Source: Pseudanabaena sp. ABRG5-3
GTDB lineage: Bacteria; Cyanobacteriota; Cyanobacteriia; Pseudanabaenales; Pseudanabaenaceae
Direction of reading: 5' to 3'
NCBI RefSeq assembly: GCF_003967015.1
Contig: NZ_AP017560.1
Location: 1,054,001-1,118,000, forward strand
DNA length: 64,000 nucleotides
The position numbers and the translations under genes are program-made. The notes under the pieces are model-generated. The model was not told where the DNA came from. It saw only the letters and a program-made list of their open reading frames with translations, and searched no databases. Shown here piece after piece: positions 1 through 64,000 of the stretch (position 1 is the first letter of the stretch; each line of letters starts with the position of its first letter).

Positions 1-58
1 TTTTCATATCTAATATTTAAAGGGATTCACAAAGGTGTAATTTGAAAATTTTAACGAG

Positions 59-2062
59 TTAATTAATTAACATTTCATGGACTAGCTTAGGACTGTTAGG
101 AATATTAGGACTCTTAGGAATAATCACAGTAAAAGTTGTTCCTTCATTGATCGCACTTTCTACTCCAATTACGCCATTATGTAAATCAACACATTTTTTG
201 ACAATAGCTAATCCCAGCCCAGTTCCAGATATATTGCCAACATTTCTAGCTCGATAAAATGAATCAAATAACTTTGTTTGATCATCAATGGGAATACCGA
301 TGCCGTGATCTTGTACCTTTAAAACTGCATTATTATGTTGCTGCATTAGCCATAGATATATCATTCCCCCATCTGGCGTATATTTAATCGCATTACTTAA
401 AAGATTTGTAATAATTTGACGCATGAGTTTAACATCACATCTAATATTTAGAGTTGTTAAATCAGTATCATCCAAGTTATTGGGTACAGCAAAGAAACTA
501 ATACTATGTTCTTTAGTACTTAGTTGGATTTCTTCAGAAATATTTTGACAAAAAGCAACGAGTTCAACTATTTCTGGATTGAAGTCTAATTTGTTAACTT
601 CAGCTCGATTTACAGTGAGGACATCATCCAGTAAATTCACCATGTGACTCACACTCGATTGAATGCGTTGCAGATGATTATTTTTCTTGTCTTCAGTTAA
701 GCGATCGCTATAATTCTCTAGAATTGATGATGAGGATGAAATAATCGTAAGTGGAGTCCGAAACTCATGGGATGCTGTCGAAATAAAGTTAGAACGTAGT
801 TGACTGAGTTCTTTTTCTTTGGCTAATGATTGACGAATGCCATTTTCCATTTCTTTGCGCTCTGTCCCATCTCGACATACACAGATTAGCCCCACACCTT
901 GAACCATCGTCAGTGATAGTTCTTCGACAAATGTACTGCCATCCCGTCGTTTGGCGATCGCTTCCCCTCGCCATTTTTGAGTTTCACCAATGATGGGGAA
1001 AACTTCTTGCTCAATGCGCTGTACCTCATCAGGATAGTAAAATACTTTCCAAGTTTCACCAATCAACTCGCTAGGATGTTGATAACCAAACAATTCAAGA
1101 TGGGCAGCATTAATATAAATATATTTGCCATCTTCATTAACAACAGCGATGCCATCAATGCTAGCTTCGATCGCTGCGATGAGTCTTTGTAAAGTTTGAG
1201 TACGTTCAGCTACTCTATTCTCTAGCTCAAGATTGAGTTCATGTACTGTTTTCAGAGCTTGTTGCAGTTCTGATTCCTTTTGCTTCCAAGCGGTAAGATC
1301 GCTATTAGTACCAGAGATACGGATCGCTTTACCCGTATCATCTCGCTGCAAAAGGGCTCTCGCGTAAATGGGCACATAATGCCCTTGTTTATGCAATAAA
1401 CGATATTCAAATTCGAGGAGATGTTGCTGATTATTACTTTCAGTAGTAATCATTTTGGCGTTTACGCGATCGCGATCGTCTGGATGTATTAACTTCTGCC
1501 AATTCTCGAATGATGATTCTATCTCTCCATCTATATATCCCAACATATCCCACCAACGAGTAGAGTTATAAGCCTGATTTTGTAATAGATCAAGATCCCA
1601 CCAACCATCATTAGAACCTTTTAAAACTAGGGATAATTGTTCTTTGACCTTTTCTAAATTTTGGGTGACTTTTGTTAACTGCAAATGGTTTTTAATACGC
1701 GCCAAGAGTTCTCGCACATTAAAAGGTTTAGTAATATAATCTACAGCTCCCATTTCAAAGCCTTTGACTTTACTTTCTATATCGTTTAAGGCTGTCATAA
1801 AAATGACAGGAATTGCAGAGGTTTTCTGATCTTTTTTGAGCTTTTGACAGACAGTAAAACCATCCATATCAGGCATATGGATATCTAGCAAGATTAGATC
1901 TGGTAATTGTCGATTGACTATTGTTATTGCTCGCTCCCCACTATTGGCAATAGCCAAATCATACCCCTCAGCAATTAAAACCTCTGAAAGAACATTAAGG
2001 TTTGCTGGCTCATCATCCACAATCAGAATTAATCCTTGTAGATTCATTGACTCTAGCAGCAT
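59..2062 (-). CDS. Hybrid sensor histidine kinase (REC-PAS-PAS-HisKA-HATPase)
   Basis: A soluble two-component sensor of 667 residues with no membrane segment. Residues 11-125 are a receiver domain with phospho-acceptor Asp60 (LPDLILLDIHMPDMDG) and the KPF loop. Two PAS domains follow (about 140-262 and 292-405; the first has the LGY...HPDD pattern and a PAC-like end, the second ends CRDGTERKEME), separated by a short coiled coil. HisKA carries TASHEFRTPLT near residue 432, and the HATPase has NLLSNAIKYTPDGG, DHGIGIP and GTGLGLAIV. All catalytic boxes are intact. The receiver-first order suggests it is controlled by an upstream kinase or acts in a phosphorelay; the ligand is unknown. ATG at 2062 or at 2047 could be the start. 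No partner regulator is adjacent. Confidence 0.9.
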   Translation of the reverse strand: MLLESMNLQGLILIVDDEPANLNVLSEVLIAEGYDLAIANSGERAITIVNRQLPDLILLDIHMPDMDGFTVCQKLKKDQKTSAIPVIFMTALNDIESKVKGFEMGAVDYITKPFNVRELLARIKNHLQLTKVTQNLEKVKEQLSLVLKGSNDGWWDLDLLQNQAYNSTRWWDMLGYIDGEIESSFENWQKLIHPDDRDRVNAKMITTESNNQQHLLEFEYRLLHKQGHYVPIYARALLQRDDTGKAIRISGTNSDLTAWKQKESELQQALKTVHELNLELENRVAERTQTLQRLIAAIEASIDGIAVVNEDGKYIYINAAHLELFGYQHPSELIGETWKVFYYPDEVQRIEQEVFPIIGETQKWRGEAIAKRRDGSTFVEELSLTMVQGVGLICVCRDGTERKEMENGIRQSLAKEKELSQLRSNFISTASHEFRTPLTIISSSSSILENYSDRLTEDKKNNHLQRIQSSVSHMVNLLDDVLTVNRAEVNKLDFNPEIVELVAFCQNISEEIQLSTKEHSISFFAVPNNLDDTDLTTLNIRCDVKLMRQIITNLLSNAIKYTPDGGMIYLWLMQQHNNAVLKVQDHGIGIPIDDQTKLFDSFYRARNVGNISGTGLGLAIVKKCVDLHNGVIGVESAINEGTTFTVIIPKSPNIPNSPKLVHEMLIN

Positions 2063-2491
2063 AGGTGTATTTCTTATAAATTATTTCAAATCAATGAGTA
2101 ACCTCGCCGCAAGCGGACGGGGCATCAAATGCTTTCTTAATAGAATATACTCACACCACAAAGCAGTATGGTATCTACCCTCATTAAGTCGAATACAAAT
2201 CCTTGTAATTACTAGATATAAATACCCCCACTAAGAAATTGGTTGAGTTCATAATCAATGAAAATGGATTATGAAGAAAACCATCAGGATTACAAGTTAT
2301 TACAAAACAAAAATACAACAAACTATAAGCTTGAGTAATTCGTTGTATTTTTATAATTACAGTTCTTATCCTATTCCCTTTCAATAAGCATAACATAGAC
2401 CTTTTGAAAAAACTATGTTTTTACGAGTTTATACTTAGCGATTTATAGCATTTTTGATATTCATAAATGGTAAAAATTGCGAGATATCCAC

Positions 2492-2546
2492 TAATTAATC
2501 AATAATCTTCTTCTATCGAAACTAGAAGAAGATTATTGATTAATTA
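2492..2546. repeat. Perfect inverted repeat, 24-bp arms, 7-nt loop
   Basis: Arms 2492-2515 and 2523-2546 are exact reverse complements (TAATTAATCAATAATC..., A/T rich with an AAGAAGA core). The loop is TCGAAAC. It does not share the GC-NNN-GC apex of the other palindromes. There is no T-tract, so a terminator role is uncertain. Confidence 0.85.
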
Positions 2547-2607
2547 CTTCGATTCTTAATTTCACCGTAGATCAGGATTACTGCTAAGCACTAAGCAGTT
2601 GAGCATA

Positions 2608-2670
2608 ATATAAAACCCAAAAAGCTGTAGCGCACGCTGCGCGTGCGCTACAGCTTTTTGGGTTTTATAT
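2608..2670. repeat. Perfect palindrome, 30-bp arms, 3-nt loop (AAACCC family)
   Basis: Arms 2608-2637 and 2641-2670 match perfectly around TGC. The arm reads AAACCCAAAAAGCTGTAGCG then CACGC. The element at 22945-22995 has nearly the same arm (AAACCCAAAGCCTGTGGCGC), so this is a dispersed repeat family rather than a gene-specific terminator. Confidence 0.9.
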
Positions 2671-2741
2671 TTAATTGCGCCTAGCTACTTATAAAGCGTT
2701 ATACAATTTCTTGAGGCGATTAACTTTCACAATATCGAATT

Positions 2742-3623
2742 ATGACTTGGCAATGGTTCAATCTTGCATTTAAGCTTCAAGGCTCCGTCGCACCGATTAT
2801 TTTGCCGAGGGTTCTCATTTTTGCAGGCTTTGCGTTGGTGGTGTCTGTATTTCACTATTACGAACCTCAAATATCTCTCCAAGTCTTGGGCGATCTCACC
2901 AATAATGTTGTTTTTAATCTCGTTTTAGGTTTGCTCCTCGTCTTTCGCACCAATACCGCCTACGATCGCTATTGGGAAGGACGCAAAGCATGGGGAACCT
3001 TAGTGGTAAATATTCGGAATTTGTCGAGACTCATGCAGATTGGTATCAAATCTTCTGAAGGTGAAGAACAGCAACAAAAAGAGCAATCGATTAAGTTCTT
3101 AACTGCTTTTGCGATCGCCACGAAACGACATCTTCGTAATGAAGAACTTAATCAGGATTTAGAAGCAATTCTCACGGAAGCAGAAATTGAGAAATTAAAG
3201 AATTCTCAACATGTACCTCTAGAATTGACGCTATGGTTGGGAGACTACCTGCACCAGCAAGTGCAAAGCGATCGCATAGATACCAATTATTTTGTGGCGA
3301 TGAACAGTCATCTCAATGCTCTAGTTGAGGGTTTAACCAGTTGCGAACGTATTCTCAAAACACCATTGCCCATTGCCTACTGTATCTATTTGAAGCGTTT
3401 AATTTTGATTTATTGCATCGGTTTACCATTCCATCTAGTAATTGAGATTCATTGGTTAACAGCGATCGCCGTCGGGTTAGTCAGTTTCATCTTGCTGGGA
3501 GTAGAACAAATTGGCAATGAAATCGAAAATCCCTTTGGACATGATTTTAACGATTTACCGATCGATGCAATTTGTGAAGGTGTGACAGCAAATGTGGAAC
3601 AGGCGATCGCTTTTGGGAAATAA
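2742..3623 (+). CDS. Bestrophin family protein (UPF0187), membrane anion channel
   Basis: A 293-residue integral membrane protein of the bestrophin family, which forms anion channels; in photosynthetic organisms, members carry chloride or bicarbonate across thylakoid membranes. The sequence shows an N-terminal hydrophobic segment (about 17-40) and a second (about 52-66) leading into the family signature VFRTNTAYDRYWEGRKAW, then a hydrophilic helical middle region and a C-terminal hydrophobic pair (about 210-255) followed by the conserved NEIENPFGHDFNDLPID. It is a single gene following a hairpin-rich spacer, convergent with the PmbA gene. The length matches bacterial bestrophins. The ion and the membrane are inferred only from the family. 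Confidence 0.88.
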   Translation: MTWQWFNLAFKLQGSVAPIILPRVLIFAGFALVVSVFHYYEPQISLQVLGDLTNNVVFNLVLGLLLVFRTNTAYDRYWEGRKAWGTLVVNIRNLSRLMQIGIKSSEGEEQQQKEQSIKFLTAFAIATKRHLRNEELNQDLEAILTEAEIEKLKNSQHVPLELTLWLGDYLHQQVQSDRIDTNYFVAMNSHLNALVEGLTSCERILKTPLPIAYCIYLKRLILIYCIGLPFHLVIEIHWLTAIAVGLVSFILLGVEQIGNEIENPFGHDFNDLPIDAICEGVTANVEQAIAFGK

Positions 3624-3641
3624 AGCGCACTGCGCTTTTGC

Positions 3642-4946
3642 TCAAGCGTCACGACTAGTAATAGATATGCCTTCAACAATCATGGCTGGTACATAGAGCG
3701 AACCATGCCATTGGCGATCGCTAGCAACCGTCGTCACTTGATTCAGCAATGCATAGACATTTCCTGACAGCATCGTGTCTTTGACCCGCCCAACGATTTT
3801 GCCATTTTTGACGCGATAGCCCAAATCGACATTAACCGAGAAATCTCCCGACAAATCCGTATCATCACCCAAAACTTGATCGACGATTAACCCATTTTTT
3901 AAAGTTGCCGCAAGTTCTAAAACATCGCCTTGAATAGTTTCCCTAGCGGCGATCGCGAGATTAAATAACCCCGGACTCGGATAGTTGCCCAAATCTCCGC
4001 GAAAACCGTTACCTGTAGCCGCAATTCCTAAATCTTTACAGGTACGCATATCACCATAAAATCCTTGCAAAATGCCATGATCAATCCAAGTAACTTCCTG
4101 CGTAGGTGTGCCTTCATCGTCAAAAGGAGCGCTATAAACTCCAAAATCTGGATGTTGACTGACGGTGAAAATATCAGAAATCACTGGTTTTCCGATTTTG
4201 TCGAGCCAAGGTGTCGCCTTTTGCTGCACTTGTCTACCACTCATCGCGATCGCTACCACCCCCCACAGTAAATCTGCGGCCTTGCCTGTAAAAATGACTG
4301 ATACTTTACCCGATGGCGCTTTAGCATTCTTCTTAGACCAGTCGAGATATTGCAATACTTTTTGGGCAATTACTTCAGGATTCACATTTCCCCGTTCCGA
4401 CTGTCCATACCAAACATTGAGAAAGTCATCGCCTCGTGTCAACTCGGCACTGAGAGAGCCATCCACCGTAATGTCAGTATAGCCACAGTCTAAACCTTTG
4501 CTATTAAGAATTCGCACCGTTTCCCGACCACATTCCCATTCCGCACCACAAATTGCTTCAGGATAGCGATTTAGCACCTGTGTGATCGCTGATTTTCCCC
4601 AGTCCACCATTTGCTCAACGCTCACTTCCTGCCCACACAGCTTGGGATAGTCCGTAATGGTTGAGTTGCGTAATAAAATCTCTTCAGGCTCATTTAATGC
4701 ACTCAAGGCGATCGCTTGTTCTACCAAGTCCTTTGCCTCTACCGCACCATAGGCGATCGCTAAACCTACGCGACTATCTTTCCAAATCCGCAAGCCAACG
4801 CCTTCAGAATCAACACTTTCTAGCTGCTTAAGTCGATTTGCCTCAAAAAATACAGGTCGCGAAGTTGAGCGGGATTCATAGACTTCTGCCGCTTCACAGC
4901 CAGATTTGAGAGAAAGTTCTAATAATTCTTCAGGTTGGATGGGCAT
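3642..4946 (-). CDS. TldD/PmbA family protein, PmbA (TldE) type
   Basis: A 434-residue member of the TldD/PmbA family, whose heterodimers form a metalloprotease acting on unfolded peptides and on peptide natural products. No HExxH metal motif is visible, which fits the non-catalytic PmbA/TldE subunit. Family hallmarks seen: an N-terminal region with VGLRIWKDSRVGLAIAYGAV, a central FDDEGTP (about residue 283), and a C-terminal SGDFSVNVDLGYRVKNGKIV strand region. No tldD partner is in the window, so the catalytic subunit is presumably elsewhere. ATG at 4946 is the best start. The gene is convergent with the bestrophin gene, 18 bases apart. Confidence 0.85.
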   Translation of the reverse strand: MPIQPEELLELSLKSGCEAAEVYESRSTSRPVFFEANRLKQLESVDSEGVGLRIWKDSRVGLAIAYGAVEAKDLVEQAIALSALNEPEEILLRNSTITDYPKLCGQEVSVEQMVDWGKSAITQVLNRYPEAICGAEWECGRETVRILNSKGLDCGYTDITVDGSLSAELTRGDDFLNVWYGQSERGNVNPEVIAQKVLQYLDWSKKNAKAPSGKVSVIFTGKAADLLWGVVAIAMSGRQVQQKATPWLDKIGKPVISDIFTVSQHPDFGVYSAPFDDEGTPTQEVTWIDHGILQGFYGDMRTCKDLGIAATGNGFRGDLGNYPSPGLFNLAIAARETIQGDVLELAATLKNGLIVDQVLGDDTDLSGDFSVNVDLGYRVKNGKIVGRVKDTMLSGNVYALLNQVTTVASDRQWHGSLYVPAMIVEGISITSRDA

Positions 4947-4975
4947 AGAGATTAATTAGGTTTAGTATATTAACT

Positions 4976-5026
4976 TAACGTCAGTTTTTAGCCATTTGTG
5001 CCGCGCTTTGCGCGGCACAAATGGCT
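4976..5026. repeat. Hairpin with AACGTCAGTT flank (17-bp arms, TTT loop)
   Basis: The word TAACGTCAGTT (4976-4986) is followed by a perfect stem 4990-5006 / 5010-5026 (AGCCATTTGTGCCGCGC, loop TTT). The same flank plus a CCATTTG stem recurs at 42150-42212. There is no T-tract after the stem. Confidence 0.85.
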
Positions 5027-5197
5027 ATATCGAAATCATATTAATTTATATTGCTTAGATAAGTTAAGCGTGTAGATATATATGCCAAACGGAGAGTTTA
5101 TTAATGCCATAGCCTCTTTAAAATGTCAGAAAGCAAATATTAGAATATAAATGGAATAGATGGATATAGATAGATCGCTTCTCAATCGAGGTTTGAC

Positions 5198-5641
5198 ATG
5201 ACTAATTTATATACAACTGATTTTTATGGTTGGACACAAGAACAAGTAAACCTGTTACGTCTGAGAAAGCTAGATTCCATTGATATTAACAATTTAATAG
5301 AGGAAATTGAGTCCTTGGGAAAGCAACAACAACAAGAACTTAAAAATCGTTTTGGTGTACTGATTGGTCATTTACTGAAATGGCAGTATCAGCCAAATCG
5401 GCGCAGTAAAAATTGGAAATATACGATCCAAGAACAACGCTTACAAATTATTGATTTAATCGAGCAGAACCCTAGTCTCAAATCCTATCGAGAAGAAGCT
5501 ATTTCTAAGGCTTATCAACTTGGCTTATTTTTAGTCGGGCGCGAAACCCCTATCAATCCCAAAACACTTCCTAAACAATGTCCATATAGCTTTGAGCAAA
5601 TTATGGATATATCTTTCCCCGATGACCTCGAATCCATCTAA
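5198..5641 (+). CDS. DUF29 family protein
   Basis: A 147-residue DUF29 protein. This family is expanded in cyanobacteria and has no established biochemical role. Features seen are the N-terminal YTTDFYGWTQEQ and LRLRKLDSIDINNLIEEIES, the central Q-rich helix and LLKWQYQP, and a C-terminal YSFEQIMDISFPDDL, which together are the full-length family pattern. A GAGG ribosome site lies 8 bases before the ATG. It is a single gene, not obviously in an operon with its neighbours. Confidence 0.85.
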   Translation: MTNLYTTDFYGWTQEQVNLLRLRKLDSIDINNLIEEIESLGKQQQQELKNRFGVLIGHLLKWQYQPNRRSKNWKYTIQEQRLQIIDLIEQNPSLKSYREEAISKAYQLGLFLVGRETPINPKTLPKQCPYSFEQIMDISFPDDLESI

Positions 5642-5716
5642 ACTTATAGCGGGTTTCCAATTGCCATAGGCAATTAGAAACTGCTAAGATTAAATTCCGA
5701 AAAATATCAGAATATA

Positions 5717-6640
5717 GTGGATATACTGCGATCGCTACCCATTGGACTTTATCTCGAACAGCCTATTACATGGCTGCATCGACTCGATCCACGCATTAAA
5801 CTGTTTGGATTGCTGACATTTTTATTGACCCCAATTCAGGCTAATGAGCCTTGGCGGATTGCGATCGCCATTTCCCTGATCATCCTCACCCTCGCTTCAA
5901 AAATTCCGATGCGGGTATGGAAACAGCAAATGGGGATTTTGTTGTTACTGGCATTTATGACCTTAGCGATCGCCACGATTTCACCCGATGGATTTAATGC
6001 CACTGTCCAGCCACGCCGCCCCATCCCTGAGGTGAATATCAGCAATGATAAAACCGTAATTGCATCACCCTTAACCCTCAAATTACAACAGCCCACACCC
6101 TACAATTATGTAATCTGGAAAGCAGGCAGTATCACGATTACTCGTAAATCCCGTGAGTTAGGTGTGCGTGTTTGTACGTTGATTTTCACCTATCTCTATG
6201 CACCGACGTTATTTCTGCTGGTTACGGCTCCCGAAGAAATTACTGCGGCGATCGCTTCTATATTTGCGCCATTAAAATTTTTCAAAGTGCCAATTACGGA
6301 AGTTGTCCTCACCCTCACGCTTGCACTGCGTTTTGTCCCTCTAGTATTAGAAGAAGTTCAAAATCTTGCTAGAGCGATGCGTACCCGTTCCATTAATTGG
6401 AAAAGGCTAGGCTTTAAGCGCACTACCCAAATTTGGCTAATTCTGGCAGAAAGATTGATCGACAATCTGTTCATTCGTGCTGAACAGACTGCCAGTGCCA
6501 TGCAGGTGCGCGGTTTCACTAGTCCTAATACGCATCTTGTCGTGTGGAATCCCTTGAAATTGTTACCTCGCGATATCCTTTTACTAATTCTCTTAGTTGG
6601 AATCTGGGGAGTCAGAGTTTACTACGGTAATGAGTTTTAA
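5717..6640 (+). CDS. Energy-coupling factor transporter transmembrane subunit (EcfT/CbiQ family)
   Basis: A 307-residue membrane protein of the EcfT/CbiQ family, the transmembrane scaffold of ECF vitamin or metal importers. It starts with LYLEQPITWLHRLDPRIKLF, typical of the family N-terminus, has about five hydrophobic segments, and carries the Ala-Arg-Gly coupling region near residue 265 (TASAMQVRGF). A polar insertion of about 40 residues (roughly 90-135, with KTVIASPLTLKLQQP) lies between hydrophobic segments, as is common in cyanobacterial members. The start is GTG at 5717. No ATPase (EcfA) or substrate component is next to it, so the substrate is unknown and these are probably encoded elsewhere. 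Confidence 0.82.
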   Translation: MDILRSLPIGLYLEQPITWLHRLDPRIKLFGLLTFLLTPIQANEPWRIAIAISLIILTLASKIPMRVWKQQMGILLLLAFMTLAIATISPDGFNATVQPRRPIPEVNISNDKTVIASPLTLKLQQPTPYNYVIWKAGSITITRKSRELGVRVCTLIFTYLYAPTLFLLVTAPEEITAAIASIFAPLKFFKVPITEVVLTLTLALRFVPLVLEEVQNLARAMRTRSINWKRLGFKRTTQIWLILAERLIDNLFIRAEQTASAMQVRGFTSPNTHLVVWNPLKLLPRDILLLILLVGIWGVRVYYGNEF

Positions 6641-6652
6641 AAAAGAATTGTA

Positions 6653-6686
6653 AGAAAGGAGCAGTACCTTGCACTGCTCCTTTTTT
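6653..6686. terminator. Bidirectional terminator between ecfT-like gene and era
   Basis: Stem AAAGGAGCAGT / ACTGCTCCTTT (6655-6665 and 6673-6683) followed by a T-run on the plus strand and preceded by A-rich sequence for the minus strand. It lies between convergent genes. Confidence 0.75.
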
Positions 6687-7593
6687 ATTCCACACGATAA
6701 CCAAGGTCTGATAGTTGAAACCGTGACGATCTCCATTTGGGTTGGACTTTGACAAAAATCTCCAAATGGACAGAACCCATAATTAATTTCTGCATTTGCT
6801 GTCTAGCATTTGTCCCAATCTCCTTCAGCATTTGCCCCTTCTTCCCAATTAAAATTCCCTTTTGCGAATCCCGTTCCACATGGACAGTTGCCATTACTCG
6901 CGTAATTTTGGGCTGTTCATCCACTTGATCGATACTGACTGCTACTGAATGCGGAATTTCTTCGCGAGTCAGCAAGAGAATCTGTTCGCGAATCAACTCA
7001 CCCATAATGAAACGCTCAGGCTGATCGGTAACTAAATCGGGTGGATAGTAATAGGGACCTAAGGGCAAGCGATCGCACATCATTGTCTGCAAAGCTTCGA
7101 GTCCTTCACCCGTCACCGATGAAAACTTAGCCGCTTGCCAACCATGTTCGGCAGCAAAGCTTTCATAACTAGCGAGGATCTCTTCCGCATTTTCATCAAG
7201 CATATCAATCTTATTGATGCCTAGAATTGCAGGAACTTTGCTCTGTAAAATTGTTTCGGCAACAAAGCGATCGCCTGTTCCCATAAACACGCTACCATCA
7301 ACCACCAATACCGTTGCATCAACGGAAGAGATTGCGCCAATCGCATTTTTGACAATGGTTTGACCGAGTAAATGATGGGGTTTATGGATTCCGGGAGTAT
7401 CTACTAGCACGATTTGGGCTTCGGACAATGTCAGAATGCCACGTAACCGATTGCGCGTAGTTTGGGCAACGGGCGAAGTTATCGCAATTTTTTGACCAAT
7501 GAGGGCATTGAGCAAGGTGGACTTACCGACATTGGGTCGTCCTACTAATGCTACAAAGCCCGATTTAAAACCTTCGCCCGATTCTGGAATCAT
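6685..7593 (-). CDS. era: GTPase Era
   Basis: A 302-residue Ras-like GTPase with a C-terminal KH domain that binds the 3' end of 16S rRNA and helps 30S subunit assembly. G1 is GRPNVGKS (residues 18-25), G3 is DTPGIHKPHH, and G4 is NKIDMLD. The KH domain holds GILIGKKGQMLKEIG near residue 255. Length and motif order are those of intact Era. The ATG at 7593 begins MIPESGEGFKSGFVAL. It is a single gene, convergent with the ecfT-like gene through a shared terminator. Confidence 0.97.
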   Translation of the reverse strand: MIPESGEGFKSGFVALVGRPNVGKSTLLNALIGQKIAITSPVAQTTRNRLRGILTLSEAQIVLVDTPGIHKPHHLLGQTIVKNAIGAISSVDATVLVVDGSVFMGTGDRFVAETILQSKVPAILGINKIDMLDENAEEILASYESFAAEHGWQAAKFSSVTGEGLEALQTMMCDRLPLGPYYYPPDLVTDQPERFIMGELIREQILLLTREEIPHSVAVSIDQVDEQPKITRVMATVHVERDSQKGILIGKKGQMLKEIGTNARQQMQKLIMGSVHLEIFVKVQPKWRSSRFQLSDLGYRVE

Positions 7594-7897
7594 GATTATT
7601 TGTGATCGCTGTATTTGAGATAGGCAACAATTATACCCTGCCCTAAATTACGATCCTCAAAGCTTAAGCTCTTGGACTCAGGGTTTATTCACAGAACTTT
7701 GATGGCAATCACAAAATTTTTGACCAGATCATAATGAAATGGGCATTTCCACTCATCTCCTATTAGCTGACCAGTTAAAATGAAAATAAGGTGCGTTCTA
7801 TTTCATGAACGCACTCTACGGGATCGGCGATCGCACTATTTATTCAAGATACGGATTAATATTGCCAAATAATTATCCTTTCAAATTGCTAATATGG
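7594..7897. other. Spacer between era and the AbiE module
   Basis: About 300 bases without a supported gene. It has one small stem, GTGCGTTC / GAACGCAC (7791-7798 and 7807-7814), and a HIP1-like site. It marks the left edge of the accessory island. Confidence 0.5.
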
Positions 7898-8764
7898 TTA
7901 TGACCATGGCAATGATCTATAAAAATCGGCGACTTTTTGAAATAACTCATCAAAGTCTGGAAGATCATCCTCTATCTCATCTTTAAGAGTGTGATAGTCT
8001 TTTTGAGCTCTGGATTTTAACTCTGGGTTCTCAAATGAATTTATATCTGGCGCAATCCCTCTTGCTTTCGATTTAAAAATCAAGGAATTCAAGATTTTTC
8101 TTCTTTCAAAACTGTCAATATCTCCTAATCTTTCGACTAGTAAGTTCAAGTCATAAACATCTTGTCTACGACTTCTATTTCTAGAAACTTGCTGTAATAA
8201 TGAGCGATACTTTTCGGCTATTAAATCTGTTAATGAATAAGCCAAAATGCCTTCTTTAAGATTTAGCTTTAAATCCTCAATATTCAGAGTTGCCTCATTC
8301 AAACTATAATCAATTGATACGGTATTCGTTGACTGCAAAGATAATAATCGCTTATGCTGAGGTGTCCCTTTATATGCATATCCTACTGTCATCCTAATTG
8401 ATGGATATGTAGATTTACTATCCTTTGGCTGTAACTTACTACTTTGTACACGACAATCTAAATCATAATCTAATTCCTCAACCATCTGGGCTAGGCTACT
8501 ATCCAAAGATTTACGAACGCCATCTTCCGTAATCTCACCACCGAGTTGTCTCTCCGTAGAAAAGTCGATATCTTTTGTAAAGCGATGACTTTTATATCTT
8601 ATCGCTAACAAAATGCCTCCTTTCAAAATCATGTTTGCTTTTAAGTTACTATCTGAAGCAATTGCCGACAAGATAGTATGTACAGCCTGACGAAACTCCT
8701 TATTACTTGTAGTTGATGCCTCTTCAACCCAGTCTTTGATATCATATTCCTCGATTTCACTCAT
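7898..8764 (-). CDS. AbiEii/AbiGii-type nucleotidyltransferase toxin
   Basis: A 288-residue protein of the AbiEii/AbiGii family, the toxin of type IV toxin-antitoxin and abortive infection systems; characterised members are nucleotidyltransferases that modify tRNA or other RNA. The catalytic core is visible as MILKGGILLAIRYKSHRFTK followed directly by DIDFS, that is, the GG motif and the DxD. A second conserved stretch, DLIAEKYRSLLQQ...RRQDVYDLNLL, gives the family's K and D residues. Start ATG at 8764 overlaps the abiEi stop by one base (TGATG), so the two are translationally coupled. It is the second gene of the module. No frameshift is seen, so it is probably functional. Confidence 0.88.
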   Translation of the reverse strand: MSEIEEYDIKDWVEEASTTSNKEFRQAVHTILSAIASDSNLKANMILKGGILLAIRYKSHRFTKDIDFSTERQLGGEITEDGVRKSLDSSLAQMVEELDYDLDCRVQSSKLQPKDSKSTYPSIRMTVGYAYKGTPQHKRLLSLQSTNTVSIDYSLNEATLNIEDLKLNLKEGILAYSLTDLIAEKYRSLLQQVSRNRSRRQDVYDLNLLVERLGDIDSFERRKILNSLIFKSKARGIAPDINSFENPELKSRAQKDYHTLKDEIEDDLPDFDELFQKVADFYRSLPWS

Positions 8765-9666
8765 CAAGCACTATTCCTGAAAATATTCAAAGAGATTTTC
8801 CATTTTTCTGACCATTCGGGAGAGTAATCTGAGCTTGAATCAATCTTTCTCGATCCACCCCTTTGAGCAAATGAAGACCAGCCATTAATAATCTCATTAT
8901 TATTAATACCTAAACGCTCATTCAAAATATAGCCTGCCCTAACCTTATCGATAGGCTCTCCATTTTTATCAATATCATCAGTTATCAATCTGAGATATTT
9001 TTCTCCATATTCATCAAATACATCCAATACATGATTGATCCCTCCACACAGTTCAGGGTTTCTTAACATATCAAGGAATGTCCTTCCTATAGTCGAAACT
9101 CTAAGCGATCTTCCTCTAACATTTTTATATGATCCCAAATGCTTGGAACTCAGGCAATGAATCTCTGTCTTATCAATCTTATTCATGTTTGGTCTGACTA
9201 ATCTTGGCAACCCATGCTCATAATAGCTTTCAAAATCATCGCCCAAATCTTTCTGCATTTTCTCTTTTGCTAAAGATCGCCAAGTATTATTCGGAGGGGA
9301 AGATATAAATAATTTTTTTGGCATTCGATCAGTTAAACCATGATACGACATGGCACTTAAATGAGAGATATAGCAAAAAGGGTCAACTGTACAGGCTATA
9401 TCTTCAGGATCGCCATTAGATCGACCAAGAAGAGTAAAAATCTTGGGGAGAGTTTTATGAGGAAACAAAACCCCTTCATCTATTAATAGATTTAAGTATT
9501 TAGAAATATCTGCTTTTTCCGCAAAGTCCTTCTGAAGATTTACAGGTTTATCATCATAAACCTTGCTTCGGTATATTTTGTTTACAGTTAATCCAAACTG
9601 ATATTTAGAGATGATGGGCTGATCTAAATTACCAAGTGATAATGTGATTGCTTTGATGGCATCCAT
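8764..9666 (-). CDS. AbiEi-type antitoxin / transcriptional regulator
   Basis: A 300-residue protein of the AbiEi family, the antitoxin partner of AbiEii; AbiEi proteins have an N-terminal winged helix that represses their own promoter and a C-terminal domain needed for antitoxicity. Seen here: the YLNLLIDEGVLFP / FTLLGR N-terminal part and the AbiEi signature HLSAMSYHGLTDRMPKKLF, then a RTFLDMLRNPELCGG segment typical of the family. It precedes abiEii with a TGATG overlap. A perfect 65-bp palindrome starts 25 bases upstream of its ATG and is a candidate operator. The lower G+C and absence of HIP1 sites in both genes suggest acquisition by transfer. Confidence 0.85.
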   Translation of the reverse strand: MDAIKAITLSLGNLDQPIISKYQFGLTVNKIYRSKVYDDKPVNLQKDFAEKADISKYLNLLIDEGVLFPHKTLPKIFTLLGRSNGDPEDIACTVDPFCYISHLSAMSYHGLTDRMPKKLFISSPPNNTWRSLAKEKMQKDLGDDFESYYEHGLPRLVRPNMNKIDKTEIHCLSSKHLGSYKNVRGRSLRVSTIGRTFLDMLRNPELCGGINHVLDVFDEYGEKYLRLITDDIDKNGEPIDKVRAGYILNERLGINNNEIINGWSSFAQRGGSRKIDSSSDYSPEWSEKWKISLNIFRNSA

Positions 9667-9690
9667 AATTAGCTGGTATTTAAAAAACTG

Positions 9691-9755
9691 AAAGCTACAC
9701 TATAATATTAGAATTACATCCTAAGGATGTAATTCTAATATTATAGTGTAGCTTT
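9691..9755. promoter_or_regulatory. Perfect 65-bp palindrome upstream of abiEi
   Basis: Arms 9691-9722 and 9724-9755 are exact reverse complements around a single A (9723). Each arm holds TATAAT, so a -10-like hexamer is present on both strands, and the arm begins AAAGCTACACTATAAT. It sits between abiEi and a decayed gene read in the opposite direction. It could be the AbiEi operator and a divergent promoter, or a repeat element; the sequence alone does not decide. Confidence 0.7.
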
Positions 9756-9837
9756 GTCAAGAAAATTTGGACGAATACAGCTATTCTTCTTACTAAAGAT
9801 GAAGTGTTTGAAACTTTTATACAAAGAGGCTATAGAA

Positions 9838-10044
9838 ATGGAATGTATTTACTGCAAATGTCGCATGGGGAAAAAGACTTCATCGTTTAGCATTCAGAAA
9901 AATAGTTATTACTTATATTGAGATGTAATTCTTGACTGTGTTTGCGATCATACTGAACATGAAGTCGATGTTATTTAATCAGCTATTTCACAATTAGATC
10001 GCAAAAATGTCGATTCTTACACACTTGATAAAGAAACTGCTTAA
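9838..10044 (+). pseudogene. Decayed YgiT/MqsA-type zinc-finger protein gene
   Basis: Reading from ATG 9838 gives MECIYCKCRMGKKTSSFSIQ and so on, ending LDKETA. This resembles YgiT-type zinc-finger proteins, which start with a CxxC and have a second CxxC. Two in-frame stops interrupt it: TGA at 9919-9921 (codon 28) and TAA at 9976-9978 (codon 47); the frame otherwise remains coherent to 10044. The second cysteine pair reads CVCDH, which is imperfect. It was probably the antitoxin or accessory half of a toxin-antitoxin pair whose toxin partner is lost. Confidence 0.6.
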
Positions 10045-10092
10045 TGAAGCATTGGAACAACTCATAAAACTAAACATAAACGGCTAAAAGCT

Positions 10093-10323
10093 ATGCAATA
10101 CACAATTCTCATTCAATGGTCTGATGAAGATAACTGCTTTGTTGTCTTTTTACCTGAATTTACAGATGTGATGCAACCTTGCACCCACGGAAATACTTAC
10201 TTAGAAGCAATTCAAAATGCTCAAGAAGTGATTGAACTGTTAGTAGAAACTGCTATAGAAAAAGGCGAACCATTGCCCAAGCGCCAAAAGTTTCAAACAA
10301 TTCCAATTTTGCAAGCTGCATAA
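10093..10323 (+). CDS. HicB-family antitoxin-like protein (orphan)
   Basis: A 76-residue protein with the HicB partial RNase-H-like fold pattern: a Y-x-I-x-x-x-W-SDEDNCFVVFLPEFTD first strand pair, HGNTYLEAIQNAQEVIELL helix, and a proline-rich tail ending in FQTIPILQAA. HicB proteins neutralise the HicA mRNA interferase, but no hicA lies on either side, so this is a solitary member. It lacks the C-terminal DNA-binding domain of longer HicBs. A related protein is at 51901-52122. Its role without HicA is unknown. Confidence 0.8.
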   Translation: MQYTILIQWSDEDNCFVVFLPEFTDVMQPCTHGNTYLEAIQNAQEVIELLVETAIEKGEPLPKRQKFQTIPILQAA

Positions 10324-10481
10324 AATCGAAGGATGCTCAACCTTGGGGAATTCGGATTGAACATTGAGCCGTCTTTCGTTTTGGCGATCGCAGTTTGAGC
10401 AAGCCTACTTGATGTTTGGGTATGGTCAATAACAATCGTCACTTCAGATTGCATAATCTATAGATGTAACCAATTTTTTTA

Positions 10482-11579
10482 ATGGCAATCATGAGCAACT
10501 CTCTCAAGCGCACCCCTTTGTATGATCTTCATGTTAGCTCTGGTGCGCGATTAGTAGAATTTGGTGGGTGGGAGATGCCCGTGCAGTACAAAGGCATCAT
10601 TGCCGAACATAATGCCGTGCGATCGCAGGTGGGGATGTTTGATGTGTCCCACATGGGCAAATTTGCGATTTCTGGGGAAGGCGTTCTCGAAACCTTAAAC
10701 AAACTTGTGCCATCGAACTTAGGACGAGTCAAGGTAGGACAGGCTCTATATACGGTCTTACTGAATGAGCAAGGTGGGATTATCGATGATGTGATTTTTT
10801 ATCACCATGAGTCAGATGGCGATCGCGAAAATTGGTCAGTGATTGTCAATGCTTCCACCACCGAAAAGGATAAGGCATGGTTACAACAACATTTAGGCGA
10901 TCGCTTAGTTGATAACTCCGCATCCCAAACATTAATTGCTGTACAAGGGAAAACAGCGATCGCCACTTTGCAAGAGCTAGTTGGTGCTGACTTGATGAAA
11001 TTACCCAGACTGCGCTTTGGGCATACCTATACAGAAGTACTAGGTGTTCGCAGCTTCGTGGCACGTACAGGCTACACAGGCGAAGATGGCTGTGAAATCA
11101 TGACCGATATTGAAACAGGCAAAGCACTTTGGCAAAAACTGCTCGATCTTGGTGTTGTTCCTTGCGGTTTAGGTTGTCGTGACACCCTGCGACTCGAAGC
11201 AGGAATGCACCTCTATGGTCAGGACATGAACGATAGCACCACACCTTGGGAAGCGGATATCAATTGGATTATTCACCTCAAAGAGAAGGGAGAATTTTAC
11301 GGGCGTGCTGTTCTCGAAGATCAAAAACAGAATGGAGTGCCTCGTAAACTAGTAGGCTTGGAATTGGAAGGTCGCAACATTGCCCGTCATGATTATCCAA
11401 TTCGCTTTGAAGGCGAAACTGTGGGTATCGTCACCAGTGGCACAATGTCACCAACCCTCGGCAAAGCGATCGCTTTTGGTTATGTCCCGCCCCACCTCGC
11501 CAAGCTTGGGCAAATTGTGCAGGTGCAAATCCGCGATAAAGAATTTCCTGCCAAGGTAGTTAAGCGTAACTTTTTATAA
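10482..11579 (+). CDS. gcvT: Aminomethyltransferase, glycine cleavage T protein
   Basis: T protein of the glycine cleavage system: it transfers the methylene group from aminomethyl-lipoyl-GcvH to tetrahydrofolate and releases ammonia. In cyanobacteria it is part of photorespiratory glycine metabolism. The 365-residue chain shows RTPLYDLHVSSGARLVEFGG, VGMFDVSHMGK, the catalytic region RTGYTGEDGCEI, RDTLRLEAGMHLYGQDM, and the C-terminal GIVTSGTMSPTLGKAIAFGYV, all as expected. ATG at 10482 or 10491 could be used; neither has a clear Shine-Dalgarno. It is a single gene followed by a strong terminator. Confidence 0.96.
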   Translation: MAIMSNSLKRTPLYDLHVSSGARLVEFGGWEMPVQYKGIIAEHNAVRSQVGMFDVSHMGKFAISGEGVLETLNKLVPSNLGRVKVGQALYTVLLNEQGGIIDDVIFYHHESDGDRENWSVIVNASTTEKDKAWLQQHLGDRLVDNSASQTLIAVQGKTAIATLQELVGADLMKLPRLRFGHTYTEVLGVRSFVARTGYTGEDGCEIMTDIETGKALWQKLLDLGVVPCGLGCRDTLRLEAGMHLYGQDMNDSTTPWEADINWIIHLKEKGEFYGRAVLEDQKQNGVPRKLVGLELEGRNIARHDYPIRFEGETVGIVTSGTMSPTLGKAIAFGYVPPHLAKLGQIVQVQIRDKEFPAKVVKRNFL

Positions 11580-11582
11580 ACC

Positions 11583-11620
11583 CAAATAAGGGCAGTGCCA
11601 AGCACTGCCCTTATTTGATT
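11583..11620 (+). terminator. Terminator of gcvT (16-bp perfect stem)
   Basis: Arms 11583-11598 and 11602-11617 (CAAATAAGGGCAGTGC, loop CAA) are perfect and begin 3 bases after the gcvT stop. The apex has the GC-NNN-GC form seen in the other palindromes in the window. Confidence 0.85.
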
Positions 11621-11707
11621 CTGTAAATTGGCGATTGACCCATAATTTACGTTTAACGGTAAAATCTAGAAGATTTTCTTGTACCTTTACCCAAAAGAAA
11701 TTTTCCT

Positions 11708-12835
11708 ATGTACGACTGCATTGTTGTGGGAGCAGGTCCATCTGGTGGTTCAGCATCCTATCATTTGGCAAAACGAGGACGTTCGGTTTTGTTACTCGAA
11801 AAAGAAAGCCTGCCTCGATACAAGCCTTGTGGTGGTGGCGTTTCGCCGATGGTACAAGAATGGTTTGACTTTGACTTTTCTCCAGCAGTTGCCTTAACAG
11901 TCAGCAATATTCGCTACACATGGCAAATGGGTGATCCTGAACTGGTCGCGCTAGCAACTAAAGAACCAGTGTGGATGGTGCGCCGCGATGTCTTTGATCA
12001 TTACCTCGTCCAACAAGCCCAAAAATTAGGCGTAGAACTCCGCGACAATACTGGCGTTACAGGCATTGAATGGAAAAGCGATCGCTGGTTAGTCAAAACT
12101 GAAAATGATGTCTTTGAGGCGAGATATGTAATTGCCGCCGATGGTGCAAAAGGAACAATGGCAAAATGGCTAGGTTTTAAAGAAAGAAAACGCCGCATGG
12201 GGGCAGCCCTTGAAGTCGAAGCGCCCCATTCTGCTCCTGATGTAAGTGCTGCTCATTTTGACTTTGGTTCTGTCCAAAATGGCTATATCTGGAACTTCCC
12301 TAAACCTGACGGTTATTCTATTGGTGCAGGTACATTTCTTGGTGGTGAGAAGCAAAATCTTAAGGAACTGGGTGCAGCCTATGCTCAAAAGTTTGGCATT
12401 GATATCACTTCCATTAAGCAGTTTGGACATCCTCTCTGTTTATGGGATGGCAATCAGCCATTACATACCCAAAATGCGATTCTTACAGGGGAATCGGCAT
12501 GTATTGTCGATCCCTTCACGGCGGAGGGAATTCGTCCTTCCCTGTTAACAGGTATGTTTGCAGGTCAAGCGATCGATCAAGCGATCGGTGGGAATGCTGA
12601 TGCACTGAAACAATATACCCAGAGAGTACATGAAGAATGGGGCGAAGATATGGTGTGGGCGCAGCGCATTGCCAATATTTTCTATCGCATTCCCAGTTTT
12701 GGTTACAAAATGGGAGTGAAGCGCCCCAGTGCCAGTCAACGCATGGGCAAGATTCTCTGTGGTGAGTTGCGCTATCGCGATGTCGCAGGGGCTGCGGTAA
12801 AGCGCCTCACGAAAGGTTTAATGGGTATAAAATAA
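11708..12835 (+). CDS. Geranylgeranyl reductase family flavoprotein
   Basis: A 375-residue FAD-dependent oxidoreductase of the geranylgeranyl reductase family, which hydrogenates isoprenoid side chains. Visible are the dinucleotide fold CIVVGAGPSGGSASYHLAKRG (residues 4-24), the family signature LPRYKPCGGGVS (about 38-49), the DG motif VIAADGAKG, and the GESACIVDPFTAEGIRPSLL flavin-contact motif. The fold pattern differs from the chlorophyll-pathway ChlP, so the substrate is not assigned; a prenyl lipid or quinone side chain is plausible. A run of cytosines or a repeat is not involved. It lies upstream of a glycosyltransferase, separated by a long hairpin, so co-transcription is uncertain. 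Confidence 0.85.
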   Translation: MYDCIVVGAGPSGGSASYHLAKRGRSVLLLEKESLPRYKPCGGGVSPMVQEWFDFDFSPAVALTVSNIRYTWQMGDPELVALATKEPVWMVRRDVFDHYLVQQAQKLGVELRDNTGVTGIEWKSDRWLVKTENDVFEARYVIAADGAKGTMAKWLGFKERKRRMGAALEVEAPHSAPDVSAAHFDFGSVQNGYIWNFPKPDGYSIGAGTFLGGEKQNLKELGAAYAQKFGIDITSIKQFGHPLCLWDGNQPLHTQNAILTGESACIVDPFTAEGIRPSLLTGMFAGQAIDQAIGGNADALKQYTQRVHEEWGEDMVWAQRIANIFYRIPSFGYKMGVKRPSASQRMGKILCGELRYRDVAGAAVKRLTKGLMGIK

Positions 12836-12853
12836 GAGAGGCTTCTCTTATAG

Positions 12854-12908
12854 CACAAAGAAATTTTTAAAAGCGTTGCTTCGCAACGCTTTTAAAAATT
12901 TCTTTGTG
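12854..12908. repeat. Perfect palindrome, 26-bp arms, TTC loop
   Basis: Arms 12854-12879 and 12883-12908 (CACAAAGAAATTTTTAAAAG then CGTTGC) are exact reverse complements. The apex is GC-TTC-GC. There is no T-tract after the stem; it separates the flavoprotein and glycosyltransferase genes. Confidence 0.9.
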
Positions 12909-12931
12909 GTTATTACGGTAAGAATAAAGAG

Positions 12932-14014
12932 ATGAATAAAAAAAACTATCGATTGCTATTTCTATCTACTCCCGTGGGCGCATTGGGTTCGGGAATTGGA
13001 GGAGGTGTAGAACTAACGCTTCAGAATGCCGCAAAGGCGCTCATGGCAAAAGGGCATGAAGTGGAAATCGTTGCTCCTGAAGGTTCGGTTACCAATGTCA
13101 CGAAACTGACCCAAATCTCAGGTAATAGTCAAGTTTCCGCCCAAACTCAAGTTGGAACAGATATGGTTGTCTTGCCTCAAAATTCTGTTCTTGAAAATAT
13201 GTGGAGTTATGCGAGGGAAGTTCAAGATCAGTTTGATTTATTATTCAATTTTGCCTACGATTGGCTTCCTCTCTATCTCACACCTTTCTTCCATCGCCCG
13301 ATCGCCCATTGGATTAGTATGGCATCCCTTTCACCTGTAATCGATGAAATGGTTAGTAAAACTGTCAAACTTTGCCCCAAATCGATCGCTGTGAATACTC
13401 GTGCCTGTGCGAATACTTTTCGTGATGGCGATCGCTTGATGATTATGGGCAAAGGCATTGATGTGACCCAATATAATTTTGTAGCAAAGCCTGAAACCCC
13501 TAGTCTGGCATGGGTGGGGCGCATCTCTCCTGAAAAGGGGCTAGAAGATGCGGCGGAAACTGCTCAAGCGACAGGTTTACCTTTACGAGTGTTTGGATTA
13601 ATTCAAGATCAAGACTATTGGCAACAGATTCAAACCGATTTCCCGAAAGCAGAAATCTATTATGAAGGATTTTTATCTACCCATGATTTACAGCAAAAGT
13701 TAGGACAATCGACTGCTTTGTTAATGACACCACGATGGATCGAGGCCTTTGGTAATGCAGCGATCGAAGCCTTTGCCTGTGGAGTGCCTGTGATTTCCTA
13801 TCGTAGTGGTGGACTGACGGAAATTGTGCGTCATGGCAAAACAGGATTTCTGGTGGATATGGGAAGTGTCGCAGGACTGATTGAGGCGGTTTCTCAGTTA
13901 GATCAAATCGATCGCTTTGCCTGTCGTCAACAATTAGAGGCGGAATATTCTCTCGAAGTATGGGGCGATCGCTTAGAGAAATGGTTTGAGCAGCTCATCA
14001 CCAATTACAAATAG
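12932..14014 (+). CDS. GT4 glycosyltransferase, pteridine glucosyltransferase-like
   Basis: A 360-residue retaining glycosyltransferase of the GT-B fold. The N-terminus LFLSTPVGALGSGIGGGVEL (residues 9-28) with TLQNAAKAL resembles the cyanobacterial UDP-glucose:tetrahydrobiopterin glucosyltransferase family, which makes the pterin glucosides of cyanobacteria. The donor-binding half has WVGRISPEKGLEDA and the E-x7-E region EAFGNAAIEAFACGVPVISY. The start ATG 12932 follows AAGAATAAAGAG. It is convergent with the GAF protein gene, with stop codons adjacent. The pterin assignment is inferred from the N-terminal motif; another sugar acceptor is possible. Confidence 0.72.
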   Translation: MNKKNYRLLFLSTPVGALGSGIGGGVELTLQNAAKALMAKGHEVEIVAPEGSVTNVTKLTQISGNSQVSAQTQVGTDMVVLPQNSVLENMWSYAREVQDQFDLLFNFAYDWLPLYLTPFFHRPIAHWISMASLSPVIDEMVSKTVKLCPKSIAVNTRACANTFRDGDRLMIMGKGIDVTQYNFVAKPETPSLAWVGRISPEKGLEDAAETAQATGLPLRVFGLIQDQDYWQQIQTDFPKAEIYYEGFLSTHDLQQKLGQSTALLMTPRWIEAFGNAAIEAFACGVPVISYRSGGLTEIVRHGKTGFLVDMGSVAGLIEAVSQLDQIDRFACRQQLEAEYSLEVWGDRLEKWFEQLITNYK

Positions 14015-14530
14015 TCAAACATCTATAACTTCGCTTTGGATCGAGGGTGCTGCCGATAGCCCTTGAGAATATAAACGCATGGATGTAATGTCCGAAGATT
14101 CCCATTTTTTTACATTCTGACAATGATGCGCCACCAATAATCCCCATAACTTGCCATTATTCAGTACAGGGGCTACTAAATTAGAGCGAACCTGCAAACT
14201 TCTGAGGAAATCACGGTGACAATCGCTAATAGGAGCAGTTTCAATATCATCTGCCCAATAAATGCGTCCTGCCATATACAAATCGGCATATTCGCGTTTA
14301 AAACACTCATCAGCGCCTGTAGAACAGATGATTGAATATTTATGATCACTCAAAGCCTCAAATGTTACCTGCCCCTTCCAATGAGAATAGAAATAATACA
14401 AAGCAACGCGATCGACATCAAGAAACTGCCTTAGCTCATGCAAAGCATCATGAACTAACGAGTCTTGTTGTAATTTATTGGTAATGCGAGTTAAAACTGC
14501 ACTCAAACCACGATTGGCAGGATTCATCAT
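14015..14530 (-). CDS. Stand-alone GAF domain protein, DXCF cyanobacteriochrome-like
   Basis: A 171-residue protein made of a single GAF domain. It matches bilin-binding cyanobacteriochromes in detail: DRVALYYFYSHWKGQVTFEA (residues 40-59), then Asp74-Glu-Cys76-Phe (the DXCF motif), YADLYMAGRIYWADDIE, then Cys104-His105 (the canonical chromophore cysteine) and LVAPVLNNGKLWGLLVAHHC to residue 137. The two cysteines are 28 residues apart, as in the dual-cysteine blue/green photoreceptor TePixJ. No kinase, GGDEF or other output domain is fused, so it would act in trans or as a bilin-binding module. The start is ATG 14530 (MMNP). Bilin binding is inferred from motifs and not proven. Confidence 0.78.
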   Translation of the reverse strand: MMNPANRGLSAVLTRITNKLQQDSLVHDALHELRQFLDVDRVALYYFYSHWKGQVTFEALSDHKYSIICSTGADECFKREYADLYMAGRIYWADDIETAPISDCHRDFLRSLQVRSNLVAPVLNNGKLWGLLVAHHCQNVKKWESSDITSMRLYSQGLSAAPSIQSEVIDV

Positions 14531-14764
14531 TGCAGGAGATAAAAACTAGATCTGAGAAAGATTAAAAATCTAATAAACAGCGATTAAATGGCGACAAATC
14601 TTGAGATTAAGTTTCGTGCCAATGTATTGATAGTTTTTTAATTCCTCAACTATTCTCTTTTTCCTAATTTTAAACTTGAGTGCAGTACATATCACAGCGC
14701 TTAGTAAAAAAAATAGCAAGTATACTGAAATTTGAGTTCATTTACTTAGTCACGAGCCGAGATC

Positions 14765-15613
14765 TTGCCCAAAGAATATCAAGCTACAGGAATTAATCTC
14801 AAGGGAATGCCCTTGGGTGAACACGATCGCCTATTGACAATTCTGACTAAAGAGCATGGCTTGATCAAGGCGGTGGCGGCTGGGGCAAGAAAACATCGAT
14901 CCGCAATGGCGGGAAGATCGGGGTTATTTGTAGTGAATGATCTGCAAATTTCAGTGGGGCGATCAATGGATCGGGTAAAAAATGCGGAAATGGTGCAATC
15001 TTTTGTGGGTTTGGGGAAAACTCTGGCTAAGCTTACGGCTGCACAATATTTATCGGAACTGGCTTTAATGCAGGCGCTATCAGCTCAACCCCAAGAAGAA
15101 TTATTTTTAGTATTAGTTGAGCATCTCAATCGCATTCAGAATGCCGAAAACAATCATGTCTTGCCTTGTTTAGCGCATGGTACTTATCACTTGCTCGCGA
15201 TCGCAGGTTTTGCCCCGCAAGTACATAGTTGCTGTATCTCCCAACGCCCCGTCATTGCCAATCGTGAGCTTCCCAAATGGAAGGCTGGATTTAGCATTGT
15301 CGGTGGTGGGGTGATTAATCTGGAAATAACCGATCCACCTCATGGCGGTAATCCGAATAGCGATCGCTCTAGCAATGGTATGGAGATCCTCAGTAGTGAC
15401 GAGATCCACAATCGGATTAGCCATTACCTAACAGCCACAGAACTCTTAGCTATTCAGGAACTCGCACAAACCGATTTAACCGATAATATTTTAAAGTCAC
15501 ATACAACAGCTTGGCTGACAGTCGAGAGATTGTTACGAGCCTACGCGCAGTATCATTTTGATAGACCAATCCAGTCTTCGGCACTGATTGACAACTGTTT
15601 TTTTAATATATGA
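14765..15613 (+). CDS. recO: DNA repair protein RecO
   Basis: RecO works with RecR and RecF to load RecA onto single-stranded DNA coated by SSB. The 282-residue chain begins PKEYQATGINLKGMPLGEHD, with the N-terminal OB-fold pattern DRLLTILTKEHGLIKAVAAG, then the helical C-terminal domain (YLSELALMQALSAQPQEELF...CLAHGTYHLLAIAGFAP). The zinc cysteines of some RecOs are only partly kept (HSCCISQR). The start is TTG at 14765. It overlaps the downstream MFS gene by four bases (ATGA), so the pair is probably one operon. Confidence 0.9.
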   Translation: MPKEYQATGINLKGMPLGEHDRLLTILTKEHGLIKAVAAGARKHRSAMAGRSGLFVVNDLQISVGRSMDRVKNAEMVQSFVGLGKTLAKLTAAQYLSELALMQALSAQPQEELFLVLVEHLNRIQNAENNHVLPCLAHGTYHLLAIAGFAPQVHSCCISQRPVIANRELPKWKAGFSIVGGGVINLEITDPPHGGNPNSDRSSNGMEILSSDEIHNRISHYLTATELLAIQELAQTDLTDNILKSHTTAWLTVERLLRAYAQYHFDRPIQSSALIDNCFFNI

Positions 15614-17013
15614 CCCATTTATTCGATCCGCCCACACCGAATTTTCCTGAACATCACGATCCCCACCACGTTGATCCACATCATGCCGATCACCAGCAGA
15701 CCGTAGAAACCAGCGATTCGCAGATCGATATCATCAGTGACGCTCCCGTTGATTCCCAATCCGTCCTTCGCAATCCCAACTTTTTATCACTGTGGAGTGG
15801 TCAAGTTTTTTCGCAGATTGCGGACAAGATTTTTCTCGTACTCGTCATTGCGATCGTCTCTACACAATTTCAGCATGAGGGCGAGACTATTAGCGGTTGG
15901 GTTTCCGCAGTTATGGTGGCATTTACAATTCCTGCGATTTTATTTGGGTCGATCGCTGGTGTATATGTCGATCGCTGGAAGAAAAAAACAGTTTTAGTTA
16001 GCTCCAATATTCTGCGCGGAGCTTTGGTACTGAGTATTCCTCTCTTGCTCTGGATAACCAAAAATAGTGTTTTGCCTTGGGGCGCACCAACGGGCTTTTG
16101 GGGCTTGCTATGTATTACCTTTTTGGTTTCTACCTTTACGCAGTTCTTCACACCTGCTGAACAGTCTGCAATTACGCTCGTAGTCGAGAAACCCAAATTA
16201 TTAGCCGCCAATTCTCTCTACACGACGACAATTATGGCGGCTTTGATTTTGGGATTTGCCCTTGGTGAACCGCTTTTAGCTCTATCTGATCATCTTTGGC
16301 ATAATGTCGGACAAGAAGTTCTTGTCGGTGGCAGTTATTTACTAGCAGGAATCATTTTAATTCTTTTAAAAACAGGAGAAACCAAAGAAGATCTCCACCG
16401 CGATAGCTTTCATCTTTGGAATGACATCAAAGAAGGTTTGCAATATCTCAAACATAAAAAAACTTCACTATCCGCACTGATCCAGCTAATTTGTACTTTT
16501 TCGATTATTGCGGCGCTCACAGTGCTAGCAGTCCGTTTAGCTGAGGTCATGCCTGAAATTAAATCCGAGCAGTTTGGTTTTTTATTAGCAGTCGCCAGTT
16601 TAGGCATGGCGATCGGGGCTGGATTTGTAGCCAAATTAGGCGATCGCTGTAGTCGTCAAACCCTTGCTCTTGTTGGTTCGATTGGGATGGCTATATTTTT
16701 AACAATGCTAGGATTTTTCAGCGATCGCTTTGGATTAGGACTAGTGGCGATCGCAGGCACAGGGATTTTCGCGGGGCTATGCGTGATCCCGATGCAGACC
16801 GTAATTCAAGAAGAGACTCCTGAAGATGTACGCGGTAAGGTCTTCGGTTTACAAAATAATGCTGTAAATATTGCCCTCAGTCTGCCCCTATCTGTCGCAG
16901 GAATCGCTGAGTCCTATTTCGGATTGCAACAGGTAATTTTTGCTCTCAGTGCGATCGCTCTATTTACAGGCATCCTCACTTGGTACATTGCCCGTCAACT
17001 GATCGAGTCCTAA
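15610..17013 (+). CDS. MFS transporter with histidine-rich N-terminus
   Basis: A 467-residue major facilitator permease of the drug/siderophore-exporter-like type (MFS_3). After a cytoplasmic tail, about twelve hydrophobic segments follow; the first is VFSQIADKIFLVLVIAIVST, the loop 2-3 signature is GVYVDRWKKKTVL, and the second half repeats the pattern with VAKLGDRCSRQTLALVG. Residues 15-30 hold many histidines (EHHDPHHVDPHHADHQ), which could bind a divalent metal. The substrate is unknown. It overlaps recO by four bases and is followed by tandem hairpins. Confidence 0.85.
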   Translation: MTHLFDPPTPNFPEHHDPHHVDPHHADHQQTVETSDSQIDIISDAPVDSQSVLRNPNFLSLWSGQVFSQIADKIFLVLVIAIVSTQFQHEGETISGWVSAVMVAFTIPAILFGSIAGVYVDRWKKKTVLVSSNILRGALVLSIPLLLWITKNSVLPWGAPTGFWGLLCITFLVSTFTQFFTPAEQSAITLVVEKPKLLAANSLYTTTIMAALILGFALGEPLLALSDHLWHNVGQEVLVGGSYLLAGIILILLKTGETKEDLHRDSFHLWNDIKEGLQYLKHKKTSLSALIQLICTFSIIAALTVLAVRLAEVMPEIKSEQFGFLLAVASLGMAIGAGFVAKLGDRCSRQTLALVGSIGMAIFLTMLGFFSDRFGLGLVAIAGTGIFAGLCVIPMQTVIQEETPEDVRGKVFGLQNNAVNIALSLPLSVAGIAESYFGLQQVIFALSAIALFTGILTWYIARQLIES

Positions 17014-17041
17014 AGAAAGCGAGTTCGAGATAATTTGAAAT

Positions 17042-17086
17042 GGGATTTGAGAGAGGGTTTGCGTAGCAAACCCTCTCTCAAATCCC
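17042..17086. repeat. Perfect palindrome (21-bp arms, GTA loop)
   Basis: Arms 17042-17062 and 17066-17086 (GGGATTTGAGAGAGGGTTTG then C). The core TTTGAGAGA also occurs in the palindrome at 21130. Its right end (AAATCCC, 17080-17086) is also the left end of the next stem, so the two stems compete. Confidence 0.9.
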
Positions 17087-17130
17087 AAAAGTAAAAGCCT
17101 TGCTATGTAAGGCTTTTACTTTTGGGATTT
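17080..17130. repeat. Second, overlapping palindrome (22-bp arms, 7-nt loop)
   Basis: Arms 17080-17101 and 17109-17130 (AAATCCCAAAAGTAAAAGCC then TT) with loop GCTATGT. It shares seven bases with the preceding stem. It is followed at 17149-17159 by AACTGACGTTA, the flank word found near other hairpins. Confidence 0.88.
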
Positions 17131-17186
17131 TAATGCCAACGTAACCTGAACTGACGTTAAATTACTGTAAAGGAGTTCTAATCATT

Positions 17187-17477
17187 ATGCCTGCAACTCT
17201 ACAAGCCTCAAGGCTCAGCTTGTACGATGGCGAAAGTAAATTGCAGCTACAGTCACTTGTCTTAGGACAAATCAAAACCCAAGAATTGATTGGCGGCGCG
17301 GAGCGCCGCCAATCAATTCTTGGGTTTACACTTGGCGATAGCTATATTAAGCTAGAGCCGACTCCTTCGCCTACCTACACACTATCTAAAGTTTTCTCCC
17401 TCTCAGAACCAGAAAACCATTTATACCTATTGCTGCAAATTTTAAAATCCCTCGGACAGTTAGTTATATCGATCTAA
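17187..17477 (+). CDS. Hypothetical 96-residue protein interrupted by an in-frame palindrome
   Basis: An open frame preceded by AAAGGAG (17169-17175) and ATG at 17187. The product begins MPATLQASRLSLYDGESKLQ, then the codons made by the palindrome 17275-17327 (encoding TQELIGGAERRQSILGF), then LGDSYIKLEPTPSPTYTLSK. No family is recognised. If the palindrome is an insertion, the ancestral protein would be about 78 residues. The upstream ribosome site suggests that translation continues. The C-terminal half, SEPENHLYLLLQILKSLGQL, is a likely amphipathic helix. Confidence 0.5.
   Translation: MPATLQASRLSLYDGESKLQLQSLVLGQIKTQELIGGAERRQSILGFTLGDSYIKLEPTPSPTYTLSKVFSLSEPENHLYLLLQILKSLGQLVISI
17275..17327. 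repeat. Perfect palindrome inside an open reading frame
   Basis: Arms 17275-17299 and 17303-17327 (AAACCCAAGAATTGATTGGC then GGCGC) around GGA. The apex GC-GGA-GC is the same architecture as the intergenic elements, but this copy lies within a 96-codon frame. Confidence 0.9.
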
Positions 17478-17570
17478 AAAGCGATGCTTTTCGTTTTATG
17501 ATTTTGATCTTTTTGATTTATAAACGCTAGAATATTAGCAATTGTTATTGTTGGGAAAAATTTATAGATT

Positions 17571-17804
17571 ATGTCGCAATATCAACGTATCGAGTACTTA
17601 ATCGGGAAAGATGGCAAAATCGTTGAACGTGCGATTGATATGTCTGGTAGTGAATGCGTTGCTATTACTGCCGAAATCGAGTCGAATTTAGGCAAAGTCG
17701 AAACTCGCGAATTATTATCTAGTTATTACGAGACTTCTGAGCAAAGCCTCGATCATAATGCGATCGAGCAAGTCCAGTATGGTCAATACGATCAACAGTC
17801 CTAA
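17571..17804 (+). CDS. DUF2997 domain-containing protein
   Basis: A 77-residue protein beginning with YQRIEYLIGKDGKIVERAID, the DUF2997 pattern (short beta-rich segment with GKDGKI, then a helix CVAITAEIESNLGKVETREL). The family is short, widespread in cyanobacteria and of unknown function, and some members lie near ycf46-like or DUF1257 genes; those are not visible here. The C-terminal 25 residues are low complexity and Gln-rich. Confidence 0.75.
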   Translation: MSQYQRIEYLIGKDGKIVERAIDMSGSECVAITAEIESNLGKVETRELLSSYYETSEQSLDHNAIEQVQYGQYDQQS

Positions 17805-17989
17805 ATCCCATTAGATTGAGATACCTATTGTTCTGTTTATTCATCGCATAGGCGAACAATATTCGTGTATCAATGTCTTAGTATCTGAGAATCTATCTCA
17901 ATAAAAGTTAAACTATCTACCCCGATTTGGGTAAAATTGTGGTTAAGAAATTAAGAATTGTTAAAGATTTGCTTATGTAGAGATGTGAC

Positions 17990-18688
17990 ATGGTAACTCA
18001 AACTCCGCTATTGATCTCAGAGTCGAGCGCAACTAGTAAATTGCGAAAAATTTTTGCGTCTGTCGATGCCATGAGTTGTCCACATAGGCTGAACTTTCAT
18101 CTGCATACGGTGCATTCTGATGGCAAGATGCAGGCTGTTGATTTAATTCAGCAGGCGATCGCTTTACGTCTATCAGATTTGGCAATTACCGATCACCATG
18201 CGATAGCAGGCTATTATCTTGCCAAGCAGTATCTCGATAATTTTGCGAGCCAAGTTCATCATCCTACGGCTTTACCAACACTTTGGTCAGGGATCGAAGT
18301 GAATGCCAGTCTGATTTTTACGGAAGTGCATATTCTCGGTTATGGCTTTGATCCTAACCATGGGGCAATGCACCCTTATTTGCAGGGTAAAACCACCGCA
18401 GGCTTAGACTATCAAGCAATTAGTGTAATTAAAGCCATTCATTCGGCTGGGGGCTTAGCGGTACTTGCCCATCCAGCCCGTTATCGGCGATCGCCTGAAG
18501 ACCTGATTCCCGCCGCCGCCGCCTTGGGGATTGACGGTGTAGAAACCTACTATGGCTATGACAATAGCGATCCTTGGAAACCCAGTCCTAAGCAAACTGA
18601 AGAGATTCGTCATCTTGCGGATATTCATGGACTTATGCACACCTGTGGAACTGACTCTCACGGTTTTAAAATTAGTAAGAGGCTTTAA
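17990..18688 (+). CDS. PHP domain-containing phosphoesterase
   Basis: A 232-residue PHP-fold protein; relatives include the RNase AM/YciV type 3',5'-nucleotide phosphatases. Metal-binding motifs are in order: HLHTVHSDG (about residue 36), ITDHHAIAGYY, the GIEVNAS Glu, HILGYG, VLAHPARY and a final TCGTDSHG. All three trinuclear-site parts are present, so it is likely active. The start is ATG 17990. The next gene begins 60 bases downstream on the same strand. Confidence 0.82.
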   Translation: MVTQTPLLISESSATSKLRKIFASVDAMSCPHRLNFHLHTVHSDGKMQAVDLIQQAIALRLSDLAITDHHAIAGYYLAKQYLDNFASQVHHPTALPTLWSGIEVNASLIFTEVHILGYGFDPNHGAMHPYLQGKTTAGLDYQAISVIKAIHSAGGLAVLAHPARYRRSPEDLIPAAAALGIDGVETYYGYDNSDPWKPSPKQTEEIRHLADIHGLMHTCGTDSHGFKISKRL

Positions 18689-18748
18689 TTCTGGGCATAA
18701 GCCTTGCTCCGTGAGGTTAGTTACAGAAAATTTGTATTCAAGAAAATA

Positions 18749-20251
18749 ATGACAGATAAACCAAAAGTAATCGTTGTTGGTGCAGGTTGGGCTGGTTTAG
18801 GCGCGACCTATCAACTCACTAAACAGGGCTATGATGTCACCTTGTTAGAGGCAGGGGCGCAAGCAGGAGGATTAGTAGCAGGTTGGAAGACCGCAGGAGG
18901 GAGATCGGTTGAAGCAGGTATTCATGGGTTTTGGTATCCCTATCGCAATATTTTTTCCTTAGTTAAAGAGCTAGAGCTTGATCCCTTCACTCCTTGGACG
19001 CGATCAGCACAATATTCTCCCGCAGGTTTAGAAGTGGAGTCGCCGATTTTTCAAGACTTGCCGCGCTTACCTTCACCCCTTGGCACTTTTGCCTATACAC
19101 AATTTAAAAGATTGCCTCTTAGCGATCGCCTATCGGCATTGCCTTTAATGTATGCAGTGGTTGACTTTGACAATTCTGATGAAGCATGGAAACGTTATGA
19201 CGGGATCACCGCACGCGAATTATTCCGTCAATATGGCGTATCGGAGCGGTTATATCGGGAATCCTTTGAGCCAATGCTATTAGTCGGATTATTTGCCCCT
19301 GGGGAGCAATGCTCGGCGGCGGCGGCTTTGGGAATGCTTTATTACTTCATCTTGGCGCATCAAGCGGATTTTGATGTGGTCTGGTGTCGTGGGACAGTGG
19401 GCGAAAAAATCTTTAAACCTTGGTGCGATCGCATTACCAGTTTGGGCGGCAAAATCCTTACCAATAGACGTGTTAGTGATTTGCGCGTTGATGATTCAGG
19501 CAAAGTCACAGGTGTAATTTGCGGCGAAGAAACCTTTGATGCTGATGCCGTAATTTTCTCCGTGGGCATTTCAGGAATGCAGAAAATTGTCTCGAATAGT
19601 GCGGCTTTGCAAAAACGGCGTGAATTTCGTAACTTAATGAATTTAGGAGCGATCGATGTCTTAGCGGTGCGCCTATGGTTCGATCGCAAGATCAATATTC
19701 CCCGTCCATCCAATGCCTGCTTTGGGTTTGATGCTACTACTGGCTGGACATTCTTTGATCTCAACGCGATCCATGATGAATATGCAGGAGAAACGGGATC
19801 TGTAATCGAAGTTGATTTTTATCACGCGAACCAATTTTTGCCCCTCGATAATCAAGAAATCGTAACAATTGTCCAGCAATATCTTGCTACTTGTTTGCCA
19901 GAATTTAAGAAGGCAACAGTTGTTGATAGCAGTGTGATTCGGCTACCTCGTGCTGTGACCCATTTTGCTCCTGGAAGTTATCAGCACCTATTGCGTCCTA
20001 TTACGAGCTTCCCGAACTTATATATGAGTGGCGATTGGATTATTACTAATCACGGCTCATGGTCTCAGGAAAAAGCCTATGTCACAGGGTTAGAAGCAGC
20101 CAATTTAGTGATTCAACAATTCAGTCAGGGCAACATGGCTCAGATTCTCCCAATTGAAGCCGATGAGCCTCACATCCAAATTGCGCGATCGCTCAATCAA
20201 AACCTAAGAAATTTGGCAAAATCCCTGCTTCCTAACTTTTTCTTGCCATAA
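18749..20251 (+). CDS. FAD-dependent oxidoreductase, carotenoid desaturase-like
   Basis: A 500-residue flavin amine-oxidase superfamily protein related to phytoene and zeta-carotene desaturases and hydroxysqualene dehydroxylase. The N-terminal Rossmann motif is KVIVVGAGWAGLGATYQL with GYDVTLLEA and AQAGGLV; the C-terminal flavin motif is LYMSGDWIITNHGSWSQEKA. The middle has WKRYDGITARELF and the substrate-domain pattern common to the plant-type desaturase group. The start ATG 18749 is favoured over a TTG at 18704. Not assigned to a pathway step; a carotenoid or other isoprenoid substrate is likely. Confidence 0.78.
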   Translation: MTDKPKVIVVGAGWAGLGATYQLTKQGYDVTLLEAGAQAGGLVAGWKTAGGRSVEAGIHGFWYPYRNIFSLVKELELDPFTPWTRSAQYSPAGLEVESPIFQDLPRLPSPLGTFAYTQFKRLPLSDRLSALPLMYAVVDFDNSDEAWKRYDGITARELFRQYGVSERLYRESFEPMLLVGLFAPGEQCSAAAALGMLYYFILAHQADFDVVWCRGTVGEKIFKPWCDRITSLGGKILTNRRVSDLRVDDSGKVTGVICGEETFDADAVIFSVGISGMQKIVSNSAALQKRREFRNLMNLGAIDVLAVRLWFDRKINIPRPSNACFGFDATTGWTFFDLNAIHDEYAGETGSVIEVDFYHANQFLPLDNQEIVTIVQQYLATCLPEFKKATVVDSSVIRLPRAVTHFAPGSYQHLLRPITSFPNLYMSGDWIITNHGSWSQEKAYVTGLEAANLVIQQFSQGNMAQILPIEADEPHIQIARSLNQNLRNLAKSLLPNFFLP

Positions 20252-20372
20252 TTAATTGAGTTTTTTGATTTTTAGCACCTGTGGTAATGAAAATCAAAAA
20301 CTATGAAACATAATTAGCTAGTAATCAATGTAAAATTGGATACGGTTAGACCAAACCTAATACAACTTTTTT

Positions 20373-21101
20373 ATGCTTTTAACAGAACAGCCTGTCTCAG
20401 CTTCTAAAAACACTGTCGGTTGTATCTTGGTAGTGGAAGATGAAGCGATTATTCAAGAGGCGATCGCTCTGGCTTTGCGAGAAGAAGGATATAGCATTTT
20501 CCTCGCTGAAGATGGTTATAAAGCTTTACAAATTGCCAAAACTGCGGTGAGGCTAGATTTGGTGATTTTAGATGTAATGTTGCCTTCGATTAATGGTTTA
20601 GATTTCTGTCGGATCTTGCGACATGAAGGTAACAATGTCCCAGTTTTGATGATTAGTGCTAAAGGCAATGAGTCTGATCGCATTGTAGGCTTAGAGGTTG
20701 GAGCCGATGACTATCTCAGTAAACCCTTTGGGATGCGTGAACTTGTAGCGCGTTGTCGAGCCTTACTGCGTCGTAGTCGTCGCGATTTCGTGGCAACCAA
20801 TGCCACAGTATATAAATTTGGCGATATCACCATGTATCCCGATGAATGTCGCGTTACGATCAATGATGCAGAGATCAACCTTTCGCCAAAAGAATTTCGC
20901 TTACTAGACTTATTTATGAGTCATCCCCGTCGTGTTTGGTCACGGGAGCAGTTGCTAGAAAAAGTCTGGGGTGTGGACTTTGTTGGTGATAGCAAAACCG
21001 TTGATGTGCATATTCGCTGGTTACGCGAAAAAATCGAAATTGATCCGAGCGATCCTAAACATATTGTCACTGTGCGTGGCTTTGGTTATCGCTTAGGCTA
21101 A
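20373..21101 (+). CDS. OmpR/PhoB-family response regulator
   Basis: A 242-residue transcription factor. The receiver domain (about 16-130) has the acidic pair VEDEAI, phospho-acceptor Asp67 in LVILDVMLPSINGLD, the SAK loop (MISAKG) and the LSKPFG lysine. The DNA-binding winged helix (about 145-240) has INLSPKEFRLLDLFMSHPRR and a KTVDVHIRWLREK recognition region. It is not RpaA or RpaB by sequence; the cognate kinase is not adjacent. It is followed by a cluster of four hairpins that probably ends its transcript. Confidence 0.88.
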   Translation: MLLTEQPVSASKNTVGCILVVEDEAIIQEAIALALREEGYSIFLAEDGYKALQIAKTAVRLDLVILDVMLPSINGLDFCRILRHEGNNVPVLMISAKGNESDRIVGLEVGADDYLSKPFGMRELVARCRALLRRSRRDFVATNATVYKFGDITMYPDECRVTINDAEINLSPKEFRLLDLFMSHPRRVWSREQLLEKVWGVDFVGDSKTVDVHIRWLREKIEIDPSDPKHIVTVRGFGYRLG

Positions 21102-21129
21102 TTCATGCGAGGTCAGGCTAGTTTAAAAC

Positions 21130-21174
21130 GGTATTTGAGAGAGAATTTGCATAGCAAATTCTCTCTCAAATACC
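21130..21174. repeat. Perfect palindrome, 21-bp arms, ATA loop
   Basis: GGTATTTGAGAGAGAATTTG then C pairs with the mirror half. It is the first of four consecutive hairpins after the response regulator gene. Confidence 0.9.
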
Positions 21175-21211
21175 AGAATCAAACACTTTGCGTAGCAAAG
21201 TGTTTGATTCT
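21175..21211. repeat. Perfect palindrome, 17-bp arms, GTA loop
   Basis: AGAATCAAACACTTTGC (21175-21191) with its exact mirror at 21195-21211; directly abuts the previous palindrome without a spacer. Confidence 0.9.
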
Positions 21212-21301
21212 ATAGCAGTCCTAAATCATTTGTAGATTTTTGGGTTTGTGGAAGCGCACCCCATCGGGGTGCGCTTCCACAAACCATTTAGGATTGCTAT
21301 A
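21211..21301. mobile_element. MITE-like element with 16-bp terminal inverted repeats
   Basis: TATAGCAGTCCTAAAT (21211-21226) and ATTTAGGATTGCTATA (21286-21301) are reverse complements with one mismatch. Inside is a perfect 20-bp-arm stem (21243-21262 / 21266-21285, C4-ATC-G4 apex). At 91 bases with no coding capacity it looks like a miniature inverted-repeat element. Confidence 0.65.
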
Positions 21302-21304
21302 TAT

Positions 21305-21353
21305 AAAAAAATCTTGAAAAAGCTTGCAAAGCAAGCTTTTTTCAAGATTTTTT
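21305..21353 (+). terminator. A/T-rich hairpin with T-tract
   Basis: AAATCTTGAAAAAGCTTGC-AAA-GCAAGCTTTTTTCAAGATTT, one unpaired base, followed by TTTTTG. It is a plausible rho-independent terminator, fourth of the cluster. Confidence 0.6.
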
Positions 21354-21830
21354 GTTTTGGAGACTTTACTTTGATTTGGGGACAAATCTACGACATTTGA
21401 TCAGTCCCATTGTTCATATTTCTTGATAAGTTAAGTCTAGGCAAAGAGTCTAAAAAAGTAATTATCTGAGACGTACAATAGGTTTACTTCGTTATAATGA
21501 AATGCTTTTATTTATAGTGATAAAGTTGTGAGTAATCGCCAATAAATACTTAGCTAAAACATATATCCATCTAGTTCTACATCTATTCTAATGAGATTTA
21601 GGTAATGAATGATGGTGGGTTACTGGGGGGAGAATATTTGGATATATTCGTTTCACTTATAAAAGTATAAAAAATACAAAAAATATTAAATAGTATTTCA
21701 TTAAGTTAAGGGCATAGTCATAAACTATTCCTCTTAATTTGCCAATATCACATATCGCTATTTATAGATTTCTTTGCCTGTTAAAGCTCAATTACACCCT
21801 TTGGTCGAATGCTAATACAGGTATAAGGCA
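21354..21830. other. Spacer upstream of the ComFB gene
   Basis: About 480 bases, A/T-rich, with no supported gene. It contains a TATAAT-like sequence near 21490 and several poly-A tracts. It may hold the promoter of the ComFB protein. Confidence 0.45.
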
Positions 21831-22937
21831 ATGCTTGGATTCGTCAATATTTTGGAAGAAATTCTAGTCAAGGAAACCTATCATCAAATCGACGAACTAC
21901 GTCCAGAAATACAACCTAAAGTTAGAGTTGCAGAGGTGGTAGCCTATGCTCTTAACCGTTTACCACCATTATTTGCCACATCTATGAGTGGATGGCATTA
22001 TCAATATGCCTATGCCGTAAATGAATTACAGCCCCAAATTTCACAATTAGTGCGGCAGGGCATAAAAACTGTCTTATTTGGTGATCCTCTCCATGATTTA
22101 ACACCATTACCTAATCATTTATTTACCAATAGTGCAGGTGTACTTTATCAGTTAAGCCAAATTTTGGGACGTAAACATTTACGTTGGCGAGATGTTCCCG
22201 TTTTAGTTGAAGCAATTACTACGCGATCTACCTATGCAACCAAAATTAATAATCAAACGATAATTCAATCAGAGGAAGAAACTGTCTTACAGGATGCAAG
22301 TTATTTGAGTAGGCATACTCAAGCATTACTTTCTGGCTCAAAACGTTTTAGAGAAAAGCGCATAGCACAACAAAAAGAACAGGAATTAAAACAGCAATCA
22401 TTATGTCTGTATGATGCAAGTCTTTGTGTAATTCAAGGACAGGTGAATTACGGAAGTTCTTCTTGGGCTTTGGAGAAGAAAGTCAAGGATGCGGCGGAAA
22501 TGGAATATAGAGCGCTACAGTCCTATACTTTGCAAGCGCAGTTAGGTTTGGTTAATGTTTTAGATCACCTTATATTCCGTGCTATGGAAAAAATTATGAA
22601 ACCAGAGCTATATAACCAAATTAACCAAGCTGAGGTGGCTGCCTATGCCCTAAATCGCTTACCGCCAATGTATGCAACTAGCGATCGCGGATTTAAGCAT
22701 TTAAGACAGCGAGCAATTAATGAATTTGCGCGTGAGTTAGTGGGTGCTGTCCGTACTGGGATCATGAAAGTCATGCAAGTTGCCTATACAGATGTTCCGC
22801 CAATCTATGCCTATCAATTTGAAAAGGAATATGAACAATCAATGCAGGTATTACGCAAACTCTTGAACCGAGAAGATATTTCTCTAGACAATATTGTGGC
22901 AATTGTGCAGGATTTATTGCTGTGCAAATCTGCATAA
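21831..22937 (+). CDS. Tandem ComFB-domain protein
   Basis: A 368-residue protein with two copies of the late competence ComFB domain. The first copy spans about 1-105 and holds MLGFVNILEEILV, then VVAYALNRLPPLFATSMSG. The second spans about 235-345 and holds LVNVLDHLIFRAMEKIM, VAAYALNRLPPMYATSDRG and so on. The copies share the ALNRLPP-x-x-ATS core. ComFB proteins have been described as cyclic dinucleotide receptors in cyanobacteria; whether this one binds such ligands is an inference. The two domains are linked by a region with a charged helix (EKRIAQQKEQELKQQ). It is flanked by hairpins, with no operon partner. Confidence 0.75.
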   Translation: MLGFVNILEEILVKETYHQIDELRPEIQPKVRVAEVVAYALNRLPPLFATSMSGWHYQYAYAVNELQPQISQLVRQGIKTVLFGDPLHDLTPLPNHLFTNSAGVLYQLSQILGRKHLRWRDVPVLVEAITTRSTYATKINNQTIIQSEEETVLQDASYLSRHTQALLSGSKRFREKRIAQQKEQELKQQSLCLYDASLCVIQGQVNYGSSSWALEKKVKDAAEMEYRALQSYTLQAQLGLVNVLDHLIFRAMEKIMKPELYNQINQAEVAAYALNRLPPMYATSDRGFKHLRQRAINEFARELVGAVRTGIMKVMQVAYTDVPPIYAYQFEKEYEQSMQVLRKLLNREDISLDNIVAIVQDLLLCKSA

Positions 22938-22944
22938 GTAGTTA

Positions 22945-22995
22945 AAACCCAAAGCCTGTGGCGCACGCGCAGCGTGCGCCACAGGCTTTAGGTTT
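22945..22995. repeat. Palindrome, AAACCC family (24-bp arms, one mismatch)
   Basis: Arms 22945-22968 and 22972-22995 around GCA; the arm starts AAACCCAAAGCCTGTGGCGC. It is closely related to 2608-2670 and lies 8 bases after the ComFB stop. Confidence 0.9.
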
Positions 22996-23024
22996 ATATT
23001 TTGCTAAGAAGCATGACCTACTTT

Positions 23025-23139
23025 TAACGTGAGTTCGATAACGCTATTTGCGCGGCGCTTCGCGCCGCGCAAATAGCGGGAAATGGGGAAAATCGCTTAG
23101 CGATTTTCCCCATTTCCCGCATTCGTCGAACTGACGTTA
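23025..23139. mobile_element. MITE-like unit with TAACGTSAGTTCGA ends and two nested palindromes
   Basis: Ends 23025-23038 (TAACGTGAGTTCGA) and 23126-23139 (TCGAACTGACGTTA) are 14-bp inverted repeats with one mismatch. Between them lie two palindromes that share three bases: 23042-23078 (17-bp arms, TTC loop) and 23076-23120 (21-bp arms, TTA loop). CTTT flanks both sides (23021-23024 and 23140-23143), a possible target duplication. It sits at the stop of yidD. Confidence 0.7.
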
Positions 23140-23142
23140 CTT

Positions 23143-23379
23143 TTATGCAGGTTCATCTGTTTGGAGCAATTCTGGCACAGGATCATAACCACCGATATTC
23201 CAAGGATGACAACTACAAATTCTTTTTACAGCTAGCCCACTACCTTTAATTAAGCCAAAGCGATCGATCGCAGTTAAGGCATATTGGGAACAGGTCGGTT
23301 GAAATCGACACCTTGGTGGAAACAATGGCGAAATGAATAATCGATAAAACTGAATCAATAAAATGACAAGTTTTTTCAT
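23143..23379 (-). CDS. yidD: Membrane protein insertion efficiency factor YidD
   Basis: A 78-residue small protein of the YidD family, peripheral to the inner membrane, that aids YidC-dependent insertion. The core is intact: [20 protein letters not shown], then [16 protein letters not shown], and [15 protein letters not shown]. The start at 23379 ([10 protein letters not shown]) is favoured over longer frames because it matches family length and the SD-like upstream A-rich stretch; earlier codons add non-conserved residues. Confidence 0.9.
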
Positions 23380-23482
23380 GAATTTTTTCGAGCTGCGGTA
23401 GGCTATTGATAAAGCTGTCGTCAACTAACAACCGTGGCAACAGCTATGTAGCTCCATTTTAACGTTTCTATCCTATTTGCTC

Positions 23483-24337
23483 ATGTCATCCTCTAAAACT
23501 GTTACGATCGCTGTTATTCAAGCATCTTTGAATGCAGATATTGCTACCAACGTCGCGAAAATTTCGGAGTTAGTAAGCAAAGCTGCTCATCAAGGCGCAC
23601 AGGTAATTTTGCCGCCAGAATTATTTGAAGGTTCTTATTTTTGTCGAGAAGAACGCGATCTCTTTTTTGATTGGGCGCAACCCGTAGAAAATCATCCGAC
23701 GATCGCCCATTTTCAAAAGTTGGCGCAAGAACTGAATGTTGTGATTCCTGTGTCATTTTTTGAGCGATCAGGGCAAGTCTATTACAACAGTTTGGCAATG
23801 GTGAATGCCAATGGTGCATTGCTAGGCGTTTACCGCAAAAGCCATATTCCCGATGGTCCTGGGTACGAAGAAAAATTTTATTTCCGTAATGGGGATACGG
23901 GTTTTAAGGTTTGGGATACGACCTTTGGCAAAATTGGTGTGGGAATCTGCTGGGATCAATGGTTTCCCGAATGTGCCAGAGCTATGGTGCTAATGGGCGC
24001 AGAAATTTTGCTATATCCTACTGCGATCGGTTCAGAACCAGAGGAACCTAACTTGAATACTAAAGATCCTTGGCAACGCGCCATGATTGGTCATGCCGTG
24101 AGTAATGTCATTCCTGTAGCTGCCGCAAATCGGATTGGCTTAGAGGGCAATCAAACTTTTTATGGTCATTCCTTTATCGCTAATCACCGTGGGGATAAGG
24201 TTGCCGAACTAAATGAGACCGAAGAAGGGGTAATTCTAGCTGAATTTGATCTTGCTCAAGTAAAACTAAATCGTGCTTCCTTTGGCTTTTTCCGCGATCG
24301 CCGTCCTGATTTATATCAAGTTTTACTATCGCCATAG
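23483..24337 (+). CDS. aguB: N-carbamoylputrescine amidase
   Basis: Nitrilase-superfamily hydrolase that converts N-carbamoylputrescine to putrescine, CO2 and ammonia, completing the agmatine route of polyamine synthesis. The catalytic triad is visible in order: Glu in LPPELFEGSYFC, Lys in YRKSHIPDGPGY, and Cys in GVGICWDQWFPECAR. The AguB-specific GPGYEEKFYF and TAIGSEPEEPNLNTKDPW support this over other nitrilases. ATG at 23483 starts MSSSKTVTIAV. The agmatine deiminase (aguA) is not adjacent. Confidence 0.92.
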   Translation: MSSSKTVTIAVIQASLNADIATNVAKISELVSKAAHQGAQVILPPELFEGSYFCREERDLFFDWAQPVENHPTIAHFQKLAQELNVVIPVSFFERSGQVYYNSLAMVNANGALLGVYRKSHIPDGPGYEEKFYFRNGDTGFKVWDTTFGKIGVGICWDQWFPECARAMVLMGAEILLYPTAIGSEPEEPNLNTKDPWQRAMIGHAVSNVIPVAAANRIGLEGNQTFYGHSFIANHRGDKVAELNETEEGVILAEFDLAQVKLNRASFGFFRDRRPDLYQVLLSP

Positions 24338-24369
24338 AAGTGATCTCCTTTGCTAAGCAAAGATGATCG

Positions 24370-25143
24370 CTATACCCAAGACCAACGGCGTTTTGGGGTA
24401 TTTGTCTTTTTAACATCCAATCTTTGCGATCGTGTCGGCATTGGCTCAATCACCGTCGTGATTTCTGCCAAGGGATTTACCCTTAACTCATTGGTAAAAG
24501 TATTGCACTGATAAACCAGAGCTGCATCAAGATCCAATGCTGATAACCAGCCACTCTTGGGATGATAAGCGCCAGTATCAATATCTAGCCACCCCTTGCC
24601 TAAAACTAAGTTTCCGGGTTTTACTCCAGGGAATACAAAGGTAATCGTATGCCCTGTAATAATGATTTTGTCATCAAAAAACGGCTCAGTTGCACTATGA
24701 AATTCTTCGCGAATCCAACAAAACTCAGCAGCACCTTGCAATTCAAGGGGGATATTAGGATTGAGTCCTGCATGGACTAACCAAGAATCTCCTAGATCTA
24801 GATAAAGTGGCAATTGTTGCATCCACTTTAAATGCTCTATGGGTAAGCCTTCTTTTCCATAACTTTCTAAGGTGTTTGCACCGCCATTAAGTAACCATCC
24901 TTTCCAGATGAGCGATCCTTCAGTACTGCCAAAGGCATCAAGACACATTTGTTCATGATTCCCTCTTAGCGCAGTATGACCATTATCCATGATCCACCGC
25001 ACAACGTCGGCACTACGACTGCCACGGTCAATTAAATCGCCGAGAAAAAATAATTTGTCATCAGAGTCGTACTTAATGAAGTCAAGTAACCTCATCAAAC
25101 CGTCAAATTGACCATGAATATCGCCAAATACAAATCGAGTCAA
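24370..25143 (-). CDS. PPP-family serine/threonine protein phosphatase
   Basis: A 257-residue metallophosphatase of the PPP family. The metal and phosphate motifs are GDIHGQFDGL (residues 8-17), FFLGDLIDRGSRS and LRGNHEQMC, with a later HAGLNPN and a GHT motif, all in family order. It is a small single-domain form common in cyanobacteria. The start is TTG at 25143, followed by TRFVFGDIHG. The substrate protein is not known. It is convergent with aguB. Confidence 0.85.
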   Translation of the reverse strand: MTRFVFGDIHGQFDGLMRLLDFIKYDSDDKLFFLGDLIDRGSRSADVVRWIMDNGHTALRGNHEQMCLDAFGSTEGSLIWKGWLLNGGANTLESYGKEGLPIEHLKWMQQLPLYLDLGDSWLVHAGLNPNIPLELQGAAEFCWIREEFHSATEPFFDDKIIITGHTITFVFPGVKPGNLVLGKGWLDIDTGAYHPKSGWLSALDLDAALVYQCNTFTNELRVNPLAEITTVIEPMPTRSQRLDVKKTNTPKRRWSWV

Positions 25144-25636
25144 CTTATCTCACCCAGTATCACTAATGATGAAGGTAAAAACATAAAGCGCTTACAGCTA
25201 GCGATAGACATTCATAAAACTCGTCAGTCTAACAGGTTTAGAGACTGATGCAGCTTTTGTAAGAGTTGCTTTTTATCTACAGTATCTATTTTATGACAAA
25301 TTTTCCTAGCTTTCGTTCCATTCATACATGGGAAATGCCGTACCCTACCATTAAAAGTTACGGGAAGAATTAATGATGTAACGATTCGAGTAGATCCTGT
25401 CGTATATTTCTTAGGAATTCTCAATTACTATAGCGCTTCTCAGCCTAGTGAAGTACTGTTTTTTTTCCAAACCTTTGGCTGGGAAAAAAACTCTATACCT
25501 CGGTACTATAGCGATTCTAATTCCTTCGGGAGATTCGATGGTTGATGAGATTGGGCTTCTTTGGGGCTTACTCACACACACTATTTAATCGCTATATCAC
25601 TTAGTTTTATCAGTTTAATAATCAGTTTAATTTTTT
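25144..25636. other. Intergenic region upstream of truB
   Basis: No convincing gene. A 66-codon minus-strand frame (25224-25424, TTG start) has no recognised family. TATAGCG-like words at 25430 and 25508 (CTATAGCGCTTCTCAGC and CTATAGCGATTCTAATTCC) resemble decayed copies of the 21211 element ends. Confidence 0.45.
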
Positions 25637-26545
25637 ATGTTTAATGGATTTATTAGTATCGATAAGCCACCTATTATTACTGCCCATGACTGCGTGAGTA
25701 ATTTGCGCAAGATATTGAAACAGAAAAAAATAGGGCATGGTGGCACGCTTGATCCTATGGCTACAGGGGTTTTGCCGATCGCGGTTGGCAATGCGACGCG
25801 ACTTTTACGATTTCTACCTGAAGGTAAAGCGTATAATGCCAAAATTCGCTTTGGGATTGTGACTAATACCGATGACATTACGGGGGAAGTGATTAGCGAT
25901 CGCCTCTGTCCCAACTTAACTCTTGCTGAAGTTGAGAAATATCTACCTCTTTTTCAAGGCACAATTATGCAGCGCCCACCTGCTTTTAGCGCGATTCAAG
26001 TCAATGGAAAACGGCTTTACGATCTAGCGCGAAGAGGTGAAATTAATGAATCAGATATTCCTATGCGTGAGGTAGAAATTACAGAAACTAAGGTGTTAGG
26101 CTGGACTGAGGGAGATTATCCAGAATTAGATGTAGCGATCGCCTGTGGTTCAGGCACATATATTCGTTCCATTGCTAGAGACTTAGGAGAGAAGCTTGGT
26201 TATGGAGCGACTTTATCCTCACTAAGGCGCACTTATAGTAACGGGTTTGATTTGGAAGCGAGTTTGACCTTTGAAAAAGTTGCTGAACTTATGCGATCGC
26301 AAAGTCTCACAGTTCTTGCTCCCGATCATGGGTTGCACTTTCTACCTGAAGTTAAACTTGATGTCGATCAGACAAAAAGGTGGTGTATGGGACAGGTGAT
26401 CACAACCAAAGATATTTCTACGGAAAATGAGAATATTAATTCACAGTACGTAAGAATGTATGACTATGATCAGAAGTTTTTAGGCGTTAGTGAAGTTATG
26501 GAATCTGGCTTACAACCAATAGTCGTTTTAAATCCTATTAACTAA
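25637..26545 (+). CDS. truB: tRNA pseudouridine(55) synthase
   Basis: TruB isomerises U55 in the T-loop of tRNAs. The 302-residue chain begins MFNGFISIDKPPIITAHDCV and has the catalytic motif GHGGTLDPMATGVLP with Asp39, the RPPAFSAIQVNGKRLYDLAR region, and the CGSGTYIRSIARDLG motif. The C-terminal tail resembles a partial PUA-like region. ATG 25637 is the start. It is followed by a shared bidirectional terminator. Confidence 0.96.
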   Translation: MFNGFISIDKPPIITAHDCVSNLRKILKQKKIGHGGTLDPMATGVLPIAVGNATRLLRFLPEGKAYNAKIRFGIVTNTDDITGEVISDRLCPNLTLAEVEKYLPLFQGTIMQRPPAFSAIQVNGKRLYDLARRGEINESDIPMREVEITETKVLGWTEGDYPELDVAIACGSGTYIRSIARDLGEKLGYGATLSSLRRTYSNGFDLEASLTFEKVAELMRSQSLTVLAPDHGLHFLPEVKLDVDQTKRWCMGQVITTKDISTENENINSQYVRMYDYDQKFLGVSEVMESGLQPIVVLNPIN

Positions 26546-26580
26546 AAAAGAAAGGGCGCTTTGCGCCCTTTCTTTTTTAG
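26542..26580. terminator. Bidirectional terminator (truB/htpG)
   Basis: Perfect stem CTAAAAAAGAAAGGGCGC-TTT-mirror (26542-26559 and 26563-26580). The stem has A and T tracts at both ends and begins at the truB stop and ends next to the htpG stop codon. Confidence 0.9.
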
Positions 26581-28476
26581 TTAGATTTTGCTAGTTAGTT
26601 TAGTTAGCAACTGATTAGACCGCTGCAAGAATCCCTTCATGCTGTCAGCATCAAAACTCTTTTGCGCCATCAGGGCTAAATCATAGACATGGGTACAAAT
26701 CAAGTTTGCCAAGTCTGCTGTCTCCGATTTACCATCAATGAGAATTTGGTTAGCATCTAGCTCAATCAATTTCTCCATCAAAGGATGGGAAGTATTAACG
26801 AGTAGAACATGATCTTCAGGGAAGCTAACGGTTCCTTGCTGCATCAAGGCGGTCATTTCCTGCATCCGACGTGCAAATTCAGGTAAGAGAATAATTGCAG
26901 GTGGTGCAGAAGCAGCATCCTCAGCCTTAATTGCCTCAGTACGGATCGTGAGTTTTGGCTTATTCAGAGCCGCACGGAAGATATCTTGGAGATGATCACT
27001 CTTGGTCTTGTTGGTTTTAGGATCAACGATTTCTGTTTTTGATTCCTTATCTACAAGGCGATCGTCAATTTCTGCATCCACACGCGCAAACTTAATATCC
27101 TTAAACTCGCGCTCAAGGAAGTTAATAAAATGGCTATCGATAAAGGAATCAAACGTTAGCACTTCTAAACCTTGGTTTTTATGAAGTTCTACATAAGTTC
27201 CTTGAGCAACGGGATCGGAAGTATAGAACACTTGATTTTCATGTTCGGCTCTATTGCGTTCTAGATAAGCTTGAAGAGTCGTATAGTTGCCACTTTCGCT
27301 CTTGACTTCATCGGATTCGCTAGTGGTGGGATAGACCAAAATTTCTTTGACTTGCTGATAGAATTTATCACTATTCATTGAGCCAAACTTCATGAAGATG
27401 CTGATATCTTGCCAACACTTCAGGAATTCTTCGCGAGAGTCACTATAGAGAGAAGTGAGGCGATCGCCTACTTTCTTAGCGATAAAGTCTTGAATCTTGC
27501 GAACCTTTGGATCACCTTGCAAGAAACTACGCGATACATTCAGAGGAATATCGGTACTGTCGATCGCCCCACGCAAAGGCATCAAAAATTTGGGGATTAC
27601 ATCATCGCAATTGTCACTGACAAAAACGTGATTGCAGAATAGCTTGATTTGTCCACGATTGGGGTCGATATCTGCCTTCATCTTGGGGAAATAGAGAATA
27701 CCCTTAATTACAAAGGGATAATCCGTATTCAGATGAATCCAGAACAGAGGATCATCTTGGTAAGGGTAGAGATAACGATAGAATTCTAAATATTCTTCAT
27801 TGGTAACTGCTTTGGGTGATTTGTCCCACAAAGCAGTTTGTTTATTAATGACTTCATCATTGAGTTTGATTGGTACGGGCATGAAGTCGCAATAGTTGCG
27901 AATGATTCGCTTGATTGATGCTTCTTCCAGATATTCTTCAGCATCTTCTTGCAAGGTCAAGGTAATCGTCGTACCAACATTGGCGCGATCGCTACTATCA
28001 AGGGTAAATGTGGTTGAACCATCACAAGACCAATGAACCGCTTCTGCCCCTTCTTTGTAGGATCGCGTATCGATCTCGACATTACTCGCCACCATAAATG
28101 ACGAATAAAAACCTAAACCAAAGTTACCAATAATTTGTTGATCGCCAGTACCACTGCTGGCATACTTTGTGGCAAATTCTTGAGCGCTAGAGAAGGCAAC
28201 TTGGTTAATATATTTTTTGACTTCATCCGCCGTCATGCCGATGCCTGTATCAGCGATCGCTAGCGTCTTTTTTTCTTTATCAATTGTGACGACAATTTCG
28301 GGATCGGCGGAGTGAGTGGTTTCGCCCGCATAGGACACCATCTTCAGTTTGCTAATTGCATCTACAGCATTAGAAATTAATTCCCGCAAGAAGATATCAC
28401 GTTCTGAATATAAAGCCTTCTTGATAATGGGAAAGATATTTTCGGTATGAATGCTGATCGTTCCCTGCTCGTGCAT
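26581..28476 (-). CDS. htpG: Molecular chaperone HtpG (Hsp90)
   Basis: Bacterial Hsp90, an ATP-dependent chaperone needed in cyanobacteria for heat, cold and high-light tolerance and phycobilisome stability. The 631-residue chain has the N-terminal ATPase (ELISNAVDAISKL, ADTGIGM, GNFGLGFYSSFMVA), the middle domain (FYRYLYPYQDDPLFWIHLNTD, NVSRSFLQGDP) and a C-terminal dimerisation domain. ATG at 28476 (HEQGTISIH) is favoured; an AGGAG lies upstream. It is a single gene; no heat-shock CIRCE element is seen in the 250 bases upstream. Confidence 0.96.
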   Translation of the reverse strand: MHEQGTISIHTENIFPIIKKALYSERDIFLRELISNAVDAISKLKMVSYAGETTHSADPEIVVTIDKEKKTLAIADTGIGMTADEVKKYINQVAFSSAQEFATKYASSGTGDQQIIGNFGLGFYSSFMVASNVEIDTRSYKEGAEAVHWSCDGSTTFTLDSSDRANVGTTITLTLQEDAEEYLEEASIKRIIRNYCDFMPVPIKLNDEVINKQTALWDKSPKAVTNEEYLEFYRYLYPYQDDPLFWIHLNTDYPFVIKGILYFPKMKADIDPNRGQIKLFCNHVFVSDNCDDVIPKFLMPLRGAIDSTDIPLNVSRSFLQGDPKVRKIQDFIAKKVGDRLTSLYSDSREEFLKCWQDISIFMKFGSMNSDKFYQQVKEILVYPTTSESDEVKSESGNYTTLQAYLERNRAEHENQVFYTSDPVAQGTYVELHKNQGLEVLTFDSFIDSHFINFLEREFKDIKFARVDAEIDDRLVDKESKTEIVDPKTNKTKSDHLQDIFRAALNKPKLTIRTEAIKAEDAASAPPAIILLPEFARRMQEMTALMQQGTVSFPEDHVLLVNTSHPLMEKLIELDANQILIDGKSETADLANLICTHVYDLALMAQKSFDADSMKGFLQRSNQLLTKLTSKI

Positions 28477-28587
28477 ATCTTGCAAAGCTCCTGAATATTA
28501 CTAAATGTTACTGAGTATTAACTAAATCTGATTATATCGAATCCATTGTCAAGCCAATCTCTAGATGTTGTCGCGTTCTCCGTACCT

Positions 28588-28628
28588 ATAACCATCTAAA
28601 AAGGCGAAGCGCCTTTTTAGATGGTTAT
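28588..28628. repeat. Perfect palindrome upstream of ftsQ region (19-bp arms, AAG loop)
   Basis: Arms 28588-28606 and 28610-28628 (ATAACCATCTAAAAAGGCG). It lies between htpG and the small membrane protein gene. The apex is GCG-AAG-CGC, a variant of the general architecture. Confidence 0.88.
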
Positions 28629-28736
28629 TATGTGAAGCTTTGCAAAGCAAATCTATACATTTTCGTAATTCTGATTGAAAAACCTAACTCCCTCATCTAT
28701 TGTGATATCAACATTTTTATTTGAACATTTAGAGAT

Positions 28737-28979
28737 ATGGCGATCGCAGCAATTATCTACATATCAATATCTGTGCTTTTAGTGATTAGTGCAGGTATAT
28801 TTTTTGTTAAAGCTATCCAGTCTTTAATGTCAAAAAAACAAACATTGGTTGATCCTAGAGATCAAGTCATGTTTTTACAATCTAATGCTAAAGACCCTTT
28901 AACTATTTCAACCCAACGGGAAGAAATCATTGCTATGCTGGAACGGCAATTTGCTAGTAGCCCATCATCTGACTCCTAG
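28737..28979 (+). CDS. Small single-pass membrane protein of unknown function
   Basis: An 80-residue protein with one N-terminal membrane segment (IAAIIYISISVLLVISAGIF, about residues 3-24) and a charged C-terminal tail. It precedes ftsQ on the same strand by 29 bases, so it could belong to the ftsQ-ftsZ transcript. I do not recognise a family. Its position invites the guess that it is a division-linked protein, but nothing in the sequence shows it. Confidence 0.6.
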   Translation: MAIAAIIYISISVLLVISAGIFFVKAIQSLMSKKQTLVDPRDQVMFLQSNAKDPLTISTQREEIIAMLERQFASSPSSDS

Positions 28980-29008
28980 CAATATCTAAACTTTAGGTAA
29001 TCGCCAAG

Positions 29009-29821
29009 ATGACGCTTGAATTCCCGATCTCCGATGGAGAGGCAGACTATGTGGCTCGCCGCAAACAACTGCGAAAACAACGCCGCCTTCGCATTTTTCA
29101 ACGTATTTGGCAATTAGTATTCATCACAGGGCTGACAGGTGGCATGTTGTGGGTTGCCATGCTGCCAGAATGGCAATTGCGTAGCTCTAATCAAATTGAC
29201 ATTGAGGGGAATAAACTCCTCTCTAAGGACACCATAAAAAAATCCCTACCAATTCAGTATCCCCAGTCAATTTTTCAGATTCAGCCACAGGCGATCGCCT
29301 CTCAATTAGAAGCATCGATTCCCGTCTCTAAGGTCTCAGTTTCTCGTACAATTTTCCCCTCTAAACTAACAATCCAAGTCCAAGAACGTCTGCCAGTCGC
29401 CAACTCCACGCGCAATGGTCAGCAAGGCTTTCTCGATGCTGAGGGGATTTGGATGCCTGCCAAGGTGTATCCATCTAATATCACTAAGCCTAATCTTGTC
29501 GTGCTAGAGCCAACTAATCGTCCGCTATCACAATGGTCAACTCTGTATCGTCAGGTTAGCCAAAGCCAAGTCAAAATATCGCAAGTAGATGCAAGGGATG
29601 AATCAAATCTAATTCTGACTACTGAGCTGGGATTTGTATATTTTGGTACATACAAGCCATCACTATTTAGCACACAGTTAGAAACGCTTGATCGGTTGAG
29701 AGCATTACCTGAGAAGTTAAAATTAAGCAGTTTCAATTATATTGATCTGAGCCAACCAACCAACCCAGTTTTAGAAATGAATATCCCCCCCAAAGATAAA
29801 TCTTCAGAAACAAAATCTTAA
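29009..29821 (+). CDS. ftsQ: Cell division protein FtsQ
   Basis: A 270-residue single-pass membrane protein; FtsQ/DivIB links the early FtsZ ring to late divisome proteins. Residues 1-33 are cytoplasmic and Arg-rich (RRKQLRKQRRLRIFQR), residues about 34-54 are the membrane segment, and the POTRA domain follows with IDIEGNKLLSKDTIKKSL. The C-terminal beta part has low conservation as usual. The ftsZ gene follows after 140 bases, as in many cyanobacteria. Confidence 0.9.
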   Translation: MTLEFPISDGEADYVARRKQLRKQRRLRIFQRIWQLVFITGLTGGMLWVAMLPEWQLRSSNQIDIEGNKLLSKDTIKKSLPIQYPQSIFQIQPQAIASQLEASIPVSKVSVSRTIFPSKLTIQVQERLPVANSTRNGQQGFLDAEGIWMPAKVYPSNITKPNLVVLEPTNRPLSQWSTLYRQVSQSQVKISQVDARDESNLILTTELGFVYFGTYKPSLFSTQLETLDRLRALPEKLKLSSFNYIDLSQPTNPVLEMNIPPKDKSSETKS

Positions 29822-29961
29822 ATAGTCGTTTTAAGGCTATTATTATTTTTTTCTGTTAGGTTTAAATTATAAATCGAACTTTTGGCTCGAAAGGGGTTTA
29901 AGCTTAGCGAAATCTAGAGAGCATCAGTAAAAACGATTCTATTTATGACATCCCTCGATAA

Positions 29962-31257
29962 ATGACATCTCAAAACGACTGGTCAGATTTGGACTCAAAT
30001 GGTTCAGAAAACGGAGAAGTAGACGTGGAAATGGATGAACTTTCTGAGTTTTCAAATAACTCTAGGCTAAACCTAAGTCACTCTCACAATCGTATGAAGC
30101 AGCAGTTAGGCGTTGATGCAAAAGCGGATAATATCATGTTGGGCAGTGTTGCAAAAATTAAAGTAATTGGTGTTGGCGGCGGCGGCGGCAACGCTGTAAA
30201 TCGCATGATTGCGAGTGACGTAGTTGGCGTGGAGTTTTGGTCATTTAATACCGATGCTCAGGCGCTTTTACAGTCTTCTGCCTCTAAACGTTTTCAAATG
30301 GGTCAAAAACTGACCAGAGGTTTAGGTGCTGGTGGTAATCCTGCGATCGGTCAAAAAGCTGCTGAAGAGTCCCGTGATGACATCGCTGCTGCTGTTGAAG
30401 GAGCTGATTTAGTATTTATCACCGCAGGCATGGGGGGAGGTACTGGTACTGGAGCAGCACCCATTATTGCGGAGGTTGCCAAAGAAGCAGGTGCATTGAC
30501 CGTAGGGATTGTCACTCGTCCCTTTACCTTTGAAGGTAGAAGACGTGGACAACAGGCTGAAGAAGGGATTGCTGGTTTACAGAGTCGTGTTGATACACTC
30601 ATTGTGATCCCCAATGACAAATTGTTGTCCGTGATCTCAGAGCAAACTCCAGTCCAAGAAGCTTTTCGAGTTGCCGACGATATCCTGCGGCAAGGTGTAC
30701 AGGGTATTTCCGACATTATCATGATCCCCGGACTTGTTAATGTAGACTTCGCGGATATTCGCGCAGTGATGGCAGATGCAGGCTCAGCGATGATGGGCAT
30801 TGGTATTGGTTCAGGTAAGTCTAGAGCTAGAGAAGCTGCCATGACCGCGATTTCTTCGCCGTTACTAGAAACATCGGTCGAAGGAGCTAGTGGAGTTGTC
30901 TTTAACATCACAGGTGGTGAAGATATGACTCTCCATGAGGTAAATGCTGCTGCTGAGACTATCTACGAGGTTGTCGATCAAAATGCCAATATTATCTTTG
31001 GAGCCGTAATTGATCCGAAGATGGATGGTGAAATTAGAATTACGGTAATCGCGACGGGCTTTGCCCCAAAGACGCATCCAGCGATTCCACCTCAAATTTC
31101 TAAGCGATCGCAGCCACCGCAGCCGCCCGCATCCACATCAAAAGCAGCCCCACTACCACCTAGTACGACCCAAAGTACCGCCCAACCTGAAATTAAGCTA
31201 AGTAAGCCGGGGTTGGATATTCCTGACTTTTTGCAGCGTCGTCGTCCACCAAAATAA
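29962..31257 (+). CDS. ftsZ: Cell division protein FtsZ
   Basis: Tubulin-like GTPase forming the Z-ring. A 60-residue acidic N-terminal extension precedes the core, which starts at [17 protein letters not shown]; such extensions are usual in cyanobacteria. The tubulin signature [12 protein letters not shown] is at about residues 152-163, and [11 protein letters not shown] lies in the T7 region. The conserved C-terminal peptide [11 protein letters not shown] ends the protein, after a proline-rich linker ([17 protein letters not shown]). The length is typical. Confidence 0.97.
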
Positions 31258-31263
31258 AAGAAA

Positions 31264-31294
31264 ATAAAAAGGCGGTGCTTTGCACCGTCTTTTA
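31264..31294 (+). terminator. Terminator of ftsZ
   Basis: AAAAAGGCGGTGC-TTT-GCACCGTCTTTTA, one G-T pair, followed by T-rich sequence, 7 bases after the stop. Confidence 0.85.
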
Positions 31295-31414
31295 TGTTTA
31301 GTAGCGATCGCAATCTGAAAAAAATAATCTAATTTAATCGTAAACAGATGTAGCGAATAGCAAATTAGGCATCACAATAAAAGTATGGCTATGTTATCTC
31401 CTAAATAAATTGCA

Positions 31415-32413
31415 GTGACACACTTAACGACTACTAGGCACGGACTTCACAGACTACCCTCTCTCAATAGCGGTGAAGATCGACTTAGGCTGTTTGCTGG
31501 CTCGGCAAACTTGCCGCTTGCCCAAGAGATTTCCCGTTATTTAGGTATCGAATTAGGACCTATGGTGCGAAAAAATTTCGCTGACGGGGAAGTCTATGTG
31601 CAAGTACAGGAATCGATTCGAGGTTGTGATGTTTACTTGCTTCAACCGACCTGTCGCCCTGTTAATGACCATTTGACTGAGCTATTGATTATGATTGATG
31701 CCTGTCGTCGTGCATCGGCAAGGCAAATTACCGCAGTAATGCCCTATTACGGTTATGCACGAGCTGATCGTAAAACCGCAGGACGTGAATCGATTACAGC
31801 AAAACTAGTTGCCAACTTAATTGTGCAGTCTGGAGCTGATCGCGTCATTGCGATGGACTTACACTCCGCACAGATCCAAGGATATTTCGATATCCCCTGC
31901 GATCATGTCTATGGCGCTCCAGTTTTACTGGACTATCTTAGTGAAAAGAAATTGCCTGATTTGGTGGTGGTTTCTCCCGATGTGGGGGGCGTAGCTCGCG
32001 CCCGAGCTTTTGCGAAAAAACTTAATGATGCGCCTCTAGCGATCATTGATAAGCGTCGCCAAAGCCATAATGTAGCTGAGGTGATGAATGTAATTGGGGA
32101 TGTTTCAGGTAAAACTGCTGTACTTGTCGATGACATGATTGATACCGCAGGAACTATCTATGAAGCAGCAAAGCTGCTCAGAAAAGAGGGTGCAAGACAG
32201 GTCTATGCCTGTGCTACCCATGCAATTTTTTCACCTCCAGCGATTGACCGCCTATCCAGTGGTGTGTTTGAAGAAGTCATTGTGACTAATTCCACACCTG
32301 TAAGACAAGAAAACTATTTTCCTCAATTACGGGTTTTATCGGTTGCGGATCTATTGGGTGAAACGGTTTGGCGTGTCCATGAAGATACTTCTGTAAGTAG
32401 CATGTTTAGGTAG
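31415..32413 (+). CDS. prs: Ribose-phosphate pyrophosphokinase
   Basis: PRPP synthetase: transfers pyrophosphate from ATP to ribose 5-phosphate, feeding purine, pyrimidine, histidine and tryptophan synthesis. The 332-residue chain has the family regions LFAGSANLPLAQEISRYLG, the PYYGYARADRKTAGRESITAK catalytic segment, DLHSAQIQGYFDIPCDH and the PRPP-binding VLVDDMIDTAGT. The start is GTG at 31415 (VTHLTTTRH). It is the second gene after ftsZ, in its own transcript. Confidence 0.96.
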   Translation: MTHLTTTRHGLHRLPSLNSGEDRLRLFAGSANLPLAQEISRYLGIELGPMVRKNFADGEVYVQVQESIRGCDVYLLQPTCRPVNDHLTELLIMIDACRRASARQITAVMPYYGYARADRKTAGRESITAKLVANLIVQSGADRVIAMDLHSAQIQGYFDIPCDHVYGAPVLLDYLSEKKLPDLVVVSPDVGGVARARAFAKKLNDAPLAIIDKRRQSHNVAEVMNVIGDVSGKTAVLVDDMIDTAGTIYEAAKLLRKEGARQVYACATHAIFSPPAIDRLSSGVFEEVIVTNSTPVRQENYFPQLRVLSVADLLGETVWRVHEDTSVSSMFR

Positions 32414-32839
32414 CGATTACCCTAGATCTCTGTTTAGTATGGCTTTAGTAGGAAAGTCTGTATTTCAGAATTATATTTAATTTGAGAAAATGTGCATCAT
32501 GATACAAACTACAATGATGTAGTGCGTTTAAGTGAGAATAGTCGCCTATAGATCTAAATCTGCCGTTTAGACTAAATCTACGCTTTGGAAAACTAAAAAT
32601 AAATTAAAGAAATTTTATTTGTTTTTTTATTAACGTTCTATAAGTGGAGATTTGCCGACTATCTGCATAGCGATAGGCTCAGGTGCAGTTTTCGATAACG
32701 CCTATTTGTAAGTTATATGAAAGCTAGCACATGCAACTTAAATTGATTGTGCGCTGGCATACTTTCCTGCAAAGCACATACGCTTACTTGTGTTTTGCTT
32801 AGTCTTATTTTTTATTTTGGTTAAAGAGGGTGTATAAGA
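32414..32839. other. Long upstream region of ntcA
   Basis: About 430 bases with no open frame of note. I searched for the NtcA-binding pattern GTA-N8-TAC and found no exact copy. A small perfect stem ACTACA-ATGA-TGTAGT lies at 32508-32523. An AAAGAGGG ribosome site precedes the ntcA start. Confidence 0.5.
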
Positions 32840-33502
32840 TTGGCTGACCGTGCTCTTGTTGAAGTCTTTCGCGAAATGAATGGGGGAATGTTTCCACCCA
32901 TGACAGAAACGTTTGAACGCGGTAAGACAATTTTCTTTCCTGGTGATCCTGCGGAACGTTTTTACTTTTTGGTTAAAGGCGCAGTCAAACTTTCGAGAGT
33001 TTACGAAGCAGGAGAAGAAATTACTGTTGCCCTACTGCGTGAAAATAGCGTTTTTGGTGTTTTGTCCTTGATCACAGGTAATCGCTCTGATCGCTTTTAT
33101 CATGCGGTTGCCTTTACGCCTGTAGAGTTGCTCTCCGTGCCAATCGATCAAGTTGAGAAAGCATTAAAAGAAGATCCTGAATTGCCGATGGTGCTATTAC
33201 GTGGATTGTCATCACGGATTTTGCAAACGGAGATGATGATTGAAACTTTAGCCCACCGTGATATGGGATCACGACTAGTTAGCTTTTTGCTAATTCTTTG
33301 CCGTGATTTTGGTACACCATCATCGGAAGGTGTGACTATTGATTTGAAGTTGTCCCATCAGGCGATCGCGGAGGCGATCGGCTCAACGCGAGTAACTGTA
33401 ACCAGACTACTGGGCGATTTGCGAAAGCAGAAGATGATCGCCATCTCCAAAAAACGCATCACTGTTCATAACCCAATTGAACTAGGTCAGCAATTCGCTT
33501 AG
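32840..33502 (+). CDS. ntcA: Global nitrogen regulator NtcA
   Basis: A CRP/FNR-family transcription factor that activates nitrogen-assimilation genes when 2-oxoglutarate is high. The 220-residue chain has the cyclic-nucleotide-like barrel with [19 protein letters not shown] and [20 protein letters not shown], the dimer helix [20 protein letters not shown], and the recognition helix [20 protein letters not shown]. It is nearly identical to other NtcA over this region. The start is TTG at 32840 with AAAGAGGG upstream. It is not in an operon. Confidence 0.97.
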
Positions 33503-33600
33503 GAACAAGAGCCATCACCCAGCAATGACTCTTGCTTCTAATGTAATTGTTGATGCGTTAAGCTGTTTATAGAAAAAATATCTAAAGAAAAATATCTAAA

Positions 33601-33939
33601 ATGTACGGAACTTTAAAAGCAGTTTGGGCAGTAGTGGCTGTATGCCTAGTAGTTTTAATTTTATTACATAGCCCTAAGAGCGATGGTTTGGGTGGCTTTA
33701 GTGGTCAAGCCCAATTATTTTCGAGTACTAAGAGTGCAGAAACTGCCCTTAATCGAATCACTTGGTTTTTGACAGCAGCCTTTTTGGGTTTAACCGTTGT
33801 GCTTAGTGGTGGTTGGTTTACAGCACCAGCCGTAACAGCTCCCGTCCCACAGGTTGCCCCATCGACCAAGAATGTTCCTGATGCTAAGCCAATTCCTCTA
33901 AATTTACCTGCACCAACCCCCGACAAGCCTCAGCAATAA
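33601..33939 (+). CDS. secG: Preprotein translocase subunit SecG
   Basis: The small SecYEG channel subunit. The 112-residue protein has two membrane segments (about 5-22 and 55-75), between them the conserved HSPKSDGLGGFSGQAQLFSS, and a proline-rich C-terminal tail (PAPTPDKPQQ) longer than in non-cyanobacterial SecG. It follows ntcA by about 100 bases and could be expressed from its own promoter. Confidence 0.92.
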   Translation: MYGTLKAVWAVVAVCLVVLILLHSPKSDGLGGFSGQAQLFSSTKSAETALNRITWFLTAAFLGLTVVLSGGWFTAPAVTAPVPQVAPSTKNVPDAKPIPLNLPAPTPDKPQQ

Positions 33940-33951
33940 CATGAAGATGTC

Positions 33952-34590
33952 ATGACGGTAACTCTGACTAAATCCAGCGATCGCACCAGTAATCAGATAT
34001 TGTTGCCATCAATTCGATGGGAGACATATCGGGCGATCGCCTGTGATTTGGAGTCGCAGTCTAACAAGAGACTTACCTATGACAAAGGACTGTTAGAAAT
34101 AAGGATGCCATCGGAACTACATGAAAGCTATAAAAAGCTATTAGGCAGAATTGTTGAGGCGTTAACTGAGTCTCTAGGTTTAGAAATTTGTAGCTTGGGT
34201 TCGATGACTTGCGATCGCGAGGATTTAGCCAGAGGTCTAGAACCCGATCAGTGCTATTACATCCAAAATGAGGCGCAGGTTTGGGGTAAAGATCAGATAG
34301 ATTTACAGATTGATCCCCCACCAGATTTAGCGATCGAAATTGATATTACGAGTAGTTCACTAAATCGATTTGTGATCTATGCTCAGCTAGGTGTACCTGA
34401 GGTTTGGCGTTATGACGGTCAGGCAATAACCATTCATCATCTAGTTGGGGATCGCTATATTTTGAGCGATCGCAGTCTTGCTTTTCCTTTACTAAAAACT
34501 ATTGATATCCAAAATTTTTTAGAGCTGAAAAATACGCTCAAAGAGAATGCGTTAATTCGCCAAGTGCGGGAATGGGCTACTAAAAGATAA
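33952..34590 (+). CDS. Uma2 family endonuclease-like protein (DUF820)
   Basis: A 212-residue member of the Uma2/DUF820 family, which has a PD-(D/E)XK nuclease fold and is greatly expanded in cyanobacteria. The motif is visible as PPDLAIEIDITSSSLNR (Asp, Glu and the paired acidic residue), preceded by the RMPSELHE segment and followed by GVPEVWRYDGQ. The catalytic Asp-Glu arrangement is intact. It starts 12 bases after secG. No function is established for the family in most cases. Confidence 0.85.
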   Translation: MTVTLTKSSDRTSNQILLPSIRWETYRAIACDLESQSNKRLTYDKGLLEIRMPSELHESYKKLLGRIVEALTESLGLEICSLGSMTCDREDLARGLEPDQCYYIQNEAQVWGKDQIDLQIDPPPDLAIEIDITSSSLNRFVIYAQLGVPEVWRYDGQAITIHHLVGDRYILSDRSLAFPLLKTIDIQNFLELKNTLKENALIRQVREWATKR

Positions 34591-34628
34591 GTATAGTGTG
34601 TGTGAAATACACTCTTGTAAATAGTGCA

Positions 34629-35249
34629 TCAAGCTACTGGATCACAGATACGAAAATGTACGCCAAGTTGAGAGTTAAACAGAGCATTATCAACTTGAAA
34701 GAATAGATCTTCGGTATTGTCAGAATTAACGATTACCACATCCGCAAGTTCGATTTTTTCAGATTGGGACATTTGACTAGAAATTCTTTGTTTTGCTTCG
34801 GATTCTAATAAATGATTGCGATTCATTAGTCTTTGTAGCTGTTGTTGGGGATCACAGGCGATCGCCCAAGTCTCAGTCACTAGGCCCTCCATTTTTGCCT
34901 CGAATAGTAAAGGAATTACCATGACCACAGTTGACGGTGCGAGGTGATTGGCTTCATTAATCAAACGGTCTTTGACATAGGGATGAATGAGCGCTTCGAG
35001 CCATTTCCGCTCGCTCACACTCTCAAACACGATCGCACCTAACTTGCGGCGATCAAGGTTACCTTGATCATCAAGGACTAACCTGCCATAGCGATTGCTA
35101 AGTTTCGCAAGGCGATCGCCTGTTAAAGCTTGACGAGCATAAATATCCGCATCCAGAATTGGTAAGCCATAGGTATTGTGTAGATAATCGGAAACGGTGG
35201 TTTTACCTGTGGCAATGCCTCCTGTGATGCCGATGATGCGTTGGTTCAT
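34629..35249 (-). CDS. coaE: Dephospho-CoA kinase
   Basis: Catalyses the last step of coenzyme A synthesis, phosphorylating the ribose 3' hydroxyl of dephospho-CoA. The 206-residue P-loop protein has IIGITGGIATGKTTVSDYL (Walker A), LDADIYARQ, the HPYVKDRL lid segment, and VVMVIPLLFEAK. The start is ATG at 35249. It is a single gene transcribed toward the Uma2 gene. Confidence 0.94.
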   Translation of the reverse strand: MNQRIIGITGGIATGKTTVSDYLHNTYGLPILDADIYARQALTGDRLAKLSNRYGRLVLDDQGNLDRRKLGAIVFESVSERKWLEALIHPYVKDRLINEANHLAPSTVVMVIPLLFEAKMEGLVTETWAIACDPQQQLQRLMNRNHLLESEAKQRISSQMSQSEKIELADVVIVNSDNTEDLFFQVDNALFNSQLGVHFRICDPVA

Positions 35250-35321
35250 GTGTTTAAATTCTAGTCTGGGGAGATTGCGCTACAAGTCAAATATCCTCAA
35301 ATTAGCCTATTTATGTAACCT

Positions 35322-35576
35322 ATGGACTTTACCAATATTCTTGGATTTACGGCTGCGTCTCTGACGACCTTTGCCTTTTTGCCCCAAGTAATCCAAGTAT
35401 GGCGATCGCGTTCGACTAAAGATATTTCTTTGCCAATGCTCGTTACTTTCATTGCGGGGATCACCCTCTGGCTAATTTACGGATTACTGGTGAATGCCGC
35501 ACCTATTTATATTGCTAACGGGATCACGCTAATTTTGAATCTTGCCATTTTGCGCTTCAAACTAAAGTATGGCTAG
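35322..35576 (+). CDS. SemiSWEET sugar transporter
   Basis: An 84-residue three-helix membrane protein of the SWEET/PQ-loop family; such half-transporters dimerise to carry sugars by facilitated diffusion. The PQ motif is present in FAFLPQVIQVWRSRSTKDIS, followed by the second helix with LVTFIAGITLWLIYGLLV and the third helix at PIYIANGITLILNLAILRF. Length and topology are characteristic. The sugar is unknown. Confidence 0.9.
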   Translation: MDFTNILGFTAASLTTFAFLPQVIQVWRSRSTKDISLPMLVTFIAGITLWLIYGLLVNAAPIYIANGITLILNLAILRFKLKYG

Positions 35577-35644
35577 CTGCAATAAAAGTTAAAATTTATT
35601 ACGCTACCTTTGCTTTTTTAGATCTATTTTCGTAATTAGTTAAC

Positions 35645-36370
35645 ATGACCTCCCTTAGCACTTTCTTCTCAACCTATTTCACCCATTTTGTGATGCTGGG
35701 CTTGATTTTGACCTTTGCGATCACCCATAGTGGGCTTGCCGCATTACGGATTTGGGCAGAATCAAAGATTGGAGAGAGGCTATATCGAGTTTTGTTTGCT
35801 TTGATCAGCATTCCCCTTGCGGTCGTCCTATTTATTTTTTACTTCAACCATCGCTATGACGGGGTGCAGTTGTGGAATTTACAGGGCGTTACAGGAATTC
35901 ATGAATTTGTTTTAGTTTTATCGGCGATCGCATTCTTATTTCTCTATCCAGCGACATTCAATCTAGGCGAAGTGGCGGCGATCCAAAAGCCTCAAGTGCA
36001 TTTATTTGAAACGGGGATCACGCGCATCAGCCGCCATCCACAACTAATTGGGATGTCACTCTGGTGTATCGCTCATACCCTTTGGTTAGGAACATCCTTT
36101 GCCCTGACCACAGCGATCGCCTTAGTTAGTTATCATTCCTTTGCGGTTTGGCATGGCGATCGTCGTTTATTTCAACGTCATGGGGACGCATTTCTGGCGC
36201 TCAAGGAACGTACTTCGGTTGTGCCATTTCTAGCGATCGCCCAAGGTCGGCAACAGTTAGTTCTCAAAGAGTTTATCCGTCCTGCCTATATTGGTGTCGC
36301 TATCACTGTTGTCTTATTTCGATGGCTGCACCCGATCGTGATTACAGCTTCCGCAAATGTAAACTGGTAA
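35645..36370 (+). CDS. NnrU family protein, Z-ISO (15-cis-zeta-carotene isomerase)-like
   Basis: A 241-residue integral membrane protein of the NnrU/Z-ISO family, with about six hydrophobic segments. Cyanobacterial and plant Z-ISO isomerises the 15-cis bond of zeta-carotene during carotenoid synthesis. The family core RHPQLIGMSLWCIAHTLW and the AVWHGDRRLFQRHG His-rich loop (heme-ligand region) are present. The name NnrU comes from denitrifiers, but no denitrification genes are near. Assignment to Z-ISO is from the cyanobacterial context and the motif. Confidence 0.75.
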   Translation: MTSLSTFFSTYFTHFVMLGLILTFAITHSGLAALRIWAESKIGERLYRVLFALISIPLAVVLFIFYFNHRYDGVQLWNLQGVTGIHEFVLVLSAIAFLFLYPATFNLGEVAAIQKPQVHLFETGITRISRHPQLIGMSLWCIAHTLWLGTSFALTTAIALVSYHSFAVWHGDRRLFQRHGDAFLALKERTSVVPFLAIAQGRQQLVLKEFIRPAYIGVAITVVLFRWLHPIVITASANVNW

Positions 36371-36385
36371 CTAAAGGATGGCGAC

Positions 36386-37018
36386 ATGGCTTTTGGCAAT
36401 TACAAAACAATTGGCGCAGTAATTAAAGAATTTCAGATTATTTATACTGAATCTGATTTTGTGGAAGCTTTGCCCTTTAATATATCTGACTATTTTAGGG
36501 AAGACCTTACATTAATGATGCGGGAAGGCGTAGTAGATAATTCTGAATTTGCGATTTGTGAGAATTTGATCTATCCCGTTCTTAAGGAAATTTGGAAACA
36601 ATATCGCAGTAAGTTTTTGCTGTGGAGTCATCAGTCCCTAATCTATGATGAAAAATTATCGGGATTCCCTGAATATATTTTGGCAAAGCGATCGCCTCTG
36701 GGAAAAGTTGTATTTGATCGCCCGTATTTAATTTTAGTTGAGGCAAAGCAAGATAACTTTGAGGCGGCTTGGGGACAATGTATTGCCGAGATGATCGCGG
36801 CTCAACGCTTGAATGCAGAATTAGACGTAGTAATTTTTGGAATTGCCTCTAATGGTAATTTTTGGCAACTTGGTAAGCTAGAGCAGAATACCTTCACACG
36901 AAACAGTACTTTTTATAGCATTCAAGAAATCGATAAATTAGTAGCTGCGGTAAATTTTATTTTTCATCAATGCGAAATTGGGTTGGATAGAATCAATACG
37001 CTTACAGGAGCAGCCTAG
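36386..37018 (+). CDS. Conserved cyanobacterial protein, PD-(D/E)XK-like, paralogue of 52928-53551
   Basis: A 210-residue protein with YLILVEAKQDNFEAAWGQCI followed by AEMIAAQRLN. The Glu-Ala-Lys triplet and the following helix resemble the second part of a PD-(D/E)XK nuclease site, but the upstream acidic residue is a Pro-Glu-Tyr here rather than the Cys-Asp seen in the paralogue. The two proteins share the GQCIAEM-x-AAQR-x-N stretch and overall length. ATG at 36386 is close to the preceding gene (15 bases). I do not know its role; a nuclease-fold regulator is a guess. Confidence 0.6.
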   Translation: MAFGNYKTIGAVIKEFQIIYTESDFVEALPFNISDYFREDLTLMMREGVVDNSEFAICENLIYPVLKEIWKQYRSKFLLWSHQSLIYDEKLSGFPEYILAKRSPLGKVVFDRPYLILVEAKQDNFEAAWGQCIAEMIAAQRLNAELDVVIFGIASNGNFWQLGKLEQNTFTRNSTFYSIQEIDKLVAAVNFIFHQCEIGLDRINTLTGAA

Positions 37019-38130
37019 TAAACTGGCAGGGTAAAGCGGAAACAACTACCTTTTTTGCCGATCGCATCGTCTACCCAGATGTGACCATAATGGGCAGTGA
37101 TAATCCGACGACAAAGCGATAACCCAATACCATAGCCTTCCGCTTCATCATCGCGTTCTAGCCGATAGCGCTCCTCAAAGACGCGATCGCGTAGTTCCGC
37201 AGGAATCCCTGGCCCGTTATCAGTAATACTAACTTCAATTTTTTGAGCAGTGCGGTGCATTACTGTGAGTTCAATTTTGCCGCCTTCAGGTGTGTATTTA
37301 GTCGCATTCCCCAAAAGATTGATTAAAACCTGTCGAATTTTTTCTTGATCGATATAGACAGGTGGGAGATCGGTTGGAATATCTTTAATTAGCTTTTGCA
37401 TTTTCCCCTCCAAACATTTATTGAAATAAAAATCGCTAATGACACTGTGACAAAGCTGATCAAATTGAATTTTTTGCCGTTGAGTCCGAAACTTTGCGTT
37501 AGCTCCCCTTCCTGCTTCGAGAATATCGGTGATCAAATTGTCGGCATCCCGAGCTTTATTGCGGGCATGTTTGAGCAGTCGCGATACCATTTGCGGCTCA
37601 ATTTTGTCCCCACTTTTTTCGATCGTATCGATCGCTAATAAAATCGCTGTTAAAGGATTGCGTAAATCATGCGCCAACATCCCAAGCACACGATCCTTAA
37701 AGCGCAATTGCTCTTCGATTTCCGACTTTTCCTGTGACAGTCGAAATACATCATCCGCCAAATGCGCTAATTCGGTCATATATTCAATATTTTGGGATAG
37801 CTCAGGTGGATAATTATGGGTGGACTGTTCTAGTACCTGTTGTTTCCATGTATCCCAACAGTTTTCTAATTGCTTAAGGAGATTTTTGCCAGCGATGGTT
37901 TGCCTTGGCAAAGGTGATAACTTAAGCAATGCAGGTGACATCACCACCTTAAATAGCTCTGCTAATTGTGGTTGCCCTGCAACATTAATGATTTGTAGTT
38001 CCGATGGACAAGCTTTTTCTCGTTGCAAAAATTCCTCTACTTCCTTGACTAGATCTTTTGCCTTGGGGCGATCGTCAATAAATAGTAGGAGTTGGAGAGT
38101 TGATTCAGGTAATGTTGGAATAGTCCTCAT
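37015..38130 (-). CDS. sasA: Circadian clock sensor kinase SasA
   Basis: The clock-output histidine kinase that interacts with KaiC and phosphorylates RpaA. Residues 1-100 form the KaiB-like thioredoxin fold (LQLLLFIDDRPKAKDLVKEV, then NVAGQPQLAELFKVVMSPAL), and the HisKA core is LGMLAHDLRNPLTAILLAI with its His at about residue 155. The HATPase has NLLGNATKYTPEGG, TDNGPGIP and GYGIGLSLCRRI. It fits the family at 371 residues. ATG at 38130 (MRTIPTLPE) is favoured; the upstream recJ half is divergent. KaiABC and rpaA are not in the window. Confidence 0.94.
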   Translation of the reverse strand: MRTIPTLPESTLQLLLFIDDRPKAKDLVKEVEEFLQREKACPSELQIINVAGQPQLAELFKVVMSPALLKLSPLPRQTIAGKNLLKQLENCWDTWKQQVLEQSTHNYPPELSQNIEYMTELAHLADDVFRLSQEKSEIEEQLRFKDRVLGMLAHDLRNPLTAILLAIDTIEKSGDKIEPQMVSRLLKHARNKARDADNLITDILEAGRGANAKFRTQRQKIQFDQLCHSVISDFYFNKCLEGKMQKLIKDIPTDLPPVYIDQEKIRQVLINLLGNATKYTPEGGKIELTVMHRTAQKIEVSITDNGPGIPAELRDRVFEERYRLERDDEAEGYGIGLSLCRRIITAHYGHIWVDDAIGKKGSCFRFTLPVY

Positions 38131-38188
38131 TAGTTTTCGGACTCGCAACGGATTTTAAGACATTCTTAACAATTATATTATTGTTCTC

Positions 38189-39331
38189 ATGAGTTTACCT
38201 CAACAACGATGGCAGATTTCCGCACCACAGACAGATTTATCAGGAGCGATCGCTAATGCTACAGGACTGTCACCCATAATCGCGCAGGTTTTACTAAATC
38301 GTGGCATTAATACCCCTGAAGCCGCCAAAATCTTTCTCGATCCTGAACTTGAAGATTTACCTGACCCCAAGCAAGAATTTCCTGATCTTATCGCCAGCAT
38401 CGATCGCATTGAGCAGGCTATTAAAAATGGAGATCGCATTACCATCTGTGGTGATTATGATGTCGATGGGATGACCAGTACGGCTCTATTGATTCGTACC
38501 TTGCGTTTATTAGGCGCAAATGTGGAATACGAAATTCCCAGTCGGATGACCGAGGGCTATGGGATCAATCCACGTATTGTGCGAGATTGTCACGAACGTG
38601 ATGTGAAATTAATTATTACTGTTGATAATGGCATTACTGCCTACGATGCGATCGCTTTAGCAAAATCCTTAAATATTTCTGTAATTGTCACCGATCACCA
38701 CGAAGTCCCCGAAGATCCTAACAAAATCCCTCCCGCGACGGCAATCCTTAATCCGAAATATCAGGTCGATCCCAATTCTCCCTACGCAGCGATCGCTGGA
38801 GTTGGTGTTGCCTATGTGTTGGCTTTGGAATTAAGCGATCGCTTTGGTAAACGTGCCGAATTAGAAAATCCGTTATTAGAATTATTTACCCTTGGTACGA
38901 TCGCTGACCTTGCCTCACTTACAGGTATCAATCGCCGCCTCGTCAAAAAAGGTTTGCGCTTACTTTCGCAATCAAAAGTAATTGGCATTATCGCGCTAAT
39001 TAACGAAACGGGAATTGCCAAAGATAAACAAACGGGCTTAAAACCTGAAGCGATCGGTTTTGGTTTAGGTCCCCGTATTAATGCGATCGGTCGGATTGGT
39101 AATCCGCAAACAGTCATCGATCTGCTGACCTGTGATGAGATGGGACAGGCTATTGCTTTGGCACAAGAATGTGAGGCAACTAATCGCAAGCGTCAATCTC
39201 TTTGTCAAGAAATCGAAGAAGAAGCGATCGCCTATATGCGAAAACGGAAGTCAGAAGGTTTTGACATTACTCAAGAGCGAGTTTTGGTAATTGTGGATCG
39301 CGAGGTGCAGGATACTCTTTATCCCGAATAG
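38189..39331 (+). CDS. recJ: RecJ N-terminal half (DHH domain), split by an insertion
   Basis: The first half of the single-strand 5'-3' exonuclease RecJ, which acts in recombination and mismatch repair. Residues 1-369 match RecJ through CGDYDVDGMTSTALL, TVDNGITAYDAI, VTDHHEVPED, FGLGPRINAIGRIGNPQ and finally ERVLVIV. There the protein leaves the family: the next residues are DREVQDTLYPE and a TAG at 39329. The DHHA1 half is found 1.6 kb downstream at 40923. All DHH metal ligands are intact. The stop codon falls inside a 37-bp palindrome (39327-39363). The two polypeptides may still assemble into an enzyme. Confidence 0.88.
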   Translation: MSLPQQRWQISAPQTDLSGAIANATGLSPIIAQVLLNRGINTPEAAKIFLDPELEDLPDPKQEFPDLIASIDRIEQAIKNGDRITICGDYDVDGMTSTALLIRTLRLLGANVEYEIPSRMTEGYGINPRIVRDCHERDVKLIITVDNGITAYDAIALAKSLNISVIVTDHHEVPEDPNKIPPATAILNPKYQVDPNSPYAAIAGVGVAYVLALELSDRFGKRAELENPLLELFTLGTIADLASLTGINRRLVKKGLRLLSQSKVIGIIALINETGIAKDKQTGLKPEAIGFGLGPRINAIGRIGNPQTVIDLLTCDEMGQAIALAQECEATNRKRQSLCQEIEEEAIAYMRKRKSEGFDITQERVLVIVDREVQDTLYPE

Positions 39332-39363
39332 AAGTTGCAGCGCGAAGCGCTGCAACTTCTATT
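39327..39363. repeat. Perfect palindrome at the recJ break (17-bp arms, GAA loop)
   Basis: Arms 39327-39343 and 39347-39363 (AATAGAAGTTGCAGCGC). The apex is GC-GAA-GC. It overlaps the TAG stop of the truncated recJ and begins about 30 bases after the point of divergence. Confidence 0.85.
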
Positions 39364-39412
39364 TATTCACTGGAAAGGCAGTATTATAAATTTTAAGTTA
39401 GGTAAAGTCATT

Positions 39413-40057
39413 ATGAACACATTACTCAAGCCAGTCTCAACCCAGCTAGACACATGGATTAATGCCACTTGGACAGAATTTGTGGTGATTGCCGATGCGC
39501 CCGATAGTGCCAAACACAAAAGCTACTACTACCAACACCAGATGAGATTTGAGAATATGTCCACAGGTTCCGATCACGCCAACGATCACGCATTAATTCT
39601 ATTTGCCCTTTCCTTTTATGCCGCCACGCAGCAAATTCCCATGACTGCCAAAGATGGCTGTTCCTATCGCCAAAGCGGAAAAACGGAATTTCAGCCCGAT
39701 ATCTCCTATTACATCGGTGACAATGCCGATGCGATCGCTTGGGGAACACGCATCATTGACCTCGATCATGATCCCTTACCCGATCTTGTTATTGAAATAT
39801 CGGATACTACCTTCAACGATGATCTTGGTACAAAGAGACTGCAATACGAAGAACTTGGCATCAAAGAATATTGGATTGTCAATGTCCAAACTATGAAAAT
39901 CTATGCTTTTGCAATTTCACCAGATGGCAGTAGCCATCATATTCGCCAATCTTTAGTGTTATCTGGACTAAAACTGGAAATTTTAGAACAAGCGATCGAA
40001 CGCAGTCGCCAAGAAAATCAATCAACCGTCACCGCATGGCTAATGAAGCAATTCTAA
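39413..40057 (+). CDS. Uma2 family endonuclease-like protein within the recJ insertion
   Basis: A 214-residue Uma2/DUF820 protein with the PD-(D/E)XK pattern LPDLVIEISDTTFNDDLGTK and EELGIKEYWIVN. The start ATG 39413 is preferred: the longer frame from 39335 begins inside the palindrome and encodes its translated arm. It sits inside the insertion that separates the two halves of recJ, so it is part of the transferred DNA. Its function is not known. Confidence 0.83.
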   Translation: MNTLLKPVSTQLDTWINATWTEFVVIADAPDSAKHKSYYYQHQMRFENMSTGSDHANDHALILFALSFYAATQQIPMTAKDGCSYRQSGKTEFQPDISYYIGDNADAIAWGTRIIDLDHDPLPDLVIEISDTTFNDDLGTKRLQYEELGIKEYWIVNVQTMKIYAFAISPDGSSHHIRQSLVLSGLKLEILEQAIERSRQENQSTVTAWLMKQF

Positions 40058-40127
40058 CGAGAGATAACAAGCGATATAGATTGAGAAGTTTGTCAGCTTA
40101 GAAATATGCAACTTAAGTTAGAAGCAA

Positions 40128-42146
40128 ATGGAAATACAGTCAGCGAATTTTAGTTTTTTGCGCGAGCATGATCCACAATTGGTAAATCTTGCTGCCCGCG
40201 CTGAACAGTATTGCCATAGCGACAGTAATACCTGCATCATCAAACTGCGGCAATTTGCCGAGCGTCTTGCCCAGCATATCGCCGACCAGACAGAGCATTA
40301 TCAAGCAGAAGATGAAGCGCAGATAGATTTGCTAAGACGACTTGAAGCAGAAGGTGTCATTTCTCGTGAAGTCGCTAAACTTTTCCATAACATTCGCAAA
40401 GGAGGCAACAACGCCGCTCATACAGTCAAAGATGACAGACGCGAAGCCCTCGCCCTCCTCAAAAATGCGCATGAGTTAGGCAACTGGTTTCATAGCGAAT
40501 TTGGTAATGACAGCAATTTTAGACCAAGACCATTCGTGCCACCTGCTGCGCCCACCGATCCCACCACCGAACTGCAAGCCGAAATCGATAGACTGATAAA
40601 GACTGTTAATGAAACAGAAGCAGACAAGATTGATGCCATAGCCGAACTGAACGACGAAATCAAGAGATTGAAAGATATCGTTGCCAAATTAGGCAAGAAA
40701 CGACCTAAAAAGAGGGTAATCAAATCAAAACAAAAGCTAGAAAAGAAAATCCCTGAGCAACCACCAATCGCCACTCCCGAAATACCTGTAGATATCCCTG
40801 AGCAACCACTAATTGCTGCCCCAAATATCACTCCCTCTGCTGAAGGGAAAAAAGCCCTCACCCCCAGCCCCTCTCCCAATGAAAGAGAGGGGAGTAAGAA
40901 AAAGAAGAGCAAAAGAGAGGGGTGGCATCATGGTGTGATTGGTATTGTCGCTTCGCGGTTGGTGGAACGTTATGGTGCGCCTGTATTTATTGGCAGTTAT
41001 GAAGACGCTGATGATCACGATGCAGCAGAGCCTTATATCCGCTTCTCGGTGCGGGGCATTCCCGAATTTCATGTTTTTCAGGCGATCGAATATGAACCGA
41101 TAAAATCTATTCGCCTTAAGGGGGGCGGACATAAGGCGGCGGGAGGTTTTACTATGCCTGCGGCAAATTTGGAGAAACTGCGGCAAGGTCTGCGGGAATT
41201 TGCCGATCACGAGAATATTCTGCCTAGCCACATTAGCCCCCTAATCAATATTGATGTGCGTATTGATCTCAGTGATGTCTCCATGACCCTGCTGCAAGAA
41301 TGCGATCGCCTTCAGCCCTGTGGACTTGGTAATCCCGATCCAGTTTTTTATAGCGAAAATGTGCGGGTAATTTCTCAACAAACTCGCGGCAAGGATAAAG
41401 TCAAACATTTATCTTTAGAACTCGATACAGGCAACGGCAAAATTAAGGCGATCGCATGGCGATGGGGAGAATATTGTCCAATTCCTGATCGCGTGGATAT
41501 TGCCTACAAACTACGGGCAAATCAGTGGCAAGATACAACTTCCGTAGAATTAGAAATCGTCGGTATTCGCGAGGCAAGTGATGTTGTGAAAAGTTCTCCG
41601 AATCCCCCCAAACAGATTCTGTTGCAATACAAAACTGCGCCTGTAATTACCAAATTCCCCCAATGGCAAAAACTGAATGAAGCACCTCGCCCCTTACCCA
41701 GACCATTATTACTCTATGGTCACGATCGCCCCGCCGATAAGTTTCAAGGTGATGTCGATTGCGATCGCCCTATACGTGATCGAGACTATCAAGCAGTAGT
41801 GTTATGGACTTTGCCGCCATCCTTTACGCATTTGCAATGGCTAATTGCGATCGCCAAACCTGATTATATTTATCTCGGTTCTCACATCCCATCAGTTCCT
41901 TCTATCGAAGAATTCCGTTCCCAAATTCAATCCCTTGATATAGATAATATCAATGTTCTCAACCTCTTAGATTTAGCACAGCAATGGTGGATTTCACCTA
42001 GTGCGATCATCTCAGCTTTGCGAGAACTAGGTTATATCTGTGATTTCCCAGCTACTTTACCCCTCGAAGGTGAACTGCTCAGAATGCAGAAGTGGTATAG
42101 CATTGCGATTAATAAAATTACTTCGCTATTGGAGCATAATATCTAA
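40128..42146 (+). CDS. Fusion: HsdR-like N-terminal (DUF4145-type) domain + coiled coil + RecJ C-terminal half
   Basis: A 672-residue chimeric protein. Residues 1-130 match the N-terminal DUF4145-type domain found on HsdR/DEAD-box proteins (CIIKLRQFAERLAQHIADQ, IRKGGNNAAHT). About 140-200 is a coiled coil (ELQAEIDRLIKTVNETEADK) and a Lys-rich linker. About 240-260 is a translated repeat (ALTPSPSPNEREG). From WHHGVIGIVASRL (codon at 40923) to about 470 it is the RecJ DHHA1 domain, with the nucleic-acid motif LKGGGHKAAGGF and the OB-fold DRLQPCGLGNPDP. The RecJ part starts where the first half left off. Fusion and split are direct observations; that it is functional is an inference. Confidence 0.85.
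   Translation: MEIQSANFSFLREHDPQLVNLAARAEQYCHSDSNTCIIKLRQFAERLAQHIADQTEHYQAEDEAQIDLLRRLEAEGVISREVAKLFHNIRKGGNNAAHTVKDDRREALALLKNAHELGNWFHSEFGNDSNFRPRPFVPPAAPTDPTTELQAEIDRLIKTVNETEADKIDAIAELNDEIKRLKDIVAKLGKKRPKKRVIKSKQKLEKKIPEQPPIATPEIPVDIPEQPLIAAPNITPSAEGKKALTPSPSPNEREGSKKKKSKREGWHHGVIGIVASRLVERYGAPVFIGSYEDADDHDAAEPYIRFSVRGIPEFHVFQAIEYEPIKSIRLKGGGHKAAGGFTMPAANLEKLRQGLREFADHENILPSHISPLINIDVRIDLSDVSMTLLQECDRLQPCGLGNPDPVFYSENVRVISQQTRGKDKVKHLSLELDTGNGKIKAIAWRWGEYCPIPDRVDIAYKLRANQWQDTTSVELEIVGIREASDVVKSSPNPPKQILLQYKTAPVITKFPQWQKLNEAPRPLPRPLLLYGHDRPADKFQGDVDCDRPIRDRDYQAVVLWTLPPSFTHLQWLIAIAKPDYIYLGSHIPSVPSIEEFRSQIQSLDIDNINVLNLLDLAQQWWISPSAIISALRELGYICDFPATLPLEGELLRMQKWYSIAINKITSLLEHNI
40845..40920. 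repeat. Translated REP-like repeat inside the fused gene
   Basis: CCCTCACCCCCAGCCCCTCT then CCCAATGAAAGAGAGGGGAG resembles the common cyanobacterial CCCTCACCCCC/GGGGAG repeat. It forms a stem CCCCTCTC / GAGAGGGG (40868-40875 and 40885-40892) and encodes ALTPSPSPNEREG in the fusion protein. Confidence 0.7.
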
Positions 42147-42149
42147 AAG

Positions 42150-42212
42150 AACGTCAGTTTCATAAAAAACATTTTTTGCCATTTGAGTAGTGCTTTGCAC
42201 CGCTCAAATGGC
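42150..42212. repeat. Hairpin with AACGTCAGTT flank (16-bp arms, TTT loop)
   Basis: AACGTCAGTTT (42150-42160), an A/T-rich spacer and a stem GCCATTTGAGTAGTGC (42178-42193) with its partner 42197-42212, two mismatches. It resembles 4976-5026 in flank and stem. Confidence 0.85.
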
Positions 42213-42227
42213 TATATAGAACTTGTA

Positions 42228-42500
42228 CTATTTTTGAGGCGATAATAGACGTATTGCCATAATAGCGAATAGACCTGCGGCGATCGCTTTAAGCAACTTT
42301 GTTGGCAAAAATACAGAGAGACTATCACCGAGAAATACTCCTACGGCGCTTGCGAGTAACAATGCTGCCGCAGAGCCAATAAACACATATCTCGGTGCTG
42401 CGGAACTACCGCTTAAGCTCATGGTGGCGAGTTGGCTTTTGTCTCCTAACTCGGATAGAAAAATCGTACTAAAGCTCAGAAATAATAGTTGCCAATCCAT
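42228..42500 (-). CDS. TMEM165/GDT1 family half-size protein (Mn2+/Ca2+ transport)
   Basis: A 90-residue membrane protein with one copy of the UPF0016 motif, here SELGDKSQLATMSLSG (E-x-G-D-K-S/T). Full-length GDT1 family exporters have two such motifs, so two half-size proteins would act together. The neighbouring gene (42565-42930) has the other copy. In Synechocystis, half-size pairs export manganese; I infer this role here. About three hydrophobic segments are seen. Confidence 0.85.
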   Translation of the reverse strand: MDWQLLFLSFSTIFLSELGDKSQLATMSLSGSSAAPRYVFIGSAAALLLASAVGVFLGDSLSVFLPTKLLKAIAAGLFAIMAIRLLSPQK

Positions 42501-42564
42501 ATATTTAATAATTGCTAGAGAATCTTTGAGGTTGCGTGAAGAGAGGTTTGCTAACTACTGCTAA

Positions 42565-42930
42565 CTAAAGGATGGCATCCCACAATAGGCTAATAGAAAG
42601 AATCAGAAAACTTAAACCTGCTAGGGTATTTAACAAATTTGGTGAAAATGTTTTGGCAAGCCATTTACCAGCAAGTACACCTAATAAGCTCGTGGATACT
42701 AAAGCGATCGCTGCTCCTCCAAAGACAATCCAAGGCTGATGCGATTGGGCTGCAATCATCAAGGTAGTGAGCTGTGTTTTGTCACCAATCTCTGCTAAGA
42801 ACACTGTAATAAATGTGGTGATAGCAATTTGCCAATGCTCTGATGTTACCTGAGATTGTGTTGGTGCTACGGTTGGCAATTGGTCTGGAGATATAGTCTC
42901 AGGTTTAGTTTCAGATTGTAGTGACATCAT
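42565..42930 (-). CDS. TMEM165/GDT1 family half-size protein (Mn2+/Ca2+ transport)
   Basis: A 121-residue membrane protein with the motif FLAEIGDKTQLTTLMIA. It has a longer polar N-terminus (MMSLQSETKPETISPDQLPT) than its neighbour, from which it is separated by 64 bases and which follows it on the minus strand. The pair is probably one operon and one heteromeric exporter. ATG at 42930 or 42927. Confidence 0.85.
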   Translation of the reverse strand: MMSLQSETKPETISPDQLPTVAPTQSQVTSEHWQIAITTFITVFLAEIGDKTQLTTLMIAAQSHQPWIVFGGAAIALVSTSLLGVLAGKWLAKTFSPNLLNTLAGLSFLILSISLLWDAIL

Positions 42931-43059
42931 TGATTAATTGCTTATTGAGTGCTTTGATGACTTTTCATAATCGTTTCATAGTTTATATTATAAAGCTCGT
43001 TCTCGCCAAATAAAAGCCAAATAAAAAAGGAGGCTCAAGCCACCTCTTTATATTAATGC

Positions 43060-43112
43060 CAGTTTTTCGGCATTTGCACAGTGCTTTGCACTGTGCAAAT
43101 GCCGAAAAACTG
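43060..43112. repeat. Perfect palindrome, 25-bp arms, TTT loop
   Basis: Arms 43060-43084 and 43088-43112 (CAGTTTTTCGGCATTTGCAC then AGTGC). It continues into AAACTGACGC, a degraded form of the AACTGACGTT flank. It ends 10 bases before the stop of the methyltransferase gene on the minus strand. Confidence 0.9.
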
Positions 43113-43121
43113 ACGCTTTAT

Positions 43122-43751
43122 TTACAACACTTTGCGCGATCGCAATACTTGCAAACTACCACCTGCATAGAGTTGGCAGGACTCAACTTTAAATCCAGTT
43201 TTGCTCAAAAGCTGTTGCAGATCAGTTTTGAGTAATTGCCATGCGGTTTCTGTTTCAAATAGCCATAGGAAAGTGGCGATCGGCAACCAAAATAGCGGAT
43301 TGGTGGGGCGATGAAAATCAATGATGATGAATTGTCCTTCTAGAGTGAGGATACGATACACTTCTTGAATAATTTGTTGCAATTGTTCAGGTTCCATTTC
43401 GTGCATGGCTGTACTCGTAATCACCAGATCAAAACTGCGATCGCTAAAGGGCATCTTTTCGGCAAAAGCCTCTACATATTCAGCTTGAGGAACATTTTGC
43501 TTAGCTCGTTTAATAGCGATCGGCGAAGCATCTAGTCCAGTCACATTTGAGAAATGTTTGACTAGCTCCTGCGTTGCTTGACCAGCACCACAGCAGAGAT
43601 CAAGAACTTTCGCCTCAGGATTAATTTGTAAATCTTTTAAAAACAATTTCCGAAATCGTTTCTCTCCTCCAACACTGACAGCAGCTAGTGCCGATACAGT
43701 GTCATAAAACCATTGATATTGATAACTCCAGTCCCGTAAAATCGTCGTCAT
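43122..43751 (-). CDS. Class I SAM-dependent methyltransferase
   Basis: A 209-residue methyltransferase with the SAM fold: AKVLDLCCGAGQATQELV (motif I), VTGLDASPIAIKRAK, and SFDLVITSTAMHEMEPEQ (post-II). The substrate is unknown. It overlaps the preceding thioesterase gene by four bases (ATGA), so the two are co-translated. Since a DHNA-CoA-type thioesterase is next to it, a role in phylloquinone or other quinone metabolism is possible, but its N-terminus does not look like cyanobacterial MenG. Confidence 0.8.
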   Translation of the reverse strand: MTTILRDWSYQYQWFYDTVSALAAVSVGGEKRFRKLFLKDLQINPEAKVLDLCCGAGQATQELVKHFSNVTGLDASPIAIKRAKQNVPQAEYVEAFAEKMPFSDRSFDLVITSTAMHEMEPEQLQQIIQEVYRILTLEGQFIIIDFHRPTNPLFWLPIATFLWLFETETAWQLLKTDLQQLLSKTGFKVESCQLYAGGSLQVLRSRKVL

Positions 43752-44170
43752 TGCGTAAATTTAATCCATTGCAAAAGTTCTTCAGAAAGATTGCACCGTT
43801 TTCTGGTGCTAGTGTCAATACAGGTATGTTTAGTTAATGCTTTGGCGATCGCCTTTTTCTCTATACCTTCTCCATCAAAATATAGTTGATAATCAATCTG
43901 AAAAGATTCTGGACTGAGTATGGTTGCTACTAAAGAAATCAATATGCGATCGCCACAAGACATTGGCTTCAAAAAGTCAATACTTGCCTGAGTGATCGGA
44001 ACAGCGATCGCTTCTCCACGAAAAAAAGATCTGAGATTAATTCCTGATGCAGCTAGGGAAGCTTCATAGGCTTCATGGCAAAGGGATAGACCATTAGCGA
44101 AATACACCACACCTGCCGCATCTGTGTCACGGAAATTAATCGTTCGATGGTAAATAAAAGCTTGATTCAT
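43748..44170 (-). CDS. 4-hydroxybenzoyl-CoA thioesterase family, 1,4-dihydroxy-2-naphthoyl-CoA hydrolase-like
   Basis: A 140-residue hotdog-fold thioesterase. The catalytic Asp is in TINFRDTDAAGVVYFANGLS and the following HEAYEASLAASGI is the family helix. Cyanobacterial members hydrolyse 1,4-dihydroxy-2-naphthoyl-CoA in phylloquinone synthesis; that assignment is by family. ATG at 44170 (MNQAFIYHRT) is preferred because GAGG lies 5 bases upstream; the TTG at 44185 lacks one. It overlaps the methyltransferase gene downstream. Confidence 0.82.
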   Translation of the reverse strand: MNQAFIYHRTINFRDTDAAGVVYFANGLSLCHEAYEASLAASGINLRSFFRGEAIAVPITQASIDFLKPMSCGDRILISLVATILSPESFQIDYQLYFDGEGIEKKAIAKALTKHTCIDTSTRKRCNLSEELLQWIKFTQ

Positions 44171-44179
44171 AGGTTCCTC

Positions 44180-44212
44180 AAACAAGAGAGACCCTTTGGG
44201 TCTCCCTTGTTT
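44180..44212 (-). terminator. Terminator downstream of the DAHP synthase gene
   Basis: AAACAAGAGAGACCC-TTT-GGGTCTCCCTTGTTT, one mismatch, ending at the stop of the 44211 gene on the minus strand; T-tract reads on the minus strand. Confidence 0.7.
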
Positions 44213-45245
44213 ATGCTCTTCCCATTACCTGTGCCATGCGATCGACTTGCATCATCAACTTATCGAAAGCATCAAATGTGAGGGACTGTGGACCATCGGA
44301 TAGAGCTTTTTTGGGATTAGGATGCACTTCGATCATCAGGGAATCTACACCCGCAGCGATCGAGGCTAAACTCATTGATGGCACATAATCCGACCAGCCT
44401 GTGCCATGACTAGGATCGATCATGATTGGCAAATGGGTTAGCTTGCGTAGTACGGGTATCGCTGCTAAGTCTAAGGTGTTGCGAGTATATTCGCGATCAA
44501 AAGTCCGAATACCTCGCTCACAAAGAATTACATTGGGATTTCCCTCGGCGAGAATGTATTCTGCTGCCATCAGCCAATCGTCGATGGTTGCGGCTAATCC
44601 ACGCTTCAGCAAAACTGGCTTGTTCTGTTTACCCACCTGTTTTAATAAAGAGAAGTTCTGCATATTTCTCGCACCAATTTGCAGCACATCAGCAACTTCC
44701 GCAATCTTCTCAATATCACCAGTATCCATTACTTCCGTAATAATTCCCAAGCCGCTAGCTTCCCTTGCGGCGGCAAGAAGTGATAGAGCGCTCTCGCCAT
44801 GTCCCTGAAAGGCATAGGGAGAGGTGCGGGGTTTGTAGGCTCCACCCCTAAGAAACTGTGCGCCCGATGCCTTGACGCGGATTGCCGTTTCCACAATCAT
44901 CTCTTCGTTCTCAACGGAGCAAGGTCCCGCAACAACGACCAAAGGGCAATTCTCACCAATCGCTACATCACCATTGGGCGTAGGTACAGTTACGACGCTC
45001 GATTCATTTTGGCGATACTCGCGACTAGCGCGTTTAAAGGGACGTTCTACTCGCAAGACTGTCTCTATCCAAGGGCTTAATTCTTCGATGCGATGGCGAT
45101 CGAGATCGGCGGTTTCGCCCACTAATCCCAAAACAACTTTATGCTTGCCAACAATTTTTTCAGGTGATAATCCCCAACTAGATAGTTCGTCGCAGATCCG
45201 CTCAACTTCCTCTGCGGGTGTACCAATCTTGGTTACTACGATCAC
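44211..45245 (-). CDS. aroF: 3-deoxy-7-phosphoheptulonate synthase (DAHP synthase, AroF/type I-beta)
   Basis: First enzyme of the shikimate route, condensing phosphoenolpyruvate and erythrose 4-phosphate. The 344-residue protein has an N-terminal ferredoxin-like segment (residues 1-70, MIVVTKIGTPAEEVERICDE) and the TIM-barrel with VAGPCSVENEEM, RGGAYKPRTSPYAFQGHGE and HLPIMIDPSHGTGW. The start is GTG at 45245, with AAAGGAGA 7-8 bases upstream. It is transcribed away from the decayed gene at 45391. Confidence 0.93.
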   Translation of the reverse strand: MIVVTKIGTPAEEVERICDELSSWGLSPEKIVGKHKVVLGLVGETADLDRHRIEELSPWIETVLRVERPFKRASREYRQNESSVVTVPTPNGDVAIGENCPLVVVAGPCSVENEEMIVETAIRVKASGAQFLRGGAYKPRTSPYAFQGHGESALSLLAAAREASGLGIITEVMDTGDIEKIAEVADVLQIGARNMQNFSLLKQVGKQNKPVLLKRGLAATIDDWLMAAEYILAEGNPNVILCERGIRTFDREYTRNTLDLAAIPVLRKLTHLPIMIDPSHGTGWSDYVPSMSLASIAAGVDSLMIEVHPNPKKALSDGPQSLTFDAFDKLMMQVDRMAQVMGRA

Positions 45246-45350
45246 AGCTAGTCTCCTTTATGTAATATATTACCTGCCTTTATTCTATACAGTAAGCCTT
45301 AACAGAGACAGGATTTTCAATGTTTCTACCTTAAGAAGTAAGAATTTTCA

Positions 45351-45381
45351 AAGCACAAAATGGCTCAGCCATTTTATGCTT
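45351..45381 (-). terminator. Hairpin after the decayed secreted-protein gene
   Basis: AAGCACAAAATGGCT-C-AGCCATTTTATGCTT, one mismatch, in the 145-base gap downstream of the 45391 pseudogene on the minus strand. Confidence 0.6.
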
Positions 45382-45390
45382 CTGGTTTAT

Positions 45391-45950
45391 TTATGTATCA
45401 GCGCATGAACCGCCTGTCATGCGAACTTCATCAACCTGCGCCCATGTGTCTTGGTTCAGCGCCCAAAGCCCTGTAAATACATAATAGTTTCCAGTTTCTT
45501 GGGGACGAAATACTACTTTCAACTCTCGATATTTTGTCATAGCTCCAAATTGAGTTTGGGCAACAGGCTGTTGCTGAGAATTGCGAAATCCGAAATATCC
45601 ATCGGTGAGATTTCCTGATGTCCGCACTCTTGCAGTTAAAGTATAGGTACTGCCTGCCCTCAATTTCACAGGTTATCGAATTCTATTCCAACCTTGATTA
45701 TGGCGAATCCACGAATTATTCTTTCCACTAAAACTCAATCCTTTATTAATATCTATGCCAGATCGTCCTTCGCGTATCCAAGGTCTCACAATCGATGCTA
45801 TAGTCTGTTCTCCAATCCGACATCATCTAAGGGAGAGGCACAGGAAGCATAAACTGGAGATGGGAGCAAAGTTAGAGAAGCCGTATTGGCGATCGCACCT
45901 AAACCCACGAATAACGGAATGATTACTTTGCTGATGGTTATAGATTGCAT
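45391..45950 (-). pseudogene. Decayed secreted carbohydrate-binding-like protein
   Basis: ATG at 45950 gives a signal peptide, MQSITISKVIIPLFVGLGAI and so on to VYASC, then LDDVGLENRL and TAG. A second frame continues as IGEQTIASIVRPWIREGRSG and SFSGKNNSWIRHNQGWNRI, which is interrupted by TAA, and finally the C-terminal part (residues VKLRAGSTYTLTARV onward) to 45391. One frameshift and one stop thus break a protein of about 185 residues. The C-terminal part resembles a beta-sandwich carbohydrate-binding module (DTWAQVDEVRM ending). Functional loss is supported by the two lesions. Confidence 0.75.
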
Positions 45951-46146
45951 GATTTTTAAGATTTCTATAGAGACAACTAGATTTTAGCTAGTCATGTAGG
46001 GATTGAATCTAGTTGCAATTCTTCAGATTCATCTACAAGTATCCTTAGTTGCGAATTGCTCAACGCTATATCTCGATAATGTTAGAATATAAAACGTTAC
46101 AAAAATTGAAATAAATAGCAAAAGCTAGATCTAGGTAGTTACAAAT

Positions 46147-47022
46147 ATGGCAGTCAAACCAGATTGGTTGCGAGTAAAAGCCCCACAATGGGAGCGCGTT
46201 GGCAATGTCAAAGAAGTCCTGCGCGACTTAGGGCTAAATACTGTATGCGAAGAAGCTTCTTGCCCAAATATTGGCGAATGCTTCAACCAAGGTACTGCCA
46301 CATTTTTAATTATGGGACCTGCTTGCACCCGTGCCTGTCCTTACTGCGATATTGATTTTGAAAAGAAGCCTCAAGCTCTCGATCCGATGGAACCGATTAA
46401 CCTTGGTGAAGCAGTACGGCGGATGAAGCTGAAGCATGTCGTGGTAACTTCTGTTAATCGTGATGACTTGCCCGATGGTGGCGCTTCGCAATTCGTGCGT
46501 TGCATCGAAGAAATTCGTAAATTGATGCCACAGACCACAATTGAACTGCTTATTCCCGACCTCTGTGCTAATTGGGAAGCTTTAGAAACGATTCTCTCCG
46601 CACGTCCCCATGTGCTGAATCACAATACAGAAACTGTGCCGAGACTTTATCGCCGTGTTCGTCCACAGGGAGACTACCAGCGTAGTTTGGAACTCTTGCG
46701 TCGCGCCCGTGAAATTGCGCCTTGGGTCTATACCAAGTCAGGAATTATGGTGGGTATGAGTGAGACTGATGAGGAAGTTAGAGCCGTCATGCGTGATTTA
46801 CGAGCAGTAGATTGCGACATCATTACCATCGGTCAATATCTCCAACCTTCCGCTAAGCATTTGACTCTGCATGAGTTTGTCACACCTGAACAGTTTGAAG
46901 CATGGCGGATTGCTGGTGAAGAAATGGGATTCTTGCAAGTGGTTTCTTCGCCGCTTACGCGCAGTTCCTATCATGCTGAGCAGGTACAAGCATTGATGAA
47001 GTTATATCCAAAAGAAGTGTAG
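46147..47022 (+). CDS. lipA: Lipoyl synthase
   Basis: Radical SAM enzyme that inserts two sulfurs into octanoyl groups on lipoyl proteins. The 291-residue protein has the auxiliary-cluster motif [12 protein letters not shown] and the SAM-cluster motif CTRACPYCD, and the C-terminal [13 protein letters not shown] with the RSSYH serine. Length and residues are intact. ATG at 46147 begins [14 protein letters not shown]. It precedes the toxin-antitoxin island. GcvT and GcvH need lipoate, but they are not linked here. Confidence 0.95.
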
Positions 47023-47070
47023 TGATAGTTGAGATATGGCGATCGCAATATCACCCCATTTTTTGCTAAA

Positions 47071-47130
47071 GCGATCGCCTCAAATATCAATGCTTCTATC
47101 AGAGAAGCGATCGCCTCTAATCTCTGTCTA
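47071..47130. repeat. Degenerate HIP1-bounded repeat unit downstream of lipA
   Basis: GCGATCGCCTCAAATATCAA then TGCTTCTATCAGAGAA and another HIP1 site, followed by CCTCTAATCTCTG. It matches the A and C parts of the repeats at 47680, 48520 and 49251 with mismatches. Confidence 0.6.
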
Positions 47131-47385
47131 CTCATAATGTGACCATACAGAAACAACTCGAACAGTTTTAGCTTCATCATGGACTGAATAAACCAAACGA
47201 TGTTTGATATTGATTCTTCTTGATAAATATCCTTTCAAGTTGCCTGAAAGTTTTTCATAGGGAGGTTCATAAGGATTTCGTTTGAGAATTTCTAGTAAAG
47301 ATTTGAGGTTAGAGTCCAAATTAGCAAACTTTAATTTTTTTGCATCTCTAATCACATTCCGACTAAATTCAATCTTCCATTGCAT
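47128..47385 (-). CDS. Txe/YoeB-family toxin
   Basis: An 85-residue mRNA interferase of the RelE superfamily, YoeB/Txe branch, which cleaves mRNA in the ribosome A-site. The chain is MQWKIEFSRNVIRDAKKLK, then GNLKGYLSRRINIKHRLVYS and VRVVSVWSHYE; the terminal YS-His-Tyr pattern is characteristic of YoeB. It overlaps its antitoxin gene by 17 bases. No frameshift is visible. Confidence 0.9.
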   Translation of the reverse strand: MQWKIEFSRNVIRDAKKLKFANLDSNLKSLLEILKRNPYEPPYEKLSGNLKGYLSRRINIKHRLVYSVHDEAKTVRVVSVWSHYE

Positions 47386-47632
47386 TCAAGGCTCCAAGAA
47401 ATTCATCTTCAGAAACCCAATCATCTGCTTGTTCTGCGGCTCTTATTGACTCAACTAAATTAGGGATAGATTGTAGATAGAGGGTTTCTTGTATGCTCTC
47501 CCAATCAGATTTAGATAGCAATACTGCGTCACCTTGCCGACTTGTAATAAATCTTGGCAAATGATCTTTATTAACTTGCTCGACTAAGCTGAATAAGTTG
47601 GCTCTCGCTTCACTCGCATTGAGAATTTTCAT
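47369..47632 (-). CDS. Phd/YefM-family antitoxin
   Basis: An 87-residue antitoxin for the adjacent YoeB-type toxin. MKILNASEARANLFSLVEQV is the Phd/YefM N-terminal DNA-binding fold, followed by DHLPRFITSRQGDAVLLSKS and a C-terminal toxin-binding helix (QADDWVSEDEFLGALNAMED). ATG at 47632 is preferred to a TTG at 47644. The pair is flanked by HIP1-repeat copies. Confidence 0.9.
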   Translation of the reverse strand: MKILNASEARANLFSLVEQVNKDHLPRFITSRQGDAVLLSKSDWESIQETLYLQSIPNLVESIRAAEQADDWVSEDEFLGALNAMED

Positions 47633-47679
47633 AGGGAAACCCAAACTCGTACAATTTATTGTACCACTCTTTTGTTTAA

Positions 47680-47758
47680 GCGATTGCTTAAAATATCCAT
47701 ACTCCCACTACACAAGCGATCGCCCCTCAACAAACCAACAACATCAAATAGCGATCGC
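47680..47758. repeat. HIP1-punctuated repeat, copy 1 (units A-B)
   Basis: 79 bases from GCGATTGC at 47680 to GCGATCGC at 47751-47758. Unit A (CTTAAAATATCCATACTCCC then ACTACACAA) and unit B (CCCTCAACAAACCAACAACA then TCAAATA) are bounded by HIP1 octamers. It lies upstream of the yefM-type gene. Confidence 0.88.
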
Positions 47759-47781
47759 TTTATTAGCTTGATGACAAAAAG

Positions 47782-48183
47782 CTAGACAGATTTCCTTGAA
47801 TCATTTGATGGAGGATGCCAACCAACTTTCACCCATGCTTGTCTAGCTCTCATAATTTCTGCTTCACCGCGAACTTCATCATTCAAATCTAGGCGATTTA
47901 CAGTTGCTCTTCCCGTTTCAGTTATACCAATAATTTTACATCCATCTTTACTCCAAATAAAATGATCATTCCATACTTGATGACGAGGATGAAATAGATT
48001 TACAGCATTTAATGTTTCTGGATCTTTGCCTTGGATGAAGTTGTAATGGTGTGAGTTGCAGCGCTGGCAAGCTAGGGCTAAGTTATCAAGGTCATCTGAA
48101 CCGCCAATGGATCTCGGTTGAATGTGATCTATCTCAAATCTTGAAGGACTAATTTCTTCTGAAGAATGACAATATTCACACAA
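47782..48183 (-). CDS. HNH endonuclease, apparently 5'-truncated
   Basis: A 133-residue HNH protein with CEYCHSSEEISPSRFEIDHI, QPRSIGGSDDLDNLALACQRCNSHH and later IGITETGRATVNRLDLND. Family members usually have about 18 more residues before the first CEYC, ending in a VKERA-like stretch. Here the frame opens only at a TTG (48183) next to that motif, with a TAA a few codons upstream. The catalytic His and metal Cys pairs remain. It is either a minimal start or a gene that has lost its N-terminus. It follows a small protein gene (48243-48482). Confidence 0.75.
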   Translation of the reverse strand: MCEYCHSSEEISPSRFEIDHIQPRSIGGSDDLDNLALACQRCNSHHYNFIQGKDPETLNAVNLFHPRHQVWNDHFIWSKDGCKIIGITETGRATVNRLDLNDEVRGEAEIMRARQAWVKVGWHPPSNDSRKSV

Positions 48184-48242
48184 AAAAATTTGCTCTTTGT
48201 CTTATTTGGAGTCTTATTGCTATAGGGATTGCCATGTAAAAT

Positions 48243-48482
48243 TTAGGATTCGCTAATAATTTTGGCATTAAGCAAAGTAAAAATTTGATCTAGTTCTAAA
48301 ATCCCTGCCAATTCTGCTTTTTCTCTGTCATTTAGCCCAATTCCTTTAAGCCGTTCATTCAATTCATCTAAGCGGCTTTGTAATTCTTCAGAGAACTTAA
48401 ACAAATAGCGATCGCGGACTTTTGCGGTAATAATTCCTGTGGATATCCACGAAGATGGCTTTACCATTGTTTGAGTCATCAT
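48243..48482 (-). CDS. Small conserved cyanobacterial protein of unknown function
   Basis: A 79-residue protein beginning MMTQTMVKPSSWISTGIITA, then KVRDRYLFKFSEELQSRLDE and a C-terminal DQIFTLLNAKIISES. Related short proteins occur in cyanobacteria, often beside an HNH gene; no function is established. AAGGAG lies 8 bases before the ATG at 48482. It is upstream of the HNH gene on the same strand, 59 bases apart. Confidence 0.7.
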   Translation of the reverse strand: MMTQTMVKPSSWISTGIITAKVRDRYLFKFSEELQSRLDELNERLKGIGLNDREKAELAGILELDQIFTLLNAKIISES

Positions 48483-48519
48483 TTGTTTAACTCCTTGCTC
48501 TTGCTAGTAACAATTATAA

Positions 48520-48598
48520 GCTATCGCCTAAAATATCCATACTTCCATCACACAAGCGATCGCCCCTCAACAAACCAACAACATCAAACAGCGATCGC
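48520..48598. repeat. HIP1-punctuated repeat, copy 2 (units A-B)
   Basis: 79 bases, the same length and order as copy 1, with A reading CTAAAATATCCATACTTCCA and B reading CCCTCAACAAACCAACAACA; bounded by GCTATCGC and GCGATCGC. It lies upstream of the 79-residue protein gene. Confidence 0.88.
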
Positions 48599-48623
48599 CC
48601 CTAATACCATTCACTGCGTCGAA

Positions 48624-49179
48624 TTACCATGCAGTAGGTTGAAAATCATCATCATTAGCGATCGCCACTCCCTCACCCGAAGGCTTAATTACAAACAATC
48701 CTTGACGATAAGCATAGCGATCTATACCCTCATTAATCTCAATTCCTGCGACAGATCCATAGGCTTTAAAGTTACGGTAATGCGGAAAGGAATCTTTAAA
48801 GCGTGTTAACTTCTCCACAAACTCATCCACATCATCCTTTGATAAACGGGATTTGCATTCTACTAACACCAGTTCTGTATCATCCACAGCCAGAATATCT
48901 ATTTCCATCGCAAAACCTTGACGTTTAGTTCTGGCGCGAGGATAAACTTCTTTTACATCAATTCCTTTTTCTTGAAATAGCCGCAATACCGCAGGCTCCA
49001 CTAACTCTTCAACAAAACGCCCCCATCTTGTTGTAAGTGCTTCAACGGCTTTAGTGGTGCGATCTACTGTTTTTTGAGTTCTGCCATGCTGCGATCTGCC
49101 TCAGCCGCACGGCGATCATACTCTTGTTGAGAGGCTTGAAACAGCTTGTAGATGTCGTCAATAGTTACAGGGGTACTCA
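48624..49179 (-). pseudogene. DUF3782-type nuclease-like gene, frameshifted in a T6 run
   Basis: ATG at 49179 gives MSTPVTIDDIYKLFQASQQE and on to MAELKKQ and TAG; a second frame continues VDRTTKAVEALTTRWGRFVE, ELVEPAVLRLF and on to the end at 48624. The shift lies in the run of six T (49070-49075 on the plus strand). The C-terminal part has FAMEIDILAVDDTELVLVEC and KSRLS, a PD-(D/E)XK-like E-x-D...EC-K pattern, then GLFVIKPSGEGVAIANDDDF. A full product would be about 185 residues. It may be decayed, a slippage-prone gene or a sequencing error. Confidence 0.75.
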
Positions 49180-49250
49180 TAAACCTATTTGAATTTTTCT
49201 TTGAAATTTCTACATCCAAGTTATCACAGATAATACGGGGCTTTAGTACA

Positions 49251-49358
49251 GCGATCGCCCCTCAACAAACCAACAACATCAAACAGCGATCTCGCCCCTA
49301 ATCTCAATCAAAAAGCGATCGCCTAAAATATCCACACTTTCACTACACAAGCGATCGC
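49251..49358. repeat. HIP1-punctuated repeat, copy 3 (units B-C-A)
   Basis: Unit B (49251-49290, CCCTCAACAAACCAACAACA), then CCCCTAATCTCAATCAAAAA (unit C), then unit A (49315-49358, CTAAAATATCCACACTTTCA). It is the same set of units as copies 1 and 2 in a rotated order. It is upstream of the DUF3782 gene. Confidence 0.85.
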
Positions 49359-49362
49359 AATT

Positions 49363-49387
49363 ATGCCAAATAAAGTATATTAGGCAT
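49363..49387. promoter_or_regulatory. Operator-like inverted repeat upstream of the XRE gene
   Basis: ATGCCAAATA-AAGTA-TATTAGGCAT, 25 bases, with one mismatch in the 10-base half-sites. It lies 26 bases before the XRE start and overlaps a TATATT / TATAAT-like promoter region. It suits autorepression by the XRE protein. Confidence 0.55.
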
Positions 49388-49413
49388 AATACAACAAATC
49401 AAAGAAGAAACAA

Positions 49414-49719
49414 ATGAATCAGAATCAAGTTTCTCAAGTTATTCAAGGTGGAGCGAATGTATTTGAAGATTTAGGTTTTGCGCCTGAAGAGGCTCTTAAT
49501 CTCAAAATTCGGGCTGACTTGATGTTGAATATTAAGCGGTTCATTCAGTCTCAAGGATGGACTCAAAAGCAAGCTGCTTTGTTTTTTGGTGAAACTCAAC
49601 CTCGGATTAGCGATTTGATCAATGGCGATATTGAGAGGTTTAGCATTGATAAGTTGGTAATGATGTTGGTGCGTGCAGGGATGGATGTGAGGTTTGAGGT
49701 AAATGTGAAAGCGGCTTGA
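49414..49719 (+). CDS. XRE-family antitoxin (HigA-like)
   Basis: A 101-residue helix-turn-helix protein with FEDLGFAPEEALNLKIRADL followed by the Cro-like HTH GWTQKQAALFFGETQPRISDLING. This N-terminal pattern belongs to antitoxins paired with Gp49/HigB-like toxins. The toxin gene here is on the opposite strand, 5 bases away and convergent. The ATG at 49414 follows AAAGAAGAAAC. It may be controlled by the repeat at 49363. Confidence 0.88.
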   Translation: MNQNQVSQVIQGGANVFEDLGFAPEEALNLKIRADLMLNIKRFIQSQGWTQKQAALFFGETQPRISDLINGDIERFSIDKLVMMLVRAGMDVRFEVNVKAA

Positions 49720-49724
49720 TAATT

Positions 49725-50078
49725 TTATTTGTCAATGTTTGCTTTGTCAGATTGTCGATACTGTAACATTTGCTGATAACGCTTTTGTCCGATTTCTATG
49801 TCTGATTTTGAAGTCTTTTGAGTTTTCTTTTGAAAGGCATGGAGAACGTAAACGGCTTCTGCAAATCTGGCGACATAAAAGATTCGATAAGCATCTTCAA
49901 TCCGAATCCGAATTTCTTCAACACCTAAACCAACTGTCGGCATGGGTTTGAAGTCTGAAGGCGTATCGCCACTCTGAACGGCTCTTAGTTGGAAACCTGC
50001 TTTTTTACGAGCAGCATCAGGAAAATTTGTTAGGTCATTGAGGGATGAGCCGATCCAACGAATTGGTTTATCAGTCAT
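49725..50078 (-). CDS. Gp49/HigB-like RelE-superfamily toxin (DUF891)
   Basis: A 117-residue RelE-fold toxin: IRWIGSSLNDLTNFPDAARK, then KKAGFQLRAVQSGDTPSDFK, VEEIRIRIEDAYRIFYVARF and HAFQKKTQKTSKSDIEIGQKR. It starts with an ATGA overlap from the DUF2726 gene and so belongs to that transcript. Its likely antitoxin (49414) is convergent rather than co-directional, which is unusual for this family. Confidence 0.87.
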   Translation of the reverse strand: MTDKPIRWIGSSLNDLTNFPDAARKKAGFQLRAVQSGDTPSDFKPMPTVGLGVEEIRIRIEDAYRIFYVARFAEAVYVLHAFQKKTQKTSKSDIEIGQKRYQQMLQYRQSDKANIDK

Positions 50079-50590
50079 ACTCTTTGACTCTGATGATTTT
50101 CTTCCATCACTGACAGCAAAAATTCACGCAATTTATCACGTCCTAAGCCTCGATAAACATTCACTTCACAGCAAATATTTTGAGGTTGCTCGGCTTTGGC
50201 AAAGCGGACAATGCCTTTAGATGGTTCGTCAGCATAGATTAATGGGAGTTCTGCTTTTCTGAGAATTGCTGCTTTTTTACGATCTGCTTCTTGTCTCTCA
50301 GGTAAGTCATGATAGGGGCTTTGACGTTCTATTGCAATTACGGGCAAAGAAAACATAGCTTCATGGCGACAAATCAAAATATCGAGAGAGCTACAACTCT
50401 TGATAAATCTCTGTAATTCATAATGTAAACTTGCTTCTAGTCTATTTTTCTGAACGATCCGCGCAAGGGAAACTTCAGGAAATAAACGGTATTGAGTTTT
50501 ATCTTGTAAAACCCCTTCAATCAATTCCATCAAACAAATTTGTCCCTGATGAAGAAAAGATCTTCCCTCTTGAACTTGGCTTATGTACAT
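50075..50590 (-). CDS. DUF2726-type protein
   Basis: A 171-residue protein with the DUF2726 pattern: YRLFPEVSLARIVQKNRLEA, then SSLDILICRHEAMFSLPVIA, IERQSPYHDLPERQEADRKK and ILRKAELPLIYADEPSKG. The family is predicted to have a restriction-endonuclease-like fold; the Asp of SLDILIC and the Glu of IAIER could be part of its site. ATG at 50590. It overlaps the downstream toxin by four bases and lies 35 bases after the 276-residue gene. Confidence 0.7.
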   Translation of the reverse strand: MYISQVQEGRSFLHQGQICLMELIEGVLQDKTQYRLFPEVSLARIVQKNRLEASLHYELQRFIKSCSSLDILICRHEAMFSLPVIAIERQSPYHDLPERQEADRKKAAILRKAELPLIYADEPSKGIVRFAKAEQPQNICCEVNVYRGLGRDKLREFLLSVMEENHQSQRV

Positions 50591-50625
50591 AGTTGTCAAT
50601 GAATTTTCAGTATTATGTTTATATT

Positions 50626-51444
50626 CTAATGAAATTTACTATCAGCACTAGAAGCGTTACTAGAAGTATTATCTTCGTCATTAGATGAAATATAAGGCTT
50701 TTCTCCATTAGAGCGAAGAAACACTGTCAAATTCTCAACTAAATCGAGTAAAAGCCCTTTTAGCTCTGAATGATGAGAGAATGAAATTCTAGAGGTTGAC
50801 GGAAATCTTTGATCAGAACTCAACTCATAGCAGATATTTTGTTCAGTCATATCTTCAATTATTGGAGGAATATCTGAATAAGGTAATTTATATCCGCTTG
50901 TTGAAAAATATGAGTTTTCTTCAAAGTTAGATGCATCTATATCTGTATCTCCGATAAATTCAATAATTCGCCCAAAGAATTCAGGCTTTTCTATGGGTGG
51001 TACATACAGTTCTATAGTTACTTGAAAAGTTCCATAATACTCATCGTAATTATTCCAATAAAATCTGGCTAAATAGTTAGTCCAAATTTTGTTATGAATC
51101 GACAGAGCAATCTCTTCCTGTTGCTGCACAACGTAAATAGCAACTTTTGGGCGCTTAGAATCAGTTTTAGGAATGATTGTTGCGTATTGTTTACGATATC
51201 GAACTTCATATAAATCCTTTAAACCAAGCTCATCTAATATCGCAATTACCGTCTCAATAGTTGGTATGCCAGCAGAATTAACTCCTGTATTTGTTGCTGA
51301 AGAAGAAGATAACTCTTCCTGATGGAGCAAATCACTGATACCCAATAAAGACTGGAGTTGCTTGATATCCCAAGCGATCTTTTGAGTACCATCATCGAGC
51401 GTTAGTAGCTCAACATTTAGGGGTTGTCTGTTCACGATTCTCAT
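50626..51444 (-). CDS. Protein of unknown function, first gene of the 51.4-49.7 kb operon
   Basis: A 272-residue protein (from ATG 51444) that I do not recognise. It begins MRIVNRQPLNVELLTLDDGT, has a central RPKVAIYVVQQQEEIALSIH with a long beta-rich stretch (WTNYLARFYWNNYDEYYGTF), and a Ser/Asn-rich acidic C-terminus (SNDEDNTSSNASSADSKFH). No signal peptide or membrane segment. A GTG at 51456 would add four residues. It is followed at 35 bases by the DUF2726 gene and then by the toxin. Confidence 0.55.
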   Translation of the reverse strand: MRIVNRQPLNVELLTLDDGTQKIAWDIKQLQSLLGISDLLHQEELSSSSATNTGVNSAGIPTIETVIAILDELGLKDLYEVRYRKQYATIIPKTDSKRPKVAIYVVQQQEEIALSIHNKIWTNYLARFYWNNYDEYYGTFQVTIELYVPPIEKPEFFGRIIEFIGDTDIDASNFEENSYFSTSGYKLPYSDIPPIIEDMTEQNICYELSSDQRFPSTSRISFSHHSELKGLLLDLVENLTVFLRSNGEKPYISSNDEDNTSSNASSADSKFH

Positions 51445-51580
51445 ATACCCAAACACACTAATTTGGCTGCTTGGATTTATCCTAACATACTAATTTGGCT
51501 TTTTTGGTAAATTTGGTAAAAAAATTTTAGACGGTAAAAAGTAAAAAAGTTCTCTAGATCATTCGCGATCGCCACAAAAT

Positions 51581-51901
51581 TTACACCTGACTAACAACTG
51601 GCACTCTCAACTTAACCCAAGACTTTTGCAACACACTAGGCTTAACACTCAACCAAACTTGATTGCGATCGTCCTCAGTATAGCCAACCACCACCGCCCC
51701 CACAGGCGAACCAATCTCAGGATACATTTCTGGAGTCATCGCCCCACTATCCAAAAAATCTGGAATCTGGATAATTCCCTTAACATTCTCATCCCCAATA
51801 TCAACAAACACCCCAAAAGGCGCATGAAATTCTACTTTTCCGTAAATTAACTTCCCAAGCTGATACTTAGTTTTGACCTGATTCCAAAATTGACTATTCA
51901 T
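51581..51901 (-). CDS. S1 RNA-binding domain protein
   Basis: A 106-residue protein dominated by an S1 OB-fold: LIYGKVEFHAPFGVFVDIGD (about 18-37), then GIIQIPDF and VGAVVVGYTEDDRNQVWLSV. S1 domains bind single-stranded RNA. ATG at 51901 overlaps the TAA of the upstream HicB-like gene by one base (TAATG), so it is translationally coupled to it. Its partner in the usual HicAB set would be HicA; instead an S1 protein follows here. Confidence 0.8.
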   Translation of the reverse strand: MNSQFWNQVKTKYQLGKLIYGKVEFHAPFGVFVDIGDENVKGIIQIPDFLDSGAMTPEMYPEIGSPVGAVVVGYTEDDRNQVWLSVKPSVLQKSWVKLRVPVVSQV

Positions 51902-52122
51902 TAGGCTAATTGCAATACTTGAGGTAATGGTAAGGGCTTACCCGATGCTTCGTAATCTTCGATTAAAAGTTCTAAAACCTCCTCTGCATTAGCGATCACC
52001 TCAGCATAAGTATCTCCATGCGTAAAGTATCGCTGCAAGGCATTGGAAAACTCAGGTAATTCTACCAAGTAGCATTTGTCTTCATCTGACCAGACAATGT
52101 TAATCCGATATTTGTGATTCAT
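51901..52122 (-). CDS. HicB-family antitoxin-like protein
   Basis: A 73-residue protein like the one at 10093: INIVWSDEDKCYLVELPEFS, then HGDTYAEVIANAEEVLELLI and a proline-rich tail (GKPLPLPQVLQLA). No HicA gene is adjacent. Its stop overlaps the S1 gene start, and its start overlaps the stop of a small upstream frame, so three short genes are chained in one transcript that starts with higBA. Confidence 0.82.
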   Translation of the reverse strand: MNHKYRINIVWSDEDKCYLVELPEFSNALQRYFTHGDTYAEVIANAEEVLELLIEDYEASGKPLPLPQVLQLA

Positions 52123-52244
52123 GACTCTTTATCCTTTAAAGCATTTAGCGCAGACTCAACTAATTTCTCAAGGTAGGACTTTACATCATCTCCATCTTTC
52201 CCAGCAATGGTTAAGGGTAATTGTAACAGGTTTAAAATCCCCAC
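52119..52244 (-). CDS. Small open frame (41 residues), possible remnant
   Basis: From GTG 52244: MGILNLLQLPLTIAGKDGDD then VKSYLEKLVESALNALKDKES. The TGA stop overlaps the HicB-like ATG (ATGA). The length and lack of a clear family make this tentative; it could be the tail of a degraded gene between higA and the HicB-like gene. Confidence 0.35.
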   Translation of the reverse strand: MGILNLLQLPLTIAGKDGDDVKSYLEKLVESALNALKDKES

Positions 52245-52252
52245 TTGGCGAA

Positions 52253-52555
52253 CTAATGTAATGCTGTAATCGGGACTATCTGACGCAATATATCGCCTAA
52301 ATTTCTTTTTGCTTCCATCAACTCATAGGCATAATGCAACCGCAAAAAATAACCATCCGACAATCCAAAATAGCGACATAACCGCAAGTCCACATCCGCA
52401 GTCATCGGAGCCTTACCTTGAATAATTTGCTGAATACTCGCATATGACAACCGCAAACTATCAGCTAGACTATTCACATTAATATCTAACTCTTCCAAAA
52501 ACTCATATTGCAAGATTTCACCAACATGGGGGTTACGCAATAAAGTATCTTCCAT
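52253..52555 (-). CDS. HigA-family antitoxin
   Basis: A 100-residue XRE/Cro-type antitoxin: HVGEILQYEFLEELDINVNS, then LADSLRLSYASIQQIIQGKA and VDLRLCRYFGLSDGYFLRLH. It follows its toxin gene by 11 bases, the usual toxin-first order of HigBA. Confidence 0.9.
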   Translation of the reverse strand: MEDTLLRNPHVGEILQYEFLEELDINVNSLADSLRLSYASIQQIIQGKAPMTADVDLRLCRYFGLSDGYFLRLHYAYELMEAKRNLGDILRQIVPITALH

Positions 52556-52566
52556 TGATTCTGCTC

Positions 52567-52848
52567 CTAATGATAATCAACAATCTCAACATCATAAGCA
52601 TTTCCATTTTGCCAAACAAAACATAGTCGCCACTGCTTCGTAATGCGAATACTGTATTGTCCAAGGCGATCGCCAACCAGTGCTTCTAGATGATTGGCAG
52701 GTGGTACACGCAGATCTTCCAGATTAGCAGACACATCAAGTTGACGTAATTTGCGTAAAGCCCTTTCCTGTATATCTGATGGTAACTTACGCGATCGCAT
52801 CCCTTGCCAAATCTTCTCGGTTTCTTTACAAGCAAACGAACCAATCAT
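52567..52848 (-). CDS. HigB-family toxin (RelE superfamily)
   Basis: A 93-residue killer-protein-type toxin: MIGSFACKETEKIWQGMRSR, then IQERALRKLRQLDVSANLED, NHLEALVGDRLGQYSIRITK and WRLCFVWQNGNAYDVEIVDY, which are the conserved parts of HigB/plasmid-maintenance killer proteins. It is the first gene of a minus-strand chain: higB-higA-(small frame)-HicB-S1. Confidence 0.9.
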   Translation of the reverse strand: MIGSFACKETEKIWQGMRSRKLPSDIQERALRKLRQLDVSANLEDLRVPPANHLEALVGDRLGQYSIRITKQWRLCFVWQNGNAYDVEIVDYH

Positions 52849-52927
52849 TAAGATATTCGTACTTAGTTCTTTTCCTATTATTACCCTATTTGCTATTTAC
52901 TGATCATGCAATAGCTCAACAAAAATT

Positions 52928-53551
52928 ATGTCATACAGCGAATTTAAGACGATCGCGCAAGTACAAGAAAAATTTGGCTTGACGATAAAAGAATCGGAAA
53001 ATTTATTTGTGGATATTCAACCTCTGGCGATTAGTGACTATCTGCAACAAACCCTCAAACGCAATCTCTCCATTGCCAATGCCATCAATACCGAAAAAGC
53101 GCGATCGGAACTATTAATTGCACCCATACTTTTAGAAATTCGCCATATCTTTCATGAACAAGTTGGCTTTTTCTCTGGGACAGAATTTAATGTTGATATA
53201 GAAGCTGGCTTAAATGGATTTTGTGATTTTCTTTTGACTGCCTCTAGTGAGATTTATGAAATTTCCTGCCCAGTGATTACCCTTGTGGAAGCTAAAAATG
53301 AAAATATTAAAGGAGGATTAGGTCAATGTATTGCGGAAATGGTTGCTGCTCAAAGATTTAATTCCCAGCACAATCAAAAGTTTCCTATCTATGGGGTAGT
53401 GACAACAGGAATGATATGGAAATTCTTACGACTTGAAGAGAAGACACTTTGGATTGATCAAGAAGATTATTTCATCAAGGAAATAGGCAAATTACTGGGT
53501 ATTTTATCTAGTCCATTTCAATACTTGACTGCAAAGACTTCACTTGCATAG
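52928..53551 (+). CDS. Conserved cyanobacterial protein, PD-(D/E)XK-like, paralogue of 36386-37018
   Basis: A 207-residue protein sharing GGLGQCIAEMVAAQRFN with the protein at 36386. The nuclease-like pattern is more complete here: LNGFCDFLLTASSE (Asp), then CPVITLVEAKNENIKGGLGQ (Glu-Ala-Lys). It starts at ATG 52928 and is transcribed away from the higBA chain, next to fmt. The function is unknown. Confidence 0.65.
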   Translation: MSYSEFKTIAQVQEKFGLTIKESENLFVDIQPLAISDYLQQTLKRNLSIANAINTEKARSELLIAPILLEIRHIFHEQVGFFSGTEFNVDIEAGLNGFCDFLLTASSEIYEISCPVITLVEAKNENIKGGLGQCIAEMVAAQRFNSQHNQKFPIYGVVTTGMIWKFLRLEEKTLWIDQEDYFIKEIGKLLGILSSPFQYLTAKTSLA

Positions 53552-53632
53552 ATCGCAGATTTAATGGAAGAATTGGGAAATGTTGTCTAGAAATAGATTG
53601 CCCAATCGCTCATTTACTATGGCTCAATAATT

Positions 53633-54574
53633 ATGCGTGTTGTATTTTTTGGAACTCCAGACTTTGCCGTTCCCACATTAGAGAAACTATTATCCGAACC
53701 AGATTTTGAAGTGGTGGGTGTGGTATCCCAGCCAGACACTAGGCGTGGTCGCGGTAATCAGGTTACGCCACCACCTGTAAAAGCGGCAGCGATCGCAAAA
53801 AATCCCGACCTCCAAATCTGGCAACCCGATCGCCTTAAAAAAGATAAACAGGTACTTGAGGAACTTGCTGCCCTTAATGCCGATGTATTTGTGGTGGTTG
53901 CCTATGGGCAGATTCTCTCGCAAAAGATTTTGAATATGCCTAAGTATGGCTGTATCAATGTGCATGGCTCACTACTGCCAAAATATCGTGGAGCCGCACC
54001 GATCCAATGGGCGATCGCTAATGGGGAAAGCATTACTGGGATTACGACCATGCAAATGGATGCAGGCATTGATACGGGCGCAATGTTACTCAAAGCGGAG
54101 TTAGAGATTTTGCCTGACGATAATACAGATACCTTAAGTACGAAATTAGCGAATTTAGGTGCAGATTTATTAATTGATACTTTGCGAAGGTTAGATACCA
54201 TCAAGCCTGAACCTCAAGATGATGCTTTGTCCTGCTATTCACCCATGATTGGGCGTGAGGATTGGGAACTAGATTGGAGCAAAGAGGCGATCGCTTTGCA
54301 TAATCGCATTCGTGCTTTCTATCCCAATTGTTATACGGATTTTCGTGGACAGAGGTTAAAAATCACCAAAACAGAAGTTATTGAATCAGAGGACAATTTA
54401 GAGAATATTGGTAAGGTTGCCGAAATTCGGAAAGGCAAAGGTTTTGTCTTGCAAACTGGTAAAGGTTTATTACTCATTAAAGAAGTACAACCTGCGGGTA
54501 AAAAACTGCAATCGGGTTGGGATTTTGTCAATGGTGCAAGAATTGCGATCGGTGAATCATTAAATGCTTTCTAA
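53633..54574 (+). CDS. fmt: Methionyl-tRNA formyltransferase
   Basis: Formylates initiator Met-tRNA with 10-formyl-tetrahydrofolate. The 313-residue chain begins RVVFFGTPDFAVPTLEKLLS, has VVSQPDTRRGRGNQVTPPPV, the catalytic-site region YGCINVHGSLLPKYRGAAPI (Asn and His) and the TTMQMDAGIDTGAML motif, then the C-terminal RNA-binding OB-like domain. It marks the right border of the accessory island. Confidence 0.96.
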   Translation: MRVVFFGTPDFAVPTLEKLLSEPDFEVVGVVSQPDTRRGRGNQVTPPPVKAAAIAKNPDLQIWQPDRLKKDKQVLEELAALNADVFVVVAYGQILSQKILNMPKYGCINVHGSLLPKYRGAAPIQWAIANGESITGITTMQMDAGIDTGAMLLKAELEILPDDNTDTLSTKLANLGADLLIDTLRRLDTIKPEPQDDALSCYSPMIGREDWELDWSKEAIALHNRIRAFYPNCYTDFRGQRLKITKTEVIESEDNLENIGKVAEIRKGKGFVLQTGKGLLLIKEVQPAGKKLQSGWDFVNGARIAIGESLNAF

Positions 54575-54713
54575 GCTGTTAATGCAAAAACTGTGCGATC
54601 GCTATCAGCATCAATACCTCTACTGTTATTTTATTTGCATTAGTAAAAATTGTATGTGGTCTGATGGGTGAAACCTAGGTAAAATCATAACTACGCAAAT
54701 CCATGATGTTGTT

Positions 54714-57386
54714 ATGATTTTATCTCGTCATGCTCGGTGGTTTCTGTGGGCTGTTTCTTTGGCGGCTTTGCCTTGGTTGATGACTGTTGCGCCGTCACAG
54801 GCTCAGGAGCTAGGTGGACAGACTCAGGTTGTTGCTCAGGCAGACCGCAAAGCAGAGGCAGATCGGTTATTGCAGCAAGGGATTCAACAATGTCAAACTG
54901 GGCAATGTGAAGCTGCATTTCAGTCATGGGAGCAAGCCTTAACAATCTATCGCGCTATCAAAGATCGCCTTGGTGAGGGAAAGGCGCTCGGAAATCTGGG
55001 AATTGCTTACTATGCTCTCGGCAAATATGACAAGGCGATTGAGTTTCATTTGCAAGCTTTAGCAATCTTACGAGAAACCAAAAAACGTCAAGGTGAGGGG
55101 AGTGTACTCGGAAATCTGGGACTTGCTTACTATGCTCTCGGCAAATATGACAAGGCGATTGAGTTTCAGTTGCAAAGTTTAGCGATCAAAAGGGAAATCA
55201 AAGATCGCCTTGGTGAGGGACAGTCGCTCGGAAATCTGGGAAGTGCTTACTATTCTCTCGGCAAATATGACAAGGCGATTGAGTTTTATTCGCAACATTT
55301 AGCGATCGCAAGGGAAATCAAAGATCGCCTTGGTGAGGGACAGTCGCTCGGAAATCTGGGAAGTGCTTACTATTCTCTCGGCAAATATGACAAGGCGATT
55401 GAGTTTTATTCGCAAAGTTTAGCGATCAAAAGGGAAATCAAAGATCGCCTTGGTGAGGGACAGTCGCTCGGAAATCTGGGACTTGCTTACAATGCTCTCG
55501 GCAAATATGATAAGGCGATTGAGTTTCAGTTGCAAAGTTTAGCGATCGCTAGGGAAATCAAAGCTCGCCTTGGTGAGGGACAGTCGCTCGGAAATCTGGG
55601 ACTTGCTTACTTTTATCTCGGCAAATATGACAAGGCAATTGAGTTTCAGTTACAAAGTTTAGCGATTGCAAGGGAAATCAAAGATCGCCTTGGCGAGGGA
55701 AATTCGCTCGGAAATCTGGGAAATGCTTACGATGCTCTCGGCAAATATGACAAGGCGATTGAGTTTTATTCGCAAACATTAGCGATCGCTAGAGAAATCA
55801 AAGATCGCAGTGGTGAAATGAATGGGCTGAATGATTTAGGTGAGACCTACGAAAAGCTAAATCGAGATCGAGAAGCAATGATTTCTTTTCAGCAAGCATT
55901 GACCATTGCCAGAGAAATTGGTGATAGAAGCGTCGAAGGTTATGCTCTTGCCAATCTAGGAATTGTATTATCCAGAGCCAAACGCCCCGAATTAGCGATT
56001 CTCTTTTACAAGCAATCGATCAACGTCCGCGAAGCAATTCGCAAAGATATCAAAAAACTTGATAAAGACATCCAACATTCCTACCTAGCTACAGTCGCAG
56101 ATACCTACCGCAACCTCGCTGACCTGCTGCTCCAACAAAACCGCATCATGGAAGCACTCCAAATCCTCGACCTTCTCAAAATCCAAGAACTCGAAGACTA
56201 CCTCAAAAACATCAAAGGCAACGACAGAACATCGCAAGGTGTCAGCCCCTTAGCACCAGAGAAAGCTATTAGCGATCAGCTTTTAGCCATTAGCTTTGAG
56301 AATGCTCCAGACATCAATAATCAACTAGCTAGCCAAATCCAACAATTACCCAAAACCGAAATTAACAAAGTCCCCGACTATCTCAACCAAATCCCCGCAG
56401 GAACCGTATTACTCTATCCCTTCATCCTTGGTGACAGACTCGAACTCATTCTCTTTGCCCCCAATACCTTACCAATTCATCGCACCGTTGCCATCAAACA
56501 AACTGAGCTAGAAGAACTAATTAAAGATTTCCGTGGCGCATTACAGGATAGTGGAACTGAAGACTTTCGAGAACCATCACAGAAATTCTATAACCTGCTG
56601 ATTAAACCTATCGAAAGCGAACTGATTAACACCAAAACCATCTTCTATGCTCCTGACGGTATTTTGCGCTATGTTCCCCTTGCTGCCCTCTATGACGGTA
56701 AACAATGGCTCGCCGAAAAATATCGAATTAATAACCTCATCGCCTATAGCCTCAGTGATTTTAAACCTCAGCCCAAAATAGAACCAAGCATCCTCGCAGG
56801 AGCTTTTGGCGGTAAAGCTGGCGAGTACAAATTTGGACAAAAGACTTTACCCTTCACCATAGGCGAAGTCCGCATGATTGCCAAAACCTTTACCAATTCC
56901 AATACCCTCGAAGAAAATGACTTTAGCCGTCAAGCTACGGAAACAGGTTTAAAACAGCATAGTATTCTCCATCTTGCCACCCATGCCGAATTTAATGCGG
57001 GTAGTCCCGATGACTCACGCATCTTCTTTGGTAATGGTGATATCCTCAAGCTGCGTGAAATCTCCGACCTTTCAATGCAAAACATCAACCTGATCGTCTT
57101 GAGTGCTTGTCAGACAGGTTTATCAGGATACAGTGACGGGGTTGAGATTTTGGGATTTGGCTATCAGGTGCAGAAAGCAGGAGCAAAACAGGCGATCGCT
57201 TCGCTCTGGTCAGTCAGTGATGAGGGGACTCAAGCGCTGATGTCAGCCTTTTATCGGGAACTTCAGAAGGGTGATGTCACTGCCGTTGAGGCTTTGCATC
57301 GGGCGCAAATTAGCTTGATTAAGTCAGAGAAATTTAATCATCCTAATTACTGGTCGGCTTTCTTTGCGATCGGTAATGGTTTGTAA
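54714..57386 (+). CDS. TPR-CHAT domain protein with signal peptide
   Basis: An 890-residue protein with a signal peptide (ending APSQAQEL at about residue 33), seven near-identical 40-residue TPR units at about 86-365 followed by two diverged units, a helical linker, and a CHAT caspase-like protease at about 560-890. The catalytic dyad is His757 in LHLATHAEF and Cys799 in LSACQTGLSG. CHAT-TPR proteins are common in cyanobacteria and act as proteases or scaffolds, in some cases in defence; the location outside the cytoplasm here argues against a CRISPR-linked role. The repeats differ mostly by a few residues, indicating recent amplification. Confidence 0.9.
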   Translation: MILSRHARWFLWAVSLAALPWLMTVAPSQAQELGGQTQVVAQADRKAEADRLLQQGIQQCQTGQCEAAFQSWEQALTIYRAIKDRLGEGKALGNLGIAYYALGKYDKAIEFHLQALAILRETKKRQGEGSVLGNLGLAYYALGKYDKAIEFQLQSLAIKREIKDRLGEGQSLGNLGSAYYSLGKYDKAIEFYSQHLAIAREIKDRLGEGQSLGNLGSAYYSLGKYDKAIEFYSQSLAIKREIKDRLGEGQSLGNLGLAYNALGKYDKAIEFQLQSLAIAREIKARLGEGQSLGNLGLAYFYLGKYDKAIEFQLQSLAIAREIKDRLGEGNSLGNLGNAYDALGKYDKAIEFYSQTLAIAREIKDRSGEMNGLNDLGETYEKLNRDREAMISFQQALTIAREIGDRSVEGYALANLGIVLSRAKRPELAILFYKQSINVREAIRKDIKKLDKDIQHSYLATVADTYRNLADLLLQQNRIMEALQILDLLKIQELEDYLKNIKGNDRTSQGVSPLAPEKAISDQLLAISFENAPDINNQLASQIQQLPKTEINKVPDYLNQIPAGTVLLYPFILGDRLELILFAPNTLPIHRTVAIKQTELEELIKDFRGALQDSGTEDFREPSQKFYNLLIKPIESELINTKTIFYAPDGILRYVPLAALYDGKQWLAEKYRINNLIAYSLSDFKPQPKIEPSILAGAFGGKAGEYKFGQKTLPFTIGEVRMIAKTFTNSNTLEENDFSRQATETGLKQHSILHLATHAEFNAGSPDDSRIFFGNGDILKLREISDLSMQNINLIVLSACQTGLSGYSDGVEILGFGYQVQKAGAKQAIASLWSVSDEGTQALMSAFYRELQKGDVTAVEALHRAQISLIKSEKFNHPNYWSAFFAIGNGL
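54969..55808 (+). repeat. Seven tandem 120-bp repeats encoding near-identical TPRs
   Basis: Units of exactly 120 bases from 54969 to 55808, encoding LGEG-x-x-LGNLG-x-AY-x-x-LGKYDKAIEF-type TPRs. DNA identity between units is high, including silent positions, suggesting recombination or slippage. Two more diverged units follow to about 56050. Confidence 0.92.
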
Positions 57387-57410
57387 GTAGTTTAGTTTAT
57401 AACTATAGCG

Positions 57411-57450
57411 ATGAAACTTCCTAAGCAAAGCTTGACTTAGGAAGTTTCAT
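57411..57450 (+). terminator. Terminator after the TPR-CHAT gene
   Basis: ATGAAACTTCCTAAG (57411-57425) with its exact mirror at 57436-57450 and a 10-base loop, 25 bases after the stop. Confidence 0.65.
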
Positions 57451-57593
57451 TAATGTACTTTTTCGCAGAGCATCTCCTACAGCATAAACGGATAGGGCAT
57501 GAGGCTCCTTGCTTGTTAAGCTAACCAATGCCTCCTAAAATTAAAGCAAGCCTAAAAGTATGGGCATTTCTGCGTCAATTAGAGCATAGTTAA

Positions 57594-59240
<1,647 letters not shown>

Positions 59241-59246
59241 ATAAAT

Positions 59247-59277
59247 AAAAAAAGCGGCGCATCGCGCCGCTTTTTTT
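59247..59277. terminator. Bidirectional terminator (pgm/TPR gene)
   Basis: AAAAAAAGCGGCGC-ATC-mirror (59247-59260 and 59264-59277), perfect, with A and T tracts at both ends, between convergent genes. Confidence 0.92.
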
Positions 59278-60136
59278 AAGGTTTTTTAGTTTCGGGTGTT
59301 GTGCTAGGCGATTGAGCAGGAGATGTAAAGGGTTGTTTTTGAGGAGCTAGAGAAGCCAGACGTTTTACTTCATCCTTAAACTCGGCAGGAGCTAACTCTA
59401 AACCTTTATCAAAGAGTTTCTTTGCCTCATCTTCTTTGCCTTGGACTTGTTTTAACTGCGCCTTACCAACGTAGGGTCGGAAATCCTTGGCATTTTCTTT
59501 AATCATTTGATCGTAGGTAGCGATCGAATCGTCAAGGCGGTTTTGTTGGCGATAGACTTCACCGAGAATCCAACGCACTGAACCTGTATCTACAGTATTT
59601 GCTTGGATTTTATTGGCAGTTTCCGCAGTCTTGAGCGTATCCTGAAGTAACCCGATCGCAGCTTCAGGACGCTTATCATTTAGCTCAAGCCCAACTACAC
59701 TTTGCAATGCGGGAATATACCCCGGTTTTGTCGTTAAAATCTTGCGATATTCCGCCGCCGCATTTTTTGGATCTTTGAGTTCGAGATAAGTTTTTGCTAA
59801 GGTCATCCGATATTCAGGCGTATCTGGAAAAGAATCGGCAAGAGTCTGTAATGGCTCGATAGTTTCCTTAGTTTTGCCTAATTGGTTGCGGAGATTGACT
59901 AAGCCAATTAGTGCGGTTTGATTTTTAGGATCGCTTTTGAGTACAGCCTCAAAACCCTCAATTTGGATTTTAATCCGCTCCTGTTCTGAGGTGTTTTGAT
60001 TGGGATTAGCAGCTTGCTGCGTAGGTGGAGCAAAAAGACCACCAATCAGTGGTGCGATCGATACGCCCAAAAATGAGAGCGTAATTACGATTAAGACCCC
60101 ATTAATAATCCATTGCCTTGCTGTACGTTGAGTCAC
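59276..60136 (-). CDS. Tetratricopeptide repeat protein with N-terminal membrane anchor
   Basis: A 286-residue protein with one hydrophobic segment (GVLIVITLSFLGVSIAPLIG, about 13-32) and several TPRs after it (FEAVLKSDPKNQTALIGLVN, PDTPEYRMTLAKTYLELKDP, VDTGSVRWILGEVYRQQNRL). TPRs usually mediate protein-protein contacts. The start is GTG at 60136. The C-terminus is Pro/Thr-rich. Its partner is unknown. Confidence 0.8.
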   Translation of the reverse strand: MTQRTARQWIINGVLIVITLSFLGVSIAPLIGGLFAPPTQQAANPNQNTSEQERIKIQIEGFEAVLKSDPKNQTALIGLVNLRNQLGKTKETIEPLQTLADSFPDTPEYRMTLAKTYLELKDPKNAAAEYRKILTTKPGYIPALQSVVGLELNDKRPEAAIGLLQDTLKTAETANKIQANTVDTGSVRWILGEVYRQQNRLDDSIATYDQMIKENAKDFRPYVGKAQLKQVQGKEDEAKKLFDKGLELAPAEFKDEVKRLASLAPQKQPFTSPAQSPSTTPETKKP

Positions 60137-60188
60137 GATATTTACCCTAAATCCAGATACATCATAATAGCAGTTGGCAATAAATAGT

Positions 60189-60217
60189 TAGAGGCGTACC
60201 CAAAGGGTATGCCTCTA
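60189..60217 (-). terminator. Terminator after the APC permease gene
   Basis: TAGAGGCGTACCC-AAA-GGGTATGCCTCTA (one mismatch), immediately downstream of the permease stop on the minus strand. Confidence 0.65.
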
Positions 60218-60221
60218 GATA

Positions 60222-62186
60222 CTAACCACCGACATGAATACCAGGACGGCGTTTCGGATCTTTTTCGGCAGTGCGTAACACCTCGCGTGTCACGATCGCA
60301 ATATCACCCTCACCAAACAGAATAAAGCGCATCAAGTATTGGAGCGGATTACCCTCAGCCCAACCAAAATAGGCATGGGGAAGTTTTTGGGTACGTTCGC
60401 GAATCTCGAATAAAATTGCAGCGATCGTATTGGGTACAGCCGCACCACGCGATCGCAAAATTCGATGTTTGCCTACCTGATGCCCTTGGATATAAATCGT
60501 TCCCGCAAACTCAGAGGGATCGGAAACTTTGATTTCTAAGAAAATCAAAGGATCGTCAACGGGTAAATGATGTTCTTGGCGCGTATCTTGTTCTTTTTGG
60601 CGATATTCCTGTTCATCACCGCGATTAGGACGGTGGGCAATAATCCGTACTGTATGGTCGGCAGTAGTCTCGATAAAACTCTGGGCAAGTTCATCCATTT
60701 CTATATGATCTGCCCGTAACTCCGTTGATCGCCACACCCGTGATACCAATGAGGTCACAACAATAATTCCAATGAAAATTGCTGCAATTTTGATCCCATC
60801 TGGTCTTTCAACAATATTCGCGATCGTTGTATAGATAAATATAAAGGTAATGATCCCAAACAGTATGACTTCAGTACGTTTACGCTGTTTATGGGATGCC
60901 AAGGTTACGGCAAAGGCAGCAGAACTCATTAGCACCAACACCCCTGTTGCATAGGCTCCACCTTGAGCTTCCACATTTGCCTGAAAAATTAAGGTGACTA
61001 TAAAGGCGATCGCGGTATAAACCAAAACCAAGGGACGTACTACCAATGTCCAGTTGGGAGCCATCCCATAGCGCGGTAGGTAACGCGGCACGATATTCAG
61101 TAGCCCTGCCATTGCCGAGGCTCCCGCAAACCACAGAATCGAGATGGTGCTGAGATCGTAAATAGTCCCCAAGATATCACCGAAAAACTGGTGAGTTAAA
61201 AAAGCAAGGGCGCGACCATTTGCTTTACCACCTGCCTCAAACTCTGCCGCAGGGATCAAAAGGGTCGTAACTATACTACTGGTGAGCAGAAAAAAGCTCA
61301 TAATCCAAGCGGCACTCGTTAGCAACTTATGGGTATTTTTAATCCGTCCCTTAGGCTTTTCTTCTGTATCTTCACCATATCCATTGACTAGAGGCATTAC
61401 GGCTACGCCTGTTTCAAATCCTGATAGTCCTAGAGCAAGCTTGGGAAATACCAATAACGAAATACCTAATAGCATCAATGGATTTTGATTATTCGCAAAG
61501 ACAGCTTTTTGCCAATTGGCGATCGCTTCGGGATGGATGAATATTTCATGCAAACCTACGGACACAGTAACCAAGTTCAGCAACAAATATATAGCCACCA
61601 AAATGACAGCAAGGCCGATCGCTTCACGAAAACCCTTCAGGAAAATCGCACCTAGTAAGGCAATTAGGACTAACGTGATTGGTACTACCTGCCCATGAAA
61701 AAATGCGGGGACTAGGGGGTTTTCCACAATATGGGCGGTCGCATCGGCGGCTGACAGAGTAATGGTAATAATAAAGTCCGTCGCCACAAATCCTAACAAG
61801 CAAAGAACCAATAGCTTGCCCTGCCACCATGTCAACAAATGCTCCAACATTGCGAGGGAGCCTTCCCCATGAGGGCTGATCGCCGCCACTTTACGGTAAA
61901 TTGGTAATGCGCCAAACAGAGTTAGTAACAGCAAGATCAATGTCGCGATCGGTGACAACGCACCTGCGGCAAGGGCGGCAATCCCCGGTTGATAGCCAAG
62001 GGTAGAGAAATAGTCCACACCCGTTAAACACATCACCTGCCACCAGCTATGCTTATCGCTGTGTTTATGGGAAGGTTCATCATTCTTGTCAGGATGATCT
62101 TTGGCAGAATGACTGCCTGCTAAGAGCCAATTTTTTAAGTTTTGAAGTAACTCAGATTTATTAGAAGAGGGGACAGGTGAAGCCAT
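60222..62186 (-). CDS. APC-superfamily permease with C-terminal cytoplasmic domain
   Basis: A large integral membrane protein of the APC (amino acid/polyamine) type; 654 residues. An N-terminal polar segment with several His ([18 protein letters not shown]) is followed by about twelve hydrophobic segments, starting with [20 protein letters not shown] and including the [20 protein letters not shown] loop. The C-terminal 170 residues (after [20 protein letters not shown]) form a soluble domain with unknown function. The substrate is unknown; the pattern resembles KUP-like or amino-acid permeases. ATG at 62186 is used, and a GTG at 62207 is an alternative. Confidence 0.75.
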
Positions 62187-62207
62187 AGGGCAACTTTTCG
62201 ATAACAC

Positions 62208-63015
62208 TCCTTCAGTCTACGGCATCCTTATGATCAAGTTCGATGTTGCAGAACTTTACTAAATTATAGTGCGATATATAGTGCAATCAGAACCCGTAGT
62301 AATTGCTAAAAATTTAGTCAATAAATTGTGTTTGGGCAAAGATATTTGCCTATTATTAATGATTTGATATCTATACCCCATAAAGGGTTAGATACAGATA
62401 TATTACTTAATGTCATCCATGACAAAACCAAGATTTCTTCTTGGCAAGATCGACTACCCCCAAAGCGATCAAGATGTTCAACTTACTCAAGGTACTGCAT
62501 AATTCTGTCTATCTCCAACAAGTAGAGAATCGATCTTTACAGTGTGAATGGAAATGGAAGATGCGGATATTTGGGCTCTGAAGCAGCAAAAACTGTCATT
62601 ACACTCCAAAAATCTATTTCCGCAAAATTATCAACAATTGCTGATGACAAAAATCACATTTTTATTGATACTTTTGAAAAGTTAAAGCTGTTATTTCGTA
62701 ATAATTGATTTTACTCTTTGTAAGTGACTATCCTAAACGCCCCAACTTTGATCTTAGTGATTGATGACCAAGTGTTTAGTTAGACTCTCCGTTAATCTCC
62801 CCTCATTATAGAGTTTTGTAAATTAGTGCATACTCATTTACAAAACAAAAAACAATCACAGTAAAGGTTTTGAGTGTTAATTTTGCTGTAGACAAAATGA
62901 AAATCGCTATATACTCTACGTTTGTTGATTGCTGTCCGTGATTTCCGCCAAAGTATCATTTCATCACAAGTTCCTGTGAATCGCCAATAAACATCTCATT
63001 GTCTAAGAAAACTTC
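62208..63015. other. Long region without a supported gene
   Basis: About 800 bases. Frames found here are short and without a family. A frame near 62540-62707 (encoding SEAAKTVITLQKSISAKLST and on to FRNN) reads coherently but lacks a start and could be a remnant. No hairpin of the common type is visible. Confidence 0.45.
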
Positions 63016-64000
63016 ATGCTAAAACTTAGGATTTTCAATACCAAGATTCCTCAAGAGCTAGAATCTGTTCACATATCACCTGAAACTAGTAAGAAGAATG
63101 ATTTTCTAATTGGTCGCGCACCATATTGTGATGTACCTCTCAGCAATCCCACTGTTAGCCGAGAACATTGCAAAATCTCGTTTTTAGACGATCAATATTA
63201 CTTCACTGATTTAGGCAGTACTAACGGCTCCCAAATCAACAATATTGCCCGTGAAGCTTTGAAAGCTTTTCGTCTTGCAGTGAACGATACAATTCAACTA
63301 GGTGACTTTACGCTCTTAGTTGAAGAAATTACGGTCTATTCTCAGTTAGATAATTTATTTGAAGAAGAAGAAGAACCTACTGAGCCATCAATTGCTCATT
63401 TATATCCTTCTGTTACTACAGAGATGTCATCTGGCGATCGGAAGAGCGATCGTGCCGTAGATATTGTGGCTTCTATGGTTGAAGCTTCTGTGGATCCTAG
63501 TCAATATATGCCACTTGCTGTCCTTGATCCCCATGAGATTCCTCGCTGGACAAAGGGAAATCTTACTTTGAAATGTGTCAATATCATTGCCGAAACCGCC
63601 GATGTCAAGACCTTTAGCTTTGTGACTACGCCTCCCCATTTATTTACCTATAAAGCAGGACAGTTCATTACTCTAGAAACAGCAATTGATGGCGTAGAAG
63701 TGTCACGTTCTTATTCTATTTCCTCAACTCCATCACGTCCCCATTCTCTCGAAATTACCGTTAAACAAGATCCTTCGCTAAATCCTGAAGATTTTACAAT
63801 CTTTGAGGATTTGATGTCCAATTGGCTGCATAACAATTTCAATGTGGGTTCACAAATCCGTGCTAGGGGAGCATTTGGCAATTTCACTTGTTTTGATTAT
63901 CCTTCTCAAAAGTTACTATTTCTATCGGCTGGTATTGGCATTCCGCCAATGATGTCCATGGCTCGATGGATTTATGACACTCATTCCGATTGTGATGTAG
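63016..64000 (+). CDS. FHA domain fused to ferredoxin-reductase-type oxidoreductase (partial, runs off the window)
   Basis: ATG at 63016 gives an open frame to the window end, at least 328 residues. The N-terminal FHA domain (about 1-100) has NDFLIGRAPYCDVPLSNPTV followed by SREHCKISFLDDQ, DLGSTNGSQI and NDTIQLGDFTLLV, the phosphothreonine-binding core. After an acidic linker (FEEEEEPTEPSI) the reductase starts at about residue 180: FTYKAGQFITLETAIDG, then RSYSISSTPS (the FAD motif R-x-Y-S) and SAGIGIPPMMSM (NAD(P)-binding start). A phosphorylation-regulated oxidoreductase is suggested by the architecture; the missing end may carry a 2Fe-2S domain. Confidence 0.8.
   Translation, partial: MLKLRIFNTKIPQELESVHISPETSKKNDFLIGRAPYCDVPLSNPTVSREHCKISFLDDQYYFTDLGSTNGSQINNIAREALKAFRLAVNDTIQLGDFTLLVEEITVYSQLDNLFEEEEEPTEPSIAHLYPSVTTEMSSGDRKSDRAVDIVASMVEASVDPSQYMPLAVLDPHEIPRWTKGNLTLKCVNIIAETADVKTFSFVTTPPHLFTYKAGQFITLETAIDGVEVSRSYSISSTPSRPHSLEITVKQDPSLNPEDFTIFEDLMSNWLHNNFNVGSQIRARGAFGNFTCFDYPSQKLLFLSAGIGIPPMMSMARWIYDTHSDCDV

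What the first reader, a model, noticed from the sequence alone, without database searches (positions are those of the whole stretch)
14015..14530. Stand-alone dual-cysteine cyanobacteriochrome-like GAF domain
The 171-residue protein has Asp74-Glu-Cys76-Phe and Cys104-His105, 28 residues apart, and the surrounding GAF pattern of DXCF-type blue/green photoreceptors. Known members are parts of kinases, cyclases or taxis receptors. Here there is no output domain, so signalling would have to occur by protein interaction or the domain could have another role such as bilin binding or storage.
Basis: partly seen in the sequence, partly recalled or inferred. Interest (0 to 1): 0.78.

Follow-up and report, generated by a model that had tools for sequence, protein, structure and literature searches.

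The report
Conserved stand-alone two-cysteine light-sensor domain
A small cyanobacterial gene encodes a bilin-type light-sensor domain with nothing attached to it; it is one member of a widespread family of such free-standing sensors, of which a likely relative in a laboratory cyanobacterium is already described as a photoreceptor, but what it signals to is unknown.

Summary
The protein aligns without gaps to the DXCF cyanobacteriochrome TePixJ, DECF on DPCF and CH on CH. A model (mean pLDDT 88.5) fits TePixJ 4glq with Z 22.1 over 149 residues. Two-Cys GAFs are common: 10 of the 14 other own-genome GAFs examined have DXCF. The architecture stands out. A profile finds the family in 57 of 386 cyanobacterial genomes (14 families), one copy each, in open frames of 165-213 aa; every listed weaker hit lies in a frame of 383 aa or more. 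The family is one clade, support 100/100. Cys76, Phe77, Cys104 and His105 are 76 of 76, Asp74 62 of 76. So this is a conserved output-less group, not a local truncation. In genome family f7 the gene follows ndhH in 13 of 30 loci, the place of alr3356 in Nostoc PCC 7120, already reported as a cyanobacteriochrome and FurA target. Most likely a blue/green-type photoswitch that signals in trans; bilin binding, light response and partner are not shown. New member of a known kind.

The parts
14015..14530 (-). 171-aa stand-alone DXCF-type cyanobacteriochrome GAF protein (ATG at 14530, stop codon at 14015-14017)
   Evidence: ORF; Pfam GAF 1.5e-17; TePixJ in sequence and fold; family
14300..14311 (-). 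DECF motif, residues 74-77; Cys76 is the second cysteine, aligned with the DPCF cysteine of TePixJ
   Evidence: Cys76 and Phe77 76 of 76, Asp74 62 of 76 in the family
14216..14221 (-). Cys104-His105, canonical bilin-attachment cysteine and its histidine
   Evidence: both 76 of 76
14531..14764 (.). intergenic stretch shared with the divergent recO; would hold the promoter of the GAF gene (not mapped)
   Evidence: the GAF gene lies beside a divergent recO and transporter gene in 14 of 14 Pseudanabaena rows read, which are 13 places, the window included

Best explanation
It is a free-standing DXCF-type cyanobacteriochrome. Cys104 attaches phycocyanobilin (probably turned into phycoviolobilin) through ring A. 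Cys76 forms a second, light-breakable bond to the bilin's C10, giving a blue-absorbing dark state that switches to a longer-wavelength form in blue light. With no output domain in the chain, the light state must be read by another protein that binds the GAF domain, as the BLUF protein PixD is read by PixE. Shown here: gene, predicted fold, pocket residues, invariant cysteines, a one-copy family that is free-standing wherever it was found. Inferred from homology: bilin binding, colour, photoconversion. Not shown: partner and pathway.
For: Gapless alignment with TePixJ through both cysteines; Z 22.1, rmsd 2.0, 149 residues with 4glq on the better model. Cys76, Phe77, Tyr81, Tyr85, Arg89, Cys104, His105 and His135 are 76 of 76, Asn117 74 of 76. 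One copy per genome in 57 of 386 genomes; family scores 196 to 283 bits against 169 and below for the rest; none of the 57 fused to anything. One clade at 100/100 with a long stem. Purifying selection. The genome has one bilin reductase match (PF05996) and two haem oxygenase matches. Passages in PMC11284453 state that domains with both cysteines typically bind phycoviolobilin and switch blue/green. [quoted passage not shown]
Against: No bilin binding or light response was measured. Asp74 of DXCF is replaced in 14 of 76 family members (Ser 8, Glu 4, Arg 1, Asn 1), although present here. No neighbour recurs across families in a way that suggests a partner. 4 of 26 genomes of the genus lack it, 3 of the 23 that are at least 90% complete and at most 5% contaminated, so it is dispensable. 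A fold match shows no function.
Confidence: 0.7

Rival explanations
1. Bilin carrier, store or scavenger: the GAF binds phycocyanobilin to keep it soluble or hand it on, and light plays no part.
For: No output domain and no partner gene in the neighbourhood; the genome has genes to make bilins; in Nostoc, alr3356 and pcyA both rise when furA is switched off (3.94- and 2.01-fold), though FurA bound only the alr3356 promoter in vitro (PMC4788461, section 7 read).
Against: Covalent attachment would be an odd design for a carrier (inference). The second Cys, which serves colour tuning, is 76 of 76.
Confidence: 0.12
2. Bilin-bound screening pigment or redox-sensitive thiol sensor: the protein absorbs or reacts, but does not switch as a signal.
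For: Free-standing, conserved Cys pair plus a near-invariant third Cys137 (73 of 76); FurA control of the presumed orthologue.
Against: The wider bilin pocket (Tyr85, Arg89, His105, Asn117) is kept too, and Cys137 is kept in 36 of 38 multi-domain GAFs, so it is not special to this family.
Confidence: 0.1
3. A photoreceptor tied to NDH-1 (complex I type) biogenesis: in genome family f7 the gene often sits by ndhH and a Methyltransf_28 gene, the family of the complex I assembly methyltransferase NDUFAF7 (recalled).
For: ndhH directly upstream on the same strand in 13 of 30 f7 loci, a Methyltransf_28 gene within six genes in 16 of 30, both in 9; identities by HMM of one representative each.
Against: Seen in one family only. 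Gaps to ndhH are 232 to 654 bases in those 13 loci and the Nostoc gene has a FurA-bound upstream region of its own, so no operon is indicated. In the window's genus the neighbours are recO and a transporter gene.
Confidence: 0.05
4. Broken remnant of a larger receptor in this one genome.
For: 171 aa without output domain.
Against: 57 of 57 family members in the sampled genomes are of this size; the tail after Trp143 is 23 to 30 residues in 76 of 76; dN/dS 0.025-0.078 in 5 of 6 comparisons.
Confidence: 0.01

Closest known systems
Alr3356 of Nostoc sp. PCC 7120 (cyanobacteriochrome; FurA target)
   Same: Next to ndhH by locus number: alr3355 is ndhH (PMC8147232, table passage); alr3356 is 'similar to phytochrome' and is called a cyanobacteriochrome with a chromophore-binding GAF domain (PMC4788461, passages and section 7). 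Family members lie right after ndhH, same strand, in 13 of 30 f7 loci. PMC4788461 cites Ma et al. 2012 (FEBS J), on seven blue-absorbing GAF domains of Nostoc 7120, for it.
   Different: Orthology is inferred from gene order; the named sequence was not compared. Ma et al. 2012 is not held: that its abstract reports dark states near 420 nm and photoreversal in all but one domain is recalled, and whether Alr3356 is one of the seven was not seen.
TePixJ GAF (DXCF cyanobacteriochrome, PDB 4glq, 4fof, 3vv4)
   Same: Gapless alignment over both cysteines and the pocket His, Arg and Tyr; Z 22.1 over 149 residues.
   Different: TePixJ is annotated as a methyl-accepting chemotaxis protein; 27% identity; it falls outside the family clade; its Trp five residues after the DXCF cysteine is Tyr81 here.
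PixD (BLUF photoreceptor without output domain, recalled) with PixE
   Same: Works like: a blue-light sensor that signals by light-dependent binding of PixE (PMC5812497, passage).
   Different: Flavin BLUF domain, unrelated fold (recalled); not a member.

Membership tests
DXCF cyanobacteriochrome (CBCR) GAF | GAF domain of CBCR type | tested here: met
   Pfam GAF 1.5e-17; best solved relatives are CBCR GAFs and proteins engineered from one; Z 22.1 with 4glq
DXCF cyanobacteriochrome (CBCR) GAF | Canonical cysteine followed by His or Tyr | tested here: met
   Cys104-His105 aligned with TePixJ CH; 76 of 76 in the family
DXCF cyanobacteriochrome (CBCR) GAF | Second cysteine in an Asp-Xaa-Cys-Phe motif | tested here: met
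   DECF in this protein. In the family Cys-Phe is 76 of 76 but Asp only 62 of 76
DXCF cyanobacteriochrome (CBCR) GAF | Covalent bilin and blue/green-type photoconversion | not testable with these tools
   Needs expression and spectroscopy
Stand-alone DXCF family (Alr3356-type, name given here) | One copy per genome, short open frame, no fused domain, in one clade | tested here: met
Orthologue of Nostoc PCC 7120 Alr3356 | Same locus next to ndhH, and sequence orthology | tested here: inconclusive
   Gene order fits in 13 of 30 f7 loci and by locus numbers in print; the named sequence was not compared
Output-less photoreceptor with a dedicated partner (PixD-PixE type) | Conserved partner, light-dependent binding | tested here: inconclusive
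   No partner gene emerges from neighbourhoods; binding cannot be tested here

The most novel reading that the evidence does not exclude
Cyanobacteria share a single-copy, output-less cyanobacteriochrome lineage that acts as a diffusible blue-light switch, docking on an unknown common partner encoded elsewhere in the genome. I found no such layout described for this photoreceptor class in the listings and passages of my searches, which cover open-licence PubMed Central only.
Probability: 0.45. Interest if true: 0.6.

Novelty: new member of a known kind. Interest (0 to 1): 0.38.

Why it matters
Most cyanobacteriochrome domains studied come from large kinases, cyclases or receptors (recalled). 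A naturally single-domain, dual-cysteine family found in 14 genome families with a nearly fixed C-terminus is a natural minimal photoswitch and raises the question of what an output-less bilin sensor talks to. The question can be tested in Nostoc PCC 7120 through alr3356.

Tried and rejected
Truncated receptor: rejected by the family. Neighbourhood as a guide to the partner: a first script and a fuller one (70 rows; L091 and L181 are one place, L018 and L082 the same contig stretch) found recurrent neighbours almost only inside a genus or family: recO and a transporter gene in 14 of 14 Pseudanabaena rows; ndhH, Methyltransf_28, dehydrogenase or a GATase_3 gene in parts of f7; an OmpR-type response regulator in 3 of 3 f14 loci; a uvrA-like gene (read by eye) in 6 of 10 f11 loci. 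A histidine kinase (cluster c19) recurs on the other strand in 2 f7 and 2 f11 loci; too few to build on. Some other clusters that span families are common gene types and were not followed. Plasmids: one match at E 1e-25 or better, 34% identical and annotated as a PAS domain protein. NCBIfam gives no name (best hit 31.7 bits, cut-off 1040). The upstream DNA alignment was uninformative, and its L019 row was taken from the wrong strand. Papers on stand-alone CBCRs: (in one search, 15 of 34 listed; listings and a few passages seen, not the texts) gave none on this family; alr3356 is named in one held paper. One search was a faulty alignment (minus-strand loci misread), replaced.

Limits of the counts: the tree used 23 of the 52 family rows and 38 of 40 other GAFs (two shorter than 136 aa left out). 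Searches scored at most 9 first-look candidates per genome and sampled 386 genomes from a larger group, so 57 of 386 is a lower bound; weaker matches beyond the listed ones were not seen. The 14 own-genome GAFs are the best 14 of 27 other matches. Whether the family descended vertically or spread between lineages was not tested.

Full report
What is there. The ORF at 14015-14530 is on the minus strand and gives 171 residues. It carries DECF at 74-77 and CH at 104-105. Pfam calls it GAF (1.5e-17). A glycosyltransferase gene ends at 14014 and recO begins at 14765, both on the plus strand, so it stands alone. The genome has 28 matches to it at E 0.001 or better, itself included; the other 27 lie in open frames of 400 to 2092 aa.

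Is it a dual-cysteine photoreceptor domain. Phmmer puts cyanobacteriochrome GAFs, and fluorescent proteins engineered from one, first among solved structures. Against TePixJ (3vv4) the printed alignment runs without gaps, DECF on DPCF and DCH on ECH. AlphaFold2 on a 74-row alignment gives mean pLDDT 88.5. VIA-align places the model on 4glq, the blue-absorbing form of TePixJ, with Z 22.1, rmsd 2.0, 149 of 149 chain residues; CBCR and phytochrome chains fill the 50 rows shown, and the top rows (Z 22.9 to 22.1) are tied. I had no coordinates, so distances to a bilin were not measured. The genome has one Fe_bilin_red match and two haem oxygenase matches.

How special is the motif. Not very. Of 14 other GAFs examined from the same genome (the best 14 of 27 matches), 10 carry DXCF, all 10 with a cysteine at the canonical place. 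What is special is that the domain is free-standing.

The family. By single-sequence search 57 of 386 sampled cyanobacterial genomes, in 31 of 142 genera, have a match at E 1e-38. By profile, the same 57 score 196 to 283 bits, one per genome, every one in an open frame of 165-213 aa. The next match has 169 bits, and all listed weaker ones lie in open frames of 383 aa or more (at most 9 candidates per genome scored, further weak matches not listed). The 57 fall in 14 of the numbered families. In the window's genus 22 of 26 genomes have it, at 266 bits or more against 153 or less for the other listed matches. A tree of 23 family rows, 38 multi-domain GAFs and TePixJ puts the family on one branch with support 100/100 and length 0.8. 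So the lack of an output domain is a shared, kept feature; vertical descent against spread between lineages was not tested.

Conservation. In 76 non-identical family sequences Cys76, Phe77, Tyr81, Tyr85, Arg89, Cys104, His105 and His135 are invariant; Asn117 is 74 of 76. Asp74 is 62 of 76, replaced by Ser 8, Glu 4, Arg 1, Asn 1. Residues that are at least 90% conserved in the family and under 35% in the 38 other GAFs include Asp23, Tyr46, Tyr48, Gln54, Thr56, Gly72, Ala82, Glu97 and Phe108; that some of them form a shared docking face is my inference. The chain ends 23 to 30 residues after Trp143 in all 76, 24 in 52. dN/dS is 0.025 to 0.078 in 5 of 6 comparisons, one saturated, three of the five with dS above 2.

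Surroundings. In Pseudanabaena the gene is divergent to recO and a transporter gene (14 of 14 rows, 13 places). In f7 (unnamed; presumably Nostocaceae, from the link below) ndhH lies just upstream on the same strand in 13 of 30 loci, and a Methyltransf_28 gene lies within six genes in 16 of 30 (one representative of each identified). No gene recurs broadly across families.

What is known. In Nostoc PCC 7120 alr3355 is ndhH (PMC8147232, table passage). Alr3356 is listed as similar to phytochrome; its transcript rises 3.94-fold when furA is switched off and FurA binds its upstream region in vitro (PMC4788461, first part of section 7 read). The paper calls it a cyanobacteriochrome with a chromophore-binding GAF (passage) and cites Ma et al. 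2012 on seven blue-absorbing GAF domains of that strain. That paper is not held. The matching order and orientation make Alr3356 the likely orthologue, which I could not check by sequence.

Mechanism. Most likely a blue/green-type photoswitch (typical DXCF behaviour: PMC11284453, passages) that works in trans, as PixD does with PixE (PMC5812497, passage). The first half rests on strong homology, the second on the absence of any output domain. Storage or screening roles remain possible.

Noticed in passing
family alignment, column 74: The Asp of DXCF is lost in 14 of 76 family members while Cys-Phe never varies; the Asp may be dispensable for the second bond in this family.
   Followed up: partly
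14324-14326 (residue 69, minus strand): Cys69, seven residues before Cys76, replaces a conserved Gly in 5 of 76 family members including this one.
   Followed up: no
L067:5387-10067: In several f7 genomes the GAF gene lies between ndhH and a Methyltransf_28 gene (the family of a complex I assembly factor, recalled).
   Followed up: partly
10093-10323: HicB-like antitoxin gene (Pfam HicB_lk_antitox 3.6e-8); I did not look for a HicA partner.
   Followed up: no
8764-9666: 300-aa minus-strand ORF with no Pfam match at 0.001.
   Followed up: no
L084:3055-3810: In 3 of 3 f14 loci a response regulator gene follows the GAF gene on the same strand, 94 to 114 bases on (one representative is of OmpR type).
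   Followed up: no
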